Source of the DNA: Comamonadaceae bacterium | GTDB lineage: Bacteria > Pseudomonadota > Gammaproteobacteria > Burkholderiales > Burkholderiaceae_C | Direction: 5' to 3' | Assembly: GCA_947373185.1 (NCBI GenBank) | Contig: CANBWP010000003.1 | Span: 1 to 64,000 of the forward strand | DNA: 64,000 nucleotides | Shown here: positions 1 to 64,000 of the stretch, one piece after another | Numbering within the stretch: the first letter of the stretch is position 1 | How the letters are laid out: every line of letters begins with the position of its first letter | The notes under the pieces: model-generated | Databases searched by the model: none | What the model saw: only the letters and a program-made list of their open reading frames with translations | Told to the model about the DNA's origin: nothing | Program-made: the position numbers and the translations under genes

Positions 1-383
1 TGCTCCACAGACGCTGGCTCGGTATCGCCTTGTGTCACGATGATGCGGCGCAGGTTGGCGCGGTGTTCGCCGGGCACGTCTTGCCAAGCTTTTTCACCCT
101 TGTGATCGCCAAAGTGAATTTGACGGTCTTGCTCGCCTGGGTTCAAAAACACACCCCAGCGGTAGTCGCGCATTTTGACGTGACCAAACTGTGCCCAACC
201 TTGTGGGTCGACGCTGACGGCGGTACGCAAGTACACGTCCATGTCTTTGGAGCCTTCGGGTCCCATGTCATCCCACCAGTTAATGAAGTTGGGCTGCCAC
301 TGTTCCAAGGCACGTTGCAACGTACGGTCTTCAGACAAGTTGACGTTGTTAGGAATTTTTTCGCTGTAGTTGATACCGGACAT
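1..383 (-). CDS. boxB: Benzoyl-CoA 2,3-epoxidase subunit BoxB (N-terminal 127 codons, runs off left edge)
   Basis: BoxB is the di-iron oxygenase subunit that, with reductase BoxA, converts benzoyl-CoA to its 2,3-epoxide in the aerobic benzoyl-CoA pathway. Only the start of the gene is present. Translation from the ATG at 383-381 begins MSGINYSEKIPNNVNLSEDR and includes WWDDMGPEG and DYRWGVFLNPGEQ, which I recognise as the BoxB N-terminus. The frame stays open to base 1. A GGAG ribosome site lies just upstream and resembles that of boxC. The gene lies 110 bp downstream of boxC on the same strand, so the two are probably co-transcribed. The di-iron ligands lie outside the window and cannot be checked. 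Confidence 0.9.
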   Translation of the reverse strand, partial: MSGINYSEKIPNNVNLSEDRTLQRALEQWQPNFINWWDDMGPEGSKDMDVYLRTAVSVDPQGWAQFGHVKMRDYRWGVFLNPGEQDRQIHFGDHKGEKAWQDVPGEHRANLRRIIVTQGDTEPASVE

Positions 384-493
384 GTGAGTCTCCAGAAATT
401 AAAGCAACGGTGGGGTCAAATTTTGGTTGCAGCAAAGACCACCGGGAACCTTGCTGCACAACACTTTCAAAAAACGGATGCGACTTTCAAGAC

Positions 494-2152
494 TTAAACG
501 CGGTTCATGTCGAACTGCACTTTTTCGCCTTTGCCGTACACCTTCAAGGCACCTTTTTCACCCACCGCATTGGGACGCTGGAAGATCCAGTTTTGCCATG
601 CGGTCAGGCGACCAAAAATACGCGTGAGCATGTTCTCTTGGCTGGCAAAACGCAGGTTGGCTTCGAGGCCAGTGAGGGCATCGGGGGACATGGCGGCGCG
701 CTCTTCCAAGCACATGCGAATTTCGTCGTCCCAATCGATGTCGTCGGGTGCAGCGGTGACCAAGCCGAGTGCCAAGGCAGCATCAGCGTCCAAAGCTTTG
801 CCAATGGCGCCGCGCGCAGCTTCCATGGCGGGCACTTCTTCGTAGAAGCGACGTGCCAAACGGGACTGATCGTTCACCATGGGGTAGAAGCCAAAGTTGA
901 ACTCATTCAATTGAATGGTGGGTGCTTTGTCTGCATCATCGGGCAAGGCCAACATATAAGTGCGGTCGGCACAGAAAGCCAACTCAGCGAAGGTGCCCAC
1001 GAAACAAGTGCCTGGCTCAACGAGTGCAAAAATGCTGCGTGAAGAAACGTCCAAGCGTGCCAAGGTACGGCGCAAGTGGCCAATGGTTTCGCGCACGAAC
1101 CAGTGGTCTTTGTGCGCCAACAAAGTCGCGTCGCTGGCCAAGACTGCTTTTGCATCGCCTGTCGCTTTGAGCAACCAAGTGCCAATGTCGAGTTCGTTGG
1201 TGCGCATGTGCAAAATGGCGTCGTCTAATTCACGCACCATTTGCAAAGGCCACCACTGCGCACCAGCGGCCAAGATGCCGGCAATGTCAGTGGGTTGTGC
1301 AGATGCAGGGGCTTTGACAGTGAACGTTGCCAAACGCTTGGCGCGGTCAATCTCTACGGTCACGTTGTTGTAGCTGACGCGGTCGGCTTCAATGTTGCGC
1401 TGAATCGGTGTGAGGGCCACGCCTTTTTCTGATGCAGGACGGTCGCTTTTAGCGGCCAAATTGTCAGCACGCTGGCGCACCACTTGTTGGAATTGGTTGG
1501 GCTTGGCAATCGCATCGACCAAACGCCAGTCGACGGCTTTTTGACCGCGCACACCTTCTACGCTGGTGCAGAAAATGTCGGCCAAGTCGTGGCGCACATG
1601 GCGCTTATCGGTCACGCGTGTGAGGCCACCGGTACCTGGCAACACACCCAGCAAGGGCACTTCGGGCAAAGACACTGAAGAAGAGCGGTCGTCGACCAAC
1701 ACGATGTCGTCACAGGCCAAGGCCAATTCATAACCGCCGCCAGCGCAAGCACCGTTCAATGCAGCCACAAATTTCAAGCCAGAGTATTTGCTGGCGTCTT
1801 CAATGCCGTTGCGTGTTTCATTGGTGAACTTACAGAAGTTCACTTTCCAGCCGTGTGTAGACACGCCCAACATGAAAATGTTGGCGCCTGAGCAGAACAC
1901 GCGGTCTTTCAAGCTGGTGACCACCACAGAGCGAACTTCGGGGTGCTCAAAGCGAATGCGCTGCAAGGCATCGTGCAATTCAATGTCCACGCCCAAGTCA
2001 TAAGAGTTGAGCTTCAATTTGTAGCCAGGGCGAATGCCTGCGTTTTCGTCAATGTTGATCGACAAAGTGGCCACGGCACCGTCAAAAGCCAAGCTGATGT
2101 GCTTGTAGTTTTCGGGGGTGGTTTGGTAATTGACGATGGGCGCTGTGCTCAT
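494..2152 (-). CDS. boxC: Benzoyl-CoA-dihydrodiol lyase BoxC
   Basis: BoxC opens the ring of 2,3-epoxybenzoyl-CoA by hydrolysis, giving 3,4-dehydroadipyl-CoA semialdehyde and formate. The 552-residue protein has the double crotonase layout of the family. CSGAN (about 87-91) and ACAGGGYE (about 135-142) fit the CoA-binding and oxyanion-hole parts of the first domain, followed by LLGVLPGTGG at about 168. A second, diverged crotonase-like half covers about 290-540. I chose the ATG at 2152 (MSTAPIV) over an in-frame ATG 22 codons upstream because TGGAGACC sits directly before it. It is the first gene of the minus-strand box operon, with boxR upstream and boxB downstream. Confidence 0.93.
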   Translation of the reverse strand: MSTAPIVNYQTTPENYKHISLAFDGAVATLSINIDENAGIRPGYKLKLNSYDLGVDIELHDALQRIRFEHPEVRSVVVTSLKDRVFCSGANIFMLGVSTHGWKVNFCKFTNETRNGIEDASKYSGLKFVAALNGACAGGGYELALACDDIVLVDDRSSSVSLPEVPLLGVLPGTGGLTRVTDKRHVRHDLADIFCTSVEGVRGQKAVDWRLVDAIAKPNQFQQVVRQRADNLAAKSDRPASEKGVALTPIQRNIEADRVSYNNVTVEIDRAKRLATFTVKAPASAQPTDIAGILAAGAQWWPLQMVRELDDAILHMRTNELDIGTWLLKATGDAKAVLASDATLLAHKDHWFVRETIGHLRRTLARLDVSSRSIFALVEPGTCFVGTFAELAFCADRTYMLALPDDADKAPTIQLNEFNFGFYPMVNDQSRLARRFYEEVPAMEAARGAIGKALDADAALALGLVTAAPDDIDWDDEIRMCLEERAAMSPDALTGLEANLRFASQENMLTRIFGRLTAWQNWIFQRPNAVGEKGALKVYGKGEKVQFDMNRV

Positions 2153-2233
2153 GAGGGTCTCCAATGATTGGCTTTGAACTGACTGAGTGATTCTTGAAAA
2201 GCAGATCGATGTCGACATCGATTTGCGTTGACA

Positions 2234-2247
2234 TGCAGTTTAGTGCA
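2234..2247. promoter_or_regulatory. BoxR operator, site 1 (over boxC -10)
   Basis: TGCA-GTTTAG-TGCA. This is the TGCA-N6-TGCA architecture known for the related regulator BzdR. Read on the minus strand it is TGCACTAAACTGCA, with the boxC -10 box TAAACT embedded. The middle TTTA is shared with the other perfect sites. Confidence 0.7.
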
Positions 2248-2265
2248 TTAAAATTAGCAGCTCAA
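2237..2265 (-). promoter_or_regulatory. Predicted sigma-70 promoter of boxCB
   Basis: On the minus strand, TTGAGC (2265-2260) and TAAACT (2242-2237) are separated by 17 bp. The -10 hexamer lies inside a TGCA-N6-TGCA operator (2234-2247), so a bound BoxR would block it. The predicted transcript would start near 2230 and have a leader of about 78 nt. This is a sequence-only prediction. Confidence 0.55.
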
Positions 2266-2267
2266 TA

Positions 2268-2281
2268 TGCAATTTATTGCA
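2268..2281. promoter_or_regulatory. BoxR operator, site 2 (upstream of boxC -35)
   Basis: TGCA-ATTTAT-TGCA is a perfect 14-bp palindrome. Its start is 34 bp from the start of site 1, and it lies just upstream of the predicted boxC -35 box (2260-2265). Two sites of the same type in one promoter region suggest cooperative binding. Confidence 0.65.
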
Positions 2282-2315
2282 TTTATTAGGTATTTACCCT
2301 AGTACCCACCACAAC

Positions 2316-3233
2316 TCACTCAACCCACTGAAGTTCTTTGCGTACTTCAGTTTTCAAGCGTCGGAAACTTTCTTCGACATCCTGAGCGCTGGTGTCGATG
2401 GCGATGTCCGCCTTGGAATAAAAAGCCGAGCGGCCTTCGAGAATGCGCTTCAAATCCGCCATGGCTTCGGGGCTGGCCGCCATGGGTCGTAAATCACCTT
2501 GTGCCGCCACCCGGGCCATGTGGTCGTTGGCATTGGCTTGCAGCCAGACCGTGGTGCAGTGAGACAAAAGCAAATTGAAATTGGCAGAGTCGGACACCAA
2601 TCCGCCAGGTGTTGCAATGACCACTTCGGGGTAAATTTGAATGGCTTCTTCCAAAGCTCGGCGTTCGTAACGGCGGTAGGCGTTGGCTCCATACAGGTTG
2701 TGAATTTCGCTGATTTGGCAGCCCGCAAATTTTTCAATTTCCCGGCTGAGTTCAATGAAGGGGAAACCCAGATCATCCGCCAAACGCTGGCCCAGCGTGG
2801 TTTTGCCAGCGCCTCTCAAACCAATCAGGGCGACACGCGTGCGTCTGGCAGAGGCATCGCCACCTTCACCAAACAATTCTGTCAATTGCATGCGGGCACG
2901 GCGCAAATCAGCCTCGTTGCGCTTGCTGAGAATTTCGCGAATCAGCAACCATTCGGGTGTGCTGGTGCTGATGTCACCCAACAATTCAGCCAAGGAACAT
3001 TGCAAGGCATGCGACACCTGCAAGAGCACCAGCACCGACACATTGCCAGTGCCATATTCCAAATTGGCCAAATGACGCTCAGACACATCGGCGGCCAAGG
3101 CCACGGCTTTGCGCGTCATGCCTTTGCGTGAACGCAAGTTGCGCACGCGCTCACCCAGCGCCATCAAAAATGGACTGCGCAAAGGCTCCAATGAGCTGCC
3201 AACTTCTACAAATGCGGTCGATGATTCGGTCAC
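2316..3233 (-). CDS. boxR: BoxR/BzdR-type benzoate-pathway regulator: HTH domain fused to a shikimate-kinase-like domain
   Basis: This is a repressor of aromatic-CoA catabolism whose kinase-like domain is thought to sense benzoyl-CoA, as in BzdR of Azoarcus. In the 305-residue form an XRE-type helix-turn-helix (GERVRNLRSRKGMTRKAVAL, then ERHLANLEYG) covers about 25-85. A linker leads to a P-loop domain with GLRGAGKTTLG at about 138-148, like shikimate kinase. I prefer the GTG start at 3233: GGAGACC ends 3 bases before it, within the 12-mer TCATTGGAGACC that also precedes boxC, and the length then matches the roughly 298 residues of BzdR. An ATG at 3275 would add 14 residues and has no clear ribosome site. 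It lies between boxC and the divergent ligase gene. Confidence 0.88.
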   Translation of the reverse strand: MTESSTAFVEVGSSLEPLRSPFLMALGERVRNLRSRKGMTRKAVALAADVSERHLANLEYGTGNVSVLVLLQVSHALQCSLAELLGDISTSTPEWLLIREILSKRNEADLRRARMQLTELFGEGGDASARRTRVALIGLRGAGKTTLGQRLADDLGFPFIELSREIEKFAGCQISEIHNLYGANAYRRYERRALEEAIQIYPEVVIATPGGLVSDSANFNLLLSHCTTVWLQANANDHMARVAAQGDLRPMAASPEAMADLKRILEGRSAFYSKADIAIDTSAQDVEESFRRLKTEVRKELQWVE

Positions 3234-3317
3234 CGAGGTCTCCAATGACTTTTGAATGTGCTGTGCCCATTTCAAAATCTCAAGGGAAAACCCTAGATTT
3301 CAAAGGCAGACAAAACA

Positions 3318-3331
3318 TGCACTTTACTGCA
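3318..3331. promoter_or_regulatory. BoxR operator, site 3 (over boxR -10)
   Basis: TGCA-CTTTAC-TGCA. On the minus strand it reads TGCAGTAAAGTGCA and contains the predicted boxR -10 box TAAAGT in the same register as site 1 contains the boxC -10. This implies autorepression. Confidence 0.7.
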
Positions 3332-3348
3332 TACTCGCTAGCAAGCAA
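3321..3348 (-). promoter_or_regulatory. Predicted boxR promoter
   Basis: TTGCTT (3348-3343) and TAAAGT (3326-3321) on the minus strand are spaced by 16 bp. The -10 is inside operator site 3. The leader to the GTG start would be about 80 nt, similar to the boxC leader. Confidence 0.5.
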
Positions 3349-3367
3349 GATAGTGCATTTATACCGC

Positions 3368-3396
3368 TTGTTGAAAGAAACCCCAAGCGTTTTAAT
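3368..3396 (+). promoter_or_regulatory. Predicted promoter of the benzoate-CoA ligase gene with degenerate BoxR site
   Basis: TTGTTG (3368-3373) and TTTAAT (3391-3396) are spaced by 17 bp and point to the ligase gene, giving a leader of about 34 nt. A degenerate operator AGCG-TTTTAA-TGCA (3386-3399) overlaps the -10. Another half-conserved site, AGCA-AGATAG-TGCA (3344-3357), lies upstream. Weaker sites here could mean looser control of the ligase than of boxCB; this is inference. Confidence 0.45.
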
Positions 3397-3436
3397 GCAC
3401 TCCTCTGAAAATTTTTGACAGATCACGGAGATCGCC

Positions 3437-5002
3437 ATGGCCCTGCCTTCCGCACCCCCTGCGCAATTTAACTTCGCACAGTTCTTGATTGCCGCCAACA
3501 ACAGCCGTAAGGACAAAACGGCGCTCATTGACGATGTCGGCAGCCTCACCTTTGGCGCCATGGCTGAACAAATTCGCGCTTGCGCTGCCGGATTGCGCAA
3601 GCTGGGCCTCAAGCGCGAAGAGCGCGTTTTATTGCTCATGCACGACAGCAGCGATTGGGTGGTGTCTTTCTTGGGTGCACTTTATGCAGGTCTTGTGCCA
3701 GTGGCCGTCAACACCTTGCTAACACCCGAAGACTATGCCTTCATGATCAACAACAGCCGTGCCCAAGCGGCCATGGTGTCCTCCGCATTGCTGGGCACTT
3801 TGAATGCCGCCATTGCACATGGCACCAAAAGCATCAAACATGTGGTGGTCTCTCGCCACGAAGGCGACCTGCCTGCACCCAACATGCACTTCAAAGACTT
3901 GTTGTCTTCAGCCTCGGGACCTAGCTTGCCCGCCGAAACACACGCTGACGAACCGGCGTTCTGGTTGTTCTCATCCGGCTCCACAGGCAACCCAAAAGGT
4001 ACCGTGCACACCCAAGGCAATTTGTACTGGACAGCGCAGTTGTATGGCAAAGGCGTGTTGGCTTTGACGTCTAACGACGTGGTCTTCTCAGCGGCCAAAT
4101 TGTTCTTTGCATATGGTTTGGGCAACGCCCTGACCTTCCCCTTGAGTGTGGGTGCCAGTGTGGTCTTGATGGCCGAGCGCCCCACCCCACAAGCCACATT
4201 CAAACGTTTGGTCGATCACAAGCCCACCGTGTTTTACGGCGCGCCCACCGGTTACGGCGGTATGTTGGCAAGCCCTGACTTACCCACCAAAGATCAAGTG
4301 GCCCTGCGCCTATGCTCATCGGCCGGCGAGGCATTGCCAGCCGACATTGGGGAGCGCTGGACGGCACGTTTTGGCTGCGAAATCATTGACGGCATTGGCT
4401 CCACCGAAATGCTGCACGTGTTCTTGTCTAACAAACCAGGTGATGTGCGCTACGGCACCACGGGCAAGCCTGTTCCGGGTTACGAAGTGCAACTGCGCGG
4501 CGAAGAAGGCGAAGTGCTGACCGGACACAACGAGATTGGCGACCTTTACATCAAAGGTCCCTCTTCTGCCTTGATGTACTGGAACAATCGCGAAAAATCG
4601 CGCGACACCTTTCAAGGTGAATGGACCAAGAGCGGCGACAAATACTCGCGCGACCCCGATGGTTATTACACCTATGCCGGGCGCAACGACGACATGCTGA
4701 AGGTCAGTGGCATCTATGTGTCGCCCTTTGAAGTGGAATCGACCTTGGTCCAACACCCTGCCATTTTGGAAGCTGCCGTCATTGGCAAAGTGGACGCCGA
4801 TGGCCTGACCAAAACCAAAGCCTTCATTGTGTTGAAGGCCAGTCAAAGCTTGACCGAAGAAGAAGTGAAGGCCTTTGTGAAAGAGCGTTTGGCGCCCTAC
4901 AAATACCCACGCTTCATTCAATTCATCACTGAACTGCCCAAAACCGCTACAGGCAAAATTCAACGCTTCCGTTTGCGCGATTTAGAAAACAAAAAGGCTT
5001 GA
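3437..5002 (+). CDS. bclA: Benzoate-CoA ligase
   Basis: This ligase activates benzoate with ATP and CoA to benzoyl-CoA, the entry step for BoxAB. The 521-residue protein belongs to the ANL adenylating superfamily. The P-loop SSGSTGNPKG is at about 179-188. The C-terminal swivel domain ends in TATGKIQRFRLR with the conserved catalytic lysine. The ATG at 3437 follows CACGGAG at a normal distance. Its divergent partner is boxR, and the shared 200-bp region carries BoxR-type operators. Substrate assignment rests on context together with overall similarity to 4-hydroxybenzoate/benzoate ligases; a relative acting on substituted benzoates cannot be excluded. Confidence 0.92.
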   Translation: MALPSAPPAQFNFAQFLIAANNSRKDKTALIDDVGSLTFGAMAEQIRACAAGLRKLGLKREERVLLLMHDSSDWVVSFLGALYAGLVPVAVNTLLTPEDYAFMINNSRAQAAMVSSALLGTLNAAIAHGTKSIKHVVVSRHEGDLPAPNMHFKDLLSSASGPSLPAETHADEPAFWLFSSGSTGNPKGTVHTQGNLYWTAQLYGKGVLALTSNDVVFSAAKLFFAYGLGNALTFPLSVGASVVLMAERPTPQATFKRLVDHKPTVFYGAPTGYGGMLASPDLPTKDQVALRLCSSAGEALPADIGERWTARFGCEIIDGIGSTEMLHVFLSNKPGDVRYGTTGKPVPGYEVQLRGEEGEVLTGHNEIGDLYIKGPSSALMYWNNREKSRDTFQGEWTKSGDKYSRDPDGYYTYAGRNDDMLKVSGIYVSPFEVESTLVQHPAILEAAVIGKVDADGLTKTKAFIVLKASQSLTEEEVKAFVKERLAPYKYPRFIQFITELPKTATGKIQRFRLRDLENKKA

Positions 5003-5028
5003 AAGCCTAAGCCTTCAAGCCTTTGCGA

Positions 5029-5058
5029 AGTGGCCTCATTCAGAGGCCACTGCTTTTT
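5029..5058 (+). terminator. Rho-independent terminator after bclA
   Basis: A perfect 9-bp stem AGTGGCCTC/GAGGCCACT (5029-5037/5043-5051) with a 5-nt loop is followed by a T tract. A second hairpin (4994-5003/5014-5023) overlaps the stop codon of the ligase. Confidence 0.8.
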
Positions 5059-5061
5059 GTA

Positions 5062-6150
5062 TCAAGTGTTTTTTGACACGGTGATGGTGGGGAATTTGGC
5101 AGAAAAATCCTTGGCCTTGGCCGCAATTTTGATGGCCACTTGGCGCGCCACCGATTTGTAAATGCTGGCCACTTCGCCATCGGGATCGGCCACCACAGTG
5201 GGTTTGCCATTGTCAGCTTGCAAACGAATTTGCATGTTCAAGGGCAAGGCACCCAAGTAGTCCATTTGGTAGTTCTCGGCCATTTTCTTGCCGCCATCAG
5301 CGCCAAAGATGTGCTCAACATGACCGCAGTTTGTACAGACGTGAACCGCCATGTTTTCCACAATGCCCAAAATAGGCACGCCCACTTTTTCAAACATCTT
5401 GATGCCCTTTTTGGCATCCAGCAAAGCGATGTCTTGCGGCGTGGTCACGATCACGGCGCCCGTCATGGGCACGCGTTGGCTGAGTGTGAGTTGAATGTCA
5501 CCCGTGCCAGGCGGCATGTCGATGATCAAATAATCCAGGTCTTTCCAATTGGTTTGGCGTAGCAATTGTTCTAAGGCTTGGGTGGCCATGGGGCCGCGCC
5601 AAATCATGGCTTCGTCTTGGTTCACCAAGAAGCCAATTGACATCACTTGCACGCCATAGTTTTCCATGGGTTCCATGGTTTTGCCGTCTTCGCTTTCGGG
5701 ACGGCCTTCAATGCCCATCATCATGGGCTGGCTGGGGCCGTAGATGTCGGCGTCGAGCAAGCCCACACTGGCACCTTCTGCGGCCAGCGCCAAGGCCAAG
5801 TTGACAGCGGTGGTGCTCTTGCCCACGCCGCCTTTGCCAGAGGCAACGGCCACGATATTTTTGACCTGCGGTAGCAAGGCCACACCGCGCTGAGCTGCAT
5901 GGGCCACAATTTTCATGGTGACGTTGGCTGAGACATTGGTCACACCGGGGACCTGCTTGGCAGCCGCAATCAGGGCATTGCGCAAACCAGGAATTTGGCT
6001 CTTGGCGGGGTAGCCCAACTCAACGTCAAAGGCCACATTGCCACCGTCTACCACCAGGTTTTTGAGGGCTTTGGTGGAGACAAAATCTTTGCCGGTGTTG
6101 GGGTCGATGACCGATTCGAGGGCTTTTTGGAGTTGTTCTGGGGTCGACAT
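5062..6150 (-). CDS. apbC: Iron-sulfur cluster carrier ApbC/Mrp (P-loop NTPase)
   Basis: A cytoplasmic ATPase that carries and transfers Fe-S clusters. The 362-residue protein starts with a DUF59/MIP18-like domain (about 5-80). The deviant Walker A SGKGGVGKSTT follows at about 104-114, then DADIYGPSQP, and C272-x-x-C275 (VCTNCGH) as the likely cluster-binding pair. The start MSTPEQL gives the full family length. It stands alone, convergent with bclA and divergent from metG, an arrangement often seen in proteobacteria. Confidence 0.93.
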   Translation of the reverse strand: MSTPEQLQKALESVIDPNTGKDFVSTKALKNLVVDGGNVAFDVELGYPAKSQIPGLRNALIAAAKQVPGVTNVSANVTMKIVAHAAQRGVALLPQVKNIVAVASGKGGVGKSTTAVNLALALAAEGASVGLLDADIYGPSQPMMMGIEGRPESEDGKTMEPMENYGVQVMSIGFLVNQDEAMIWRGPMATQALEQLLRQTNWKDLDYLIIDMPPGTGDIQLTLSQRVPMTGAVIVTTPQDIALLDAKKGIKMFEKVGVPILGIVENMAVHVCTNCGHVEHIFGADGGKKMAENYQMDYLGALPLNMQIRLQADNGKPTVVADPDGEVASIYKSVARQVAIKIAAKAKDFSAKFPTITVSKNT

Positions 6151-6239
6151 GTGAAACTTTCTGCGAATGGCCGGAAGTTTAGCGACATCGAGTGGCTGAA
6201 GCCCATAAAATCAAGGATTCCCCTACAAATTGCCCCCTC

Positions 6240-8324
6240 ATGTCTGCCTCGTCTGTTTCGAACCTCACTGCTGCCCAGCGACAAATTTTTGTCACGACCG
6301 CATTGCCCTATGCCAATGGCAATTTCCACATCGGTCACATCATGGAATACATCCAGGCCGACATCTGGGTTCGCGCACAACGCATGCAGGGCCATGAGGT
6401 GCATTTTGTGTGCGCTGACGATGCACACGGTGCGCCCATCATGATTGCCGCCGAAAAAGCAGGCATCACACCCCAACAATTTGTGGCCAACATTGCAGCG
6501 GGTCGCAAGCCTTATCTCGACGGCTTTCACATCGCCTTTGACAACTGGCATTCCACCGATGGCCCCGAGAACCACGAACTGGCGCAACAAATTTACCGCG
6601 ACCTCAAAGCCGCCGGCCTGATTGCCACCAAAACCATCGAGCAGTTCTTTGACCCCGAAAAGTCAATGTTCTTGCCAGACCGCTTCATCAAAGGTGAGTG
6701 TCCTAAGTGCGGCACCAAAGACCAATATGGCGACAGCTGCGAATCTTGTGGCGCGGTTTATTCACCCACCGAAGTCAAAAACCCTTATTCCACTTTGTCG
6801 GGTGCCACACCGGTTTTGAAACAGTCTGAGCATTACTTCTTCAAACTGTCCGATCCACGCTGCGTTGAATTCTTAGAAAAATGGACGCACGAATCTGGCC
6901 GTTTGCAGCCCGAAGTACTGAACAAAATCAAAGAATGGTTTGCCAAAGACGAAGAAGGTCAAGGCGGCTTGGGCGACTGGGACATCAGCCGCGATTCACC
7001 CTATTTCGGCATTGAAATTCCCGATGCGCCCGGTAAATACTTCTACGTCTGGCTCGATGCACCCATTGGTTATTTGGCTTCGCTCAAAAACTATTTGGGC
7101 AAGATGGGGGTGGACTATGACGCCTACATCAACAATCCCAAGGTCGAGCAGTACCACTTCATTGGCAAAGACATCACGTATTTCCACACGCTTTTCTGGC
7201 CCGCCATGCTGCACTTCAGCGGCCGCAAAACGCCCAATGCCGTGTTTGTGCACGGCTTCTTAACCGTCAGCGGCGAGAAGATGAGCAAGAGCCGCGGCAC
7301 CGGCCTCGACCCGCTCAAGTATTTGAAACTGGGCATGAACCCCGAGTGGTTGCGCTACTACATTGCCGCCAAACTGAACGGCCGCAACGAAGACGTCGAC
7401 TTCAACCCCGAAGACTTCATGGCCCGCGTCAACTCCGACTTGGTGGGCAAGTACATCAACATCGCGTCGCGCGCTGCAGGCTTCATTGCCAAGCGCTTGG
7501 GCGGCAAGTTGGGCACGGTATCGGCCGATGGCCAAGCTTTGCTGAAGCAATTGCACGAAGGCGTGGCGCCCATCGCCAAGCTTTATGACGAACGCGATTA
7601 CGCCAAAGCCCTGCGCGAAGTGATGCTCTTGGCCGATCGCGTGAACGAGTACGTGGACCAAAACAAACCTTGGGAATTGGCCAAACAAGAAGGCATGGAT
7701 GCACGCCTGCACGACGTGTGCACCACCTGCATTGAAGCTTTCCGTTTGCTCAGCCTGATGCTCAAGCCTGTGCTGCCTTCATTGGCCAGCAACGTGGAAA
7801 AATTCTTGAACATTGAGGCCATGAACTTCACCCATGTGCAAGCTTCCCTGGGTGCAGGTCACGCCATCAACGACTACAAACATTTGATGCAACGTGTGGA
7901 TGTGGCCATGCTTGATGCATTGTTCGAAGCCCCTGAGCCTGTGGTGGAGGCCGCACCTCTGCCAGGCGGCGAAGCCATTGCCCCCACCATCTCCATCGAC
8001 GACTTTGCCAAGATCGATTTGCGCATCGCGCAAATTGTGCAATGCGAAGTCGTGGAAGGCTCCACCAAACTTTTGCGCCTCACTTTGGATGTGGGCGAAG
8101 GCAAACACCGCAATGTGTTCAGCGGCATTGCCAGTGTCTACAAGCCTGAAGACTTGGTGGGCAAGCTGACTGTGATGGTGGCCAATTTGGCACCCCGCAA
8201 AATGAAGTTTGGTGTGTCTGAAGGCATGGTGCTGGCCGCCAGCCATGCAGATGAAAAAGCCGAACCCGGCATTTACGTGTTGAACCCATGGCCAGGTGCA
8301 AAACCTGGCATGCGCATTCACTGA
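6240..8324 (+). CDS. metG: Methionyl-tRNA synthetase
   Basis: Charges tRNA-Met with methionine. The 694-residue protein has the HIGH signature at 30-33 ([10 protein letters not shown]) and a zinc knuckle CPKCG...CESCG near 150-170. The KMSKS loop is at about 346-350. A C-terminal EMAP/tRNA-binding domain spans about 588-694 ([13 protein letters not shown]). The ATG at 6240 is preferred over an upstream in-frame ATG at 6192 because the latter would add 16 unconserved residues. A TAAAAT -10-like box at 6205-6210 also lies between the two. Divergent from apbC. Confidence 0.96.
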
Positions 8325-8329
8325 GCCGA

Positions 8330-9073
8330 ATGTTCCCACTGATACACGGATGGACCAGCGTGGCACGCTCGTCCCAAGCCAATATCAGGTTGGGGGCGGT
8401 GTTAAGTTTCATTGCGGGAGCGGCCAATGCCGGTGGGTTCTTGGCCGTGGGGCGCTATACCTCTCACATGACTGGCGTGGTTTCATCTGTCGCTGATGAC
8501 ATCGTCTTGGGAAATTTCACATTGATGGCAGTGGGCTTGGGTAGCCTTTGTGCATTTTTGATCGGCGCCATGTGCACGGCCATTTTGGTCAATTGGGGCT
8601 TGCGCAAGCAACTGAGCAGCGCCTACAGCTTACCGTTGGTCGTCGAATCCTTGGCGCTTTTGGCCTTTGGACTTTTTGGTGCAGCCATCAGCGGTTTTGC
8701 CAGTCTCTTTTTGCCTCTGACCGTGCTTTTGTTGTGCTTCATGATGGGCCTGCAAAATGCCGTGATTACAAAAATATCGCATGCCGAAATTCGCACCACC
8801 CACGTCACAGGCCTGGTGACCGACTTGGGCATTGAGTTGGGTAAATGGGTCTACATCAACCGACTCAAAGGGCCAGACACAGTCAAGGCCAATCGGCAAA
8901 GGCTGCGAGTCCATGCGCTCCTGATTGCTTTCTTTTTTGTAGGCGGCTTGTCTGGTGCATGGGGTTTCAAAGCATGGGGCTACATCACCACATTGCCCCT
9001 TGCCGCACTCTTGTGGACTTTGGCCATGCGTCCGGTCTTTGATGACATCCGAGTTTGGCTAGCGCGCGCTTGA
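8330..9073 (+). CDS. YoaK/DUF1275-family inner-membrane protein
   Basis: A 247-residue hydrophobic protein with about six membrane segments. FIAGAANAGGFLAVG near the N-terminus and the SHMTG motif (RYTSHMTGVVS) identify DUF1275, whose transport substrate is unknown. The ATG at 8330 lies 5 bp after the metG stop; a start inside metG is possible but adds an implausible N-terminus. It is followed at once by a SulP transporter gene, suggesting co-transcription. Function unproven. Confidence 0.8.
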   Translation: MFPLIHGWTSVARSSQANIRLGAVLSFIAGAANAGGFLAVGRYTSHMTGVVSSVADDIVLGNFTLMAVGLGSLCAFLIGAMCTAILVNWGLRKQLSSAYSLPLVVESLALLAFGLFGAAISGFASLFLPLTVLLLCFMMGLQNAVITKISHAEIRTTHVTGLVTDLGIELGKWVYINRLKGPDTVKANRQRLRVHALLIAFFFVGGLSGAWGFKAWGYITTLPLAALLWTLAMRPVFDDIRVWLARA

Positions 9074-9078
9074 TCCTG

Positions 9079-10788
9079 ATGTTTTTCTCACCCTTTCGCC
9101 CCCAGCTGATCGATGCACTCAAAGGCTACAACCGACAACGCTGTGTGCAGGACATCGCTGCAGGCATCACCGTTGGCGTCGTGGCCTTGCCCTTGGCCAT
9201 GGCTTTTGCCATTGCTTCAGGGCTCAAACCTGAAACTGGCTTGTTCACGGCCATCATTTCGGGGTTTCTGATTTCGGCGCTGGGCGGCAGCAAAGTTCAA
9301 ATTGGAGGCCCTGCGGGCGCCTTCATTGTCATTGTCTATGGCATCTTAGAGCGTTACGGCCCCTCCAACTTGATCATTGCCACGGCAGCATCGGGGGTGC
9401 TTTTGTTCACCATGGGCTTGCTGAAATTGGGCACCCTCATTCGTTTCATCCCGGTGGCCGTGGTCATTGGTTTCACCAACGGCATTGCGGTGCTCATCAT
9501 GCTGTCACAGGCGAAAGATTTTCTAGGCCTCAAAGTGAGTACGATGCCAGCAGATTTTGGGGGTATTTTGCGCGCCCTTCAAGCGGCATGGCCCACGTTG
9601 GACCCGGCGGCCTTTGGCTTGGCTTTGGGTTCTTTGGTCTTGATCGTTGGCTGGCAACGCATCTTTGCGGCCCGTGCTGGCCTGACTGGCACGGCCAAAG
9701 CCTCATACATTCAACGTGTACTGGCATTCATTCCAGGCTCCATCGTGGCCTTGGTTCTGGCAACTTGGCTGGCGCAAAGTATGGCACTGCCTGTAGAAAC
9801 CATTGGCAGCAAGTTTGGCGGCATTCCGTCTGCCTTGCCCAGCTTTGTGTGGCCCGAGTTCAGCGCTTCCACGTTGAGGCATTTGAGCCTGCCCATCTTC
9901 ACCCTGACCTTGCTGGGGGCCATTGAATCTTTGCTGTGCGCCCGCATTGCCGATGGCCTGATCGGTGAGCGCCATAACCCCAACCAAGAACTCATGGCGC
10001 AAGGGGTGGCCAATTTTGTCACGCCCTTTTTTGGCGGGATGCCGGCCACCGGCACCATTGCCCGCACCGTCACCAACATCAAAAGTGGCGGCCGCTCCCC
10101 CATTGCGGGCATGGTCCACGCCCTCACCTTGCTGTTGGTGGTGTGGGTGGCAGCCCCTTTGGCCAACCATGTGCCATTGGCCACGCTGGCGGCCATCTTG
10201 ATGTTTGTTGCCTGGAACATGGGCGAGTGGCGCGCCTTCACCGATTTGAAGCAATTCAGAGCCCCTTACCGAATCACCTTGGTCGCGGTGTTCTTGCTGA
10301 CGGTGATGGTTGATCTGACGGTGGCTGTCGAGTTTGGCTTGATTGCAGCTTGCATCACCTTCATTTACCGAATTTCCAACCTCAGCCGGGTTGAGCGATT
10401 GACGGTTCATGACGCCCCTGCCTTGCAAACGCAAGAAGGCCACATCAGTGGCTATCGTTTTTATGGCGCATTGTTCTTTGGCGCGGTCAAACTGGTTGAA
10501 GCCATTGAAGATGAACTGCCACAACGCGCCCTGGTGTTGGACTTGAAAAATCTGATTTACATCGACTCTTCAGGGGCTGATGCTTTGGTGGCGCTGGCCC
10601 AAGTTTGCCAAAAAAGACAGGTGCATTTGCACATCTGCGGGCTGAACCACCAGCCCTTGGACATTGCCCGCAGAACAGGCTTGTTGGCCCAGTCAGGCCA
10701 GAATGTCTGGCCTGACTGGCAAACAGGCTTGGAAGCTGCACTTTTGTCAGAAAAACCCTGGCGCCACCCCGCTAAAATAAGCCCCTGA
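9079..10788 (+). CDS. SulP-family anion transporter with STAS domain (first copy)
   Basis: An inner-membrane transporter of the SLC26/SulP family, exchanging or importing sulfate, bicarbonate or related anions. The 569-residue protein has the family opening DIAAGITVGVVALPLAMAFA at about 30-50 and 10-12 hydrophobic segments. A C-terminal STAS domain (about 440-560) carries LDLKNLIYIDSSGADAL, with the serine at the usual STAS phosphorylation position. I chose the ATG at 9079; an upstream TTG at 9055 would overlap the previous gene. Substrate cannot be read from sequence. A second, distinct SulP is at 17452-19113. Confidence 0.88.
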   Translation: MFFSPFRPQLIDALKGYNRQRCVQDIAAGITVGVVALPLAMAFAIASGLKPETGLFTAIISGFLISALGGSKVQIGGPAGAFIVIVYGILERYGPSNLIIATAASGVLLFTMGLLKLGTLIRFIPVAVVIGFTNGIAVLIMLSQAKDFLGLKVSTMPADFGGILRALQAAWPTLDPAAFGLALGSLVLIVGWQRIFAARAGLTGTAKASYIQRVLAFIPGSIVALVLATWLAQSMALPVETIGSKFGGIPSALPSFVWPEFSASTLRHLSLPIFTLTLLGAIESLLCARIADGLIGERHNPNQELMAQGVANFVTPFFGGMPATGTIARTVTNIKSGGRSPIAGMVHALTLLLVVWVAAPLANHVPLATLAAILMFVAWNMGEWRAFTDLKQFRAPYRITLVAVFLLTVMVDLTVAVEFGLIAACITFIYRISNLSRVERLTVHDAPALQTQEGHISGYRFYGALFFGAVKLVEAIEDELPQRALVLDLKNLIYIDSSGADALVALAQVCQKRQVHLHICGLNHQPLDIARRTGLLAQSGQNVWPDWQTGLEAALLSEKPWRHPAKISP

Positions 10789-10808
10789 TTCAAAGAAAGC
10801 GCTTTTCC

Positions 10809-11021
10809 ATGTCGCTCCTGCACATTTTTCGTCGTCCCGACTACCGCTCTGACGCCACCCAGTTCATTGACCAGCTCAAGGCGGACCGTCCGCATCTGGA
10901 TGCCGCGCAACAAGTAGCACGCGCGCTCCTGTGGGATGCCTCCGTAGACCGTCATGCCTTGAAAGAATTCAACGCTGGCCGCGTCGCTCAAAAGCCTTAC
11001 GTCTATCAGACCAAAGGCTGA
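10809..11021 (+). CDS. DUF3460 small protein
   Basis: A 70-residue, charged, soluble protein beginning MSLLHIFRRPDYRSDATQFI. It matches my recollection of DUF3460, a small family of Burkholderiales proteins commonly placed next to scpA. No catalytic motif is visible. It lies 20 bp after the SulP gene, and scpA begins 5 bp after its stop, so translation is probably coupled. Function unknown. Confidence 0.8.
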   Translation: MSLLHIFRRPDYRSDATQFIDQLKADRPHLDAAQQVARALLWDASVDRHALKEFNAGRVAQKPYVYQTKG

Positions 11022-11026
11022 GGATT

Positions 11027-11881
11027 TTGGAAAACCCCGCGACGCCCATCGAGGTCTTGCCTGCTGTTGACAGCACGGCGGGTCTACCAGAGGTCATTGA
11101 CCACGTGGCGGTCGCTCGGCTGTATGGCGAGCCTTTGTTTTCAATGCCCAACGACCTCTACATCCCACCGGATGCCTTGGAGGTTTTTCTAGAGGCCTTC
11201 GAAGGTCCTCTGGACTTGTTGTTGTATTTGATTCGCAAGCAAAACTTCAACATTCTCGACATACCCATGGCCGCTGTGACGCGCCAGTACCTGAGCTATG
11301 TCGACGAAATTCGCCAGCACAACTTAGAGTTGGCTGCCGAGTACCTGCTCATGGCCGCCATGCTGATTGAAATCAAATCTCGCATGTTGTTGCCACCCAA
11401 AAAAGTGGCCGAAGGGCAAGAACCCGAAGACCCACGCGCCGAACTGGTCCGCCGCTTGCTCGAATACGAGCAAATGAAAATGGCGTCCATGCAATTGGGC
11501 AATTTGCCGCAGTACGGCCGCGACTTTTTGAAAGCCCAGGTCTACATCGAACAAAGTTTGCAACCCCGCTTCCCCGAAGTGCACTTGGTGGAATTACAAG
11601 AGGCGTGGCGCGATATTTTGAAGCGCGCCAACTTGGTTCAGCATCACAAAATCAGCCGCGAAGAACTCAGTGTGCGTGAGCACATGAGCATTGTGCTCAA
11701 GCACCTTCAGGGCCGTAAATTTGTCGAGTTTGAAAACTTGTTTGACCCCAGCAAAGGCACACCCGTGTTGGTCGTGACTTTCATTGCACTGCTGGAATTG
11801 GCCAAAGAAACACTGATCGAAATCACCCAAGCCGAAGCCTTCGCACCCATCTATGTGCGCTTGGCTTTCACACCCGTTTGA
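11027..11881 (+). CDS. scpA: Segregation and condensation protein ScpA
   Basis: ScpA is the kleisin of the Smc-ScpAB condensin, needed for chromosome compaction and segregation. The kleisin signature LEAFEGPLDLLLYLIRKQNF is clear, followed by DIPMAAVTRQYL and LLMAAMLIEIKSRMLLP. No ATG fits. I propose a TTG start at 11027, just after the DUF3460 stop, with AAAGG 9 nt upstream, giving 284 residues. A later ATG (MPNDLYIPPD) would drop the RLYGEPLFS segment that related proteins keep. Convergent with gpsA. Confidence 0.9.
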   Translation: MENPATPIEVLPAVDSTAGLPEVIDHVAVARLYGEPLFSMPNDLYIPPDALEVFLEAFEGPLDLLLYLIRKQNFNILDIPMAAVTRQYLSYVDEIRQHNLELAAEYLLMAAMLIEIKSRMLLPPKKVAEGQEPEDPRAELVRRLLEYEQMKMASMQLGNLPQYGRDFLKAQVYIEQSLQPRFPEVHLVELQEAWRDILKRANLVQHHKISREELSVREHMSIVLKHLQGRKFVEFENLFDPSKGTPVLVVTFIALLELAKETLIEITQAEAFAPIYVRLAFTPV

Positions 11882-11882
11882 T

Positions 11883-12941
11883 TCAGGGCCCCGAGAACGG
11901 GTGCGAGGTCAGTGGTGCTGAAGTGGCTTCGCCTTTGGCGCCACGCCCCATCAATGTCGCAACCGCTTGTGCGGGCTTCAAGACACCATCGAGCAAGGCC
12001 ACCACCGCTTGTGCAATGGGCATGTCAACGCCCAGTGCCTGCGCACGCTTGACCACGGTGCGTGCACTGTAAACACCTTCGGCCACATGGCCCAATGACT
12101 GCACCGCTTGTTGCAAGTCCATGCCTTGCGCCAGTAACAATCCCACTTTGCGATTGCGACTCAAATCACCGGTGGCGGTTAAGACCAAATCGCCCAAGCC
12201 AGACAGGCCCATGAAGGTTTCTGTTTTGGCGCCCAAAGCCAAACCCAAGCGCGTCATTTCAGACAAACCGCGGGTGATCAATGCGGCGCGGGCATTGAGG
12301 CCCAAGTTCAAGCCATCGCACAAGCCTGTGGCAATGGCCAACACATTTTTAACCGCACCGCCCACTTCCACACCGACGATGTCTTCGTTGGCATACACAC
12401 GCAAACTGGGGCTGTGAAAGGCATCGACCAAAATGTGTCGAACGCGCGCGTTGTCACTGGCCGCCACCAAGGCCGTGGGTTGGGCATTGGCAACTTCCAG
12501 CGCAAAGCTGGGACCACTGAGCGCACCTGACAGCAAATGCGGCGCCACTTGGCGACACACTTCGTGTGGCATGGCACCCGAAGCCACGCCCTCTGAGCCG
12601 GCTTCAAAACCTTTGCACAGCCATGCCACTGGCACCGTGACATCGCGCAATGTTTGCAGCATGCCGCGCAGCGCCGACATGGGCGTTGCCACCACGATCA
12701 AATCGTGCGACTGCGCCCAGGTGGCCAATTCAGAAGGGGCCGTGCTGACACAAGCCAGAGAAGGCGGAAAGACCACGCCTGGCAAGTAACGCGCATTGGC
12801 GCGCTCAGCTTGGAGGATTTGAGCTGCAGCTGCGTCACGGGTCCACAAATGAACCACATGTCCTGCCGCATGGCGACTCGCACTGATGGCCAGTGCCGTA
12901 CCCCAAGCACCTGCCCCGATGACCGCGATCTTCAGGCTCAA
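11883..12941 (-). CDS. gpsA: Glycerol-3-phosphate dehydrogenase [NAD(P)+]
   Basis: Reduces dihydroxyacetone phosphate to sn-glycerol-3-phosphate for phospholipid synthesis. The Rossmann motif [12 protein letters not shown] is at about 7-18, and the conserved lysine region [15 protein letters not shown] is present mid-protein. The 352 residues match the family. The start is TTG (12941), 16 bp after the secB stop with no good Shine-Dalgarno, so it probably depends on translational coupling to secB. It is the last gene of the yibN-grxC-secB-gpsA operon. Confidence 0.95.
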
Positions 12942-12957
12942 GGGGGACTCTGACAGA

Positions 12958-13419
12958 TTATTGAACAGGCGCAGCGGGCGCAGCTTGTTGCGCCGCTTCT
13001 GCTTGCTGCTGCTCGTACATGGCTTGGAAGTTGATTTCAGCCAAGTGCACGGGCGGGAAGCCTGCGCGTGTCACCAAATCTGCCACGTTGCCACGCAAGT
13101 AGGGGTACACAATTTGAGGACAAGCAATGCCCATGATGGCCCCCATTTGGTCTTCAGGCACATTGCGAATTTCAAAAATACCAGCCTGTTTGCATTCCAC
13201 CAAGAAAACCGTTTTGTCTTCAATTTTGGTGTGCACGGTGGCCGTCACGCAAATTTCGTAAACACCTTCTGCGGCTTGATTGGCTTCGACACCCAACTGA
13301 ATGTCCACAGCAGGTTGTTGTTGCTCCAACAAAATGGCGGGGGAATTGGGTTGCTCCAAAGACGCTTCTTTCAAGTAAACGCGTTGGATTTGGAACACGG
13401 GGGTGCTGGCTTCAGACAT
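12958..13419 (-). CDS. secB: Protein-export chaperone SecB
   Basis: A cytosolic tetrameric chaperone that keeps preproteins unfolded and delivers them to SecA. The 153-residue protein contains [18 protein letters not shown] near the N-terminus and [20 protein letters not shown], both typical of SecB. The C-terminus is rich in Gln and Ala. The ATG is at 13419. It lies between grxC and gpsA on the same strand, the same order as in E. coli. Confidence 0.96.
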
Positions 13420-13513
13420 AAATACTCTTGAGTTGAAAGTGATCTTCCCGTCGGCCGCTTGAATCAGCCCCTGCCGCGGGTTCTGGTGAGATTATCACCG
13501 ATGCACCGTGGGG

Positions 13514-13783
13514 TTAATTGGCGGCGCTGTTTTGCAAGAGGGGCACCAGGCCTCCCTTGGCATCGAGGGCCATCAAATCGTCGCAGCCGCCTACGTGGGT
13601 CTCCCCAATGAAGATTTGCGGCACCGTTCTGCGACCCGTGATTTTCATCATGTGCTCGCGAGCTTCAGGCAATTGGTCAATTCGAATTTCCTCGATGTCC
13701 ACAACACCTTTGGATTTCAAAATTTGCTTTGCGCGGACGCAATAGGGGCACACAGCCGTGGTGTACATCTTCACTTGGGACAT
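13514..13783 (-). CDS. grxC: Glutaredoxin 3
   Basis: A dithiol glutaredoxin for glutathione-dependent disulfide reduction. The 89-residue protein has active site C12-P-Y-C15 ([10 protein letters not shown]), the cis-proline TVPQIFIG and the GGCDDL glutathione-binding segment. The open frame extends 48 codons further upstream, but ATG 13783 (MSQVKMYTT) has a GGAG site and gives the family length. Upstream is a rhodanese gene, downstream secB. Confidence 0.95.
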
Positions 13784-13814
13784 AAGGACTCCGACAAGGG
13801 TGAGGTCAAAAATT

Positions 13815-14222
13815 TCAGGCTTTTTCGACAGGCAAGCTGGCTTCGCGCCAAGCCTTGAGGCCACCGGCCAAAGCCTGGGCACGTTCGTAGCCCAGTTTTT
13901 TCGCTTGTGCCGCAGCCCGGGATGCACGGCCGCCGGACTGGCAGACCAAAATGACCGGAAGGCTCTTGTTTTTCACAACTTGGGCCAATTGCGCTTCCAG
14001 TTGCGCCAAAGGAATATTTTTCGCCCCAGCGGCATGGCCTTGTGCAAATTCTTCAGGCTCGCAGACGTCGATCAAGACCGCTTTTTCTCGGTTGATGAGC
14101 AGCACGGCCTCGGAGGCCGGGACGCCACCAGCGGCGCCCTGCATCAGGCTGGGCCAAAACAAAGCCAAGGCCGAGGCCGCAGCCACCGCAACCAACATCC
14201 AGTTTTCAATCAAAAATTTCAC
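13815..14222 (-). CDS. Membrane-anchored rhodanese-domain protein (YibN-like)
   Basis: A predicted sulfurtransferase or thiol-handling protein. The 135 residues comprise one N-terminal membrane segment (about 8-27) and a single rhodanese domain with active-site loop C94-[27 protein letters not shown] is the usual first rhodanese motif. Its place upstream of grxC-secB-gpsA mirrors yibN in E. coli. It heads the operon and is divergent from gpmA. Confidence 0.88.
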
Positions 14223-14333
14223 AAAAAACCCTTAAAAAGTTCATACGCGGCCTATTTTGAGGCTGCGTGCCAGAATCGAATTCTAAAATGCTGGACGTCA
14301 ACCTGTATTTTTAAATTGATTAAACCTTTCACC

Positions 14334-15077
14334 ATGTACAAATTTGTTCTCATTCGCCACGGCGAATCTACTTGGAATCTGGAAAATCGCTTCACTGGCT
14401 GGACCGATGTCGACCTCACCCCGACGGGCATTGAGCAAGCACAGGCGGCTGGCCGACTGCTCAAAGCCGAAGGCTATGAGTTTGACCTGGCCTATACCAG
14501 CGTGCTCAAACGTGCGATTCACACCCTGTGGCACACCTTGGACGCGATGGAACGCCAATGGCTGCCTGTGCACAACAGCTGGCGTTTGAATGAGCGCCAC
14601 TATGGCGCTTTGCAGGGCTTGAACAAAGCAGAAACCGCCAAAAAATTTGGAGACGAACAAGTTTTGGTTTGGCGCCGCAGCTACGACACCCCCCCTCCAG
14701 CCCTCGAAGCACAAGATCCTCGCTGCGAGCGCTCTGACAAGCGTTATGCCAAACTGAGCCCCAGCGATGTGCCCCTCACCGAGTGTCTGAAAGACACGGT
14801 GGCACGCGTCATCCCCTTCTGGACAGATTCCATGGCGCCCGCCATCAAGGCTGGCAAGCAGATTGTGGTGGCCGCACATGGCAACTCCATTCGCGCCCTG
14901 ATCAAGTACCTCGACAACATTTCCGACGATGACATCGTGAACTTGAACATTCCCAATGGCATCCCCTTGGTGTATGAGTTGGACGAGAACCTCAAGCCGC
15001 TCAGGCACTACTACTTGGGCGATGCAGAAGCAGCGGCCAAAGCAGCGGCAGCCGTGGCCAGCCAAGGCAAGGCTTGA
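14334..15077 (+). CDS. gpmA: 2,3-bisphosphoglycerate-dependent phosphoglycerate mutase
   Basis: Interconverts 3- and 2-phosphoglycerate in glycolysis and gluconeogenesis. The 247-residue protein begins [15 protein letters not shown], with the phosphorylated histidine at H9. RRSYDTPPP and [12 protein letters not shown] supply the other active-site residues. The reading frame is open for nearly 600 bp upstream, but that part overlaps the rhodanese gene antisense and has no conserved content. A TAAAAT box at 14284-14289 could be the -10. Confidence 0.96.
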
Positions 15078-15184
15078 TCGCTGATTGAAAAGCTGGCTTT
15101 ACAAAGCCGACACAGCCTGCGTCAGACAGGCTTGTTCGGCTCGGTGTATATTGGCCTCAAAGGAGGCCCTCTGGGTCAAGGCAC

Positions 15185-16633
15185 ATGGGACATAAATTGA
15201 AAATTGTGGGCTGGTTGAGCATTGGCGCTTTAGCGGGTGCACTCACCACCATTTCGCTTCAAACCACCGCCAGGGGCACGTTTGCGCCGCTGCCCTTGGA
15301 AGAATTGCAGCAATTGGCGGCTGTCTTTGGCATGGTCAAGAGTGACTATGTCGAAACCGTCGACGAAAAGAAACTCATTTCAGAAGCCATCTCCGGCATG
15401 GTGTCCAGCCTCGATCCTCACTCGCAATACTTTGACAAGAAAAGTTTCAAAGAATTCAGCGAAGGCACCTCTGGACGATTTGTGGGTGTGGGCATTGAAA
15501 TCACGCAAGAAGAAGGCGTGGTCAAGGTGGTCTCACCCATTGAAGACTCTCCCGCTGATCGTGCGGGTCTCAAGCCCAACGACTTGATCACCAAAATTGA
15601 CGATGTCTTTGTCAAAGGTTTGTCAATGAACGATGCGGTCAAACGCATGCGCGGCGAACCCAACACCAAAGTGGTCCTCACCATCTTCCGCAAGGACGAA
15701 AGCCGGACCTTCACGGTCAACATCGTCCGCGAAGAAATCAAAACGCAATCGGTCAAGGCCAAACTGATTGAGCCAGGATATGGCTGGATCCGGGTGTCTC
15801 AATTCCAAGAGCGAACCGTCGAAGACTTTGCCAAAAAGCTCGAAGAGCTATTGAAGCAAGACCCCAAACTCAAAGGCTTGGTGCTAGACCTGCGCAATGA
15901 TCCCGGTGGCTTGCTCGATGCTGCCGTGGCTTTGTCGGCGGTGTTCTTGCCCGAGAACGTCACGGTGGTGTCCACCAACGGCCAATTGGAAGAGAGTAAG
16001 TTTGTTTACAAGGCCGCACCGCAATTTTGGCGTCGCAGCGCTGAAAGCGACCCCATTCAAAAGTTGACGCAAAACAGCCAAGGTCAATTGAAGAAAATTC
16101 CGTTGGTGGTGTTGGTCAATGAAGGCTCAGCATCGGCAAGCGAAATTGTGGCCGGCGCTTTGCAAGACCACAAACGCGCCACCATCATGGGCAGCCAAAC
16201 CTTTGGCAAAGGCTCGGTCCAAACCGTGCGCCAACTGGGACCGGATACGGCTTTGAAACTCACCACCGCACGTTACTACACGCCCAGTGGTCGCACCATT
16301 CAAGCCAAAGGCATCTTGCCAGACGTGATGCTGGACGAGACCGAAAACGGCAATGTGTTTGCAGCCCTGCGAACCCGCGAAGCCGACTTGGAAAAACACC
16401 TGAGCAATGGTCAGGAAGAAGAAAAGAAAAACGAAGCCCGCCAGAAAGCGCGTGAAGAAGCCCTCAAGCGTTTGGAAGAAGAGGCTAAAAAACCAGAAAC
16501 TGAAAGAAGGCCACCTGAGTTTGGTTCTGCCAAAGATTTCCAACTCAACCAAGCCCTCAATCAACTCAAGGGCCTTCCTGTCAAAGTGAGCACCACTTTG
16601 GCCGAGCGCAAAGAAGAGAAAAAAGACAAGTGA
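15185..16633 (+). CDS. ctpA: C-terminal processing peptidase, S41 family (CtpA/Prc-like)
   Basis: A periplasmic serine protease that trims or degrades proteins from their C-termini. The 482 residues run: N-terminal signal/anchor (about 7-28), PDZ domain (about 90-180, with GVGIEITQEEGVVKVVSPIE), then the S41 catalytic domain. NEGSASASEIVAGAL holds the catalytic serine and TFGKGSVQT the general-base lysine. The last 90 residues are highly charged (Glu/Lys/Arg). GGAGG (15162-15166) is 18 nt from the ATG and lies within a GGCCTC/GAGGCC inverted repeat, so initiation may be weak or structured. Confidence 0.93.
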   Translation: MGHKLKIVGWLSIGALAGALTTISLQTTARGTFAPLPLEELQQLAAVFGMVKSDYVETVDEKKLISEAISGMVSSLDPHSQYFDKKSFKEFSEGTSGRFVGVGIEITQEEGVVKVVSPIEDSPADRAGLKPNDLITKIDDVFVKGLSMNDAVKRMRGEPNTKVVLTIFRKDESRTFTVNIVREEIKTQSVKAKLIEPGYGWIRVSQFQERTVEDFAKKLEELLKQDPKLKGLVLDLRNDPGGLLDAAVALSAVFLPENVTVVSTNGQLEESKFVYKAAPQFWRRSAESDPIQKLTQNSQGQLKKIPLVVLVNEGSASASEIVAGALQDHKRATIMGSQTFGKGSVQTVRQLGPDTALKLTTARYYTPSGRTIQAKGILPDVMLDETENGNVFAALRTREADLEKHLSNGQEEEKKNEARQKAREEALKRLEEEAKKPETERRPPEFGSAKDFQLNQALNQLKGLPVKVSTTLAERKEEKKDK

Positions 16634-16639
16634 TCGCGC

Positions 16640-17407
16640 ATGCGGGACGATCAATTACTGCGCTATTCACGCCACATTCTTTTAGACGAGTGGGGCGTTG
16701 ACGGCCAGGAGCGTGTCTCGCAATCCCACGCGCTGATCATTGGCGCAGGCGGTCTGGGTTCGCCAGCTGCCTTGTACCTTGCCAGCGCAGGCGTGGGCCA
16801 CATCACCCTGATGGATCACGATCAGGTCGATGTGACCAATTTGCAAAGACAAATTGCGCACACCCAAGAGCGCGTCGGCCACGCCAAAGTGGCATCGCTC
16901 AAAGTTGCGATGGCCAACCTCAATCCAGAAGTTCAGGTCACGGCCATTGCGGCCATGGCCGATGCCTCAATGCTTGCACAGCACGTGCCCTTGGCCGATG
17001 TGGTGTTGGACTGCACCGATAACTTTGAAACACGCCACGCCATCAACCTGGCCTGTGTGACCCACCGCAAAGCCTTGGTCTCGGGTTCTGCTTTGCGCTT
17101 GGATGGCCAAGTGGCGGTGTATGACACGCGTCACGAAGCGGCCCCTTGCTATGCGTGCGTCTTCCCTCCCAATCAACACTTTGAAGAAACACGTTGCGCT
17201 ACCATGGGTGTGTTGGCCCCCTTGGTCGGTGTGATTGGCAGCTTGCAAGCCACCGAGGCCCTGAAAATTCTCAGCGGCATGGGCGCCAGCCTGCATGGTC
17301 AGCTCATGTTGTTCAATGCCAAACACATGGAATGGCAAACCATTCAAACTCAACGTCAGGCGCAATGTCCGGTTTGCAGCCCAAGTCGGGCATCGGCATT
17401 GGGCTGA
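16640..17407 (+). CDS. moeB: HesA/MoeB/ThiF family adenylyltransferase
   Basis: Adenylates the C-terminal glycine of a ubiquitin-like sulfur carrier (MoaD or ThiS). The 255-residue protein has the nucleotide-binding GAGGLGSPAALYLASAGVG at about 34-52 and DxxDVTNLQRQ. Two zinc CxxC pairs are present (CYACVFP and CPVCSPS), and a candidate catalytic cysteine in ETRCATMG. It starts 6 bp after ctpA, so they share a transcript. Whether it serves molybdopterin or thiamine synthesis cannot be told here; the molybdenum hydroxylase at 50.6-53.3 kb would need the former. Confidence 0.9.
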   Translation: MRDDQLLRYSRHILLDEWGVDGQERVSQSHALIIGAGGLGSPAALYLASAGVGHITLMDHDQVDVTNLQRQIAHTQERVGHAKVASLKVAMANLNPEVQVTAIAAMADASMLAQHVPLADVVLDCTDNFETRHAINLACVTHRKALVSGSALRLDGQVAVYDTRHEAAPCYACVFPPNQHFEETRCATMGVLAPLVGVIGSLQATEALKILSGMGASLHGQLMLFNAKHMEWQTIQTQRQAQCPVCSPSRASALG

Positions 17408-17451
17408 TGGCCACAGAAGGCATGGGGTTCAATTGACCCTATCATTGCCGC

Positions 17452-19113
17452 ATGAAATCACTCTCCGCCTGGCTGCCATTTCTCAACTGGCCTCGTTTGA
17501 CGCCTGAACTGTTTCGCCAAGAATGCGCGGCCGGCTTTGCGGTCGCATTGCTCACGGTGCCACAGGCTGTGGCGTATGCCGCTTTGGCCGGCATGCCTTT
17601 GGTCACAGGCTTGTATGCCGCATTGCTACCCGCCGTGGTGGGCGTCATGTGGGGTGGCACCCAACGTTTGTCTGTCGGTCCATCGGCACTCACCTGCGTG
17701 TTGATCAGCGCATCCTTGAGCGGCATGGCGGAACCTGGCAGCGCGCAATGGGTCAACTTGGCCATCTGGCTGGCCTTGATGGCGGGTGCGCTTCAGTTGA
17801 CCATGGGCGTCTTGAAAAACGGTTGGCTTCTGAATTTGATCAGCTCGCCTGTCATGATGGGGTTCACCCAAGCGGCGGGCCTGCTGATCATGGCCTCGCA
17901 ATGGCCCGCGCTCACCGGCTGGCAAGGCGGCCCTTCATTTCAATGGGGTGACATGGCTTTTGGCATGGGCAGCTTGGGTTTGTTGTTGATGGCCAAACAC
18001 TGGGTGCCCAAGTGGCCCAGCATCATGTGGGTGGTGGTGGCAACGGGCCTGGTGAGTTTTCTGTTTGACTTTGGTTTACAAGGCGGCGCCGTGATTGGCG
18101 CATTGCCAGCCAACCTGCCGCACCTTGCATGGCCCCAAGCCTTGAATTGGGAGACCATGGCACAACTGGCTGGCCCCGCCGCTTTGATTGCCTTGGTGAG
18201 TTTTTTGGAAACGGCCTCCAGCGCCAAAACCGACAATCAGCGTGAAGGCACTTTGTGGCAAGACAACCAAGACCTGATGGGCCAAGGCTTGGCCAAAATC
18301 GTTTCGGGGCTGTGCGGCAGTTTTGCCACCAGCACTTCTTTTTCCAGGTCAGCCATTGCACTGGCATCAGGCGCACAAACAGGTTGGTCGGTGATCGCCA
18401 GCAGTGCCTTGGTGGGATTGGCTGTGTTTGCAGCACCGGCGCTGTTTCATGTGCCGCGTGCGGTGTTGGCCGCCATCGTGATCTTGGCTGTGTCGGGTTT
18501 GATCAAACCCATGGCTTTTGTCAAACTCTGGAAAATTTCACGCATTGAAGCCATCACAGCCCTGCTCACGTTCGGCATGACCTTGCTGAGTGCACCGCGC
18601 ATCTATTGGGGTGTTTTGGCCGGGGTCTTGGTCGGTTTGAGTCACTTCTTGCACACCCGACTTCACCCTCGCCTCATTGAGGTTGGTTTGCACGAAGATG
18701 GCAGCCTGCGCGACCGACACTTGTGGCACTTGCCGCCCATCACCCCAGATGTCTTTGCCCTGCGCATGGACGCAGAATTAGACTTTGCGGCAGCCAGCAG
18801 TTTTGAAAAGTACATCACCGAGCACTTGCGTCTTGTGCCGCACATTCGGCACGTTTGTTTGTTTGCACAACCTATCAATCGGATCGACGCCACCGGCGTC
18901 GCAACGCTTCAGCAATTGCGCCAGCAACTGGCCCATCGAGGCATGCAATTGCACATCAGTGGCATCAAACTTCCGGTCGAAAAGGCGTTGCGCTTGGCAG
19001 GTGAATTGTCAGACAAGGATGGCGTTCATTTGTACCGAACCGACAGTGAAGCCATCAACGCTTTGCGGGCCTTGCAGACCCTGCCCGATGACATCGCGGG
19101 CATGGCCATTTGA
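17452..19113 (+). CDS. SulP-family anion transporter with STAS domain (second copy)
   Basis: An inner-membrane SLC26-type transporter of 553 residues. The opening ECAAGFAVALLTVPQAVAYA (about 24-43) is the family signature, followed by about ten hydrophobic segments. The C-terminal STAS domain contains RIDATGVATLQQL, where the usual STAS serine is replaced by threonine. It is only distantly similar to the SulP at 9079-10788, so they are probably old paralogs with different substrates. The ATG at 17452 fits. Convergent with the DUF429 gene. Confidence 0.88.
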   Translation: MKSLSAWLPFLNWPRLTPELFRQECAAGFAVALLTVPQAVAYAALAGMPLVTGLYAALLPAVVGVMWGGTQRLSVGPSALTCVLISASLSGMAEPGSAQWVNLAIWLALMAGALQLTMGVLKNGWLLNLISSPVMMGFTQAAGLLIMASQWPALTGWQGGPSFQWGDMAFGMGSLGLLLMAKHWVPKWPSIMWVVVATGLVSFLFDFGLQGGAVIGALPANLPHLAWPQALNWETMAQLAGPAALIALVSFLETASSAKTDNQREGTLWQDNQDLMGQGLAKIVSGLCGSFATSTSFSRSAIALASGAQTGWSVIASSALVGLAVFAAPALFHVPRAVLAAIVILAVSGLIKPMAFVKLWKISRIEAITALLTFGMTLLSAPRIYWGVLAGVLVGLSHFLHTRLHPRLIEVGLHEDGSLRDRHLWHLPPITPDVFALRMDAELDFAAASSFEKYITEHLRLVPHIRHVCLFAQPINRIDATGVATLQQLRQQLAHRGMQLHISGIKLPVEKALRLAGELSDKDGVHLYRTDSEAINALRALQTLPDDIAGMAI

Positions 19114-19115
19114 GT

Positions 19116-19994
19116 TCAAGCGCTCACGATCCAGCCTTCTAGCGGGTCAAAATCAGGCAGGCCGTAACGGTCAGCTTGACTGTTCGGTGCCGCTGAGTCT
19201 GTCTGCGCGGCTTTTTCTTCTTGCACGCAAGCCCATGCGGCTTGCACCATGCACAGCACGGCATCCAGCGCATCGCCCGAACCATCGGCCAGCAAACTGT
19301 CGTGCTGAGACGCGGTCAATTTCAAACGCAAAGCCAAACGGGTTTGGGCCATGTCTAAGGCATGCAAGATATCTTTGCGGGCCACCCATCGCTCTGCCGT
19401 TTGCTTTTGCTTGTCATCGCTCTTGTAGCTGCGGTGACCCACCATTTCTCGGGCCAAGAGGCCTGGGTACGCTTCCAAGGCCACACGGTGAGGACGCCCC
19501 GTTTGCAAGCCCGGCAGACTCCAAGCGGCCTGTCGCAACAAAGGCACGCCTGCATGCATCATCCAAGCCACTGGCGGATTGACCCACTTCATGGAAGGAC
19601 TTGAACCTGCCGGGATGTCGGTTGCGCGATGCGCAAACTTGGCACCCACAGGCCGGGCATCGCAAAAAGACTTGAAGTATTGGCGCAGTTCTTCGCGCGA
19701 ATGCGCTGCGAAGCGGTCCATGCATTCAGGCCAGGAAGTTGGCCAGTGCATGGCCTCCACCCAAGCCCGGGGCAAGCCAAAGGGCAAATCAAAACCACCG
19801 ACGCATTTCACGTCATCGGGGGCAGGGTGAAGCAAAAATTGTTGGAAAGCTGGCAGGGTCTCGAACTGAAGCATTTGCTTGAGTTGAACACTGCCTTGGT
19901 GCATGGCACCGAGCGCCACCACAATGGGTTTGCGCTTGCTGGGGCTGCTTGAAAAATCGCAGCCAATCACACACGTCTGAGAAATGTCAGGCAC
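19116..19994 (-). CDS. DUF429-family protein
   Basis: A 292-residue soluble protein. The start VIGCDFSSSPSKRKPIVVAL and later GGFDLPFGLPR and ALEAYPGLLAR fit DUF429, which has an RNase-H-like predicted fold and no established function. It overlaps the end of the BLUF gene by 8 bp, so it is likely translated with it. Family assignment is from memory of the motif pattern. Confidence 0.72.
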   Translation of the reverse strand: MPDISQTCVIGCDFSSSPSKRKPIVVALGAMHQGSVQLKQMLQFETLPAFQQFLLHPAPDDVKCVGGFDLPFGLPRAWVEAMHWPTSWPECMDRFAAHSREELRQYFKSFCDARPVGAKFAHRATDIPAGSSPSMKWVNPPVAWMMHAGVPLLRQAAWSLPGLQTGRPHRVALEAYPGLLAREMVGHRSYKSDDKQKQTAERWVARKDILHALDMAQTRLALRLKLTASQHDSLLADGSGDALDAVLCMVQAAWACVQEEKAAQTDSAAPNSQADRYGLPDFDPLEGWIVSA

Positions 19995-20409
19995 GCCCGA
20001 TGATGGAAGCTGTGGCCATGAGCTCTTCTAGCAAAGCCAAGGACACGACGCCGGACACACTGTACGGATCGAGTTCGGCACGCTCAGAGTATTTCAGCAA
20101 AATGTTGGTGTTGACGCGGGCCACATCGACTTGACCCATGGTCCAGCCACCAAACCTGCGCTCTGAAATTTCTTCGTAATGCAACAGCACCACTTCCTTG
20201 TGTCGTGCGTCTTTCTGAATGTGGCCATACAACTCGCTGACGGCTTCGCGCCCGCCTTCTATGGCCTGCAAAAAGATACCGCCGCCGTACACCAAGATAC
20301 CTGTGATGCCCGTGCTGGGATTGAATTGGCGGGACTGTGCCAAGATCGACTCAATGACGGAAGGCTGAGGATCAACCGCGCGGCTTGCGTAAAGTAAACG
20401 AACCAACAT
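19987..20409 (-). CDS. BLUF-domain blue-light sensor
   Basis: A flavin-binding photoreceptor of 140 residues that is essentially one BLUF domain plus a short C-terminal helical tail. The chromophore residues are all visible: Y7 (RLLYASRA), N30 (FNPSTGITG), Q48 (IFLQAIEG), W89 and M91 (FGGWTMGQ). DARHKEV is the usual loop before strand 4. No output domain is attached, so signalling must go through a protein partner. It starts 2 bp after folE and overlaps the DUF429 gene. Confidence 0.88.
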   Translation of the reverse strand: MLVRLLYASRAVDPQPSVIESILAQSRQFNPSTGITGILVYGGGIFLQAIEGGREAVSELYGHIQKDARHKEVVLLHYEEISERRFGGWTMGQVDVARVNTNILLKYSERAELDPYSVSGVVSLALLEELMATASIIGRA

Positions 20410-20411
20410 GC

Positions 20412-21125
20412 TCAGGCCTTTCTGGGAATCAATGCGAGGAACTCACGGCGCAAGTTGGCATCTTTTAAGAAAACACCGCGCATGACCGAGTTGATCATTT
20501 TGCTGTCCATGTCTTTGACACCGCGCCAGCCCATGCAAAAGTGGCTGGCTTCCATCACGATGGCCAAGCCATCGGGTTGTGTTTTACGCTGAATCAAGTC
20601 GGCCAACTGAACCACGGCCTCTTCTTGGATTTGGGGACGACCCATGATCCATTCCGCCAAACGCGCGTACTTGGACAAGCCGATCACATTGGTGTGTTCA
20701 TTGGGCATGACGCCGATCCAGATTTGACCGACCACCGGGCACAAATGGTGACTGCATGCACTGCGAACCGTGATGGGGCCAACGATCATGAGCTCGTTCA
20801 AATGCTCGGCATTGGGAAATTCTGTGACTTCGGGGCCTTCGACATAGCGGCCTTTGAAGACTTCCTTTAAATACATTTTGGCCACGCGGCGCGCGGTGTT
20901 TTGCGTGTTGTGATCGTTTTCAGTGTCAATCACCATGCTGTCCAACACGGTTTGCATTTTTTCTGTGACTTCGTCCAACAAGTGATCAAGCTCACCCGGT
21001 TGAATGAATTCAGCAATGTTGTCGTTTGCGTTGAATCGTTTGCGCGCTGCCAGAATTCGCTCGCGGATCTTCACGGACATCGGGGTGCCAATGTCCTCTG
21101 AGGGCAGGTTGACGGGAGCAGTCAT
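20412..21125 (-). CDS. folE: GTP cyclohydrolase I
   Basis: Converts GTP to 7,8-dihydroneopterin triphosphate, the first step of folate/pterin synthesis. The 237-residue protein has zinc ligands C124, H127 (SACSHHLCP) and C196 (SHFCMGWRG), plus NEHTNVIGLSKYARL. The ATG at 21125 lacks a clear Shine-Dalgarno. A second in-frame ATG at 21080 (MSVKIRERIL) has GAGG upstream, so the true start is slightly uncertain. It leads the folE-BLUF-DUF429 transcript. Confidence 0.95.
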   Translation of the reverse strand: MTAPVNLPSEDIGTPMSVKIRERILAARKRFNANDNIAEFIQPGELDHLLDEVTEKMQTVLDSMVIDTENDHNTQNTARRVAKMYLKEVFKGRYVEGPEVTEFPNAEHLNELMIVGPITVRSACSHHLCPVVGQIWIGVMPNEHTNVIGLSKYARLAEWIMGRPQIQEEAVVQLADLIQRKTQPDGLAIVMEASHFCMGWRGVKDMDSKMINSVMRGVFLKDANLRREFLALIPRKA

Positions 21126-21221
21126 AAAAGTCAGATGGAGGGAGGAGATGCGCCGATCCTACCAGCGATTGAAAAACTTCACAGCGTATGGGCATGAGGC
21201 AAGCTCAAGCCGCGGAGTTCT

Positions 21222-22451
21222 TCAATATCGATGTCCTGAGAGCCACAAGGCAAAACGCATCAAGCCAAAAGCCCCCCAGTCCATGACCCTCTGGAGTTTG
21301 GACCTGCCGCTCAAGGCGCCCGGCAATATCCGCTCGCTTTCAAACGCGATGGCCTGTATCAAGGCGTCAGCCAATTGCTTGGCAAAGATACCGTCCGCCA
21401 CCACCACGTTGGCCTCCCTGGCCAAAAGCAAACTGAACGGGTCCAAATTGGAAGAGCCGACGGTCGCCCACGGCCGCTCATGGTCGGCATCGATCACCGC
21501 GACTTTGGCATGCAGAAAACTTTGCGAATACTCGTAAATTTCGACACCGGCCTCCAGCATTTGTCGATACACCGGCCGAGCTGCGTGGTACTGCATGAAA
21601 TATTCATAGCGACCTTGCAACAAAAGGCGCACACGAACGCCTCGATGCGCCGCGTGAATCAGTGCATGACGCAGCTTTCGACCTGGTAAGAAATAGGCAT
21701 TGGCCATCACAATGTCGTGACGGGCCATGCCAATGGCCTTCAGATAAGCTTTCTCAATCTGGGTCCGGTGCAAAACGTTGTCGCGAAGCAGCAAGCCCGC
21801 TCGTGCCACCCAATGGGGCTTGTCTGCATGGCGCACATCGTGTAACCAAGGCAGGTGCAAGCCAGAAGCCTTGAAGGAGCTGTAAGCCTCTGGAAAATTT
21901 TGTTGCCGCACATGCCGCACAGCTTGCATCCGCCACCACAGCTGTGTGGTGGCCTCTTGAACTTGTTGGACCAACGCACCGGTGGCACACACTGCAAAAT
22001 CCAAGCGGGGCGCCTTCAATGCGCCATATTGTGGATCGTGCAAGTCGTCCAAAATATTGATGCCGCCACAAAAGGCCATATGACCATCGATCACACACAG
22101 TTTGCGATGCAAGCGGCGCCATCGACTGGGAATGAGCAAGCCCAAGGCTCCAAGCGGCGAATACACGCGCCAGACCACACCCGCCTTGTCAAAGCGAGTC
22201 CGCCACTCGGGACTCAGCCTGGGTGTGCCAATGCCATCGACCACCACCCAAACACGCAAGCCACGGCGGCCTGCACGTTCCAAAGCCGAGGCCACCAGGG
22301 CGCCATCGCCATGAAAATCAAAGATGTAGGTTTCTAGCTGAATGTGCGAACGCGCTGCGTCAATGGCCCAAATCAATTCTGGAAAAAACTCAGCCCCGCC
22401 TTTCAGAAGCTTAATCTGATGGCCGTCATGAAGGCGTGGGTGGGTTCTCAT
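21222..22451 (-). CDS. clsB: Cardiolipin synthase B-type phospholipase D family protein
   Basis: Forms cardiolipin from phospholipids at the inner membrane. The 409-residue protein has two HKD motifs: H115-x-K117-x4-D122 (HRKLCVIDG) and a second HAKVAVID in the C-terminal half, followed by GSSNLDPFS. It lacks the two N-terminal membrane helices of ClsA, as ClsB does. The ATG overlaps the stop of the upstream phosphodiesterase gene by 4 bp. This pairing equals E. coli ybhP-clsB. Confidence 0.9.
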   Translation of the reverse strand: MRTHPRLHDGHQIKLLKGGAEFFPELIWAIDAARSHIQLETYIFDFHGDGALVASALERAGRRGLRVWVVVDGIGTPRLSPEWRTRFDKAGVVWRVYSPLGALGLLIPSRWRRLHRKLCVIDGHMAFCGGINILDDLHDPQYGALKAPRLDFAVCATGALVQQVQEATTQLWWRMQAVRHVRQQNFPEAYSSFKASGLHLPWLHDVRHADKPHWVARAGLLLRDNVLHRTQIEKAYLKAIGMARHDIVMANAYFLPGRKLRHALIHAAHRGVRVRLLLQGRYEYFMQYHAARPVYRQMLEAGVEIYEYSQSFLHAKVAVIDADHERPWATVGSSNLDPFSLLLAREANVVVADGIFAKQLADALIQAIAFESERILPGALSGRSKLQRVMDWGAFGLMRFALWLSGHRY

Positions 22452-23197
22452 CGCTCAAATTGCGCCACCAAAGGCAGATGGTCAGACATGCGTTGCCAAA
22501 TCTTGCCGTGGGGCACCATTTGGCTGACAGGCTGGAGGCCTCTGGCGTACACGTGGTCCAACTGGGCAATGGGCAAACGTGAGGGGTAGGTGGGCTGATG
22601 CACGGCTGGCCACTCCAACAACCCTTGATCGCGCATCATGTGAGTGATTCGGGTACCCCAGTCATTGAAATCACCGGCCACCAACAAGGGTGCGGCATCA
22701 GGCACTTCCCGCGCAATGTACTGATGCAATTGAGCCACTTGCCGAACGCGGCTAGCAGGAATCAAGCCGAGATGAACCACGATGGCATGCACATTCAAAG
22801 CAGGGTCGCCGACTTTGATTTCCACATGCAAGAGGCCACGCTGTTCAAAGCGGTGGTCTGAGATGTCTTCGTGGCGATGCGACACCACGGGCCAGCGCGA
22901 GAGGAGCGCATTGCCATGCTCGCCATGGCGGGTGATGGCATTGGTTTTGTAAACGGCTTCATAGCCAGGCGGGGCTAAAAATTCGGCTTGCGGCAGATCG
23001 GGCCAATGCTTGAAATATTTTTCTTCGCGCCGATGCACCTTGCGAACCTCTTGCAAGCACACGATGTCGGCATCGAGTTGTTCAATGGCCAACCCTAAGT
23101 TGTGGATTTCCAAACGGCGCGCAGGACCGAGGCCTTGAACACCTTTGTGAATGTTGTAGGTCGCCACTTTCAAAAAGGCTGGCTTTTCAGTTTTCAT
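22448..23197 (-). CDS. Endonuclease/exonuclease/phosphatase-family protein (YbhP-like)
   Basis: A predicted Mg-dependent phosphodiesterase of the DNase-I-like fold. In 249 residues it shows VATYNIHKGVQG, DIVCLQEV, VAGDFNDWGTR, QLDHVYARG and SDHLPLVA, which are the metal and catalytic motifs in order. The natural substrate of YbhP-type proteins is unknown. Start is uncertain among ATGs at 23218, 23200 and 23197; I chose the last. Co-translated with clsB by a 4-bp overlap. Confidence 0.85.
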   Translation of the reverse strand: MKTEKPAFLKVATYNIHKGVQGLGPARRLEIHNLGLAIEQLDADIVCLQEVRKVHRREEKYFKHWPDLPQAEFLAPPGYEAVYKTNAITRHGEHGNALLSRWPVVSHRHEDISDHRFEQRGLLHVEIKVGDPALNVHAIVVHLGLIPASRVRQVAQLHQYIAREVPDAAPLLVAGDFNDWGTRITHMMRDQGLLEWPAVHQPTYPSRLPIAQLDHVYARGLQPVSQMVPHGKIWQRMSDHLPLVAQFER

Positions 23198-23320
23198 CAT
23201 GCAGGTCTTTTCAAGCATTCTGCATGATTTGAGGGGCTATTTAACCCAGCATTTGCAATAAGAACTTCCGTCGATCCGCGTCAGCACCAGCTTTGGTCTT
23301 TAAACCCCTATGATCACCCT

Positions 23321-24526
23321 ATGCACAGTTCTGATTCCAACACCCCCAAGCACTCGTCTTCGACCGCCTCCTTGACCCATTTCAGCTGGCAGGAAAATGG
23401 TCACACTTGCGAGGACGAATGGCGCAGCGAGCGCGGCGCACCAGCACCCAAGCACGTGGTTTTGGCAGACGACACCTTGAGCGCAGACAGCGCTTACCGC
23501 TTGGCCTGCGCAGGCACGGGGATGTTGTGGCGAGGTGATTTTCAAAATGCGCGCTTGCTGCTGCAAGCACTCGCGCGCAGGTGCGATGCACCCAAGAAAG
23601 TTCGTCGCACGTCGACATCGAATCCCAAGGTGACACACTCACCCCAAGAAAATTTTCATTTGCACCGCCAAGCGCAGTCGCAACGGGCTCGCACCTTGAG
23701 CATGATCTTGATTCAAATCAATCCAGACCGACAGATCAGCCTGCGTCGTGCGCCCGATTGGCGCGAAGCCATGAAGGAAGCTTGGGGCCCTGCAGGCACC
23801 ACAGGCTGCGTCACCTCTTTGCGTGAATTGCTCGGCCTGGTCGGTGCCCATGAATGGCATCAAAAGGGCATGGAAATTTCGGCCTTGGGCAGCGCACCCC
23901 ACAACCGCATTCACCCCAGCTATGGCGTTTTCTCACCCGTGCGCGGCGAGTACATTCAAATGGTGGCCGACGCGCCTTTGCCCAGCACCGAATTGGCATT
24001 TGACATTGGCACGGGCACAGGCGTGCTGTCTGCCGTTTTGGCCAAGCGAGGCGTCAAACGCGTGGTGGGTACCGACCTTGATCCGCGTGCCTTGTCTTGT
24101 GCCAAAGACAACATCCAGCGCTTGGGCCTGAAAGACAAAGTTGAATTGATGCAAGCCGACCTCTTTCCAGAAGGCAAAGCACCCCTGATCGTCTGCAACC
24201 CACCTTGGTTGCCCGCACGTGCCAGCGCCCCCATTGAACGGGCCATCTACGATGAAAACAGCGCCATGCTGAAGGGTTTCTTGGCAGGACTGGCCGCGCA
24301 CCTTGCACCCAAGGGCGAAGGCTGGTTGATCTTGTCAGACTTGGCGGAGCATTTGGGTTTGCGAACTCGCGCAGAACTCGAAGCGTGGATTGCAGAGGGC
24401 GGCTTGAAGGTGATTGGCAAACTCGACACCAAAGCCGAGCACAAGAAGGTTCAAGATGAAAGTGATCCTTTGCATGCCGCTCGCGCTGCAGAGCTCACTT
24501 CTTTGTGGCGCCTGGCTGCCAAGTAA
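23321..24526 (+). CDS. Class I SAM-dependent methyltransferase (HemK/N6-adenine type motif)
   Basis: A 401-residue protein. The C-terminal half is a Rossmann methyltransferase with SAM motif DIGTGTGVLSAVLAKRG (about 226-242) and NPPW (in IVCNPPWLPARA), typical of enzymes methylating amide or amino nitrogen. The N-terminal 200 residues form an extension with a conserved-looking HPSYGVFSPVRGEY at its end. It lies alone between the divergent ybhP-like gene and a strong terminator. The substrate (rRNA, protein or DNA) cannot be told. Confidence 0.82.
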   Translation: MHSSDSNTPKHSSSTASLTHFSWQENGHTCEDEWRSERGAPAPKHVVLADDTLSADSAYRLACAGTGMLWRGDFQNARLLLQALARRCDAPKKVRRTSTSNPKVTHSPQENFHLHRQAQSQRARTLSMILIQINPDRQISLRRAPDWREAMKEAWGPAGTTGCVTSLRELLGLVGAHEWHQKGMEISALGSAPHNRIHPSYGVFSPVRGEYIQMVADAPLPSTELAFDIGTGTGVLSAVLAKRGVKRVVGTDLDPRALSCAKDNIQRLGLKDKVELMQADLFPEGKAPLIVCNPPWLPARASAPIERAIYDENSAMLKGFLAGLAAHLAPKGEGWLILSDLAEHLGLRTRAELEAWIAEGGLKVIGKLDTKAEHKKVQDESDPLHAARAAELTSLWRLAAK

Positions 24527-24568
24527 TCTGCCCACATTCAAGCAGAACGAGGGCAACATGCCCTCATG

Positions 24569-24597
24569 AAAAAAGGCCGCTGACAGCGGCCTTTTTG
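24569..24597. terminator. Bidirectional terminator between methyltransferase gene and aspS
   Basis: GGCCGCT/AGCGGCC (24575-24581/24585-24591) is flanked by an A tract and a T tract, so it can stop both convergent transcripts. A second perfect 7-bp hairpin GAGGGCA/TGCCCTC (24549-24565) precedes it. Confidence 0.85.
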
Positions 24598-24599
24598 TT

Positions 24600-26399
24600 T
24601 TAAGCCTTGACGGCTTCGGGGTTGCGCACCCGAATGTGCAACTCGCGCAATTGCTTCTCGTCCACGGGGCTGGGGGCTTGTGTGAGCAAGCACTGAGCAC
24701 GTTGTGTTTTGGGGAAGGCAATCACGTCGCGGATGGACTCGGCGCCCGTCATCAAGGTGATGATGCGGTCCAAACCGAAGGCCAAGCCGCCGTGAGGTGG
24801 CGCGCCGTATTGCAAAGCGTCGAGCAAGAAACCAAACTTGAGTTGGGCTTCTTCAGGCGTGATCTTCAAAGCGTCAAACACTTTTTGCTGCACGTCGGCG
24901 CGGTGAATACGCACAGAACCACCGCCAATTTCCCAGCCGTTCAAAACCATGTCATAGCCTTTGGCAATGCACTTCTCGGGGGCGGTGACCATCCAGTCTT
25001 CGTGACCGTCCTTGGGTGCCGTGAACGGGTGGTGCACGGCAGTGTAACGCTGTGACTCTTCGTCGTATTCGAACATGGGGAAATCAACCACCCACATTGG
25101 CGCCCAACGGTTTTCGAACAAGCCCGATTTTTTGGCAAATTCGCTGTGGCCAATTTTGAGGCGCAAAGCACCGATTGAATCGTTGACCACTTTGGCTTTG
25201 TCGGCGCCAAAGAACAAGATGTCGCCGTCTTGTGCGTTGGTGCGTTTCAGAATTTCGGCAATGGCGGCATCGTGCAAGTTCTTCACGATAGGGCTTTGCA
25301 AACCGTCGCGGCCTTTGGCCACTTCGTTGACCTTGATCCAGGCCAAACCTTTGGCGCCATAAATTTTGACGAATTCGGTGTAGCCGTCGATCTCGCCGCG
25401 GCTGATGTCAGAACCACCGGGCACGCGCAAAGCGACCACGCGGCCACCGGGGGTGGTGGCAGGTGTGCTGAACACTTTGAAGTCCACATCACCCATGATG
25501 TCGGTCAATTCTGTGAACTCCAACTTGACGCGCAAGTCGGGCTTGTCTGAGCCGAAGCGGTGCATGGCTTCTGAGTAAGCCATGACAGGGAACTCGCCCA
25601 AATCGATGTTCAAAACTTTTTGGAACACACTGCTGATCATGCCCTGGAACATGTCGCGGATTTCTTGTTCGCCCAAGAAGGACGTTTCAATATCAATCTG
25701 CGTGAATTCGGGCTGACGGTCGGCGCGCAAGTCTTCATCGCGGAAGCACTTGGTGATTTGGTAGTAACGGTCGTAGCCGGCCACCATCAGCAATTGCTTG
25801 AACAACTGGGGCGACTGGGGCAGCGCAAAGAACTGACCATCGTGCACACGGCTGGGCACCAAGTAATCGCGTGCGCCTTCGGGCGTGCTCTTGGTCAGCA
25901 TGGGGGTTTCGATGTCAATGAAGCCGTTCTCGTCCAAGAACTTGCGAACTTCCATGGCCACTTTGTAGCGCAGCATCAGGTTGTTTTGCATGTAAGGACG
26001 GCGCAGGTCCAGCACGCGGTGTGTGAGGCGTGTGGTTTCAGACAGGTTGTCGTCGTCGAGCAAGAAAGGGGGCGTGACGGATGGGTTGAGCACCGTCAGT
26101 TCGTGGCACAAGATTTCAATCTTGCCGCTTTTCAGGTTGTCGTTGGTGGTGCCTTCAGGACGGGCACGGACCAGACCTTTGATCTGAATGCAAAACTCGT
26201 TGCGCAAGCCTTCCGCCGTTTTGAACATCTCTGCGCGATCGGGGTCGCACACCACCTGCACATAACCTTCACGGTCACGCACATCGACGAAGATCACGCC
26301 ACCGTGGTCACGGCGGCGATTGACCCAGCCGCACAAAGTGACGGTTTGGCCCATCAGGGCTTCGGTGACAAGACCGCAGTAATGTGAACGCATAGACAT
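24600..26399 (-). CDS. aspS: Aspartyl-tRNA synthetase
   Basis: A class II synthetase charging tRNA-Asp. The 599-residue bacterial-type protein has an N-terminal OB fold ([20 protein letters not shown]), motif 2 [20 protein letters not shown], the GAD insert, and motif 3 [15 protein letters not shown]. It is the last gene of a long minus-strand run. Whether it is discriminating or also charges tRNA-Asn depends on other genes outside the window. Confidence 0.96.
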
Positions 26400-26447
26400 G
26401 AGAAAAGTTCTTTCAATTGAAAAAATAGAGGCTGGCTTTGAGCCAAT

Positions 26448-27113
26448 TCAAACAGATGCAGAAGGTTCGGCTTTGACGGGCAAGGCATCGGGGCCGCCTG
26501 GCACCACCACCCCCATCGAGATGATGTACTTGAGCGCGTCGTCCACACTCATGTCCAGCTCCAGCACATTGGCTTTGGGCATGATCAAAAAGAAACCAGA
26601 GGTGGGATTGGGCGTTGTCGGCACGTACACGCTGACGCATTCTTCAGGCAAATGACGCGCCACTTGGCCGCCTGGTGCGCCTGTTAAAAATGCAATGGTC
26701 CAAGAACCCTGATGGGGGTATTGCACCAAGAGGGCTTTGGAAAAAGCGTTGCCACTGCCAGAAAACAAAGTGTCTGCCACTTGTTTGACGCTGGAGTAAA
26801 TGCTGTTGACCACGGGAATGCGCGTGATGACCTTGGACCACTGACGGAGCCACCATTGACCAAAAATGTTGGTGACGAACACGCCCGTGACATAAATGAC
26901 CAAGGCGACCAAGATCACGCCAAGCCCTGGCATATGGCGAAGGGAATCGGCGAGGTTGTGCATGCCTGGAATGACGGCATCCAAGGCCCCTAATACCGCC
27001 AAGAAAATGCCATCCATGGTGCCGACCAACCAGGTCAGCAACCATACCGTGACGCCCATCGGCAACCAAACCAGCATGCCAGTGAGCAAGTAATGACGGA
27101 TTTTCAAGTTCAT
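26448..27113 (-). CDS. DUF502 membrane protein
   Basis: A 221-residue inner-membrane protein with two N-terminal hydrophobic segments (about 8-35 and 65-90) and a soluble C-terminal part. YVPTTPNPTSGFFLI is the DUF502 hallmark. Its position between fmdB and aspS is common in Burkholderiales. No function is established. Confidence 0.82.
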   Translation of the reverse strand: MNLKIRHYLLTGMLVWLPMGVTVWLLTWLVGTMDGIFLAVLGALDAVIPGMHNLADSLRHMPGLGVILVALVIYVTGVFVTNIFGQWWLRQWSKVITRIPVVNSIYSSVKQVADTLFSGSGNAFSKALLVQYPHQGSWTIAFLTGAPGGQVARHLPEECVSVYVPTTPNPTSGFFLIMPKANVLELDMSVDDALKYIISMGVVVPGGPDALPVKAEPSASV

Positions 27114-27123
27114 TCAGAAGGTC

Positions 27124-27447
27124 TCAGTGGCAGGCGCATGAAGCGCCGCAAGCTGCAGGCGCAGCAGAGGCACTGGTGTCGGCAGCAGGCGCCGAAGCAC
27201 CTGCATCGGTAGACGCAGCAGCGGCAGTACCACCCGCCACAGCAGGGGCCGATGTCCCTGAAGAGCCACCCTTGAAGTCAGTGGCATACCAACCAGAACC
27301 CTTGAGCTGGAAACCAGCGGCGGTCAGTTGTTTGTTGAAGGTGGGCGCACCACAGGAAGGGCATTGTGTCAGAGGGTCGTCTGACATTTTTTGCAATACG
27401 TCCTTGGCATGGCCACAGGAATCACACTTATAGGCGTAGATGGGCAT
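27124..27447 (-). CDS. FmdB-family zinc-ribbon protein
   Basis: A 107-residue protein with a zinc ribbon CDSCGH...CPSCGAP (about 9-35). GWYATDFKGG follows at about 58-67. An Ala-rich low-complexity tail ends in CGASCACH, a second cysteine cluster at the extreme C-terminus. FmdB proteins are named for regulation of formamidase, but most have no proven role. It sits between DUF502 and the symporter gene. Confidence 0.85.
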   Translation of the reverse strand: MPIYAYKCDSCGHAKDVLQKMSDDPLTQCPSCGAPTFNKQLTAAGFQLKGSGWYATDFKGGSSGTSAPAVAGGTAAAASTDAGASAPAADTSASAAPAACGASCACH

Positions 27448-27484
27448 GTTGAAGGTTCTCGAGTGGAAATCACAGAACCCTCAA

Positions 27485-28933
27485 TTATAGGCGGCTGGCT
27501 TGCAGCGCATGGTGCGCGCCATGTTTGTTTCTGAGGGCTTGTGGTCCCAATGAGCCCAGCACCATGCCCGTCAAACTGGCCAAAACACCTGCCAACTGGG
27601 CGGGAAACTCCTCGCCAGCAGGGGTCATGAGGAAGAAAAGCCAGGTCAACAGACCCAAAACAATGGCAAACACGGCGCCTTGGGTGCTGGCTTTTTCCCA
27701 ATACAGCCCAAAAAGCAAGGGAATGAAAGCCCCCACCAAGGTCACTTGATAGGCGCCAGACACCATGTCATAGATAGAGCTGCCCTGCATCAAAATGGCA
27801 TACGACAGCACCATGGCGCTGAACACCAAGACGGTGACGCGCATGGCCAACAGGGCTTGTTTGTCGCCTTGATGCGGGAAAAATTGTCGCCAAATGTTTT
27901 CAGTGAACGTGACACTGGGCGCGAGCAAGGTGGCCGACGCACAGGACTTGATGGCAGACAGCAAGGCGCCAAAGAACAGCACTTGCATCGCAAAGGGCAT
28001 CTGCTCCATGACCAAGGTGGGCAAAACCTTCTGCGGGTCTTCTTGCATCAACTGAGCGGCCTTCTCGGGCATGATGATCAGGGCGCTGACCACCAAAAAC
28101 ATGGGCACGAAGGCAAACAAGATGTAACAAATGCCGCCGATGAGCGGGCCTTTGGTGGCCGCACTCAAACTGTTGGCAGACATGACGCGCTGAAACACAT
28201 CTTGCTGCGGAATCGAGCCAAACATCATGGTGATGGCCGCGGCCACAAAAAACAAAATTTCTTTGAGGCTAGGCTCGGGCAAGAACTTGAACATGTCTTG
28301 ACTGACAGCCAAGGCCAGCACTTTGTCAGCGCCGCCCGCTTGATGGCCCGCAAAGACGGCCAAGGTCGCCAAGCCCACCACCAAAATGATCATCTGCATG
28401 AAATCGGTAATGGCCACAGACCACATGCCGCCAAACAGGGTGTAGGCCAAGACCGACACCACGCCCAGGGTCATGCCCAAAGACATGCTGATGCTGCCGC
28501 CAGACAGCAAATTGAACACCAAGCCCAACGCCGTGATTTGGGCAGAGACCCAGCCCAAATAACTCACCATGATGATGACGGAGCAAATGACCTCGACAAA
28601 GCGGCCATAGCGCTCTCGGTAGTAGTCACTGATGGTGAGCAAATTCATGCGGTACAACTTGCCTGCAAAAAACAATCCCACCAAAATCAGACAGCTGCCG
28701 GCGCCAAACGGGTCCTCAACCACGCCATTCAAGCCGCTGTGAACAAATTTGGCAGGAATGCCCAACACCGTTTCGGAGCCAAACCAGGTGGCAAAGGTGG
28801 TGGTCACAATCATGGCCAGCGGCAAATGACGGCCCGCAATGGCGAAGTCGGCCGAGCTTTTGACACGTTTGGCCGCCACCAAACCAATGGCGATGGTGAC
28901 AAGCAAATAGGCAATGACCAAAGTCAACAACAC
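27485..28933 (-). CDS. Sodium:solute symporter (SSS) family transporter
   Basis: A 482-residue integral membrane protein with 12-13 hydrophobic segments. ATWFGSETVLGIPAKFV (about 48-64), LGWVSAQITALGLVFNLL and SIPQQDVFQRVMSA are SSS-family landmarks, the last being near the usual sodium and substrate site. Substrate unknown (solutes of this family include proline, pantothenate, acetate and sugars). It is inserted between ubiB and fmdB. Confidence 0.87.
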   Translation of the reverse strand: MLLTLVIAYLLVTIAIGLVAAKRVKSSADFAIAGRHLPLAMIVTTTFATWFGSETVLGIPAKFVHSGLNGVVEDPFGAGSCLILVGLFFAGKLYRMNLLTISDYYRERYGRFVEVICSVIIMVSYLGWVSAQITALGLVFNLLSGGSISMSLGMTLGVVSVLAYTLFGGMWSVAITDFMQMIILVVGLATLAVFAGHQAGGADKVLALAVSQDMFKFLPEPSLKEILFFVAAAITMMFGSIPQQDVFQRVMSANSLSAATKGPLIGGICYILFAFVPMFLVVSALIIMPEKAAQLMQEDPQKVLPTLVMEQMPFAMQVLFFGALLSAIKSCASATLLAPSVTFTENIWRQFFPHQGDKQALLAMRVTVLVFSAMVLSYAILMQGSSIYDMVSGAYQVTLVGAFIPLLFGLYWEKASTQGAVFAIVLGLLTWLFFLMTPAGEEFPAQLAGVLASLTGMVLGSLGPQALRNKHGAHHALQASRL

Positions 28934-28944
28934 AAGAACGCTCC

Positions 28945-30516
28945 TTAGATTTGCTGGAATCTTTCGAATGCCTGCAGCAAGATGAGGGTGGACACAAAAC
29001 CAATCACCACATACACAATGGCCTGTAACAAACGATTGGTGCGTTGTTGTTCCGCCAACAGCGCGGTCATTTGGCTTCGGTCTTGTGCACTGAGGTTGGA
29101 TTGCTTCAAGTAGTCATGCATCAAACGTGGCAATTGCGGCAAGATTTTGGCGTATTGAGGGGCCTGTTCACGCAACTGCTGAAAGAACCTTTTAGGCCCC
29201 ACCTGATCAATCATCCATTGCTCCAAAAATGGCTTGGCTGTATTCCACAAATCGAGTTCGGGGTCCAACTGCCGGCCCAAGCCCTCAATGTTCAACAAAG
29301 TTTTTTGCAGCAGCACCAGCTGCGGCTGAATTTCCACATTGAAGCGACGCGATGTTTGGAACAACCGCATCAACACCATGCCCAACGAAATTTCTTTCAG
29401 GGGCCGGTCAAAATAGGGCTCGCACACGGAGCGAATGGCAGACTCCAATTCATCGACACGAGTGGTACTGGGCACCCAACCCGATTCAATGTGCAACTCT
29501 GCCACGCGTTTGTAATCGCGTCTAAAAAACGCCGTGAAGTTTTGCGCCAAATACTCTTTGTCAAATTCAGTGAGCGTGCCCACAATGCCGAAGTCCAGCG
29601 AGATGTAACGCCCTAAGGTCTCTGGCGCAATGCTCACCTGAATGTTGCCAGGGTGCATGTCTGCATGGAAAAATCCATCGCGAAAAACCTGCGTGAAGAA
29701 CAAAGTCACACCATCTTTGGCCAACTGCGGAATGTCCACACCTGCGGCACGCAAGGCCTCGACTTGGCTGATGGGCAAGCCCTTCATGCGCTCCATCACA
29801 ATGACTTCTGGATGGCAGTAATCCCAGTACATCTCAGGAATCAAAACCAAATTGAGGCTTTGCATGTTGCGGCGCAACTGGGCAGCGTTGGCAGCTTCTC
29901 GCACCAAGTCCAATTCATCGTGCAAATGCTTGTCAAACTCAGCCACCACTTCGCGAGGCTTCAAGCGCTTGCCATCTGCACTGAGCTTTTCGAGCCAGCC
30001 GGCCATCATGCGCATCAAGTTCAAGTCTTTTTCAATGGCGGGCAACATGTTGGGCCGCAGCACTTTGACCGCCACCTCCTGGATCACACCCTCTTTGTTT
30101 TTCAATAACGCAAAGTGAACCTGCGCAATGGAGGCACTGGCCACTGGCAGATGATCAAAGGATTCAAAAATGTCAGAGACAGGTCGACCAAATGCGCGCT
30201 CGATGGTGGCCACCGCAATGTCCGAACTGAACGGGGGCACGCGGTCTTGAAGTTTGGCCAATTCGACCGAGATGTCGTCGGGCAGCAAGTCTCTGCGCGT
30301 TGACATCACCTGACCGAACTTCACAAAAATGGGGCCCAGTTGCTCTAGCGCCAGGCGCAGACGTTCGCCGCGCGAGAGTTCATAGACACGGCCCGAGGTG
30401 AGGATTCGTGACAACAACCTCAAGGAAGGTTTTCTAAAATTGGACAACAGCAACTCATGGAGCCCAAACCGCCAGACGGTCCAAACGATGAAGGCACCGC
30501 GGTAAATTCGATTCAT
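28945..30516 (-). CDS. ubiB: UbiB kinase-like ubiquinone biosynthesis protein
   Basis: An atypical ADCK-family ATPase needed for ubiquinone synthesis. The 523-residue protein has the hallmark KFGQ at 66-69 ([19 protein letters not shown]), VAVKVLRP as the nucleotide-binding lysine, and [10 protein letters not shown] as the catalytic loop. Two C-terminal membrane helices (about 495-520) are typical of UbiB. Its ATG overlaps the ubiJ stop by 4 bp. Confidence 0.95.
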
Positions 30517-31058
30517 AGGTCCGCCTTGGAAAAATCGGCGCCTGGCGCTTTGCGTGCAAATTGCTGAATGGCTTTGAACACCTGCTTGCCCAAACCGACC
30601 AGGGTGTTGGCTGCGGCATCTCCCAACCCAAGCGACAAGTCTTCTTCAATGTCCCAACGCACATGGTCAATCAGCCAATTGACTTCGGCGGCCAGCTGCA
30701 CATCGCCTTCAATGTGAACGCCTGGTTTGTCACCTTTCAAAACGGCCGCCGCCATGGCCAAAGGTGAGTTGTCTGTCAGGGTCAGTTTGAGGTCAAATTT
30801 TTGATCTGCGACGCGCTCCAACAAACCTGCCGCGGTGGGAGAAAGTTGCACATGCTTGTCCTGCCACTGCAGTTGAATGCATCGACCCTTTTGACGCGCC
30901 AGCCTGCTTTGGGCTTGCGGCTCTTGGCCAATCACATGGTTCAAAAACAAAACCACTCGATTGAGGGTTTCGTCCATGATCCAAGCAGGGGGTTGTGAGT
31001 GCGCAGCGAATTGCTCGAAAGCCTCGCCGACCATAGAAAAAGGGGACTGTGTTGCCAT
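30513..31058 (-). CDS. ubiJ: UbiJ-like SCP2-domain accessory factor for ubiquinone synthesis
   Basis: A 181-residue protein with an SCP2-like lipid-binding fold ([16 protein letters not shown]...[19 protein letters not shown]) and a C-terminal helical part ending in [11 protein letters not shown]. UbiJ scaffolds the soluble Ubi complex with UbiK. I start at ATG 31058; an in-frame TTG three codons earlier is less likely. Translationally coupled to ubiB. Confidence 0.85.
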
Positions 31059-31120
31059 AGTCCCCAATTATTCCCGAAAGGCCAGCACCTGCCCGCCTTT
31101 GCGAGTCAATCGACTGAAAA

Positions 31121-32161
31121 TTATTGCAGGGCTTGCACGCCCGCCACCAGCCAGCCACTGTTGCCGTTCTTGGGCTTGGTCATGTTCCAGACCTCGCGGA
31201 AGGGGCTGGGTGCCGAAGCAGGGTCTTCACGAATGACGCCATTGAATTCAACGCTGGCCATGTACACCTCTGGCAACTCCTCGATGCCCAAGAGCTGCGC
31301 CTCCAACTTGACCACTTCGGTTTTGTTGGGCTGACCAGGGGAATTCGCTTCACGCTCGGCCAATTGGCTCTTGATTTCAGAGAGCATGCCATCCGTCATC
31401 ATGGCCCGAAGCGAGCCCATGTCAGCGCGGTCCCAGGCGTCTTGCAGCGTGATGAAGTTGCGTTTGGCTGCTTCCACAAAGTTCACACTGTCAAAGCCTT
31501 CTGGCACACCCCAGCTTTGCGAACCTTGAAGTGCCGAACTTGCGGGCGGTGTTGACCCCCCAATGGCAGAACCAATCATGGAGCCGCTGTTTTGTGCCGT
31601 TGGATTGGCTTCTGGGCTGGCATCAAAACGGGTGTCTGGGGCTTCCCAGGGGCGTGCCGAAGCATCGTTGCCCACTTTTTCGGGGTTGTATTGGCGCATC
31701 GTGGCTGGCGCATCAGGCGTTTGTCCAGCGCCTTGGTAGGCTAAACCACTTGGAGACGCTGCACCACTGCTTCTTGAACGCAAGAAATAGCCAATCACGG
31801 CAACGGCCACCATGGCCAGCACACCAAACATCAACATGTTGCCGAAGGCTTCGCCCATGCCCATGCTGTGGGCCAACCAAGCCAAGCCCAGACCGGCGGC
31901 CAAGCCGCCCAGCATGGCACCCCAAGGACGTTTTGCCGGGGCAGGTGCCGCCGTTGGTGCGGCTGGTTTTGCCGGCGCAGCGGCTTGACCGGGGACTGCA
32001 GCTGGTGCAACTGGTGCAGCCGGTTTGACCGCTTCACGCTGCGTCACGTTGCCAGATTGTTGACCCATGGATTTTCCACCACCCAAGCGACGCGCAGCCT
32101 CGGCGTTGAGGGTGCCAAATGCCAGAACCAAAGCCAAAATCAAACTGAGAAATTTGTTCAC
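31121..32161 (-). CDS. Tim44-like domain membrane protein
   Basis: A 346-residue protein. A signal peptide (MNKFLSLILALVLAFGTLNA) is followed by a Pro/Ala-rich linker and one or two membrane segments (about 85-130). The C-terminal Tim44-like lipid-binding domain (about 225-345, NFVEAAKRNFITLQDAWDRA) comes last. Bacterial Tim44-like proteins are membrane-associated with unclear roles. It is the conserved neighbour of ubiE in related genomes, as here. Confidence 0.82.
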   Translation of the reverse strand: MNKFLSLILALVLAFGTLNAEAARRLGGGKSMGQQSGNVTQREAVKPAAPVAPAAVPGQAAAPAKPAAPTAAPAPAKRPWGAMLGGLAAGLGLAWLAHSMGMGEAFGNMLMFGVLAMVAVAVIGYFLRSRSSGAASPSGLAYQGAGQTPDAPATMRQYNPEKVGNDASARPWEAPDTRFDASPEANPTAQNSGSMIGSAIGGSTPPASSALQGSQSWGVPEGFDSVNFVEAAKRNFITLQDAWDRADMGSLRAMMTDGMLSEIKSQLAEREANSPGQPNKTEVVKLEAQLLGIEELPEVYMASVEFNGVIREDPASAPSPFREVWNMTKPKNGNSGWLVAGVQALQ

Positions 32162-32191
32162 TGTGTCTCCGAGAACTTCATAAAAAACCGA

Positions 32192-32923
32192 TCAACATTT
32201 AATGCCGACGTGCAAGGCTACCACCCCTGCACTGAGGTTGTGAAAATCGACGTGGCCAAATCCGGCATTTTTCATAAGGGCTTTCAAGGCTTCTTGGGTG
32301 GGATGCATGCGGATGGATTCGGCCAAATAGCGATAACTGGCATCGTCACCAGCCACCCACTTGCCCAATTTGGGCAACACATTGAACGAGTACCAGTCGT
32401 ATGCTTTTTCCAAGGGCTTGGCCACCTTGGAAAATTCCAAAACCAGCAATTTGCCACCTGGCTTCAAAACCCGGCACATCTCTTTCAATGCCACCTCTTT
32501 GTGCGTCATGTTGCGCAAGCCAAAAGCCACGCTGACCACGTTGAAGTGATTGTCTGGAAACGGCAACTTCTCGGCATCACAAACCATGGTGGGCAAGATC
32601 ACCCCTTTGTTGACCAAACGGTCGCGCCCTGTTCTGAGCATGGCTTCGTTGATGTCGGTATGAACCACACGACCACTCAAGCCCACTTTGCGTGAAAAAG
32701 CCAAAGACAAATCGCCAGTGCCGCCGGCGATGTCCAGCACTTGGTCGCCTTCTTTGAGATGGGCCACCTGCACGGTGTAGGCCTTCCAAACCCGGTGCAA
32801 ACCGGCCGACATCAAATCATTCATGACGTCGTACTTGGAAGCCACGGAGTCAAAAACACCCCTCACATGCTTGGCTTTTTCTTGCTCGTCGACGGTCTTG
32901 AAGCCAAAGTGGGTAGAGCTCAT
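32192..32923 (-). CDS. ubiE: Ubiquinone/menaquinone C-methyltransferase
   Basis: Methylates the quinone ring (2-polyprenyl-6-methoxybenzoquinol) with SAM. The 243-residue protein begins [20 protein letters not shown] and has SAM motif [15 protein letters not shown] (about 66-80) and [13 protein letters not shown]. The open frame continues 107 codons upstream, overlapping the DUF971 gene, but ATG 32923 gives the family length. It forms a quinone cluster with ubiJ and ubiB. Confidence 0.96.
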
Positions 32924-32936
32924 GGTTTGAAATTCC

Positions 32937-33365
32937 TCAGTGTGAATGACCGCAAGCGCCGCCTGCAGCGGCTGCTTTGGGGTTGGGCATGGGATCGTCG
33001 CGATGCACACCTGCAGCTTGCAGACGCTCTTGGTATTGCGCCCAGAGGCTGTCTTGCGCTGTGCCCAAGTGGTACAAATAATCCCAAGAAAAAATACCGC
33101 TGTCGTGACCGTCCGAGAAAGTCGGTTGTACCGCGTAATTGCCCACCTGCGCCAATTCAATGACATCGACCTCCCGCTTGCCTGTTTGCAAAACTTCTTG
33201 GCCCGGGCCATGACCTTGCACTTCCGCAGAGGGTGAGTAAACACGCATCAGCTCGAAAGGAATCCGGAAAGTTTGACCATCCGAAAAACTGATCTCCAAG
33301 GCGCGACTCTGACCATGTAGGGTCAAGGCTTCTGGCGTCGGAGCGCCTGCTGTCAATCCGGCCAT
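32937..33365 (-). CDS. DUF971 protein (gamma-butyrobetaine-hydroxylase-like N-terminal domain)
   Basis: A 142-residue soluble protein. The domain [29 protein letters not shown] through [21 protein letters not shown] is typical of DUF971. A short Gly/Ala tail ends in CGHSH. DUF971 proteins are often linked to Fe-S biology, and this one directly follows a multi-cluster Fe-S oxidoreductase gene. That link is inference. Start ATG 33365. Confidence 0.83.
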
Positions 33366-33390
33366 AAGGCGTTCTTTCGTGATGCTGTCG

Positions 33391-36300
33391 TTAAACCAAG
33401 ACGCGTTCAATGCCACCGGCATTGGCCGCAGCCACATACTCGGGCATCCATTGCTCGCCCAAAATGTGTTTGGCCATTTCAACCACGATGTAGTCAGCCT
33501 CTAACAAACCGTTTTGCAAATCATCGCCATAGCGTGACAAGCCTTGCAAACAGCTTGGGCAACTGGTCAACACCTTGATGTTGTCTTTGGCACCGACCAT
33601 GCCGGTCGCGCGCATTTGAGTTTCGCTCTTGCGAATTTCTTCTTCCTTACGGAATCGCACTTGCGTGGCAATGTCGGGGCGCGTGACGCCCAGCGTGCCC
33701 GACTCACCGCAGCAACGGTCAGATTTGAGCACTTGCGGGCCCAACAATGACTTGACCGTCTTCATGGGGTCTTGCAACTTCATGGGGCTGTGGCAAGGAT
33801 CGTGGTACAGGTAGGCACCGTTGTTGTTCAGCGTCATGCCCTTTTCAAGCAGGTACTCGTGAATGTCCACGATGCGGCAGCCAGGAAAAATTTTGTCAAA
33901 CTCATAGCCCTGCAATTGGTCGTAGCAGGTGCCGCAGCTGACCACCACCGTTTTGATGTCGAGGTAGTTCAGGGTGTTGGCCACACGGTGGAACAACACG
34001 CGGTTGTCGGTGATGATTTTTTCGGCCTTGTCAAACTGACCACTGCCTTTTTGTGGGTAACCGCAGCACAAGTAACCTGGCGGCAAAACGGTTTGCACGC
34101 CGGTGTGCCACAACATGGCCTGCGTGGCCAAGCCCACCTGGCTGAACAAGCGTTCTGAGCCGCAACCGGGGAAGTAAAACACCGCCTCCGTCTCGGGCGT
34201 GGTGGCCTTGGGGTTGCGAATGATCGGCACGTAATCTCGATCTTCAATGTCGAGCAAAGCGCGCGCCGTTTTCTTGGGCAAGCCGCCTGGCATCTTCTTG
34301 TTGATGAAGTGAATCACTTGCTCTTTGATGGGCGCCGTGCCAATGCTGGCCGGTGGCGCCTTGGTTTGCTTGCGCGCAAATGTTTTGAGCAAGTCGTGCG
34401 CAAAGCGCTGAACCTTCATGCCCACACCCACCATGCCGGCGCGTGCCAGCTTGATGGTTTCGGGGTTGGTGGCGTTCAGCATGAACATGGCCGCGGCATT
34501 GCCGGGACGGAATGTTTTTTGACCCATTTTGCGCAACAAGTTGCGCATGTTCATGGACACATCGCCAAAGTCAATTTTGACCGGGCAAGGTGTGAGGCAC
34601 TTGTGGCACACCGTGCAGTGGTCTGCCACGTCTTCAAATTCTTGCCAGTGTTTGATCGACACACCGCGGCGGGTTTGCTCTTCGTACAAGAAAGCTTCCA
34701 CCAACAGGGATGTGGCCAAGATTTTGTTACGCGGGCTGTACAGCAAATTGGCGCGTGGCACGTGCGTAGCACACACCGGTTTGCACTTGCCGCAGCGCAA
34801 ACAATCTTTGACGCTGCTGGCAATGGCGCCAATGTCCGACTGTTGCATGATGAGGGACTCGTGGCCCATCAAACCAAAACTGGGCGTGTAGGCATTGGTC
34901 AAGTCGGCTTGGATTTCCATGCCTTCAGGACCCGCCACATGGCGCATGAGTTTGCCTTTGTTGAAACGGCCTTCGGGATCGATGCGCTGCTTGTAATCGG
35001 CAAAGGGCTTGAGTTCAGCGTCGCTCAAAAACTCCAGCTTGGTGATGCCAATGCCGTGCTCACCCGAAATCACACCGTCCAAGCTGCGCGCCAAGACCAT
35101 GATGCGCGACACCGCTTCGTGCGCGGTTTGCAACATGTCGTAGTCGTCCGAGTTGACAGGAATGTTGGTGTGCACATTGCCGTCACCGGCGTGCATGTGC
35201 AAAGCAACCCACACACGGCCTTTCAGCACGCGTTTGTGGATGGCCACACACTCGTCAAAAATAGGTTGGAACGCAGCGCCCGAGAAAATGGTTTGGAAAG
35301 GCGCTTTGATTTGCGTTTTCCAGCTGGCGCGCAAGGTGTGGTCTTGCAACTGGGGGAACAAGGCGTCGACGCCTTGCAACCAGCCTTGCCACAAATCACG
35401 CACATCGCGCACCACGGCCAAAGCCTGCGCCACACGGTCTTCAAGCAGCTCGGCGGATGCAATTTCGTTGGTGTCATCGTCTTTGCCCAAAGGCAAGTTG
35501 CCTTTGCTTAAAAACAGCTCTAACTCGTTGCACAACTTGATCTTGTTGCGCATTGACAATTCAATGTTGATGCGCTCAATGCCATCGGTGTACTCGGCCA
35601 TGCGGGGCAAAGGAATCACCACGTCTTCGTTGACTTTGAAGGCATTGGTGTGGCGGCTGATGGCCGCCGTTTTCTTGCGATCTTGCCAAAACTTTTTGCG
35701 CGCTTCTGGGCTGATGGCGATGAAGCCTTCCCCACTGCGCGAGTTGGCAATGCGCACTACCTCAGACGTGACCTTGGCCACATCGTCGGCGTTGTCGCCT
35801 GCGATGTCGGCCAACAACACCATCTTGGGAAAGCCGCCACGTTTGGACTTGGTGGTGTAACCCACGGCGCGCAAATAGCGATCGTCCAAATGCTCTAGGC
35901 CTGCCAACAAAACGCCCGAGCGCTTTTGTTCGGCAAACATGAAATCTTTGATTTCCACGATGCTGGGCACGGCATCTTTGGCATTGCCAAAAAATTCCAT
36001 GCACACGGTGCGTGTGTGATCGGGCATGCGGTGCAAAACCCAGCGCGCGCTGGTGATCAGGCCATCACAGCCTTCTTTTTGCACGCCCGGCAGACCCGCC
36101 AAAAACTTGTCGGTGACGTCTTTGCCCAAGCCTTCTTTGCGGAACACGGTGCCTGGAATGTCCAAGCGTTCTTCACGAACCAGCGTGGTGCCATTGGCTT
36201 CGAAATATTTCAATTCAAAGCTGGCCACTTCCACATCATGGATCTTGCCCAGGTTGTGTCCCAAACGCGTGACTTCGAGCCACTGGGCATCGGGCGTGAC

Positions 36301-37263
36301 CATGCGCCAGCTGGCCAAGTTGTCGAGCGCCGTACCCCACAACACCGCCTTTTTACCGCCCGCATTCATGGCGATGTTGCCACCAATGCAACTGGCTTCG
36401 GCAGACGTGGGATCGACCGCAAACACCCAACCGGCATGTTCTGCGGCATCGGTCACGCGCTGTGTGACCACGCCCACCTCCGTCCACAAAGTCGGAACTT
36501 CTTTGTCCAAGCCCGGCAACTTGACCATCTCAATGCCTGACATGGCTTCGAGTTTTTCGGTGTTGATGACCGCACTGTTCCAGGTGAGGGGCACAGCGCC
36601 ACCGGTGTAGCCCGTACCGCCTCCACGCGGGATGATGGTCAAGCCCAGTGTGAAGCAGCCTTTGACCAAATTGGCCATTTCGGCTTCTGTGTCGGGGGTT
36701 AAAACGACAAAGGGGTATTCAACACGCCAGTCGGTGGCGTCGGTCACATGGCTGACGCGAGACAGTGCATCAAACTTGATGTTGTCTTTGGCGGTCAATT
36801 TGCCCAAGGCCTTTTGCGACTTGCGGCGCAAAGCAGCCATGGCCGAAAAGGTTTGATCAAAACTGGTGACGGCTTGGGCGGCCAACACCAACAACTCAGC
36901 CACCAGACCATCGCGCAGCGCATCAGCATCGGGGGTGCGGCGCTTCTCCACTTCGGACAAGCGGTGGTGCAAGGCTTCCACCAACAACTTGCGACGGTCA
37001 GGGTTGTCCAGCAAATCGTCTTGCAAATAAGGATTGCGCTGAACCACCCAAATATCACCCAATACTTCATACAGCATGCGCGCAGAGCGGCCTGTACGGC
37101 GTTCGTCGCGCAATTGGTTCAACAAATCCCAAGCCCGCGAGCCCAGCAATCGAATCACAATTTCCCGATCCGAGAAGCTTGTGTAGTTGTAGGGAATTTC
37201 GCGCAAGCGGGGCGATGAATCGCCGGCTTGAAGAAGGTGTTGGAGTGTGGTGGGAGCGTTCAT
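33391..37263 (-). CDS. Giant FAD-linked oxidoreductase with Fe-S and CCG domains (DUF3683)
   Basis: A 1290-residue protein that oxidises a D-2-hydroxy acid or similar and passes electrons through Fe-S clusters. In order: N-terminal DUF3683 region (about 15-130), PCMH-type FAD domain ([14 protein letters not shown] near 235), FAD-oxidase C-terminal domain ([27 protein letters not shown]), two 4Fe-4S motifs ([23 protein letters not shown]), and a CCG domain pair ([35 protein letters not shown]). It joins in one chain what GlcDEF spreads over three. Substrate unknown; D-lactate and D-2-hydroxyglutarate are candidates. Confidence 0.88.
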
Positions 37264-37359
37264 GAGATTTGGTCAGATTTTACTGCAGGGGGTCAATCAC
37301 GCGCCTTGGGTGGGGTCACACGAAAAGGAACAAGAGCGACCAAAAGAGAACTTATCGAT

Positions 37360-37365
37360 TATAAA
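37360..37365 (+). promoter_or_regulatory. Predicted -10 box for ugpQ
   Basis: TATAAA inside TATAAAAT, about 32 nt upstream of the proposed GTG start at 37397. No good -35 is evident. Its position supports the downstream start over ATGs that would overlap the divergent oxidoreductase gene. Confidence 0.4.
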
Positions 37366-37396
37366 ATTGCTTCAAAGCTGGAACAGAAAGCCAATT

Positions 37397-38149
37397 GTGA
37401 GTCACCGCCCCCTGCCGCACTGGCCTTATCCATTTTGGATTGCGCACCGTGGCGCAGGCACCTTGGCCCCTGAAAACACCCTGGCCGCCTTTCAAGTGGG
37501 CTTGGATTTGGGCTATCGCATGTTTGAATGCGATGCCAAACTCAGCGCAGACGGTGTGGCCTTTTTGCTCCATGACAGCACGCTAGACCGCACCAGCAAT
37601 GGCACAGGCTCTGGCGGCGCACACACTTGGGCACAGTTGTCCCAGCTCGATGCCGGCAGTTGGCACCAGCAAGCCTTCAAAGGCGAGGGAATTCCCAGTT
37701 TGGCGCAAATCGGACAATTTTGTCTTCAACACAGCGCTTTTTTAAACATCGAAATCAAGCCCTCGCCCGGCTCTGAGCATCAAACCGGGGTTCAAGTCGG
37801 CCTAGAAGCTGCAGACATTGGGGCACAAGCGGCCACACTGCCTTTGCTGACATCCTTTCAAAGCGAGGCCTTGCTGGGCGCAAAGTACGCTGCACCGCAT
37901 TTGCCCAGAGGCTTGTTGTTCAAGCAATGGTCGGTCGACATCTTAGAAACAGCCCTGGCCTTGCAATGTGTGGCTGTGGTGGGCCATCACCCCATGTGGA
38001 CCGCCGAGCGTGTCAGCCAATGTCATGCCGCAGGCCTGCGTTGCCTCGCCTACACCGTGAACGACCCCCAAGATGTGCAGCATTTGCGGGCCATGCGGAT
38101 TGACGGCATCGTGACAGACCGTGTCGATTTGTTCAACCCCGACGCCTGA
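37397..38149 (+). CDS. ugpQ: Glycerophosphodiester phosphodiesterase
   Basis: Hydrolyses glycerophosphodiesters to glycerol-3-phosphate and an alcohol. The 250-residue form has the GDPD signature IAHRGAGTLAPENTLAAF (H17, R18, E25, N26) and the second catalytic region NIEIKPSPG. No signal peptide, so cytoplasmic like UgpQ. I choose the GTG at 37397; the frame reaches an ATG at 37247 but that segment is unconserved and overlaps the divergent gene. The 3' end overlaps the convergent small membrane-protein gene by 17 bp. Confidence 0.9.
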   Translation: MSHRPLPHWPYPFWIAHRGAGTLAPENTLAAFQVGLDLGYRMFECDAKLSADGVAFLLHDSTLDRTSNGTGSGGAHTWAQLSQLDAGSWHQQAFKGEGIPSLAQIGQFCLQHSAFLNIEIKPSPGSEHQTGVQVGLEAADIGAQAATLPLLTSFQSEALLGAKYAAPHLPRGLLFKQWSVDILETALALQCVAVVGHHPMWTAERVSQCHAAGLRCLAYTVNDPQDVQHLRAMRIDGIVTDRVDLFNPDA

Positions 38150-38414
38150 ACTGCAGCTGCAAGGCCCACTCCACCGTGGCACAGACCAAGACCAGCGCGC
38201 CATACGTGCTCATTTTGCCGTCGTTGGCCGTGATCACCAAACCCGCCACCAACACCGCCACCCCCGCCAAGGCATTGAGCAGCCAACGCCAAAGCCAAGG
38301 GACTTGCTTGTGTCGTCGAAACTGAAATCCGCCCCAGAGCGTGATGCCCAAGGACACCACGAGGGCAGGCAAGACAAAGTTCATCAAATGCCAGAAGACG
38401 TCATCCCAACTCAT
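38133..38414 (-). CDS. Small hypothetical inner-membrane protein
   Basis: A 93-residue protein with three hydrophobic stretches (about 8-27, 42-62 and 70-85) and basic loops (FRRHKQVP, QFRRRG). I do not recognise the family. Its start at 38414 lies 40 bp from hemA on the opposite strand and its end overlaps ugpQ. The even membrane-protein pattern suggests a real gene rather than a chance frame. Confidence 0.65.
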   Translation of the reverse strand: MSWDDVFWHLMNFVLPALVVSLGITLWGGFQFRRHKQVPWLWRWLLNALAGVAVLVAGLVITANDGKMSTYGALVLVCATVEWALQLQFRRRG

Positions 38415-38442
38415 TTAAATCCTTACCCGTTGGTACAGGTTT

Positions 38443-38448
38443 TATAAT
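38443..38448 (+). promoter_or_regulatory. Perfect -10 box directly before hemA (possible leaderless start)
   Basis: TATAAT ends 6 bp before the hemA ATG at 38455, so transcription would begin at or next to the start codon. No consensus -35 stands at 17 bp. No Shine-Dalgarno is seen between. Confidence 0.5.
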
Positions 38449-38454
38449 TCGACC

Positions 38455-39726
38455 ATGGCAGTTTGGGCATTGGGGTTAAACCACACAACAGCCCCGCTCG
38501 ATTTGCGCGGGCGGTTTGCGTTTGCCGTGGACCAATTGCCACCCACTTTGCAACATTTGCGCGGTAACTTGGCTGCACATACGCAACGCGAACCCGAAGC
38601 CGCCATTCTCTCCACTTGCAACCGCACAGAAATTTATTGTGCCGCAGATCAGCTCGCCATTGAAGACACTTTAACGTGGTTGGCCCAAACGGGGGGCGTT
38701 TCTGTTCAAGAACTTCGCGATCACACTTATTTGCTTGAAGAAGGCCATGTGGCCCGACACGCGTTTCGCGTGGCCAGCGGTCTCGACTCCATGGTTTTGG
38801 GCGAAGCCCAAATTTTGGGCCAATTGAAGGACGCCGTGCGCGCCGCAGAAGAAGCCGGCGCACTGGGCAGCACCCTGAACCAACTGTTTCAGCGCAGCTT
38901 TGCGGTGGCCAAAGAAGTTCGCACCACCACCGAAATTGGCGCGCACTCCATCAGCATGTCTGCGGCCGCAGTGCGATTGGCGGGCCAATTGTTTGAGGAC
39001 CTGTCCAAAATCAAGGTGCTGTTTGTCGGCGCTGGTGAAATGATCGAACTGGTGGTCACTCACTTTGCGGCCAAAAATCCTCGCAGCATGGCAATTGCCA
39101 ACCGCAGCATGGACCGCGGCGAAAAATTGGCGGCTCAGTTTGGCGCCGAAGTCATGCGTTTGTCGGAGTTGCCAGACCGTTTGCACGAGTTTGATGCGGT
39201 CATCAGTTGCACCGCCAGCACCCTGCCCCTGATTGGATTGGGCGCCGTTGAACGTGCACTCAAAAAACGCCGCAACCGGCCGATGTTCATGGTGGACTTG
39301 GCTGTGCCGCGTGACATCGAGCCCGAAGTCAAATCTTTGGAAGACGTTTACTTGTACACCGTGGACGATTTGGCCAGTGTGATTCAAACTGGCCAAGCCC
39401 ACCGTCAAGCCGCGGTGGCAGAAGCCGAAGTGATCATCGATGCGGGCGTGCAAAGCTTCATGCATTGGATGGTGCAACGAGGCAGTGTGCCCCTCATTCA
39501 ACAGCTCAATGCCCAAGCCGATCAGTGGCGCGAAGCCGAGATGGTGCGTGCGCGCAAACTCTTGGCCAAAGGGGAAGACCCCGAAAAAGTCTTGGACCTT
39601 TTTTCACGTGGCCTCACCCAAAAAATGCTGCATGGTGCCATGGCTGAGTTGCGCGAGGCCGACGCCGAACACATGGCCAACGCCGTCCACGCGGTTCAAC
39701 GTATCTTTCTGCGCAAAGAGCGCTAG
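38455..39726 (+). CDS. hemA: Glutamyl-tRNA reductase
   Basis: Reduces glutamyl-tRNA to glutamate-1-semialdehyde, the first committed step of C5 haem synthesis. The 423-residue protein has ALGLNHTTAP at the start, the active-site cysteine C55 (STCNRTEIY), RVASGLDSMVLGEAQILGQ and the NADPH-binding VGAGEM. The start is fixed by the conserved N-terminus, which begins only a few bases after a TATAAT box. Followed by prfA, as is usual in proteobacteria. Confidence 0.96.
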   Translation: MAVWALGLNHTTAPLDLRGRFAFAVDQLPPTLQHLRGNLAAHTQREPEAAILSTCNRTEIYCAADQLAIEDTLTWLAQTGGVSVQELRDHTYLLEEGHVARHAFRVASGLDSMVLGEAQILGQLKDAVRAAEEAGALGSTLNQLFQRSFAVAKEVRTTTEIGAHSISMSAAAVRLAGQLFEDLSKIKVLFVGAGEMIELVVTHFAAKNPRSMAIANRSMDRGEKLAAQFGAEVMRLSELPDRLHEFDAVISCTASTLPLIGLGAVERALKKRRNRPMFMVDLAVPRDIEPEVKSLEDVYLYTVDDLASVIQTGQAHRQAAVAEAEVIIDAGVQSFMHWMVQRGSVPLIQQLNAQADQWREAEMVRARKLLAKGEDPEKVLDLFSRGLTQKMLHGAMAELREADAEHMANAVHAVQRIFLRKER

Positions 39727-39795
39727 CGACGGATCCTGCTCGTTCGCGCTGCATGGAGGCTGCCTCCCTGCCCTGTCCCTTGATCTTTCTTTGCC

Positions 39796-40896
39796 ATGAA
39801 ACCCTTTTTACGCCATCAACTCGAACGTTACGTACAGCGTCTAGAAGAGCTCGACTTTTTGCTGTCGCGCGAAGACATCATGGCCGACATGACCCAGTTC
39901 TTGAAGCTGTCGCGTGAGCACGCGGAAGTCAGTGCTTTGGCCAAACGTTACGTGCGCTACCAAGAGCGCAGCCAAGACTTAGAAGCGGCTCAAGCCTTGG
40001 CAGCCAGCAGTGCTGAGGATCTCGACATGAAAGCCATGGCCGAAGAAGAAATTCAAAGTGCCGAGCAAGAGATGGCGGAATTGGAAGCAGAGTTGCAGCG
40101 CATGCTGCTGCCCAAAGATCCAGACGATGCGCGCCCCGCCTACTTAGAAATTCGGGCGGGCACGGGTGGCGATGAATCTGCACTGTTTGCCGGCGATCTC
40201 TTGCGCATGTACACCAAGTTTTGCGAACGCAAAGGCTGGAAGGTCGACATCATGTCGGAATCTCCCAGCGAATTGGGCGGCTACAAAGAAGTGGTCATTC
40301 GCATGGAGGGTGACAATGTCTTTGGCACCCTGCGTTTTGAATCGGGCGGCCACCGCGTGCAACGCGTCCCCGCCACGGAGACGCAAGGCCGCATTCACAC
40401 CAGTGCTTGTACGGTAGCGGTCTTGGCAGAACCCGACGAAGCGCAAGCCGTCACCATCAACCCCGCCGATTTGCGGATAGACACCTACCGCGCCAGTGGC
40501 GCGGGGGGCCAGCACATCAACAAAACAGATTCAGCGGTGCGCATCACGCACATTCCCACCGGCATCGTTGCAGAGTGCCAAGACGATCGCAGCCAACACC
40601 GCAACAAAGCCAAAGCCATGCAAGTTTTGTCTGCACGCATTCAAGAAAAAGAACGCAGTGAACGTGCCGCCAAAGATGCCGCATTGCGCAAGGGTTTGAT
40701 TGGCAGTGGCGACCGCTCAGACCGCATTCGCACCTACAATTTTCCTCAGGGACGGCTCACCGATCACCGCATCAACCTCACGCTGTACAAGCTCAGTTTC
40801 ATCATGGAAGGCGATCTGCTAGAAGTGACACAGGCCTTGCAACTTGCTCGGCAAGCCGAACAATTGGCCGAGCTGGAATCGAGTCTGCCCCCATGA
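39796..40896 (+). CDS. prfA: Peptide chain release factor 1
   Basis: Recognises UAA and UAG stop codons and triggers peptide release. The 366-residue protein has the codon-recognition PAT motif ([17 protein letters not shown]) and the GGQ loop at about 237-239 ([18 protein letters not shown]), whose glutamine is the PrmC target. The prmC start overlaps its stop by 4 bp. Confidence 0.97.
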
Positions 40897-41708
40897 ACGT
40901 CGCTCAATGTTTGAAGCGAGGGGAGGTTTTAGGCTTGCCCCGACTCGAGGCCCAAATCTTGTTGCTGCATGCTTTAAAGCGTGCCGTACACGATCGCGCA
41001 TGGCTACTGGCACATGACACAGACGTTTTAGGGCCCCAACACATCGACGAATTTGAAGCCTTGGTTCAGCGCAGGCTGCAGCACGAACCTGTGGCGTACA
41101 TCGTGGGGCGCAAAGAATTTTTTGGCCTGTCCTTGCAGATCGACAAACGGGTGCTCGATCCGAGAGATGACACAGAAATCTTGGTGGAATGGGCCTTGGC
41201 GCAAAGTGCATCTTTCAAAGCGCCGCGCTTTCTCGACTTGGGCACCGGCAGCGGCGCCATTGCATTGGCGCTTCAGTCTCAGCGTTCAGAGTCCTCGGTG
41301 ACGGCCATTGACGCCAGCCCCGATGCGCTCATCGTGGCCTCGCACAATGCCGCAGCACTGGGCCTCCCCGTCGTCTTTCAGGAAAGCCATTGGTTTGCCC
41401 AAGTGCGTGGCGAATTTGACGTGATTGTGTCCAATCCGCCCTACATCGACGCCCAAGACCCCCACTTGGACAGACTCCAGCACGAGCCCTTGGCCGCCTT
41501 GGTCAGTGACGAAGCGGGCCTCAAAGACATCCGAAACATCGTTCAAAATGCGCAAGCCCACCTGGTGACAGGGGGGTGGCTTTTGATTGAACACGGCTGG
41601 CAGCAAGCCGCTCAAGTCCGAGCCCTGCTCGCAGGCGCTGGCTTCCAGCAGGTGCAATCTCGGCTCGATTTGGCCGGCATTGAACGCTGCTCTGGTGGGC
41701 AAAAATAA
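40893..41708 (+). CDS. prmC: Release-factor glutamine N5-methyltransferase
   Basis: Methylates the GGQ glutamine of RF1 and RF2. The 271-residue protein has SAM motif [14 protein letters not shown] (about 112-125) and NPPY ([11 protein letters not shown], about 183). The N-terminal helical domain binds the release factor. It is translationally coupled to its substrate gene prfA by ATGA. Confidence 0.95.
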
Positions 41709-41784
41709 ACCCTTGTCTGCACAAGCCCCGCCAACATGAAATAATCACCCCATTGAAGACATCGGAAAGACAACGAGGACTCTT

Positions 41785-42114
41785 ATGAGCGATACACAAG
41801 CCCGCATTGATGATTTGGTCAAACACAACGACGTTGTGCTGTTCATGAAAGGCAGCGCCAGCTTCCCCATGTGCGGATTCTCTGGCCGTGCCATTCAAAT
41901 TTTGAAAGCCTGCGGTGTCGATACCAAAACGGTCAAAACCGTCAACGTGTTAGACGATGCAGAAATTCGCCAAGGCATCAAGGAATACAGCAACTGGCCC
42001 ACCATTCCTCAGCTGTACGTCAAAGGTGAGTTCATTGGTGGCTCCGACATCATGATGGAAATGTACGAATCTGGTGAAATGGTTCAAGTTCTGGGCACCA
42101 CACCCAAGGCATAA
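41785..42114 (+). CDS. grxD: Monothiol glutaredoxin Grx4
   Basis: A CGFS-type glutaredoxin that binds and transfers [2Fe-2S] clusters with glutathione. The 109-residue protein has C30-G-F-S33 (FPMCGFSGRAIQ), WPTIPQLYV and GGSDIMMEM. The hemA-prfA-prmC-grxD order is common in Burkholderiales. GAGGA precedes the ATG. A terminator lies 45 bp after the stop. Confidence 0.95.
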   Translation: MSDTQARIDDLVKHNDVVLFMKGSASFPMCGFSGRAIQILKACGVDTKTVKTVNVLDDAEIRQGIKEYSNWPTIPQLYVKGEFIGGSDIMMEMYESGEMVQVLGTTPKA

Positions 42115-42159
42115 ATTCAAAGTTCGTTTTCAAGCTTCTTGCGCAAGCTTGCGCAGCCT

Positions 42160-42192
42160 GGCTTCAATCAAGCGATTGAAGCCATTTTTTTT
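42160..42192 (+). terminator. Terminator of the hemA-grxD transcript, inside the 3' end of the convergent gene
   Basis: A perfect 10-bp stem GGCTTCAATC/GATTGAAGCC (42160-42169/42174-42183) with a 4-nt loop is followed by A and eight T. It covers the last codons of the minus-strand transglycosylase gene. A 14-bp palindrome (42141-42154) lies just upstream. Confidence 0.85.
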
Positions 42193-42823
42193 GCGCGTTC
42201 AACACGGCCTGAGGATAAGCAGACTGTCCCCGACTGCCGTTGTAACGCCCCAATGCCAAAAACAAATTGCCTTTGTCTCTTTCCATCATGTAACGCAAGA
42301 TGACGCAACCAAAGCGCAGTTGTGTCTGCGTGTGAAACAAGGCGCTGTCATTGCCATCGCCAATGCTGCGCGTCCAAAAGGGCATCACCTGCATGTAACC
42401 GCGGGCACCTGCACTGGAGATGGCATATTTTCTGAATGCGCTTTCCACTTCAATCAAACCCAACACCAAGGACAATGAGAGGCCCGCACGCCTGGCTTCA
42501 TACCAAAGGGTGTGCAGAAATTCTTCACGATCGTCTGGATGACTCATCCATGGTCGCAAGCGCTGTGAGGCAGTGGTCAACCACACATTGAACGCTTGAT
42601 TCTCTTGTTCAGTGCGCAGCACAGGCACAGGCGGGCCACTTTGCAGGATCGCCTGACTGAGTGCCGTGCGAACGGAATCTGAGAGTTCTTCTTCTGCTTG
42701 ATTGCCGGCGTGCGCGAACGGTTGCAAAAGGGCCGTCAAGCCCACAGAAGGAAGGACCTTGCGCGCAAATACAAGGGGTCCCAGCTGAACTTGGCGTAAA
42801 AATTTGCGACGCTGCAAATTCAT
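42164..42823 (-). CDS. Lytic transglycosylase (SLT domain) with probable Tat signal
   Basis: A predicted peptidoglycan-cleaving enzyme in the periplasm. The 219-residue protein has an SLT fold: catalytic glutamate in LGLIEVESAFRKYAIS, then GARGYMQVMPFW, and LALGRYNGSRG. The N-terminus MNLQRRKFLRQ resembles a twin-arginine signal (RRxFL), with a likely cleavage site after FAHA at about 39. Tat export of a small transglycosylase is unusual. It lies 30 bp downstream of proS on the same strand. Confidence 0.85.
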   Translation of the reverse strand: MNLQRRKFLRQVQLGPLVFARKVLPSVGLTALLQPFAHAGNQAEEELSDSVRTALSQAILQSGPPVPVLRTEQENQAFNVWLTTASQRLRPWMSHPDDREEFLHTLWYEARRAGLSLSLVLGLIEVESAFRKYAISSAGARGYMQVMPFWTRSIGDGNDSALFHTQTQLRFGCVILRYMMERDKGNLFLALGRYNGSRGQSAYPQAVLNAQKKWLQSLD

Positions 42824-42853
42824 GTGCCAGCTTTCAGAAGGCCTTTGTGAATG

Positions 42854-44599
42854 TCACTTGGCCAGTTTGCCCAACACAAAGGCCGCAATCTCGGCAGGCG
42901 CCACCGCGGTGGCAGCTTCATCGCGGCGGTGTTGGTACTCCACTTTGCCTTCTTTCAGACCCCGGTCGCCAAGTGTGACGCGATGCGGCACCCCAATCAA
43001 TTCCCAGTCGGCAAACATGGCGCCAGGGCGCTCGCCACGGTCGTCCAACAAGACGTCCACCCCCGCAGCCATCAGGTCGGCATAGAGCTTGTCTGAAGCA
43101 GCCTTGACATCGGGACTGCGGTCGGCGCCAATGGGGCAAATGACCACGGTGAAAGGCGCGATGGCGTCGGGCCAGATGATGCCTTTGGCGTCGTGGTTTT
43201 GTTCAATGGCGGCAGCAGGCAAACGCGTGACACCAATGCCGTAACAGCCCATCTCCAGGAATTGGGGTTTGCCGTTTTCGTCCAAGAAGGTGGCGTTCAT
43301 GGCTTGGCTGTACTTGGTGCCCAAATAGAACACGTGACCCACTTCAATGCCGCGCTCAATGGCCAAGACGCCTTTGCCATCCGGCGATGCATCGCCGGCC
43401 ACCACGTTGCGCAAGTCGGCCACCATCATGGGTTCAGGCAAATCACGGCCCCAGTTCACACCGGTGATGTGATGATCGGGCTGGTTGGCACCACAAATCC
43501 AATCGGCCATGACGGCCACTTCGCGGTCGGCCACCACATTCAAGGGCTTCTTCAAATTCAAGGGGCCTAAGTAGCCTGGCTTGCAGCCAAAGTGTTCGTC
43601 AATTTCGGCCAAGGTGGCAAAGCGAAAGCCCACATCCAAACCAGGCAATTTGCCCACTTTGACTTCGTTCATGTCGTGGTCACCGCGCAGCAACAACAAC
43701 CAAACTTTGGAGGCTTTGATGTTGCCTTGCTCGTCGGTTTCGTCGGTGGCTAAGACCAAAGATTTGACCGTGGTGGTCAAAGGCACATTCAACAATGCAG
43801 CCACATCTTCGCAAGTACTCTTGCCAGATGTGGGGGTCAAGGTTTGAGGTTTGGAAGCAGCGGGGCGAGCTTGCGCAGGCGCCAAAGCTTCGGCCTTTTC
43901 CATGTTGGCTGCGTAGTCGCTGTTGGGGCAATACACGATGGCGTCTTCGCCCGTGGCCGCAATCACTTGAAACTCTTCGCTCAAATCGCCACCAATGGCG
44001 CCGCTGTCGGCGGCCACAGCGCGGTAGCTCAAACCAAAGCGGTCAAAGATTTTGCGATAGGCGTCCGCCATGATCTTGTAGCTTTGCTTGGCCGACACTG
44101 GGTCGCGGTCAAAGCTGTAAGCGTCTTTCATGATGAACTCACGGCCGCGCATCAAACCAAAGCGGGGACGGCGCTCGTCACGGAATTTGGTTTGAATTTG
44201 ATAGAAGTTCTTGGGCAACTGTTTGTAGCTGCGCAGCTCTTGGCGTGCCACATCCGTAATCACTTCTTCACTGGTAGGCTGCACCACAAAGTCGCGCCCG
44301 TGGCGGTCCTTGATGCGCAAGAGCTCGGGACCCATTTTTTCAAAGCGGCCGGTTTCTTGCCAAAGCTCGGCCGGCTGCACCACCGGCATGGTCATTTCAA
44401 TGGCGCCAGCCCGGTTCATTTCCTCGCGCACGATGGCTTCCACTTTGCGAATCACGCGCAGCCCCATGGGCATGTAGTTGTAAATGCCAGCGCCCAAGCG
44501 CTTGATCATGCCAGCACGCATCATCAGCTGATGACTCACCACCTCAGCGTCTGCAGGCGCTTCTTTGAGGGTGGAAATTAAAAATTGACTGGCTTTCAT
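42854..44599 (-). CDS. proS: Prolyl-tRNA synthetase (bacterial type with editing insert)
   Basis: Charges tRNA-Pro and hydrolyses mischarged Ala-tRNA-Pro. The 581-residue class II enzyme has motif 2 ([21 protein letters not shown]), a YbaK-like editing insertion (about 230-390, [20 protein letters not shown]), motif 3 ([17 protein letters not shown]) and the anticodon-binding domain. Full bacterial length. Divergent from rppH. Confidence 0.96.
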
Positions 44600-44691
44600 G
44601 GGCTAATTCCAAGCGTACTCAGGGTGAGTCCTAATGTTGCACAGAATGGTCCGTGCATAATGGACCCAGTTTAAAAATTTGGGGTTTGATT

Positions 44692-45375
44692 ATGCTTGAC
44701 CGCGAAGGCTTTCGGCCTAACGTCGGCATCATTCTGCTCAACCAGAAAAATCAGGTGTTCTGGGGCAAGCGCATCCGGACTCACAGCTGGCAGTTTCCGC
44801 AGGGCGGCATTGACCGGGGCGAAAGCCCTGAGCAGGCCATGTTCCGAGAACTGCACGAAGAAGTGGGGCTCCTGCCGGAGCATGTGCGCATCGTGGCCCG
44901 TACCCGAGATTGGTTGCGCTATGAAGTGCCAGATCGATTCATTCGGCGCGATGCCAGGGGCCATTACAAGGGCCAAAAGCAAATTTGGTATTTACTCCAG
45001 CTGGTAGAGCCTGACTGGAACATCAACCTGCGCGCCACCAGCCACCCAGAGTTTGACGCTTGGCGTTGGAACGACTTTTGGGTGCCGCTCGATGTCGTGG
45101 TGGAATTCAAACGGGGCGTGTACGAAATGGCGCTCACCGAGTTGTCCAGGTTCTTGCCCCGTTACGACAACCGCGGCAGGTCTTACCGCGGCCCGGCCAG
45201 ACCCCGCATCAATGAGCCAGAAGGCGCTGCCACTGGCCCACAAGGCACCGACGCGTCCATGACGGTGCAGTTTGGCTTCGTGCAAACGCAAATTCGAATG
45301 GCGCTGCCCCCCGGCGGTAGCTTTGACCCAGACCCCCAAAACAGTTTGGACAAGCCCTCTCCAGAAGGGCTATGA
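44692..45375 (+). CDS. rppH: RNA pyrophosphohydrolase
   Basis: Removes pyrophosphate from the 5' end of mRNAs and starts RNase E-dependent decay. The protein begins [15 protein letters not shown] and has a complete Nudix box at 38-60 ([13 protein letters not shown], then [10 protein letters not shown]). At 227 residues it is about 50 longer than the E. coli enzyme; the extra is a Pro/Gly-rich C-terminal tail after about 165. ATG 44692 has GGGG upstream. An in-frame upstream ATG at 44653 is not supported. Confidence 0.94.
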
Positions 45376-45377
45376 AC

Positions 45378-45403
45378 AAAAGGGGCCTAGAAGGCCCCTT
45401 TTT
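45378..45403. terminator. Bidirectional terminator between rppH and proB
   Basis: AGGGGCCT/AGGCCCCT (45381-45388/45392-45399) with a 3-nt loop is flanked by an A tract on the left and five T on the right. It serves both convergent transcripts. Confidence 0.85.
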
Positions 45404-45431
45404 CAATGGATGACATTGACGTTCGAACGCC

Positions 45432-46568
45432 TTACCGTGTCAAGATCAGGTTGTCGCGGTGGACAAACTCGGGCTCAGCCATGTAGCCCAACAAGCCTTC
45501 GAACTCTGAAGATGCCTTGCGGCAAATCAAGCGGGCTTCAGCGCTGGCGTAGTTGGCCAAGCCCCTGGCAATTTCTTGGCCACCCACATCGCGAATGGCG
45601 ATCACATCACCTCGCGAAAAATCGCCCTCAACCAGCGTCATGCCAATGGCCAGCAGGCTCTTGCCTTCTGCTTGAAGTTTTGAAGCCGCGCCGGGGTCAA
45701 CCGTCACGGCGCCGCGCAATTGCAAGTGATCGGCCATCCACTGTTTTCGAGCTTGTTGTTTTTGTGTTTGCGCCACGAGCAAGGTGCCAATGGCTTCGCC
45801 TTTGCACAAACGAATCAGGGCGTCGGGTTCACGGCCCCACGCAATGACCGTCGAAGCGCCTGAGCCGGCCGCTCTTTTGGCTGCCAAAATTTTGGTGATC
45901 ATGCCGCCACTGCCAATGCTGGAGCCCACACCACCGGCCATGGCTTCTAAGGCCGGATCACCGGCACGTGCTTCGTGCACAAATTCGGCCGCAGGATTTT
46001 TGCGTGGATCGGCGGTGTACAAGCCTTTTTGATCGGTGAGGATGACCAAGGCATCGGCCTCGACCAAATTGGCCACCAGTGCACCCAAGGTGTCGTTGTC
46101 ACCAAATTTGATTTCGTCGTTGACCACCGTGTCGTTTTCATTGATCACGGGCAGCACTTTGTGTTGCAGCAAGGTGAGCAAAGTCGAGCGGGCATTCAGG
46201 TAGCGTTCGCGGTCAGCCAGGTCGGCATGTGTGAGCAAAACCTGTGCACTGCCCAAACCGTTTTCACGCAATTTGGTTTCGTACATTTGGGCCAAACCCA
46301 TTTGCCCTACCGCTGCAGCTGCTTGCAAAGCATGAATTTCTTGGGGGCGTGTGGCCCAACCCAAACGCTTCATGCCCTCGGCAATGGCGCCGCTTGAAAC
46401 CATGATCACTTCGCGGCCGTCTTGTGCCAGCAAAGCCATTTGGCGACACCACTCACCGATGGCCGCTTCGTCCAGACCGCGACCTTCGTTGGTGACCAAG
46501 CTTGAGCCAACCTTGACCACGATGCGACGCGCATCGCGCAGAACGGTGGATGTGAAAGGCTGACTCAT
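45432..46568 (-). CDS. proB: Glutamate 5-kinase
   Basis: Phosphorylates glutamate, the first step of proline synthesis. The 378-residue protein has an amino-acid-kinase domain ([16 protein letters not shown] at the N-terminus; [23 protein letters not shown]) and a C-terminal PUA domain (about 280-365, [14 protein letters not shown]). The catalytic domain carries proline feedback control in this family. It lies 3 bp after obgE, so they are co-transcribed. Confidence 0.95.
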
Positions 46569-46571
46569 GAA

Positions 46572-47654
<1,083 letters not shown>

Positions 47655-47682
47655 TTATGTAGGAAGGTTTGAACTCTGGAAC

Positions 47683-47707
47683 AAAAAAGCCCCGACTTGG
47701 CGGGGCT
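47683..47707 (-). terminator. Terminator or attenuator between rpmA and obgE
   Basis: On the minus strand AGCCCCG/CGGGGCT (7 bp, 6-nt loop) is followed by six T. It would stop part of the rplU-rpmA transcripts before obgE, lowering obgE relative to the ribosomal genes. Confidence 0.8.
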
Positions 47708-47730
47708 CTTTGCGCAAAGGCTCACGCTGT

Positions 47731-47988
47731 TTAAGCAGCAGTGATGTTCACCATTTGCTTGTTCAGAGCACCCTTTGTGCCGAACGACACGTGGCCGTCA
47801 ACCAAAGCAAACAATGTGTGGTCTTTGCCGATGCCGACATTGGTGCCTGCGTGGAACTTGGTGCCACGTTGACGAACAATGATGGAGCCAGCGCTGATGA
47901 GTTCACCACCGAAAGCTTTCACACCGAGCATTTTGGGCTTGGAATCTCGCCCGTTTCGCGTAGAGCCGCCGCCTTTTTTCTGTGCCAT
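47731..47988 (-). CDS. rpmA: Ribosomal protein bL27
   Basis: A large-subunit protein whose N-terminus reaches the peptidyl-transferase centre. The 85-residue protein begins [19 protein letters not shown] and contains [15 protein letters not shown] and GKDHTLFAL. There is no Firmicutes-type N-terminal extension. It lies 12 bp after rplU. Confidence 0.97.
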
Positions 47989-48000
47989 GACCTATGCTCC

Positions 48001-48312
48001 TTAGCCTGCAATTGCACCGATTTGCAGTTCTGTGTACTGCTGACGGTGACCTTGACGTTTTTGATAGTGCTTGCGACGACGCATCTTGAAGATGTGCACT
48101 TTGTCGTGCTTGCCGTGTGCCAACACTGTGGCTTTAACAGTTGCGCCGGACACCAGGGGTGTGCCAACCTTCAGATCTGCGCCGTTGCCGACTGCCAGAA
48201 CCTGGTCGATCACGATTTCCTGGCCCACGTCCGCAGCAATCTGTTCTACTTTAATTTTTTCGCCAGCAGCAACACGATACTGTTTGCCGCCGGTTTTTAT
48301 GACCGCGTACAT
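48001..48312 (-). CDS. rplU: Ribosomal protein bL21
   Basis: A large-subunit protein. The 103-residue protein begins [14 protein letters not shown] and ends with [20 protein letters not shown], the family signature. First gene of the L21-L27-Obg operon, with a strong promoter and a structured leader upstream. Confidence 0.97.
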
Positions 48313-48341
48313 AATGACCTTTTCGATTTCTTCAATGGAAG

Positions 48342-48366
48342 TTTCCTAGGGAGAACCCCAAGGAAC
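48342..48366 (-). promoter_or_regulatory. Leader hairpin upstream of rplU
   Basis: On the minus strand TTCCT...GGG loops back to CCC...AGGAA (48343-48351 with 48356-48365), about 30-54 nt before the rplU start codon. It could be an autoregulatory ribosomal-protein site; this is only inference from position. Confidence 0.35.
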
Positions 48367-48371
48367 CGCGG

Positions 48372-48401
48372 ATTTTAGCACGGAGTTTTAGGACTTGCCA
48401 A
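48372..48401 (-). promoter_or_regulatory. Predicted rplU promoter
   Basis: TTGGCA (48401-48396) and TAAAAT (48377-48372) on the minus strand are spaced by 18 bp, near consensus. The leader would be about 53 nt. Confidence 0.6.
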
Positions 48402-48451
48402 GCCCCCCCAAAACTAGCCAGAATGCCCTGCTTCAAGGCTTTTTCGCTCTC

Positions 48452-48457
48452 TATAAT
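48452..48457 (+). promoter_or_regulatory. Predicted -10 box for ispB
   Basis: A perfect TATAAT 66-71 nt upstream of the proposed TTG start. The -35 is poor. It lies in the 210-bp region between the divergent rplU and ispB, where I see nothing else. Confidence 0.45.
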
Positions 48458-48522
48458 CACTGAAAACCACAAAAAACACCTTTAAACCCCTGTTTCCTTG
48501 GCGTTTTTTGCCCTGTAGTCCC

Positions 48523-49533
48523 TTGAATCAAGCCATTTTGTCCTCCACCGCGTCACCACAGCCCGCCTCCCCTGCTACTGCCTTGGCCTTGGTGGCGCAA
48601 GACATGGCCCAAGTCGATGTGGTCATTGCCGACAGGCTCAGCTCTGGCGTGCCTTTGGTGGGACAAGTGGCTCAGTACATCATTTCGGCCGGCGGCAAAC
48701 GTTTGCGCCCCGTCATTTTACTGCTGACTGCGGGGGCACTGAATTACCAGGAAGCCCACAAGTTCAGTCTGGCGGCTGTGGTCGAGTTCATCCACACAGC
48801 CACCTTGCTGCATGACGATGTGGTGGACGAGTCCACCCTCAGGCGCGGCCGTCCCACGGCCAATGAAAGCTTTGGCAACCCCGCCAGTGTGTTGGTCGGT
48901 GACTTTTTGTACTCCCGCGCTTTCCAAATGATGGTCGAGCCAGGCAGCATGCGCATCATGCAGGTCTTGGCCGACGCTACCAACATCATTGCAGAAGGTG
49001 AAGTGCTCCAACTCATGAACATGCACGACGCTTCGCTTGATGAGGAAGCCTATCTGCGCGTCATTCGCTCTAAAACGGCCAAGCTGTTTGAAGCCAGCTC
49101 ACGTCTGGCTGCCATTTTGGCCAAAGCACCGCCCGAAATCGAAGAAGCTTGCGCCACTTATGGCCAGGCCTTGGGCACCGCCTTCCAAGTGATTGACGAT
49201 GTGCTGGACTATGAAGGCAATGCCGCAGAAATGGGCAAGAACTTGGGCGACGATTTGCGTGAAGGCAAAGCCACTTTGCCCCTGATCTTGGCCATGCAAC
49301 GCGGCACGCCTGCCCAGCGTGACTTGGTGCAAAAAGCGATTGAAACAGGCTCGGTCGATCAGCTCAGCAGCGTGATTGCCATTGTTCGGGAAACAGGTGC
49401 CCTAGAAGGCAGCCGTCAGGCCGCCATGGCAGAAGCGCAGCGTGCCATCGATGCGGCGCAGGCCTTGCCTGCAGGCACCTACAAAGAAGCGCTGATTGCA
49501 CTCGCATCGCAGTTGCTAGCCCGGCGAACTTGA
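48523..49533 (+). CDS. ispB: Octaprenyl diphosphate synthase
   Basis: Makes the C40 (or similar) isoprenoid side chain of ubiquinone. The protein of about 336 residues has the two Asp-rich motifs LLHDDVVDES and VIDDVLDYEG, and SAGGKRLRPVILLL. No ATG starts the frame near the conserved region. TTG codons at 48508 and 48523 are both possible; I chose the second (NQAILSS). It links functionally to ubiB, ubiE and ubiJ elsewhere in the window. Convergent with the dehydratase gene, 1 bp apart. Confidence 0.92.
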   Translation: MNQAILSSTASPQPASPATALALVAQDMAQVDVVIADRLSSGVPLVGQVAQYIISAGGKRLRPVILLLTAGALNYQEAHKFSLAAVVEFIHTATLLHDDVVDESTLRRGRPTANESFGNPASVLVGDFLYSRAFQMMVEPGSMRIMQVLADATNIIAEGEVLQLMNMHDASLDEEAYLRVIRSKTAKLFEASSRLAAILAKAPPEIEEACATYGQALGTAFQVIDDVLDYEGNAAEMGKNLGDDLREGKATLPLILAMQRGTPAQRDLVQKAIETGSVDQLSSVIAIVRETGALEGSRQAAMAEAQRAIDAAQALPAGTYKEALIALASQLLARRT

Positions 49534-49534
49534 A

Positions 49535-50512
49535 TCAAGCGCTTGGATTTTGTGCCAACAACTGCGCAAACCGGCTCAAGTCAACATTGCCGCCACTGAT
49601 GATCACACCCACACGCTGCCCCTTCAAGGTCTCTCGGGCTTGAAGGGCTGCGGCTAAAGAAAGACACCCTGTGGGCTCAACGAGCATCTTCATGCGCTCA
49701 GCATAAAAGCGCATCACGTCAATCAGCTGTGCATCCGTCACCGTATGGATGTCGTCAACCAAGGCCTTGATCAGCTCAAACGTGATGGCACCCACCATGG
49801 GCGTTTGTGCGCCGTCGGCGATGGTGATCGGGGTTTGGATTTTGACGCGTTCGCCCTTGCGAAAAGATTGCTGCACATCGTTGCCTGCTTCAGGCTCTAC
49901 GCCGTAAATTTTGCAATGGGGCGATTTGGCCTTAGCAGACAATGCGCTGCCGCTGAGCAAGCCGCCGCCACCCAAACACACAAACAAAGCGTCCAACTCG
50001 CCCACCTCTTCGAACAATTCCAGCGCCGCCGTCCCCTGGCCTGACAAAACATCGGGGTGGTCAAAGGGCGGAATGAAGGTCTTGCCACTGTCTTGAGCCA
50101 ACTGGGCAGCCAATGCACTGGCATCTTCTGAGTAGCGATCGTAGCCAATAACCTGCGCACCGTAGCCTTGCGTGGCGGCCAACTTGGAGGGTGCCGCATC
50201 ATGCGGCATGAAGAGGGTGGCGGGCGTCTTTAAAATGCGTGCCGACAAAGCCACCGCTTGGGCATGGTTACCCGATGAATAAGCCACCACCCCTGTCCGT
50301 TTTTGTTCATCGCTCAGTTTGGCCAATGCGTTGTAGCCACCTCTGAATTTGAAGGCGCCCATGCGCTGAAAGTTTTCACATTTGATGAACACCTGGGCTT
50401 GCATTTGCGCGTTCAAGGTACGCGACTGCAGAACCGGTGTTTTGTGGGCCACCCCCTGAAGGCGATGGGCAGCTTGTAAGACATCGTCAAAGGAGGGCAA
50501 GGAAGGCAGCAT
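49535..50512 (-). CDS. PLP-dependent threonine/serine dehydratase-like enzyme
   Basis: A 325-residue fold-type II PLP enzyme that deaminates a hydroxy-amino acid. The PLP lysine is K55 (GAFKFRGGYNAL). SSGNHAQAVALSA and GGGGLLSGSAL bind substrate and phosphate. It lacks the C-terminal ACT domain of biosynthetic IlvA, so it is catabolic or acts on serine, threonine or 3-hydroxyaspartate. Divergent from iorA, with about 70 bp between. Confidence 0.87.
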   Translation of the reverse strand: MLPSLPSFDDVLQAAHRLQGVAHKTPVLQSRTLNAQMQAQVFIKCENFQRMGAFKFRGGYNALAKLSDEQKRTGVVAYSSGNHAQAVALSARILKTPATLFMPHDAAPSKLAATQGYGAQVIGYDRYSEDASALAAQLAQDSGKTFIPPFDHPDVLSGQGTAALELFEEVGELDALFVCLGGGGLLSGSALSAKAKSPHCKIYGVEPEAGNDVQQSFRKGERVKIQTPITIADGAQTPMVGAITFELIKALVDDIHTVTDAQLIDVMRFYAERMKMLVEPTGCLSLAAALQARETLKGQRVGVIISGGNVDLSRFAQLLAQNPSA

Positions 50513-50581
50513 GAGGTTTACTCTCTTGAAGGGGTTCTTGATATTGATTAAGCTGGCTCAAACTAATGAGGAGGAGTCCTT

Positions 50582-51037
50582 GTGCTCAGCTTTAAGCTTA
50601 ACGGTAAACCAGCCCAGTCGGCAGCAGATCAATCTGAGCCTTTGCTGCACATCTTGGCCAATGATTTAGGCATCAACGGCCCCAAATTTGGGTGCGGCAA
50701 AGCACAATGTGGTGCCTGCACAGTACTCCTCAATGGCGACCCCATCCGCAGTTGCGTGGTGCCCTTGTCAGCCGCGTCCGGCCGCGCAGTCACCACACTA
50801 GTAGGCCTTGCCCATCAAGGCAAACCCGGCAAGCTGCAACAGGCGTTTATTCATGAACAAGCTGCACAGTGCGGTTACTGCACCTCCGGCATGATCATGC
50901 AAGCGCAAGCACTGCTAGACCGAAATCCTAAGCCGACAGAAGCAGAAGTTCGAACTGGTCTGGACGGCAATTTGTGCCGCTGTGGCGCACACAATCGCAT
51001 CGTTCGTGCTGTGCTGCGTGCAGCCCAAGGAGTTTGA
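50582..51037 (+). CDS. iorA: Isoquinoline 1-oxidoreductase-like small subunit (2 x [2Fe-2S])
   Basis: The electron-transfer subunit of a molybdenum hydroxylase. The 151 residues hold a plant-type [2Fe-2S] site (C38, C43, C46, C58; FGCGKAQCGACTVL) and a second site (C97, C100, C132, C134; CGYCTSGM, LCRCGAHN). The GTG start at 50582 is fixed by AGGAGG at 50569-50574. Its partner gene begins 1 bp after the stop. The real substrate may be an aldehyde or N-heterocycle other than isoquinoline. Confidence 0.88.
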   Translation: MLSFKLNGKPAQSAADQSEPLLHILANDLGINGPKFGCGKAQCGACTVLLNGDPIRSCVVPLSAASGRAVTTLVGLAHQGKPGKLQQAFIHEQAAQCGYCTSGMIMQAQALLDRNPKPTEAEVRTGLDGNLCRCGAHNRIVRAVLRAAQGV

Positions 51038-51038
51038 C

Positions 51039-53282
51039 ATGCAAACCCTTGTAACTTCACGTCGCCAATTTTTAAAAAGCACCGGCGCGCTCACTTTGAG
51101 CTTCAGCATCCCCTTGCTTGATGTTCACTCTCAATCTGCTCAAGCGCCAGAAAAAGTTCGCCTCGCAGGCGATTTGAACACCCACAGAAAACTCAATGCC
51201 TGGCTACGCATTGACAGCGCCACGCAAAGTGTCGAGTTGCGTGTTGGCAAAGTTGAATTGGGCCAAGGTATTTTGACGGCCGTCTCGCAAGTCTGTGCAG
51301 ACGAGTTGGATGTGGACTTCTCTCGCATCAAAATGATCTCGGGAGACACGGCCCTGGTCCCAGATGAAGGTGTCACAGCTGGTTCATTTTCAATGCCCTA
51401 CTGCGCCACAGCGGTTCAAGCGGCAGCGGCTGAGGTTCGCGCCATTTTGTTGAGCCTGGCCAGCGCCAAGTTGGGTCAAGCCCAAGATCAATTGCAGGTG
51501 CAAGATGGTTTGATTCGCGCCAACAACGGCGCGCAAGTTCGCTACTGGGACTTGCTCATTGGCGAGTCGCTGAACCAAGAGGCAACAGGCTTGGTCAAAC
51601 CCAAGCCCATGAGCCAGCACCGCTACATAGGACGGTCCATCCCAAGGCCTGACTTGCAAGCCAAAATCATGGGCGAAGCTATTTTTGTTCAAGATTTACG
51701 ACCCAAAGGCATGCTGTTCGGCCAAGTTGTGCGTCCGCCCAGTCATGGCGCAAGACTTCAATCGATCCCATCCAATGGCATTGACAAAATGCCAGGTGTG
51801 GTCAAAGTGGTTCGCAATGGCAGCTTTCTGGGCGTGATTGCCAAACGCGAAGCGCAGGCCCAAGCAGCAGCGCAAGCGCTTCAAAATATTTGCCAATGGC
51901 AAGTGCCCAAGAACTTGCCACAAACCCACGAAATGTCTGCGTGGCTGCTAAAGACCCCTCCCGACAAAATCATTCCAACCAAGAAACAAGCCAGAGCCAA
52001 TTCGAGCAGCGCCAACACGCCCATCGCACGCGAGATCGAAGCACAGTATTACCGGCCCTATCACATGCATGCATCGATTGGCCCTTCCGCGGCCATGGCC
52101 ACCTTGGACAAGGAAGGCACACTCACCATACAAACACACAGCCAGTCAGTGTTTCAAACCGGTGAAGCCATTGCCAAAATGCTGGGCCTGCCTCTGGCAA
52201 AAGTCCGCATGCAACACGTGCAAGGGTCTGGCTGCTATGGCCACAACATGGCGGACGACGCTGCGGCCGATGCCGCCCTGTTGGCCGTTCAAGTGCCCGG
52301 TCAATCGGTCCGCTTGCAATATTCACGCGAACAAGAGCACGCTTGGGAGCCCTATGGCTCTGCCATGGTGATCAAAACCAAGGCCAGCTTAGACGCCCAA
52401 GGCAATGTGCTCGATTGGGATTACCACTTATGGTCCACGCCACATGGCACAAGGCCCAGCGGCGATCCAGGCAATTTATTGTCTGCCGCCTATTTGGAAA
52501 AACCATTTGCCATGCCGAAGCCGGTCAATGGCGGCGGCCCGAACTATGCAGCCGATCGCAATGCCATTGCGCTGTATGACTTTCCGGGACACAACGTCAC
52601 CACCCATTTCATCACGGAGATGCCACTGCGCGTCTCCTCGACACGGGGATTGGGTGCCTATGCCAATATTTTTGCCATTGAGTCCTTCATGGATGAATTG
52701 GCGCACGCCAGTGGCGCAGACCCCGTTGACTATCGATTGCGTTTTCTGAAAGATCCACGTGCACGTGATGCCTTGGTCAAAGCTGCAGAGAAATTTGGCT
52801 GGACGCAATGGCAAAAAACACCGGGCCGTGGTCGTGGCATTGCGTTTGCCAAATACAAAAACATCGCGGGGTATTGCGCTGTGGCCCTGGAAGTCGAGGT
52901 CAACAAGCAAAATGGTCGGATCCGCGTCTTGCGCGCTGTTGCCAGTGCAGATTGCGGACACATGGTCAATCCTGATGGCGTGAGCAACCAAATTGAAGGT
53001 GGGCTGATTCAGTCTTTGTCATGGACCTTGAAAGAAGAAGTCCAGATGGATGAAGCCCGCGTTTTGTCTCGCGACTGGAACAGTTACCCCATCCTGACTT
53101 TCTCTGAAATCCCCCCCATTGAGGTGGTGCTGATCGACAGGCCGGGGCAGCCCTTCTTGGGCACCGGTGAAGCTTCTCAAGGCCCCACGGGTGCGGCCCT
53201 CGCCAATGCGGTGTTTGATGCCACAGGCGTGCGCTTTAGAACCTTGCCCTTGACACCCGATCGTGTTTTGCAGTCTTTGTAA
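51039..53282 (+). CDS. iorB: Isoquinoline 1-oxidoreductase-like large subunit (molybdopterin-binding)
   Basis: The catalytic subunit of a xanthine-oxidase-family molybdenum hydroxylase, 747 residues. It begins with a Tat signal (S7-R-R-Q-F-L-K13), so the IorAB pair is probably exported folded, with IorA hitch-hiking. Cofactor-binding regions include GSGCYGHNMADDAAADAAL and the C-terminal GTGEASQGPTGAA, whose Glu is the catalytic base. AAGGAG precedes the ATG at 51039. There is no FAD subunit, so electrons probably go to a cytochrome or similar. No maturation chaperone gene is adjacent. Confidence 0.88.
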   Translation: MQTLVTSRRQFLKSTGALTLSFSIPLLDVHSQSAQAPEKVRLAGDLNTHRKLNAWLRIDSATQSVELRVGKVELGQGILTAVSQVCADELDVDFSRIKMISGDTALVPDEGVTAGSFSMPYCATAVQAAAAEVRAILLSLASAKLGQAQDQLQVQDGLIRANNGAQVRYWDLLIGESLNQEATGLVKPKPMSQHRYIGRSIPRPDLQAKIMGEAIFVQDLRPKGMLFGQVVRPPSHGARLQSIPSNGIDKMPGVVKVVRNGSFLGVIAKREAQAQAAAQALQNICQWQVPKNLPQTHEMSAWLLKTPPDKIIPTKKQARANSSSANTPIAREIEAQYYRPYHMHASIGPSAAMATLDKEGTLTIQTHSQSVFQTGEAIAKMLGLPLAKVRMQHVQGSGCYGHNMADDAAADAALLAVQVPGQSVRLQYSREQEHAWEPYGSAMVIKTKASLDAQGNVLDWDYHLWSTPHGTRPSGDPGNLLSAAYLEKPFAMPKPVNGGGPNYAADRNAIALYDFPGHNVTTHFITEMPLRVSSTRGLGAYANIFAIESFMDELAHASGADPVDYRLRFLKDPRARDALVKAAEKFGWTQWQKTPGRGRGIAFAKYKNIAGYCAVALEVEVNKQNGRIRVLRAVASADCGHMVNPDGVSNQIEGGLIQSLSWTLKEEVQMDEARVLSRDWNSYPILTFSEIPPIEVVLIDRPGQPFLGTGEASQGPTGAALANAVFDATGVRFRTLPLTPDRVLQSL

Positions 53283-53299
53283 CGACTCAGGAAAAGACC

Positions 53300-53500
53300 A
53301 TGTCTGACATACGCCCGACTTCGCAACGCCCGCCCATTGAGCGTGCCCCCATGGAACGCGCCAAACCCACGGAAAGGCCGCGTCACGAGGCCGCCGTCCA
53401 CAACGCAAGCAAGCGGGCTGAAACCAAACCAGTCGTGGCAGGGCATGACATGCCCCAAACAGACAAGCCCAAAGGAGGCCATGTCGACGTCAGAGTTTGA
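53300..53500 (+). CDS. Small disordered hypothetical protein
   Basis: A 66-residue, Pro/Arg/Glu/Lys-rich sequence without hydrophobic core (MSDIRPTSQRPPIERAPMER). GGAAAAG is well placed before the ATG, 17 bp after iorB. A second overlapping frame (53337-53561) is also open, so coding status is not certain. No family recognised. Confidence 0.45.
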   Translation: MSDIRPTSQRPPIERAPMERAKPTERPRHEAAVHNASKRAETKPVVAGHDMPQTDKPKGGHVDVRV

Positions 53501-53573
53501 GCTGCTGCAAAGCTTCGCTCTGGGTCCATGGCTTAAACTCGGGCATTCAACATTGACCTAGAAAGCACATCAC

Positions 53574-54287
53574 ATGGGCGCGCAGTGGAAAGCAAAAGGC
53601 AAGGCACAAGCTGCCGACGCAAGGGGCAAACTTTTTGGTCGCTTGGCCAAAGACATCATGATGGCGGCCAAGAATGGTCCAGACCCTGCGGCCAATTCGC
53701 GTTTGCGATTGGTGGTGGAACAGGCCCGCAAAGTCTCTATGCCCAAAGACACCTTGGATCGGGCCATCAAAAAAGGCGCGGGTCTCCTAGGCGATCCTGT
53801 CCAATTTGAACGCGTCATTTACGAAGGCTTTGCACCGCATCAAGTGCCTGTCATGGTGGAGGCGCTCACCGACAACCTCAACCGGACAGCCTCTGAAGTT
53901 CGTGTGCTGTTTCGCAAAGGGCAGTTGGGCACTTCGGGTTCTGTGTCTTGGGATTTTGAGCATGTGGGCTTGATTGAAGCCGAACCTGCACAGGCAGGCG
54001 CAGACGCAGAGTTGGCGGCCATTGAAGCTGGCGCGCAAGACTTTGAACCTGCCGACGAAGATGGCATGACGGTGTTCATCACTGACCCGACCGACTTAGA
54101 CTTGGTCAGCAAAGCCTTGCCCGATCATGGGTTTACAGTGGTGTCCAACAAGCTGGGTTACAAGCCCAAGAACCCCGTCAACCCCGCTAACCTCAGTGCA
54201 GAACAGCTTGAAGAAGTTGAAAATTTCTTGGCCGCCATTGATGGCAATGACGATGTGCAAAACGTTTTTGTCGGTTTGGCCGATTAA
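53574..54287 (+). CDS. YebC/PmpR-family protein
   Basis: A 237-residue protein of the family described as transcriptional regulators and, more recently, as translation factors relieving ribosome stalling. [20 protein letters not shown] is a lysine-rich YebC start with two differences from the usual [48 protein letters not shown] and [19 protein letters not shown] are all family blocks. The diverged N-terminus suggests the second YebC paralog rather than the ruvC-linked one. Confidence 0.88.
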
Positions 54288-54313
54288 GCCGTTTTAAATC
54301 AAGTCGATTCCGT

Positions 54314-54586
54314 TCAGTGCGCAGCGGGTTTGGGTTTGTCTGCGCCAGCGGCCTTGACCAAGCACACGATCTTGGCTGGTTTTTCTTTGTACTCAAACTT
54401 GGGGCACGCATCAGGGTTGCTGTTTTTTTCAACGGCATGCGGCAAGGATTCTGGCGTTGATTTAGGCCGTGTGATTTTCTCGGGAATGGCCGATCTTTCA
54501 GGGGCTTTTTTGTCGTCGGCTTTGGGAGCGTCATTGGCAAACGCGTTCAAAGTACACAACATGGCCAACATTAAAACGAATTTCAT
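54314..54586 (-). CDS. Small secreted hypothetical protein
   Basis: A 90-residue protein. A signal peptide (MKFVLMLAMLCTLNAFA, likely cut after AFA) is followed by a Lys/Pro/Asp-rich mature part with two cysteines (PDACPKFEYKEKPAKIVCLV). I chose ATG 54586 because it begins the signal peptide; the frame extends 28 codons upstream without conserved features. A 13-bp repeat and the candidate RNA gene lie upstream on the same strand. Confidence 0.65.
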   Translation of the reverse strand: MKFVLMLAMLCTLNAFANDAPKADDKKAPERSAIPEKITRPKSTPESLPHAVEKNSNPDACPKFEYKEKPAKIVCLVKAAGADKPKPAAH

Positions 54587-54632
54587 GAATGCTCTCGGTT
54601 CATTGTGCCAAAACTCGACCCTCTCAATGGGA

Positions 54633-54664
54633 GCAGGAGAAGAGTGCAGGAGAAGGGTGCAGGA
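54633..54664. repeat. 13-bp tandem repeat, 2.5 copies
   Basis: GCAGGAGAAG recurs at 54633 and 54646, with a third partial copy (GCAGGA) at 54659, in the leader region of the small secreted-protein gene. Purine-rich on the + strand. Confidence 0.7.
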
Positions 54665-54719
54665 TTTCATCTAGGCTGAGATCATCATCATAAACGGCAA
54701 GGACGGCAAGTGCAGTTCA

Positions 54720-54753
54720 TAAAAAAGCCCGGCCAGTTCTGTCTGACCGGGCT
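54720..54753 (-). terminator. Terminator of the candidate small RNA
   Basis: On the minus strand AGCCCGGUCAG pairs with CUGGCCGGGCU (11 bp including one G-U) around a 6-nt loop, followed by six T (54726-54721). It lies about 134 nt upstream of the secreted-protein start. Confidence 0.88.
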
Positions 54754-54876
54754 CGACGATGGGCACAAGAGGTCCAAAGTCTGATGCATCTCAGACGGCG
54801 CTTAACGCTGCCTGGACGCGAAGCAGCAGAGATGCCGCTCAGGAGGTGAATGCGAACTCAGATTTCTCAGAGACGC
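54720..54876 (-). ncRNA. Candidate small RNA with own promoter and terminator (unidentified)
   Basis: About 157 nt on the minus strand. Upstream is TTGACC-17-TAAGAT; the 3' end is a strong terminator hairpin plus six T. Between them are hairpins I can trace by eye: GCGGCA/UGCUGC with a UCUC loop, GUCUGA/UCAGAC, and GUCCA/UGGAC closing a junction that contains the second hairpin. The stretch AUUCACCUCCUGA appears unpaired and matches the 16S anti-Shine-Dalgarno end. I recognise no family: it lacks the SRP RNA core, RNase P motifs and the 6S closing stem. Since the small secreted-protein gene lies downstream, it could also be an attenuated leader of that gene. Confidence 0.6.
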
Positions 54877-54882
54877 AGGGCC

Positions 54883-54911
54883 ATCTTAGGACGGCGTGTC
54901 GGTTCGGTCAA
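54883..54911 (-). promoter_or_regulatory. Promoter of the candidate small RNA
   Basis: TTGACC (54911-54906) and TAAGAT (54888-54883) are spaced by exactly 17 bp on the minus strand. Transcription would start near 54876. It is one of the best sigma-70 matches in the window. Confidence 0.7.
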
Positions 54912-55000
54912 GACTGCGGCATGCTGAAATGCTTTGGTTTGATGAAGCTTTGCGTAAAATCAAAAAACACAGACCCTGTCTCAACACACTGTTCGACACC

Positions 55001-55471
55001 ATGGCCAAACTTCCGGACAAACTTCTCCCAGAAAGCTGGCACACATACTTTGCCATGCAAGCCAACAATGCCGCATGGGACCTGGCGCAAACCACGGCGG
55101 ATGCGATCAGTCGGCTTGACCTTCTAGACGCCGCGCACGCCTCGGCTTGGCATTGGCGCCAAGTGGGCACAGAACTCAATCACATGCGCAGCGGCATGCT
55201 GCTGGCCATGGTTCATTCACGCATGGGCATGGGCGCCAGCGCTTGGGCTTATGCCCAGCCCATGCACGCGTTCTTTGTGGGCAAAGCGGACACCCCCGAT
55301 TGGGAATTGGCCTTTGCGCATGTCATCTATGCGATGGCGGCGCATGCCAACGGCCAGGATCAGGTATTTCGAGATGCTTTCCCAGCCGCCGTTCAAAGTT
55401 TGAATGCCATCCAAGACCCAGAAGATCGGGCTGTTGTTCAAAAAACTTTTGGGTTCATGCCAAAACCTTGA
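55001..55471 (+). CDS. Hypothetical soluble protein, TPR-like helical character
   Basis: A 156-residue, mostly helical protein beginning MAKLPDKLLPESWHTYFAMQ and rich in Ala, Met and Trp (ASAWAYAQPMHAFFVGKAD). The even helix pattern suggests a tetratricopeptide-like fold; no family recognised. The frame is open back to 54896 and ATG 54929 is an alternative. I prefer 55001 because a TTGGTT-15-TAAAAT promoter-like pair (54934-54960) falls between the two. Length and start are uncertain. Confidence 0.6.
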   Translation: MAKLPDKLLPESWHTYFAMQANNAAWDLAQTTADAISRLDLLDAAHASAWHWRQVGTELNHMRSGMLLAMVHSRMGMGASAWAYAQPMHAFFVGKADTPDWELAFAHVIYAMAAHANGQDQVFRDAFPAAVQSLNAIQDPEDRAVVQKTFGFMPKP

Positions 55472-55500
55472 ATCCAAAGTGGGGCCTGCGCCCGTCTGAT

Positions 55501-55532
55501 GCACATTGGCACATTGGCACATTGGCACATTG
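55501..55532. repeat. Four perfect tandem copies of an 8-bp unit
   Basis: GCACATTG is repeated four times without mismatch, ending 4 bp before the Shine-Dalgarno (AAGGAG, 55537-55542) of the DUF6249 gene. Such repeats change copy number by slippage; here that would alter the leader, not the reading frame. Confidence 0.95.
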
Positions 55533-55547
55533 AATCAAGGAGACATC

Positions 55548-55952
55548 ATGGATTTTGGAACCACCCTCAAACACCTGGCCCCGTTTGCCATACCCCTGTT
55601 GGCCTTGTGCATCCCCATCATTGCCCTCATTGTGCGGGGCATCGAGCGCATGAAACGCAACCAACACTTGCATGAAACCATCAGACAACTCTCTGACAAA
55701 GGCTTGTCGGTACCGCCCGAACTGATTCAGGCCGTTGTGACGGATCCTGTGAGTCAAGCCAAAACATGGACTCCCACTGCTCAATTGCGCTCAGGCATCA
55801 TCAATGTATCGATTGGCATTGGTTTGATGCTTCTTTTCCAAGGGATGCCCCCAGAAAAAAATTGGCTCTGGGTGATTGGCGCGACTCCCTTCATGATTGG
55901 TTTGGGCTTTTTGGTCATCTGGTGGATTGAATCGCGCAAAAGTACGCAGTAA
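55548..55952 (+). CDS. DUF6249-type small membrane protein
   Basis: A 134-residue membrane protein with one N-terminal helix (about 10-28) and two C-terminal helices (about 83-98 and 108-128). The central cytoplasmic segment HETIRQLSDKGLSVPPELIQ is typical of DUF6249. Related genes usually stand next to an ECF sigma-factor gene, and a sigma remnant follows here. AAGGAG precedes ATG 55548. Function unknown. Confidence 0.75.
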   Translation: MDFGTTLKHLAPFAIPLLALCIPIIALIVRGIERMKRNQHLHETIRQLSDKGLSVPPELIQAVVTDPVSQAKTWTPTAQLRSGIINVSIGIGLMLLFQGMPPEKNWLWVIGATPFMIGLGFLVIWWIESRKSTQ

Positions 55953-55954
55953 GA

Positions 55955-56317
55955 CAAGGTCCGCCACGCCATCTATCGCCGCGCCATGACCGTCATGCCG
56001 GCGCCCACCGATCTTTGGGCCAATTCAAATTCGAAGCCAGTTTCAAAACCTGGGTTCTGGCCATCGCCAGAAACACATTCTTTGACCAAGCTCGATTGGC
56101 CAGTTATGCGGCATCGCATGCAAGCCTTGAAGCGCAAGACCCAGGACATGACAGCAGTGGCCAAGAAGCAGCATCCCACACAGAAGCGCAGCAAATGTTT
56201 GCGATCGATTTGCAATCCGCACTTCAAGTGCTGAGTGCCACCGGTTGGAGAAAGTTCGATCTTGCTGATTGCTATGATGGCGTCGAGCTGGCAGTGCCAA
56301 CGCACATGGGTGCATGA
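55955..56317 (+). pseudogene. Remnant of an ECF sigma-factor gene
   Basis: One frame (from about 56015) reads FKFEASFKTWVLAIARNTFF, a good match to sigma region 2.3-2.4. A linker follows, then a degraded region-4-like segment (LQSALQVL...FDLADCYDGVELA) ending at TGA 56315-56317. There is no ATG before the match, region 2.1-2.2 is absent, and the preceding bases in another frame read AIYRRAM, suggesting a frameshift or deletion. It probably once formed a sigma/DUF6249 module. The 55953-56356 stretch holds no other gene that I can see. Confidence 0.5.
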
Positions 56318-56356
56318 ACACTGAGCCATCGAATTTTTCAAATTGCCTGGACGCAC

Positions 56357-56950
56357 ATGACCCAAGACAAAAAAGGCAGCCGCTACTGGGATGACCGGTT
56401 TGCAACATCTGCTTATGCCTACGGCGAACAAGCCAATGACTTTTTGGTCTGGGCTGCACCGCAAGTCAAAAAAGGCAAAGCCATTTCGTTGAGCGAAGGT
56501 GAAGGCCGCAACGCGGTGTACTTGGCGCAACTGGGCTTTGAAGTTACCGCCGTTGATTTTTCAAGCGTCGGCTTGGCCAAGGCACAAGCACTGGCTGACA
56601 AGCATCATGTCAAGATTGAATGCCGCTTGATGGACCTCCAAGACCTGAACCTTGAGCCTGAAAATTGGGATTTGGTGGTCAGTATTTTTTCCCAGCCCGA
56701 CGCGCCCATCCGCCAAAGATTGAATGCGCAATTGGCCAGCAGTTTGAAACCAGGCGGCGCATTCATTCTCGAATCCAAAGTTTCGGAAGACGACACCGCT
56801 GCCGGCAAATATCCAGGCGCGGCCATTTTGATCAACGAAATTGCGCCCTTGCAGGTCACATTTTCAAACCAAGGTGCACGTGATTTGTCAGAAGGCACAT
56901 ATCACGTGGGTTCGCATACCACTGCACAACTGCTTGCATTTAGAGCCTGA
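56357..56950 (+). CDS. Class I SAM-dependent methyltransferase (TehB-like)
   Basis: A 197-residue small-molecule methyltransferase. It starts SRYWDDRFATSAYAYGEQAN, a pattern seen in TehB-like proteins. The SAM site is LSEGEGRNAVYLAQLGFEVTAVD (about 46-68), and LKPGGAFILES is the usual late strand. Possible substrates are thiols or metalloids; none is proven. It follows the sigma remnant. Confidence 0.82.
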   Translation: MTQDKKGSRYWDDRFATSAYAYGEQANDFLVWAAPQVKKGKAISLSEGEGRNAVYLAQLGFEVTAVDFSSVGLAKAQALADKHHVKIECRLMDLQDLNLEPENWDLVVSIFSQPDAPIRQRLNAQLASSLKPGGAFILESKVSEDDTAAGKYPGAAILINEIAPLQVTFSNQGARDLSEGTYHVGSHTTAQLLAFRA

Positions 56951-57014
56951 TCTACTTTTTATGCGCCAATAGAACGCATGATGGAATGCCCAGCTCTGAT
57001 GAAAAGGCGTTCAG

Positions 57015-58226
57015 ATGGAAAACCCTCAATCCGGCATGCGCCGATCGCTGCCCGAAGCGCCTGTTGTGCATTACTTGCAACAAGTTTGGGAAAGCGCGGT
57101 GCGCCTGAGAGCCTCCGACATCCACTTCGAGCCCTTTGAAACTTTTTACAGAGTTCGGTTACGCATTGATGGTGTGCTGCAAGAAATTGAGCCCCCGCCC
57201 CTGGCGTTCAAAGATCAAATCGCCTCTCGCATCAAGGTGCTCTCGCGCTTAGACATTGCCGAAAAACGTCTGCCACAAGACGGCCGGATGAATGTGGGCC
57301 TGCACAATGCGCAGCGCCTGAATTTGCGTGTCAGCACTTTGCCCACTTTGTTTGGCGAAAAAATGGTGGTGCGCATTTTGTCCTCCGATTCCACCAAACT
57401 CAATTTAGACCATCTGGGCTATGGCCCTGATGACAAACAAAAACTGTTGGAGGCCATTCAAAAACCACATGGCATGGTCTTGGTGACGGGCCCCACAGGG
57501 TCTGGTAAATCGCAATCTTTGTACGCGTGCCTCAATTTACTTAACCGTGAAGAAGTCAACATTGCCACGGTGGAAGACCCCTCTGAAATTCAATTGCCCG
57601 GCATCAACCAAGTCAATGTGAAAGACAAAATTGGGCTTGATTTCGCCACCTCGCTTCGCGCTTTTTTACGGCAAGACCCTGACATCCTCATGGTGGGCGA
57701 AATCAGAGACCATGAAACGGCAGACATTGCGATGAAGGCTTCACAAACAGGGCATCTGGTGCTGTCCACGCTGCACACACAAGATGCTCCCAGTGCATTG
57801 GTTCGACTTCGCAACATGGGGGTGGCCACATACAACTTGGCTTCGAGCATCAGCCTCATTTCGGCGCAACGCTTGGTGCGCCGTTTGTGCATTCATTGCC
57901 GCCGGCCCGCCATGGTTTCAAACCAATTGCTCAAGGAACTGGGTTTGCAAACTATGAAATTGCAGACGGCCCTGCCACAACATTTTCATTCACCACAAGG
58001 CTGCAAGCAATGCCACAAAGGCTACTGGGGGCGAATTGGCTTGTTTCAGATCATGCCCATCAGCTTGGCCTTGCAGCACTTGATCTTGAAAGACGCCAGT
58101 CGTCAGGCCTTAAGCGCACAAGCCGACAAAGACGGCATTTGCACGCTGCGCCATGCGGGCTTGGTTCAAGCCGCCATGGGCATCACGTCCATGGCCGAAG
58201 TCTTGGCCAACACCGATGTCGCTTGA
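57015..58226 (+). CDS. pilB: Type IV pilus assembly ATPase PilB-like, lacking the N-terminal domain
   Basis: The hexameric motor for pilus extension or type II secretion. It has RASDIHFEPFETFYRVRLRI (N2 domain), Walker A GPTGSGKS at about 158-165, Walker B ILMVGEIRD near 226, and the zinc CxxC pairs (CIHCRRP, CKQCHKG). At 403 residues it lacks about 150-170 N-terminal residues (MshEN/GSPII_E_N domain) of usual PilB. Only 64 bp separate it from the previous gene, so the domain is not encoded upstream. The pilC start overlaps its end by 11 bp. Confidence 0.87.
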   Translation: MENPQSGMRRSLPEAPVVHYLQQVWESAVRLRASDIHFEPFETFYRVRLRIDGVLQEIEPPPLAFKDQIASRIKVLSRLDIAEKRLPQDGRMNVGLHNAQRLNLRVSTLPTLFGEKMVVRILSSDSTKLNLDHLGYGPDDKQKLLEAIQKPHGMVLVTGPTGSGKSQSLYACLNLLNREEVNIATVEDPSEIQLPGINQVNVKDKIGLDFATSLRAFLRQDPDILMVGEIRDHETADIAMKASQTGHLVLSTLHTQDAPSALVRLRNMGVATYNLASSISLISAQRLVRRLCIHCRRPAMVSNQLLKELGLQTMKLQTALPQHFHSPQGCKQCHKGYWGRIGLFQIMPISLALQHLILKDASRQALSAQADKDGICTLRHAGLVQAAMGITSMAEVLANTDVA

Positions 58227-59340
58227 AGCCGCCCTCAGCCGCGCCCAGGCCAGGCGGCAAGCGGTGCCCACGCCGGCCTTCACAGGCAAAGTGGTGCCGA
58301 CCAAAACCTTGAGTGTTTTCACCCGGCAATGGTCAGCGCTCATGGGGGCTGGCGTGCCGCTGTCTCAGGCCTTGGCGTTGCTCAGTCAAAGTGTGGCGGG
58401 CTCGCGTGCCACACAAAAGAACTTCACAAGCCTTTTGCAAACGCTGCGGGCCGAAGTCAATGCCGGTCAGTCCTTGCAATCGGCCTTTCAAAAGCACCCT
58501 CAGGTGTTCAATCAAAACTACTGCAGCCTCTTGCATGCCGGAGAGTCGGCCGGTATCTTGGACAAAATTTTGAGCCGCTTGGCCGACACCCTTGAGGCCC
58601 AAGCCGCCCTCAAGGCCAAACTCAAAAATGCACTCATCTATCCGGTCAGTATTTTGATCATTGCATTAGGGGTGCTGGTCGTGATCTTGCTGTGGGTGGT
58701 TCCCGTGTTTGAAGAGGTGTTTCACAGCATGGGGGCCACCTTGCCTTGGGCCACACAGTGCTTGGTCAATGCCAGCCGCTGGATGGCAAAGTGGGCTGGC
58801 GCTTTGTGCGTGGCCCTTGCCATATTCACGGCAGGGCTTCGTTGGCTGCACGCCCGGCATCTGATGTTCCAAATTGTGCTTGAAAAATGGATGTTTGCCA
58901 CGCCCATTTGGGGCCCTCTTCTGCAAACCGCCATGATCGTCAAATGGGCGCAAACCTTGTCTGCCTTGTTGCAAGCAGGCATTCCAATGGCCGAAGCCTT
59001 GGTGCCAGCTTCTGCAGCCAGCGCCTCGCCCAACCTGGCGCAAGCCACCCGTCACTTGGTGCAGCAGGTTCAAGAAGGTCACAGTTTGAGCAAGGCCATG
59101 TCAAAATCCAGCTTGTTCTCAGCCATGGTCATTCAGATGTGTGCCATTGGCGAAGAGACAGGATCGCTAGACGCCATGCTGCAACGCGCAGCCCAACTCA
59201 TGGAAGCCGATGTGAACCAAGGAATTGGCAATTTGTCCACCCTGCTCGAGCCCGTCATCATGGTCGTGCTGGGCACCCTCATTGGCGGCATTTTGCTGTC
59301 GCTGTATTTGCCCATTTTCAACTTAGGACAAGTTTTTTGA
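58216..59340 (+). CDS. pilC: Type IV pilus inner-membrane platform protein PilC
   Basis: The platform on which PilB acts. The 374-residue protein has two T2SSF domains (about 40-165 and 240-365). Each carries the family pattern (FTRQWSALMGAGVPLSQALALL; KWAQTLSALLQAGIPMAEAL), and GEETGSLDAML ends in the C-terminal membrane helix. ATG 58216 lies inside the end of pilB. The pilD start overlaps the stop (TGATG). Confidence 0.92.
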   Translation: MSLEAALSRAQARRQAVPTPAFTGKVVPTKTLSVFTRQWSALMGAGVPLSQALALLSQSVAGSRATQKNFTSLLQTLRAEVNAGQSLQSAFQKHPQVFNQNYCSLLHAGESAGILDKILSRLADTLEAQAALKAKLKNALIYPVSILIIALGVLVVILLWVVPVFEEVFHSMGATLPWATQCLVNASRWMAKWAGALCVALAIFTAGLRWLHARHLMFQIVLEKWMFATPIWGPLLQTAMIVKWAQTLSALLQAGIPMAEALVPASAASASPNLAQATRHLVQQVQEGHSLSKAMSKSSLFSAMVIQMCAIGEETGSLDAMLQRAAQLMEADVNQGIGNLSTLLEPVIMVVLGTLIGGILLSLYLPIFNLGQVF

Positions 59341-60200
59341 TGGCCCCCACCGAATGGCCCCAACTGTGGATGTCGCCCGGCATCATGGGGTGGGTGCAGC
59401 CCCATTTTGCGGAAGTGTCTGCCTGGCAGATGGGTTTGTTTGCCCTTTTGGGTTTGGTGTTTGGCAGCTTTCTGAATGTGCTCATTCACCGTTTGCCCGA
59501 GATGATTCTGAAGGCCGATGAACAAGATCGCGCCGCTTTCAATCTCAGCACACCGCCCTCCCACTGTCCCCATTGCCTGCAAGCACTGGCATGGCATGAA
59601 TTGATCCCTGTGCTGTCTTACGCTTGGTACAAGGCGCGGTGTCGACATTGCTTACAACCCATCGCCATGCGTTACCCCATGGTCGAGTTACTCACGGCCG
59701 CGCTGTTTTGTGCGTGCCTGCTCAAATTTGGCTTTGGCTTGTCTGCCTTGATGGGCAGTTTCTTTTGCGCAGCACTGTTGGCCTTGGCGTGGATCGATGC
59801 CGAAACATTTTTATTGCCAGACATGCTCACGCAAGCGCTGCTTTGGGTGGGCCTCATTGGCAGCGCCGTGTCACTCACGCCGGTGCCACTCCTGCATTCA
59901 CTGTCTGGCGCAGTTCTGGGTTACGGATTGCTTTGGTTGGTCAGTTGGGGCTTTGAGTGCCTGGCTGGCAAAGAAGGCATGGGTCAAGGCGATCTGAAAT
60001 TGTTGGCAGGACTGGGCGCATGGGTCGGCGTTTGGAGTCTTTTGCCGCTGCTTTTACTGGCTTCGGTGTCTGGATTGATTTTTGGGGTCGTTCAAAAAAT
60101 GAGGGGGCAACTGGGTCACAATGGGCACTTCGCTTTTGGACCTTTTTTAGCCCTTTCTGGATTCGCATGTTTCTTTTTAGGAATTTCCATGGGAGCTTGA
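59340..60200 (+). CDS. pilD: Prepilin leader peptidase/N-methyltransferase
   Basis: Cleaves and N-methylates type IV prepilins at the inner membrane. The 286-residue protein has zinc cysteines C76, C79, C101 and C104 (CPHC, CRHC), catalytic aspartates D153 (ALAWIDAETFLLPD) and D218 (GMGQGDLKLLA), and about eight membrane segments. It starts within the pilC stop codon, so pilBCD is one translationally coupled unit. Confidence 0.95.
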   Translation: MAPTEWPQLWMSPGIMGWVQPHFAEVSAWQMGLFALLGLVFGSFLNVLIHRLPEMILKADEQDRAAFNLSTPPSHCPHCLQALAWHELIPVLSYAWYKARCRHCLQPIAMRYPMVELLTAALFCACLLKFGFGLSALMGSFFCAALLALAWIDAETFLLPDMLTQALLWVGLIGSAVSLTPVPLLHSLSGAVLGYGLLWLVSWGFECLAGKEGMGQGDLKLLAGLGAWVGVWSLLPLLLLASVSGLIFGVVQKMRGQLGHNGHFAFGPFLALSGFACFFLGISMGA

Positions 60201-60204
60201 GCCC

Positions 60205-60819
60205 TTGACGCGCAAGCCTTTTCGACTCGGCCTGACAGGCGGCATTGGCAGCGGCAAAAGCACCGTGGCCAACTTCTTGGCAGAAGCAGGCGCCGCCATC
60301 CTGGACGCCGACGCCATTTCCAGATCGGTCACGCAAGCAGGCGGACGCGCCATCCCAGCCATCCTGGCTGAGTTTGGCCCCAGCATGATCACGCCAGAAG
60401 GTGCCTTGAACCGCGACGCCATGCGCGCGCTGGTCTTTTCCAAGCCCGACAGCAAACGCCAACTTGAAGCCATCATTCACCCCCTCGTGGGTCAGATTTT
60501 GCAAGCGCAAACCGAAACCGCGATCGCGCAGGGTCAAAGCTGTTTGGTTTTTGATGTGCCCTTGCTGGTGGAGTCGGGTGAACGCTGGCGACGGCAGGTC
60601 GATGCGGTCTGCGTGGTGGACTGCCAAACCGAAACCCAAATTCAACGCGTCATGGCCCGCAGTGGCCTCAGCCGCGCCGAGATCGAGCGCATCATGGCGC
60701 AACAAGCCACGCGTGCACAGCGCCTGGCCTGTGCCGACTTCGTCATTTTGAACGACGGCATCGATTTAGCCCAACTCAAACAAAGGGTGCATGAAATGTG
60801 GCTCAGCTTCGGGCTATGA
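60205..60819 (+). CDS. coaE: Dephospho-CoA kinase
   Basis: Performs the last step of CoA synthesis. The 204-residue protein has the P-loop GGIGSGKST (12-20), LDADAISR and DVPLLVESG. The start is TTG at 60205 (MTRKPFRLGL), with GGGAG ten nt upstream and 4 bp after pilD. PilD-CoaE-ZapD-YacG is the standard proteobacterial order. Confidence 0.95.
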   Translation: MTRKPFRLGLTGGIGSGKSTVANFLAEAGAAILDADAISRSVTQAGGRAIPAILAEFGPSMITPEGALNRDAMRALVFSKPDSKRQLEAIIHPLVGQILQAQTETAIAQGQSCLVFDVPLLVESGERWRRQVDAVCVVDCQTETQIQRVMARSGLSRAEIERIMAQQATRAQRLACADFVILNDGIDLAQLKQRVHEMWLSFGL

Positions 60820-60841
60820 TCTTGTCACTGAAAGACGCAGC

Positions 60842-61597
60842 GTGATACTTTACGAATACCCCCTCAACGAACGCATCCGGACCTACTTGCGCCTGCAGCA
60901 TTTGTTTGCGCGGTTCAACAAGTTAAGCCAGCGTTCCGAAGCACTGGATCACCACTACGCCCTCACCACCATCTTTGAAATCATGGAAGTGGCTTCTCGC
61001 TCCGAGCTGAAGTCCGAAATCCTGAAAGACATTGAACGCCACAAGCAAATGCTCAATGGCTACCGGGGTAACCCCTCCATTTCAGAAAAAGCACTCGACC
61101 TCATCATTGAGCAGCTCGACCAACGCTTTGAAGCCCTCAACACCATGGTGGGCAAATTAGGCAGTGCCCTTGGGGACAGCGAGTTCTTGAACAGCATCAG
61201 AAGTCGCACCGCCATCCCAGGTGGCACTTGTGAATTTGACTTACCCGCCTACCACGCGTGGCAGCACCATGAGCCCGCGGCACGACAAGCCAATTTGTAT
61301 GAGTGGTCTCACCACTTTGCACCTTTGGCCAGCTCGATTCAGCTCATGCTCAAAATGATGCGCGAGTCGGGCGGTACCCAAAAAGTCATGGCCACTGCGG
61401 GCCAGTTACAGCAAAACCTGCCCCAAGGCCGCAACTTTCAACTGCTGCGTTTGCGCATTGACGACAGCTTGAACCTCACCCCTGAAATCAGCTGTAATCG
61501 TTTGTTGGTGGTGATTCGCCTGATGCAACAACAAGCCGATGGCAAACTGATTGCCAGCAAAGAGGACACCCCCTTTGAAATGACGCTCTGCGCTTAA
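60842..61597 (+). CDS. zapD: Cell division protein ZapD
   Basis: Bundles FtsZ filaments at the division ring. The 251-residue protein begins ILYEYPLNERIRTYLRLQHL, the family N-terminus, and contains QLDQRFEAL and the C-terminal RLRIDDSLNLTPEISCNRLL. The start is GTG 60842. The frame is open to an ATG at 60791 inside coaE, but the conserved region starts at the GTG and GAAAG lies upstream. Confidence 0.93.
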   Translation: MILYEYPLNERIRTYLRLQHLFARFNKLSQRSEALDHHYALTTIFEIMEVASRSELKSEILKDIERHKQMLNGYRGNPSISEKALDLIIEQLDQRFEALNTMVGKLGSALGDSEFLNSIRSRTAIPGGTCEFDLPAYHAWQHHEPAARQANLYEWSHHFAPLASSIQLMLKMMRESGGTQKVMATAGQLQQNLPQGRNFQLLRLRIDDSLNLTPEISCNRLLVVIRLMQQQADGKLIASKEDTPFEMTLCA

Positions 61598-61616
61598 GAC
61601 GCCGGTGTTGACAGAC

Positions 61617-61823
61617 ATGAGTGAGCCCTCTGCTAAACCTAAACAAGTCAAGTGCCCCACCTGCGGCGGTCCCAGCTTGTTCAGTTCACAAAATCCCTAC
61701 CGGCCCTTTTGCAGCGCACGTTGCAAAGGCATTGACCTGGGTGCTTGGGCCAATGAGAGCTTCAGGGTGCCGGAAGACACCCCGCCCGATCAAGAGAATT
61801 TTGGCGACCCTAAATTGCAGTAA
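61617..61823 (+). CDS. yacG: YacG zinc-binding protein (DNA gyrase inhibitor family)
   Basis: A 68-residue protein with a four-cysteine zinc site C13-P-T-C16 and C32-S-A-R-C36, followed by the usual KGIDLGAWANESFRVP. E. coli YacG binds GyrB and inhibits gyrase. ATG 61617 was chosen over a GTG at 61605. Convergent with the Nudix gene. Confidence 0.92.
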   Translation: MSEPSAKPKQVKCPTCGGPSLFSSQNPYRPFCSARCKGIDLGAWANESFRVPEDTPPDQENFGDPKLQ

Positions 61824-61851
61824 ACGTGCAAGGTGGGCCTGAGCCTTCCGC

Positions 61852-62337
61852 TTAGGCTGAATGCGTCTCGCCCACAAAGCCGCGTTCTTGGGCTAGCCAA
61901 GCCAACACGGGCACCGTCCCAGGTAAAACAGGCTGCACTTGAACCGGCAGAGTTTGCCAAGCAGATTGCTGGCCTTCGCGCATTTCTAAATCGCCTTGCC
62001 AGCTCAATACTTTGCAAAAGTTCAATCGCACCAGCGCATGTGGATAGTCCACCCATTGCTCACGCCACCATTGAACGTCGCCAATTTTCAAACCCAGCTC
62101 TTCTTCGAGTTCACGTGACAGAGCCTGTGCCACCGTCTCGCCCGCTTCCAATTTGCCGCCCGGAAACTCCCAATAGCCTTCGTAGACTTTGCCTGGGGGC
62201 CGTGAGGTGAGCAAAAACTGTTGCTGGTCATTGATCAAAATACCGACAGCCACATCGACGGTGGGGCGCGCAGCGCCGCCTTCACGTTGGAGGTGGGCAT
62301 CTGCCACCAACAAGCCTGCGTCAGTCGCTTCGGTCAT
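61852..62337 (-). CDS. mutT: MutT-type Nudix hydrolase
   Basis: Probably an 8-oxo-dGTP pyrophosphatase that cleans the nucleotide pool. The 161-residue protein has a full Nudix box at 60-82 (GGKLEAGETVAQAL, then SRELEEELGL). WEFPGGK is the MutT hallmark and DVAVGILIND the N-terminal strand. It follows the DUF815 gene on the same strand. Confidence 0.9.
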   Translation of the reverse strand: MTEATDAGLLVADAHLQREGGAARPTVDVAVGILINDQQQFLLTSRPPGKVYEGYWEFPGGKLEAGETVAQALSRELEEELGLKIGDVQWWREQWVDYPHALVRLNFCKVLSWQGDLEMREGQQSAWQTLPVQVQPVLPGTVPVLAWLAQERGFVGETHSA

Positions 62338-62355
62338 GAAAAATTCACTCGCACT

Positions 62356-63252
62356 TTAAAGGGAACGCTGCGTGGCAGCACCCTTGCCCATGCGGCCCAC
62401 GTAATCGCGCGCAAATTGATAGGCCACACGGCCACTGCGCGAACCACGTTCAAGTGCCCACACCAAAGCCTCTGGTCCCGAGGCCTGAATGACCGCTTCG
62501 CTGGCGCCCAAAGAGCGCAACCATTGCGCCACGATGGTGAGGTATTCGTCTTGCGAAAAGGGGTAAAAACTGATCCACAAACCAAAACGCTCAGACAAAG
62601 AGATTTTCTCTTCGATCACTTCACCCGGATGAACTTCACCGTCTTCCGTGTGGGTGTAAGTGAGGTTGTCCTTCATGTGTTCAGGCAGCAAATGGCGTCG
62701 ATTGCTGGTCGCATAAATGAGCACGTTGGGTGTAGACGCAGCCACAGAGCCATCCAAAATGGACTTCAAGGCTTTGTAGCCACCTTCACCGTCTTCAAAA
62801 CTCAGGTCATCGCAAAAGATGATGAACTTTTCGGGACGGCCAGCCACGACATCGACGATGTCAGGCAAATCGGTCAGGTCTTCTTTGTCGACTTCAATCA
62901 GACGCAAACCCTTTGCAGCATATTCATTCAAACAGGCTTTGATCAAAGACGATTTGCCAGTGCCGCGCGAGCCCGTCAGCAACACATTGTTGGCGGGCAG
63001 ACCTTGCACAAATTGCAAGGTATTTTGCTGCAGCTTTTCTTTCTGGCCATCAATTTCCTGCAAGTCTTTCAGGCCCATGTCGGACACATGGCGCACGCCC
63101 TCAAGCACGCCATGACCCGAAGCACGTTTGCGATAACGCCAGGCAATGGCATCGTTCCAATCGGGCTGACCCAAAGGCTGCGGCAAGACACGCTCTAAGC
63201 GCTCCATCATGAGCACAGCGCGCTCTAACAATTTTTCAATGGCAGCACTCAT
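62356..63252 (-). CDS. DUF815 AAA-type ATPase
   Basis: A 298-residue P-loop ATPase of unknown role. Walker [10 protein letters not shown] is at 94-102 and Walker B-like [11 protein letters not shown] at about 165-175. [21 protein letters not shown] is typical of DUF815. It overlaps argJ by 4 bp and precedes mutT, the order I expect in Burkholderiales. No function established. Confidence 0.9.
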
Positions 63253-64000
63253 GATCTGTAATCGGCGTTGATGGAAACGTAGTCGTGGCTCAAGTCACAG
63301 GTCCAGACGGTGTCGATCGCTGTGCCCCGGCCCAAATCAACACGGACGGTCATTTCGCTTTGCTTCATGACGCGCTGACCATCGGCTTCTTGGTAAGAAG
63401 GATTGCGCCCCCCGTTTTGCACCACACACACATCGTCCAAATACATGGCAATGCGGTCTTGGTCCAAATCGAGAATGCCGGCATAACCCACAGCCGCCAG
63501 GATGCGGCCCAAATTCGGGTCACTTGCAAAGAACGCTGTTTTAACCAAGGGTGAATGCGCAATGGCATAAGCGGCCAAGCGGCATTCTTCCGACGTCTTA
63601 CCACCTTCAATGCGAATGGTGATGAACTTGGTGGCGCCTTCGCCGTCACGCACAATGGCATGCGCCAATTTTTGCGCCACTGACAGGAGGGCTTCGCGCA
63701 AGACTTTGCCGTCTTCTGAGTCCCACGCCAAAATGACGGGGTGTGTCGCTTTGCGCGTGGCCATGACGATGAACGAGTCGTTGGTCGACGTGTCGCCATC
63801 GATGGTGATGCGGTTGAAAGAGGCATTGGCCAAATCAGTGGCCAGGGCCGGCAACAAGGCGGGATCGATATTGGCATCGGTGGCCAAAAAACCCAGCATG
63901 GTGGCCATGTTGGGGCGAATCATGCCCGCCCCTTTGCTGATGCCCGTGATGGTGACAGTTTGACCTGACAGAACCACTTGCGCACTGAAGGCCTTGGGTA
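63249..64000 (-). CDS. argJ: Bifunctional glutamate N-acetyltransferase ArgJ (C-terminal part, runs off right edge)
   Basis: Recycles the acetyl group in arginine synthesis by transfer from N-acetylornithine to glutamate. The visible 250 codons include [13 protein letters not shown], whose threonine is the self-cleavage site and nucleophile, [26 protein letters not shown] and the C-terminal [16 protein letters not shown]. The frame is open to base 64000. The stop overlaps the DUF815 start. Confidence 0.95.

Follow-up and report, generated by a model that had tools for sequence, protein, structure and literature searches.

The minus strand of the window, by which is meant the whole stretch of 64,000 nucleotides of Comamonadaceae DNA that was analysed, very likely carries a genuine small non-coding RNA gene that is absent from Rfam. 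At the level of sequence comparison, the decisive proof is that promoter, hairpins and terminator recur in two other genomes, namely G082 from the same genus and G150 from another genus of the family. The initial annotation had proposed an unannotated small RNA gene at this place, a proposal now supported by the absence of any Rfam match and by a conservation accompanied by compensatory changes. A wider structured RNA was found in many related bacteria in the course of this work. Taken jointly, the best reading of the window element, held to be fairly probable, is that of an independent small RNA (sRNA) gene, probably related to this wider RNA, most likely acting in trans and perhaps pairing through CACCUCCU in the present lineage.

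A sigma-70-type promoter was located by motif scan at 54883..54911 on the minus strand, with a −35 box TTGACC (54911–54906), a 17-nt spacer and a −10 box TAAGAT (54888–54883). These are the very boxes that had been named from the letters, and they match the consensus at nine of 12 positions. Two such sites are observed in the 3-kb region versus 1.1 (sd 1.1) in shuffled sequences, so that the promoter match taken alone lies within chance; like boxes are present in G082 and G150. This promoter of its own would drive a five-hairpin RNA of about 157 nt (54721..54877, minus strand; 5′ end placed by means of the promoter and 3′ end by the T run, homologues known) up to a strong intrinsic terminator. 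In the predicted fold on this strand, hairpin 1 (54851..54877; 92.6% of aligned cells paired, one of nine pairs changed on both sides) is followed by the single-stranded CACCTCCT (54841..54848), where each base has an unpaired probability of at least 0.98. Next come hairpin 2 (54821..54840), drawn from the fold and the pair counts, with an 8-bp stem and a UCUC tetraloop, hairpin 3 (54786..54819; 100% of cells paired, with two-sided changes in 3 of 14 pairs) and hairpin 4 (54755..54781; 77.8% of cells paired, one of nine pairs changed on both sides). The fifth and last is the Rho-independent terminator (54719..54754, minus strand), which consists of a 12-pair stem (54754–54725) with eight G–C pairs, a 6-nt loop and a T run, and which is conserved in G082 and G150. 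Its energy is the lowest among 233 T-run positions of both window strands, overlapping positions being counted. The terminator of the initial annotation is thus the strongest of the window, its stem having 12 pairs and not the 11 bp first given. The hairpin-rich body of about 157 nt, likewise claimed at the outset, is borne out by folding energies: the 156-nt transcript folds at −67.3 kcal/mol versus −50.3 (sd 4.2) for dinucleotide shuffles, that is a z of −4.06, with none of 200 shuffles as low.

The surroundings of the element are those of an intergenic gene. As first stated, the region holds no minus-strand protein gene: no minus-strand open reading frame of at least 40 amino acids overlaps the RNA, and the nearest such gene starts at 54586. 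This neighbour (54314..54586, minus strand), a small gene with a signal-peptide-like start, lies downstream of the terminator, begins 134 nt past the end of the RNA and is judged to stand outside the RNA gene. It has no Pfam match and is present in 23 of 90 genus genomes, in several of which it adjoins yebC; yebC also lies beyond it in the window. In three relatives, L082, L091 and L092, a putative short HTH-type regulator gene, as read from the sequence, ends just upstream of the small gene. On the other side, a divergent gene of unknown function is drawn at 55001..55471 on the plus strand; its homologues often align from about residue 28 of the query, which makes 55001 the probable start of the gene. 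It is found in nine of 90 genus genomes with a patchy spread, and distant relatives of it occur on contigs labelled Chloroflexi and Planctomycetota. The RNA overlaps neither of these genes as so drawn. A mechanical plus-strand frame (54759–55127) does overlap the RNA, in a frame different from that of the divergent gene which it crosses. An integron attC site was also considered, on account of one GTTAAGC-like word, and was dropped as a second core site was not seen on reading.

Homologues of the RNA are few and telling. BLAST returned only the own genome among 60 relatives (G082 not being one of them) and nothing in plasmids. A one-sequence covariance model of the window RNA (R1), searched in the 90 genus genomes, own included, found the RNA of G082 at 162 bits; six other genomes were listed with best E-values from 0.014 to 0.99. 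The RNA of G082 adjoins the small gene and yebC, and the divergent gene of the window has no match in that genome. Window and G082 RNAs are identical in 138 of 159 columns; the promoter aligns as well (TTGACG and TAAGAT, at the same distance before the RNA), and the flanks on both sides do not. Across 399 family genomes, R1 gave a full-length match in G150 at 40.1 bits, where a promoter TTGACT-17-TATACT again lies at the same distance before the RNA and where the neighbours are others than in the window; BLAST of this copy in five genomes of its genus returned G150 only. When window, G082 and G150 are counted together, pairing holds in 92.5% of cells, and 8 of 52 pairs are changed on both sides, compared with 3.8 in shuffles (none of 500 as high) and at most one in slid controls, these counts being taken from an alignment fitted to a covariance model. 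The covariation check that had been suggested for homologues thus speaks for the structure, and the preset test, by which relatives should keep promoter, stems and terminator, came out in favour of the gene with compensatory changes in G082 and G150, yet a clear copy occurs in only 1 of the 89 other genus genomes. Weak matches of R1 and of the models R2 and R3 described below (L108–L114, L118–L122 and L128–L143) were not counted as homologues; those inspected (L108, L118–L122 and L128–L143) resemble unrelated terminators or coding sequence, and L109–L114 were judged by scores or alignment row alone.

The same comparisons bear on the idea that the hairpins arose by chance in neutral intergenic DNA. 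It fits with the BLAST result in the 60 relatives and with a promoter match that is within chance, but it does not account for a unit that is conserved in G082 while its flanks have diverged, for pair changes on both sides, or for a promoter kept at a constant distance in G082 and G150. On these grounds and on the fold z of −4.06 it is rejected as exceedingly improbable. Promoter, intergenic body and intrinsic terminator lie on one strand and are conserved jointly, as is typical of an autonomous small RNA gene.

Another possibility is that the RNA serves the small gene at 54314–54586 as a 5′ leader or attenuator, in which case read-through of the terminator would switch the gene on. Both lie on the same strand, with 134 nt from the RNA end to the start codon, and the RNA of G082 precedes the same small gene. 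However, whole-genome searches and searches of the small-gene loci with R1 found the RNA in the window and G082 only, against the 23 genus genomes that have the gene; other neighbours stand beside the RNA in G150 and in the wider family, and the stretch that separates terminator from gene shows no conservation between the window and G082. The distribution of gene and RNA, together with the diverged intervening sequence, led to the rejection of this improbable leader, and an independent gene is retained.

As to known RNA families, nowhere in the window does Rfam 15 give a match that reaches the gathering score, in keeping with the initial statement that the element resembles none. At permissive settings (E up to 10 over 401 bases) there are seven matches, among which 6S, SRP and tmRNA are absent. 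The best of these sub-threshold scores belong to anti-hemB, also called Burkholderia RNA 7 (RF02837, an 81-nt model; 18.0 bits versus a cut-off of 49.5), which shares a C-rich stretch and a GC-rich terminator with the window RNA, and to the Betaproteobacteria toxic small RNA (RF02278, a 64-nt model; 15.1 bits versus 50), likewise a small RNA with a similar terminator. All scores being below the gathering cut-offs, a known Rfam family is ruled out as the identity of the window RNA. Elsewhere, the own genome has a copy of RF02278 above the cut-off (L098, G000:C8:17187-17248, + strand, 54.8 bits versus 50).

In the literature, Burkholderiales-1 is listed as a candidate RNA of the order with no Rfam number in the table (PMC2864571); from this table line, it may be identical with the window RNA or with the wider RNA. 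The table lines on Comamonadaceae in PMC3110155 concern a DNA repeat, BRE, and a term search of PMC8632094 for five betaproteobacterial words gave no hit. Among the open-licence papers listed, none was found that deals with a small RNA of Limnohabitans or with an RNA at the transglycosylase locus. Novelty is therefore understood here as the lack of a match in Rfam 15 and of anything found among these open-licence papers.

The wider RNA emerged from a covariance model (R2) built on the three window-type RNAs (window, G082 and G150), which matched 14 of 399 family genomes with an E-value no higher than 0.01. Once G150 is set aside, the four highest-scoring matches, in G260, G446, G127 and G373 (33.6–41.6 bits), are RNAs of one orthologous locus, all divergent to the same lytic transglycosylase gene; the remaining family matches resemble unrelated terminators or coding sequence, and the nine genomes matched among 399 of the order are the own genome and eight judged to be chance on inspection. 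A further model (R3), built from the RNAs of G260, G446, G127 and G373 alone with the window left out, matches 109 of 286 family genomes and 59 of 141 genera, with a second, weak match in three genomes. Absences in the large searches weigh little, as scoring there was limited to 7 or 11 first-look candidates per genome. In two of the 109 genomes, G150 and G358, the sole match stands at 25–26 bits. For closer analysis, 94 loci were used, namely the window, G082, G150 and 91 others, which cover 92 of the 109 genomes (G082 and G446 are among these loci but outside the 286-genome sample) and which all match R3 at E up to 0.001.

The genomic setting of this RNA is largely constant. A transglycosylase match lies divergently on the promoter side in 85 of the 94 loci, 374–779 bases from the core (median 502), and on the opposite side stands an AsmA-like gene in 51 loci and a DUF349-like one in 26; these three labels are ones that we assign by reading the protein sequences, without family search. 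The nine fetched stretches left have no transglycosylase, and two of them (L241 and L256) keep the usual AsmA-like neighbour. In L219, L223, L227 and L259, neither the transglycosylase nor one of the two usual right-hand neighbours is matched in the fetched stretch around the RNA, which may therefore have moved more than once. Beyond the transglycosylase gene and on the same strand, ZTP riboswitches (RF01750) occur in 8 of 26 loci scanned (L125:3025-3156 and L126:124-255, and also L179, L187, L198, L206, L222 and L257).

The structure of the wider RNA is strongly supported by covariation. Over the 94 rows, 95.9% of cells pair, and 27 of 32 pairs, with 401 cells, are changed on both sides; these 401 cells compare with a mean of 95.5 in shuffles (none of 500 as high) and with at most 76 in slid controls. 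Since a model served as the template for alignments A4 and A10, pair counts lean towards structure. MAFFT followed by RNAalifold on the 94 sequences recovers hairpins 2, 3 and 4 and the terminator. Hairpin 2 has the signature GCAAU-NNN-UUGC, the exact pattern of which is missing in 11 of 94 rows, including all three window-type RNAs. The best promoter-like site lies 70–99 nt before the core in 56 of the 94 loci, compared with 30 nt in the window, by a best-of-scan count with no chance control; this distance suggests that the wider RNA has a longer 5′ part, its transcript being probably longer than that of the window RNA, and a 5′ hairpin is visible in its consensus. Searches of Rfam gave no match at gathering score over the wider RNA in the 26 loci scanned, none at E up to 3 for the RNA of G127, and for that of L191 a ribozyme match at chance level only (14.1 bits versus 37).

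In the genus itself, 30 transglycosylase loci were covered, from 30 of 90 genomes that mostly have two such genes each: R2 found no copy there, and R3 gave a single match (9.8 bits, E 1.1), no better than chance. As the contig of the own genome starts 244 bases before the better transglycosylase match, the usual locus is unreadable there.

The window RNA is most likely a shortened, relocated and diverged relative of the transglycosylase-linked RNA, a kinship that is supported and rather probable; it is not filed as a regular member. With R3, the window RNA is the sole match of the 64 kb that has an E-value of 5 or less (38.8 bits, E 8e-8) and the sole match in the own genome (E 3.5e-6), these E-values being rough owing to a short calibration. 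The RNAs of G082 and G150 score 36.1 and 25.1 bits. A test of layout, by which three hairpins precede the terminator, is passed by 60 of the 94 loci, all three window-type RNAs among them, versus 1 of 274 background terminators, with the reserve that its limits were set after seeing the RNAs, that terminators were called by our own finder and that some background loci overlap. Moreover, the spacing between the terminator and the starts of hairpins 2 and 4 is the same in the window and G082 as it is in L178 and L191, two typical members in which hairpin 2 also has the same size as in the window RNA. Shared features thus comprise the terminator, the three-hairpin layout with like sizes and distances, a promoter-like site upstream and the occurrence as a single match in nearly every carrier genome, whereas the longer 5′ part, the transglycosylase neighbour and the GCAAU-NNN-UUGC signature found in most members are lacking in the window RNA; neither a divergent lytic transglycosylase in the window nor the signature in any of the three window-type RNAs was found.

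These differences could also mean that the window-type RNA is a true sRNA gene unrelated to the transglycosylase-linked RNA, both simply ending in a GCCCGG-type terminator after hairpins. For such a coincidence speaks that the terminator alone accounts for 25.6 of the 38.8 bits, or two-thirds, that the body without terminator scores 2.3 bits with R3 (with filters off, truncated matches can score low) against body noise of up to 10.6 bits in the first 54.7 kb of the window, that a sequence-only body profile did not find the window RNA, and that the signature is absent. On the other hand, 38.8 bits exceeds the level of weak matches over the 286 genomes, where five rows fall under 38 bits, all of them at 28.0 or less and G150 among them; hairpins 2 and 4 of the window and G082 keep the spacing from the terminator seen in the two typical members, and the best four R2 matches after G150 fall at one orthologous locus. 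The two search directions are not independent, as the founders of R3 were chosen for matching R2, a circularity that tempers the kinship. An unrelated origin is on the whole unlikely, and kinship with the wider RNA remains the preferred reading.

Concerning function, the window RNA most likely acts in trans as an sRNA, as judged from its own promoter and terminator and from the fact that it persists while its neighbours change: the divergent gene was not found in G082, the flanks do not align, the neighbours in G150 are others, and 9 of the 94 loci lack a transglycosylase in the stretch covered, although two of these keep the AsmA-like neighbour. How it would act is suggested by CACCUCCU, which stands unpaired between hairpins 1 and 2 in the predicted fold and whose letters equal those of the anti-Shine–Dalgarno end of 16S rRNA. 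This exposed stretch might pair with Shine–Dalgarno sequences of mRNAs and block their translation, a possibility put forward tentatively. The word CACCTCC (CACCUCC in the RNA) is kept in G082; CACCUCCU itself occurs once per strand in the window, which is about chance. Among the 94 aligned cores, CACCTCCT is found in one, the window's own, and ACCTCC in six, so that the wider RNA is unlikely to act in this way as a rule. An anti-Shine–Dalgarno-like stretch is also exposed in the CCUCC-bearing sRNAs of alpha- and betaproteobacteria; their motif lies in a hairpin loop, whereas that of the window RNA is part of a linker, and distant relatives do not keep it.

About equally likely as pairing through CACCUCCU is a role without any base pairing, in which the window RNA would be a structured protein-binding RNA serving as decoy or scaffold. 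This would agree with the compensatory variation in the stems of the wider RNA (27 of 32 pairs) under a constant layout, with the lack of conservation of CACCUCCU, and with pairing energies between the wider RNA and the start regions of three neighbour genes, which gave no signal (55 pairs from every third of the 94 loci, compared with letter shuffles). It agrees less well with the absence of a match to any Rfam family and with the fact that a repeated protein-site motif was not noticed on viewing, without dedicated search; furthermore, the pairing targets covered were the neighbouring genes alone. Pairing is the mode kept in the joint reading given at the outset.

A more speculative and rather doubtful history would connect these observations. 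A structured RNA of the family, usually located next to a lytic transglycosylase gene on whose far side a ZTP riboswitch lies, would have been freed from this locus in several lineages; in the lineage of the window, it would have been shortened, would have gained an exposed anti-Shine–Dalgarno copy and would now be an sRNA that blocks translation.

Beyond the window, a structured RNA that is present in 59 of 141 sampled genera, with strong covariation and no Rfam match in the scanned loci, constitutes a ready experimental target in water and soil bacteria. The window RNA itself represents a case of an RNA that has apparently departed from its usual locus, and it would let action in cis versus action in trans be tested directly.
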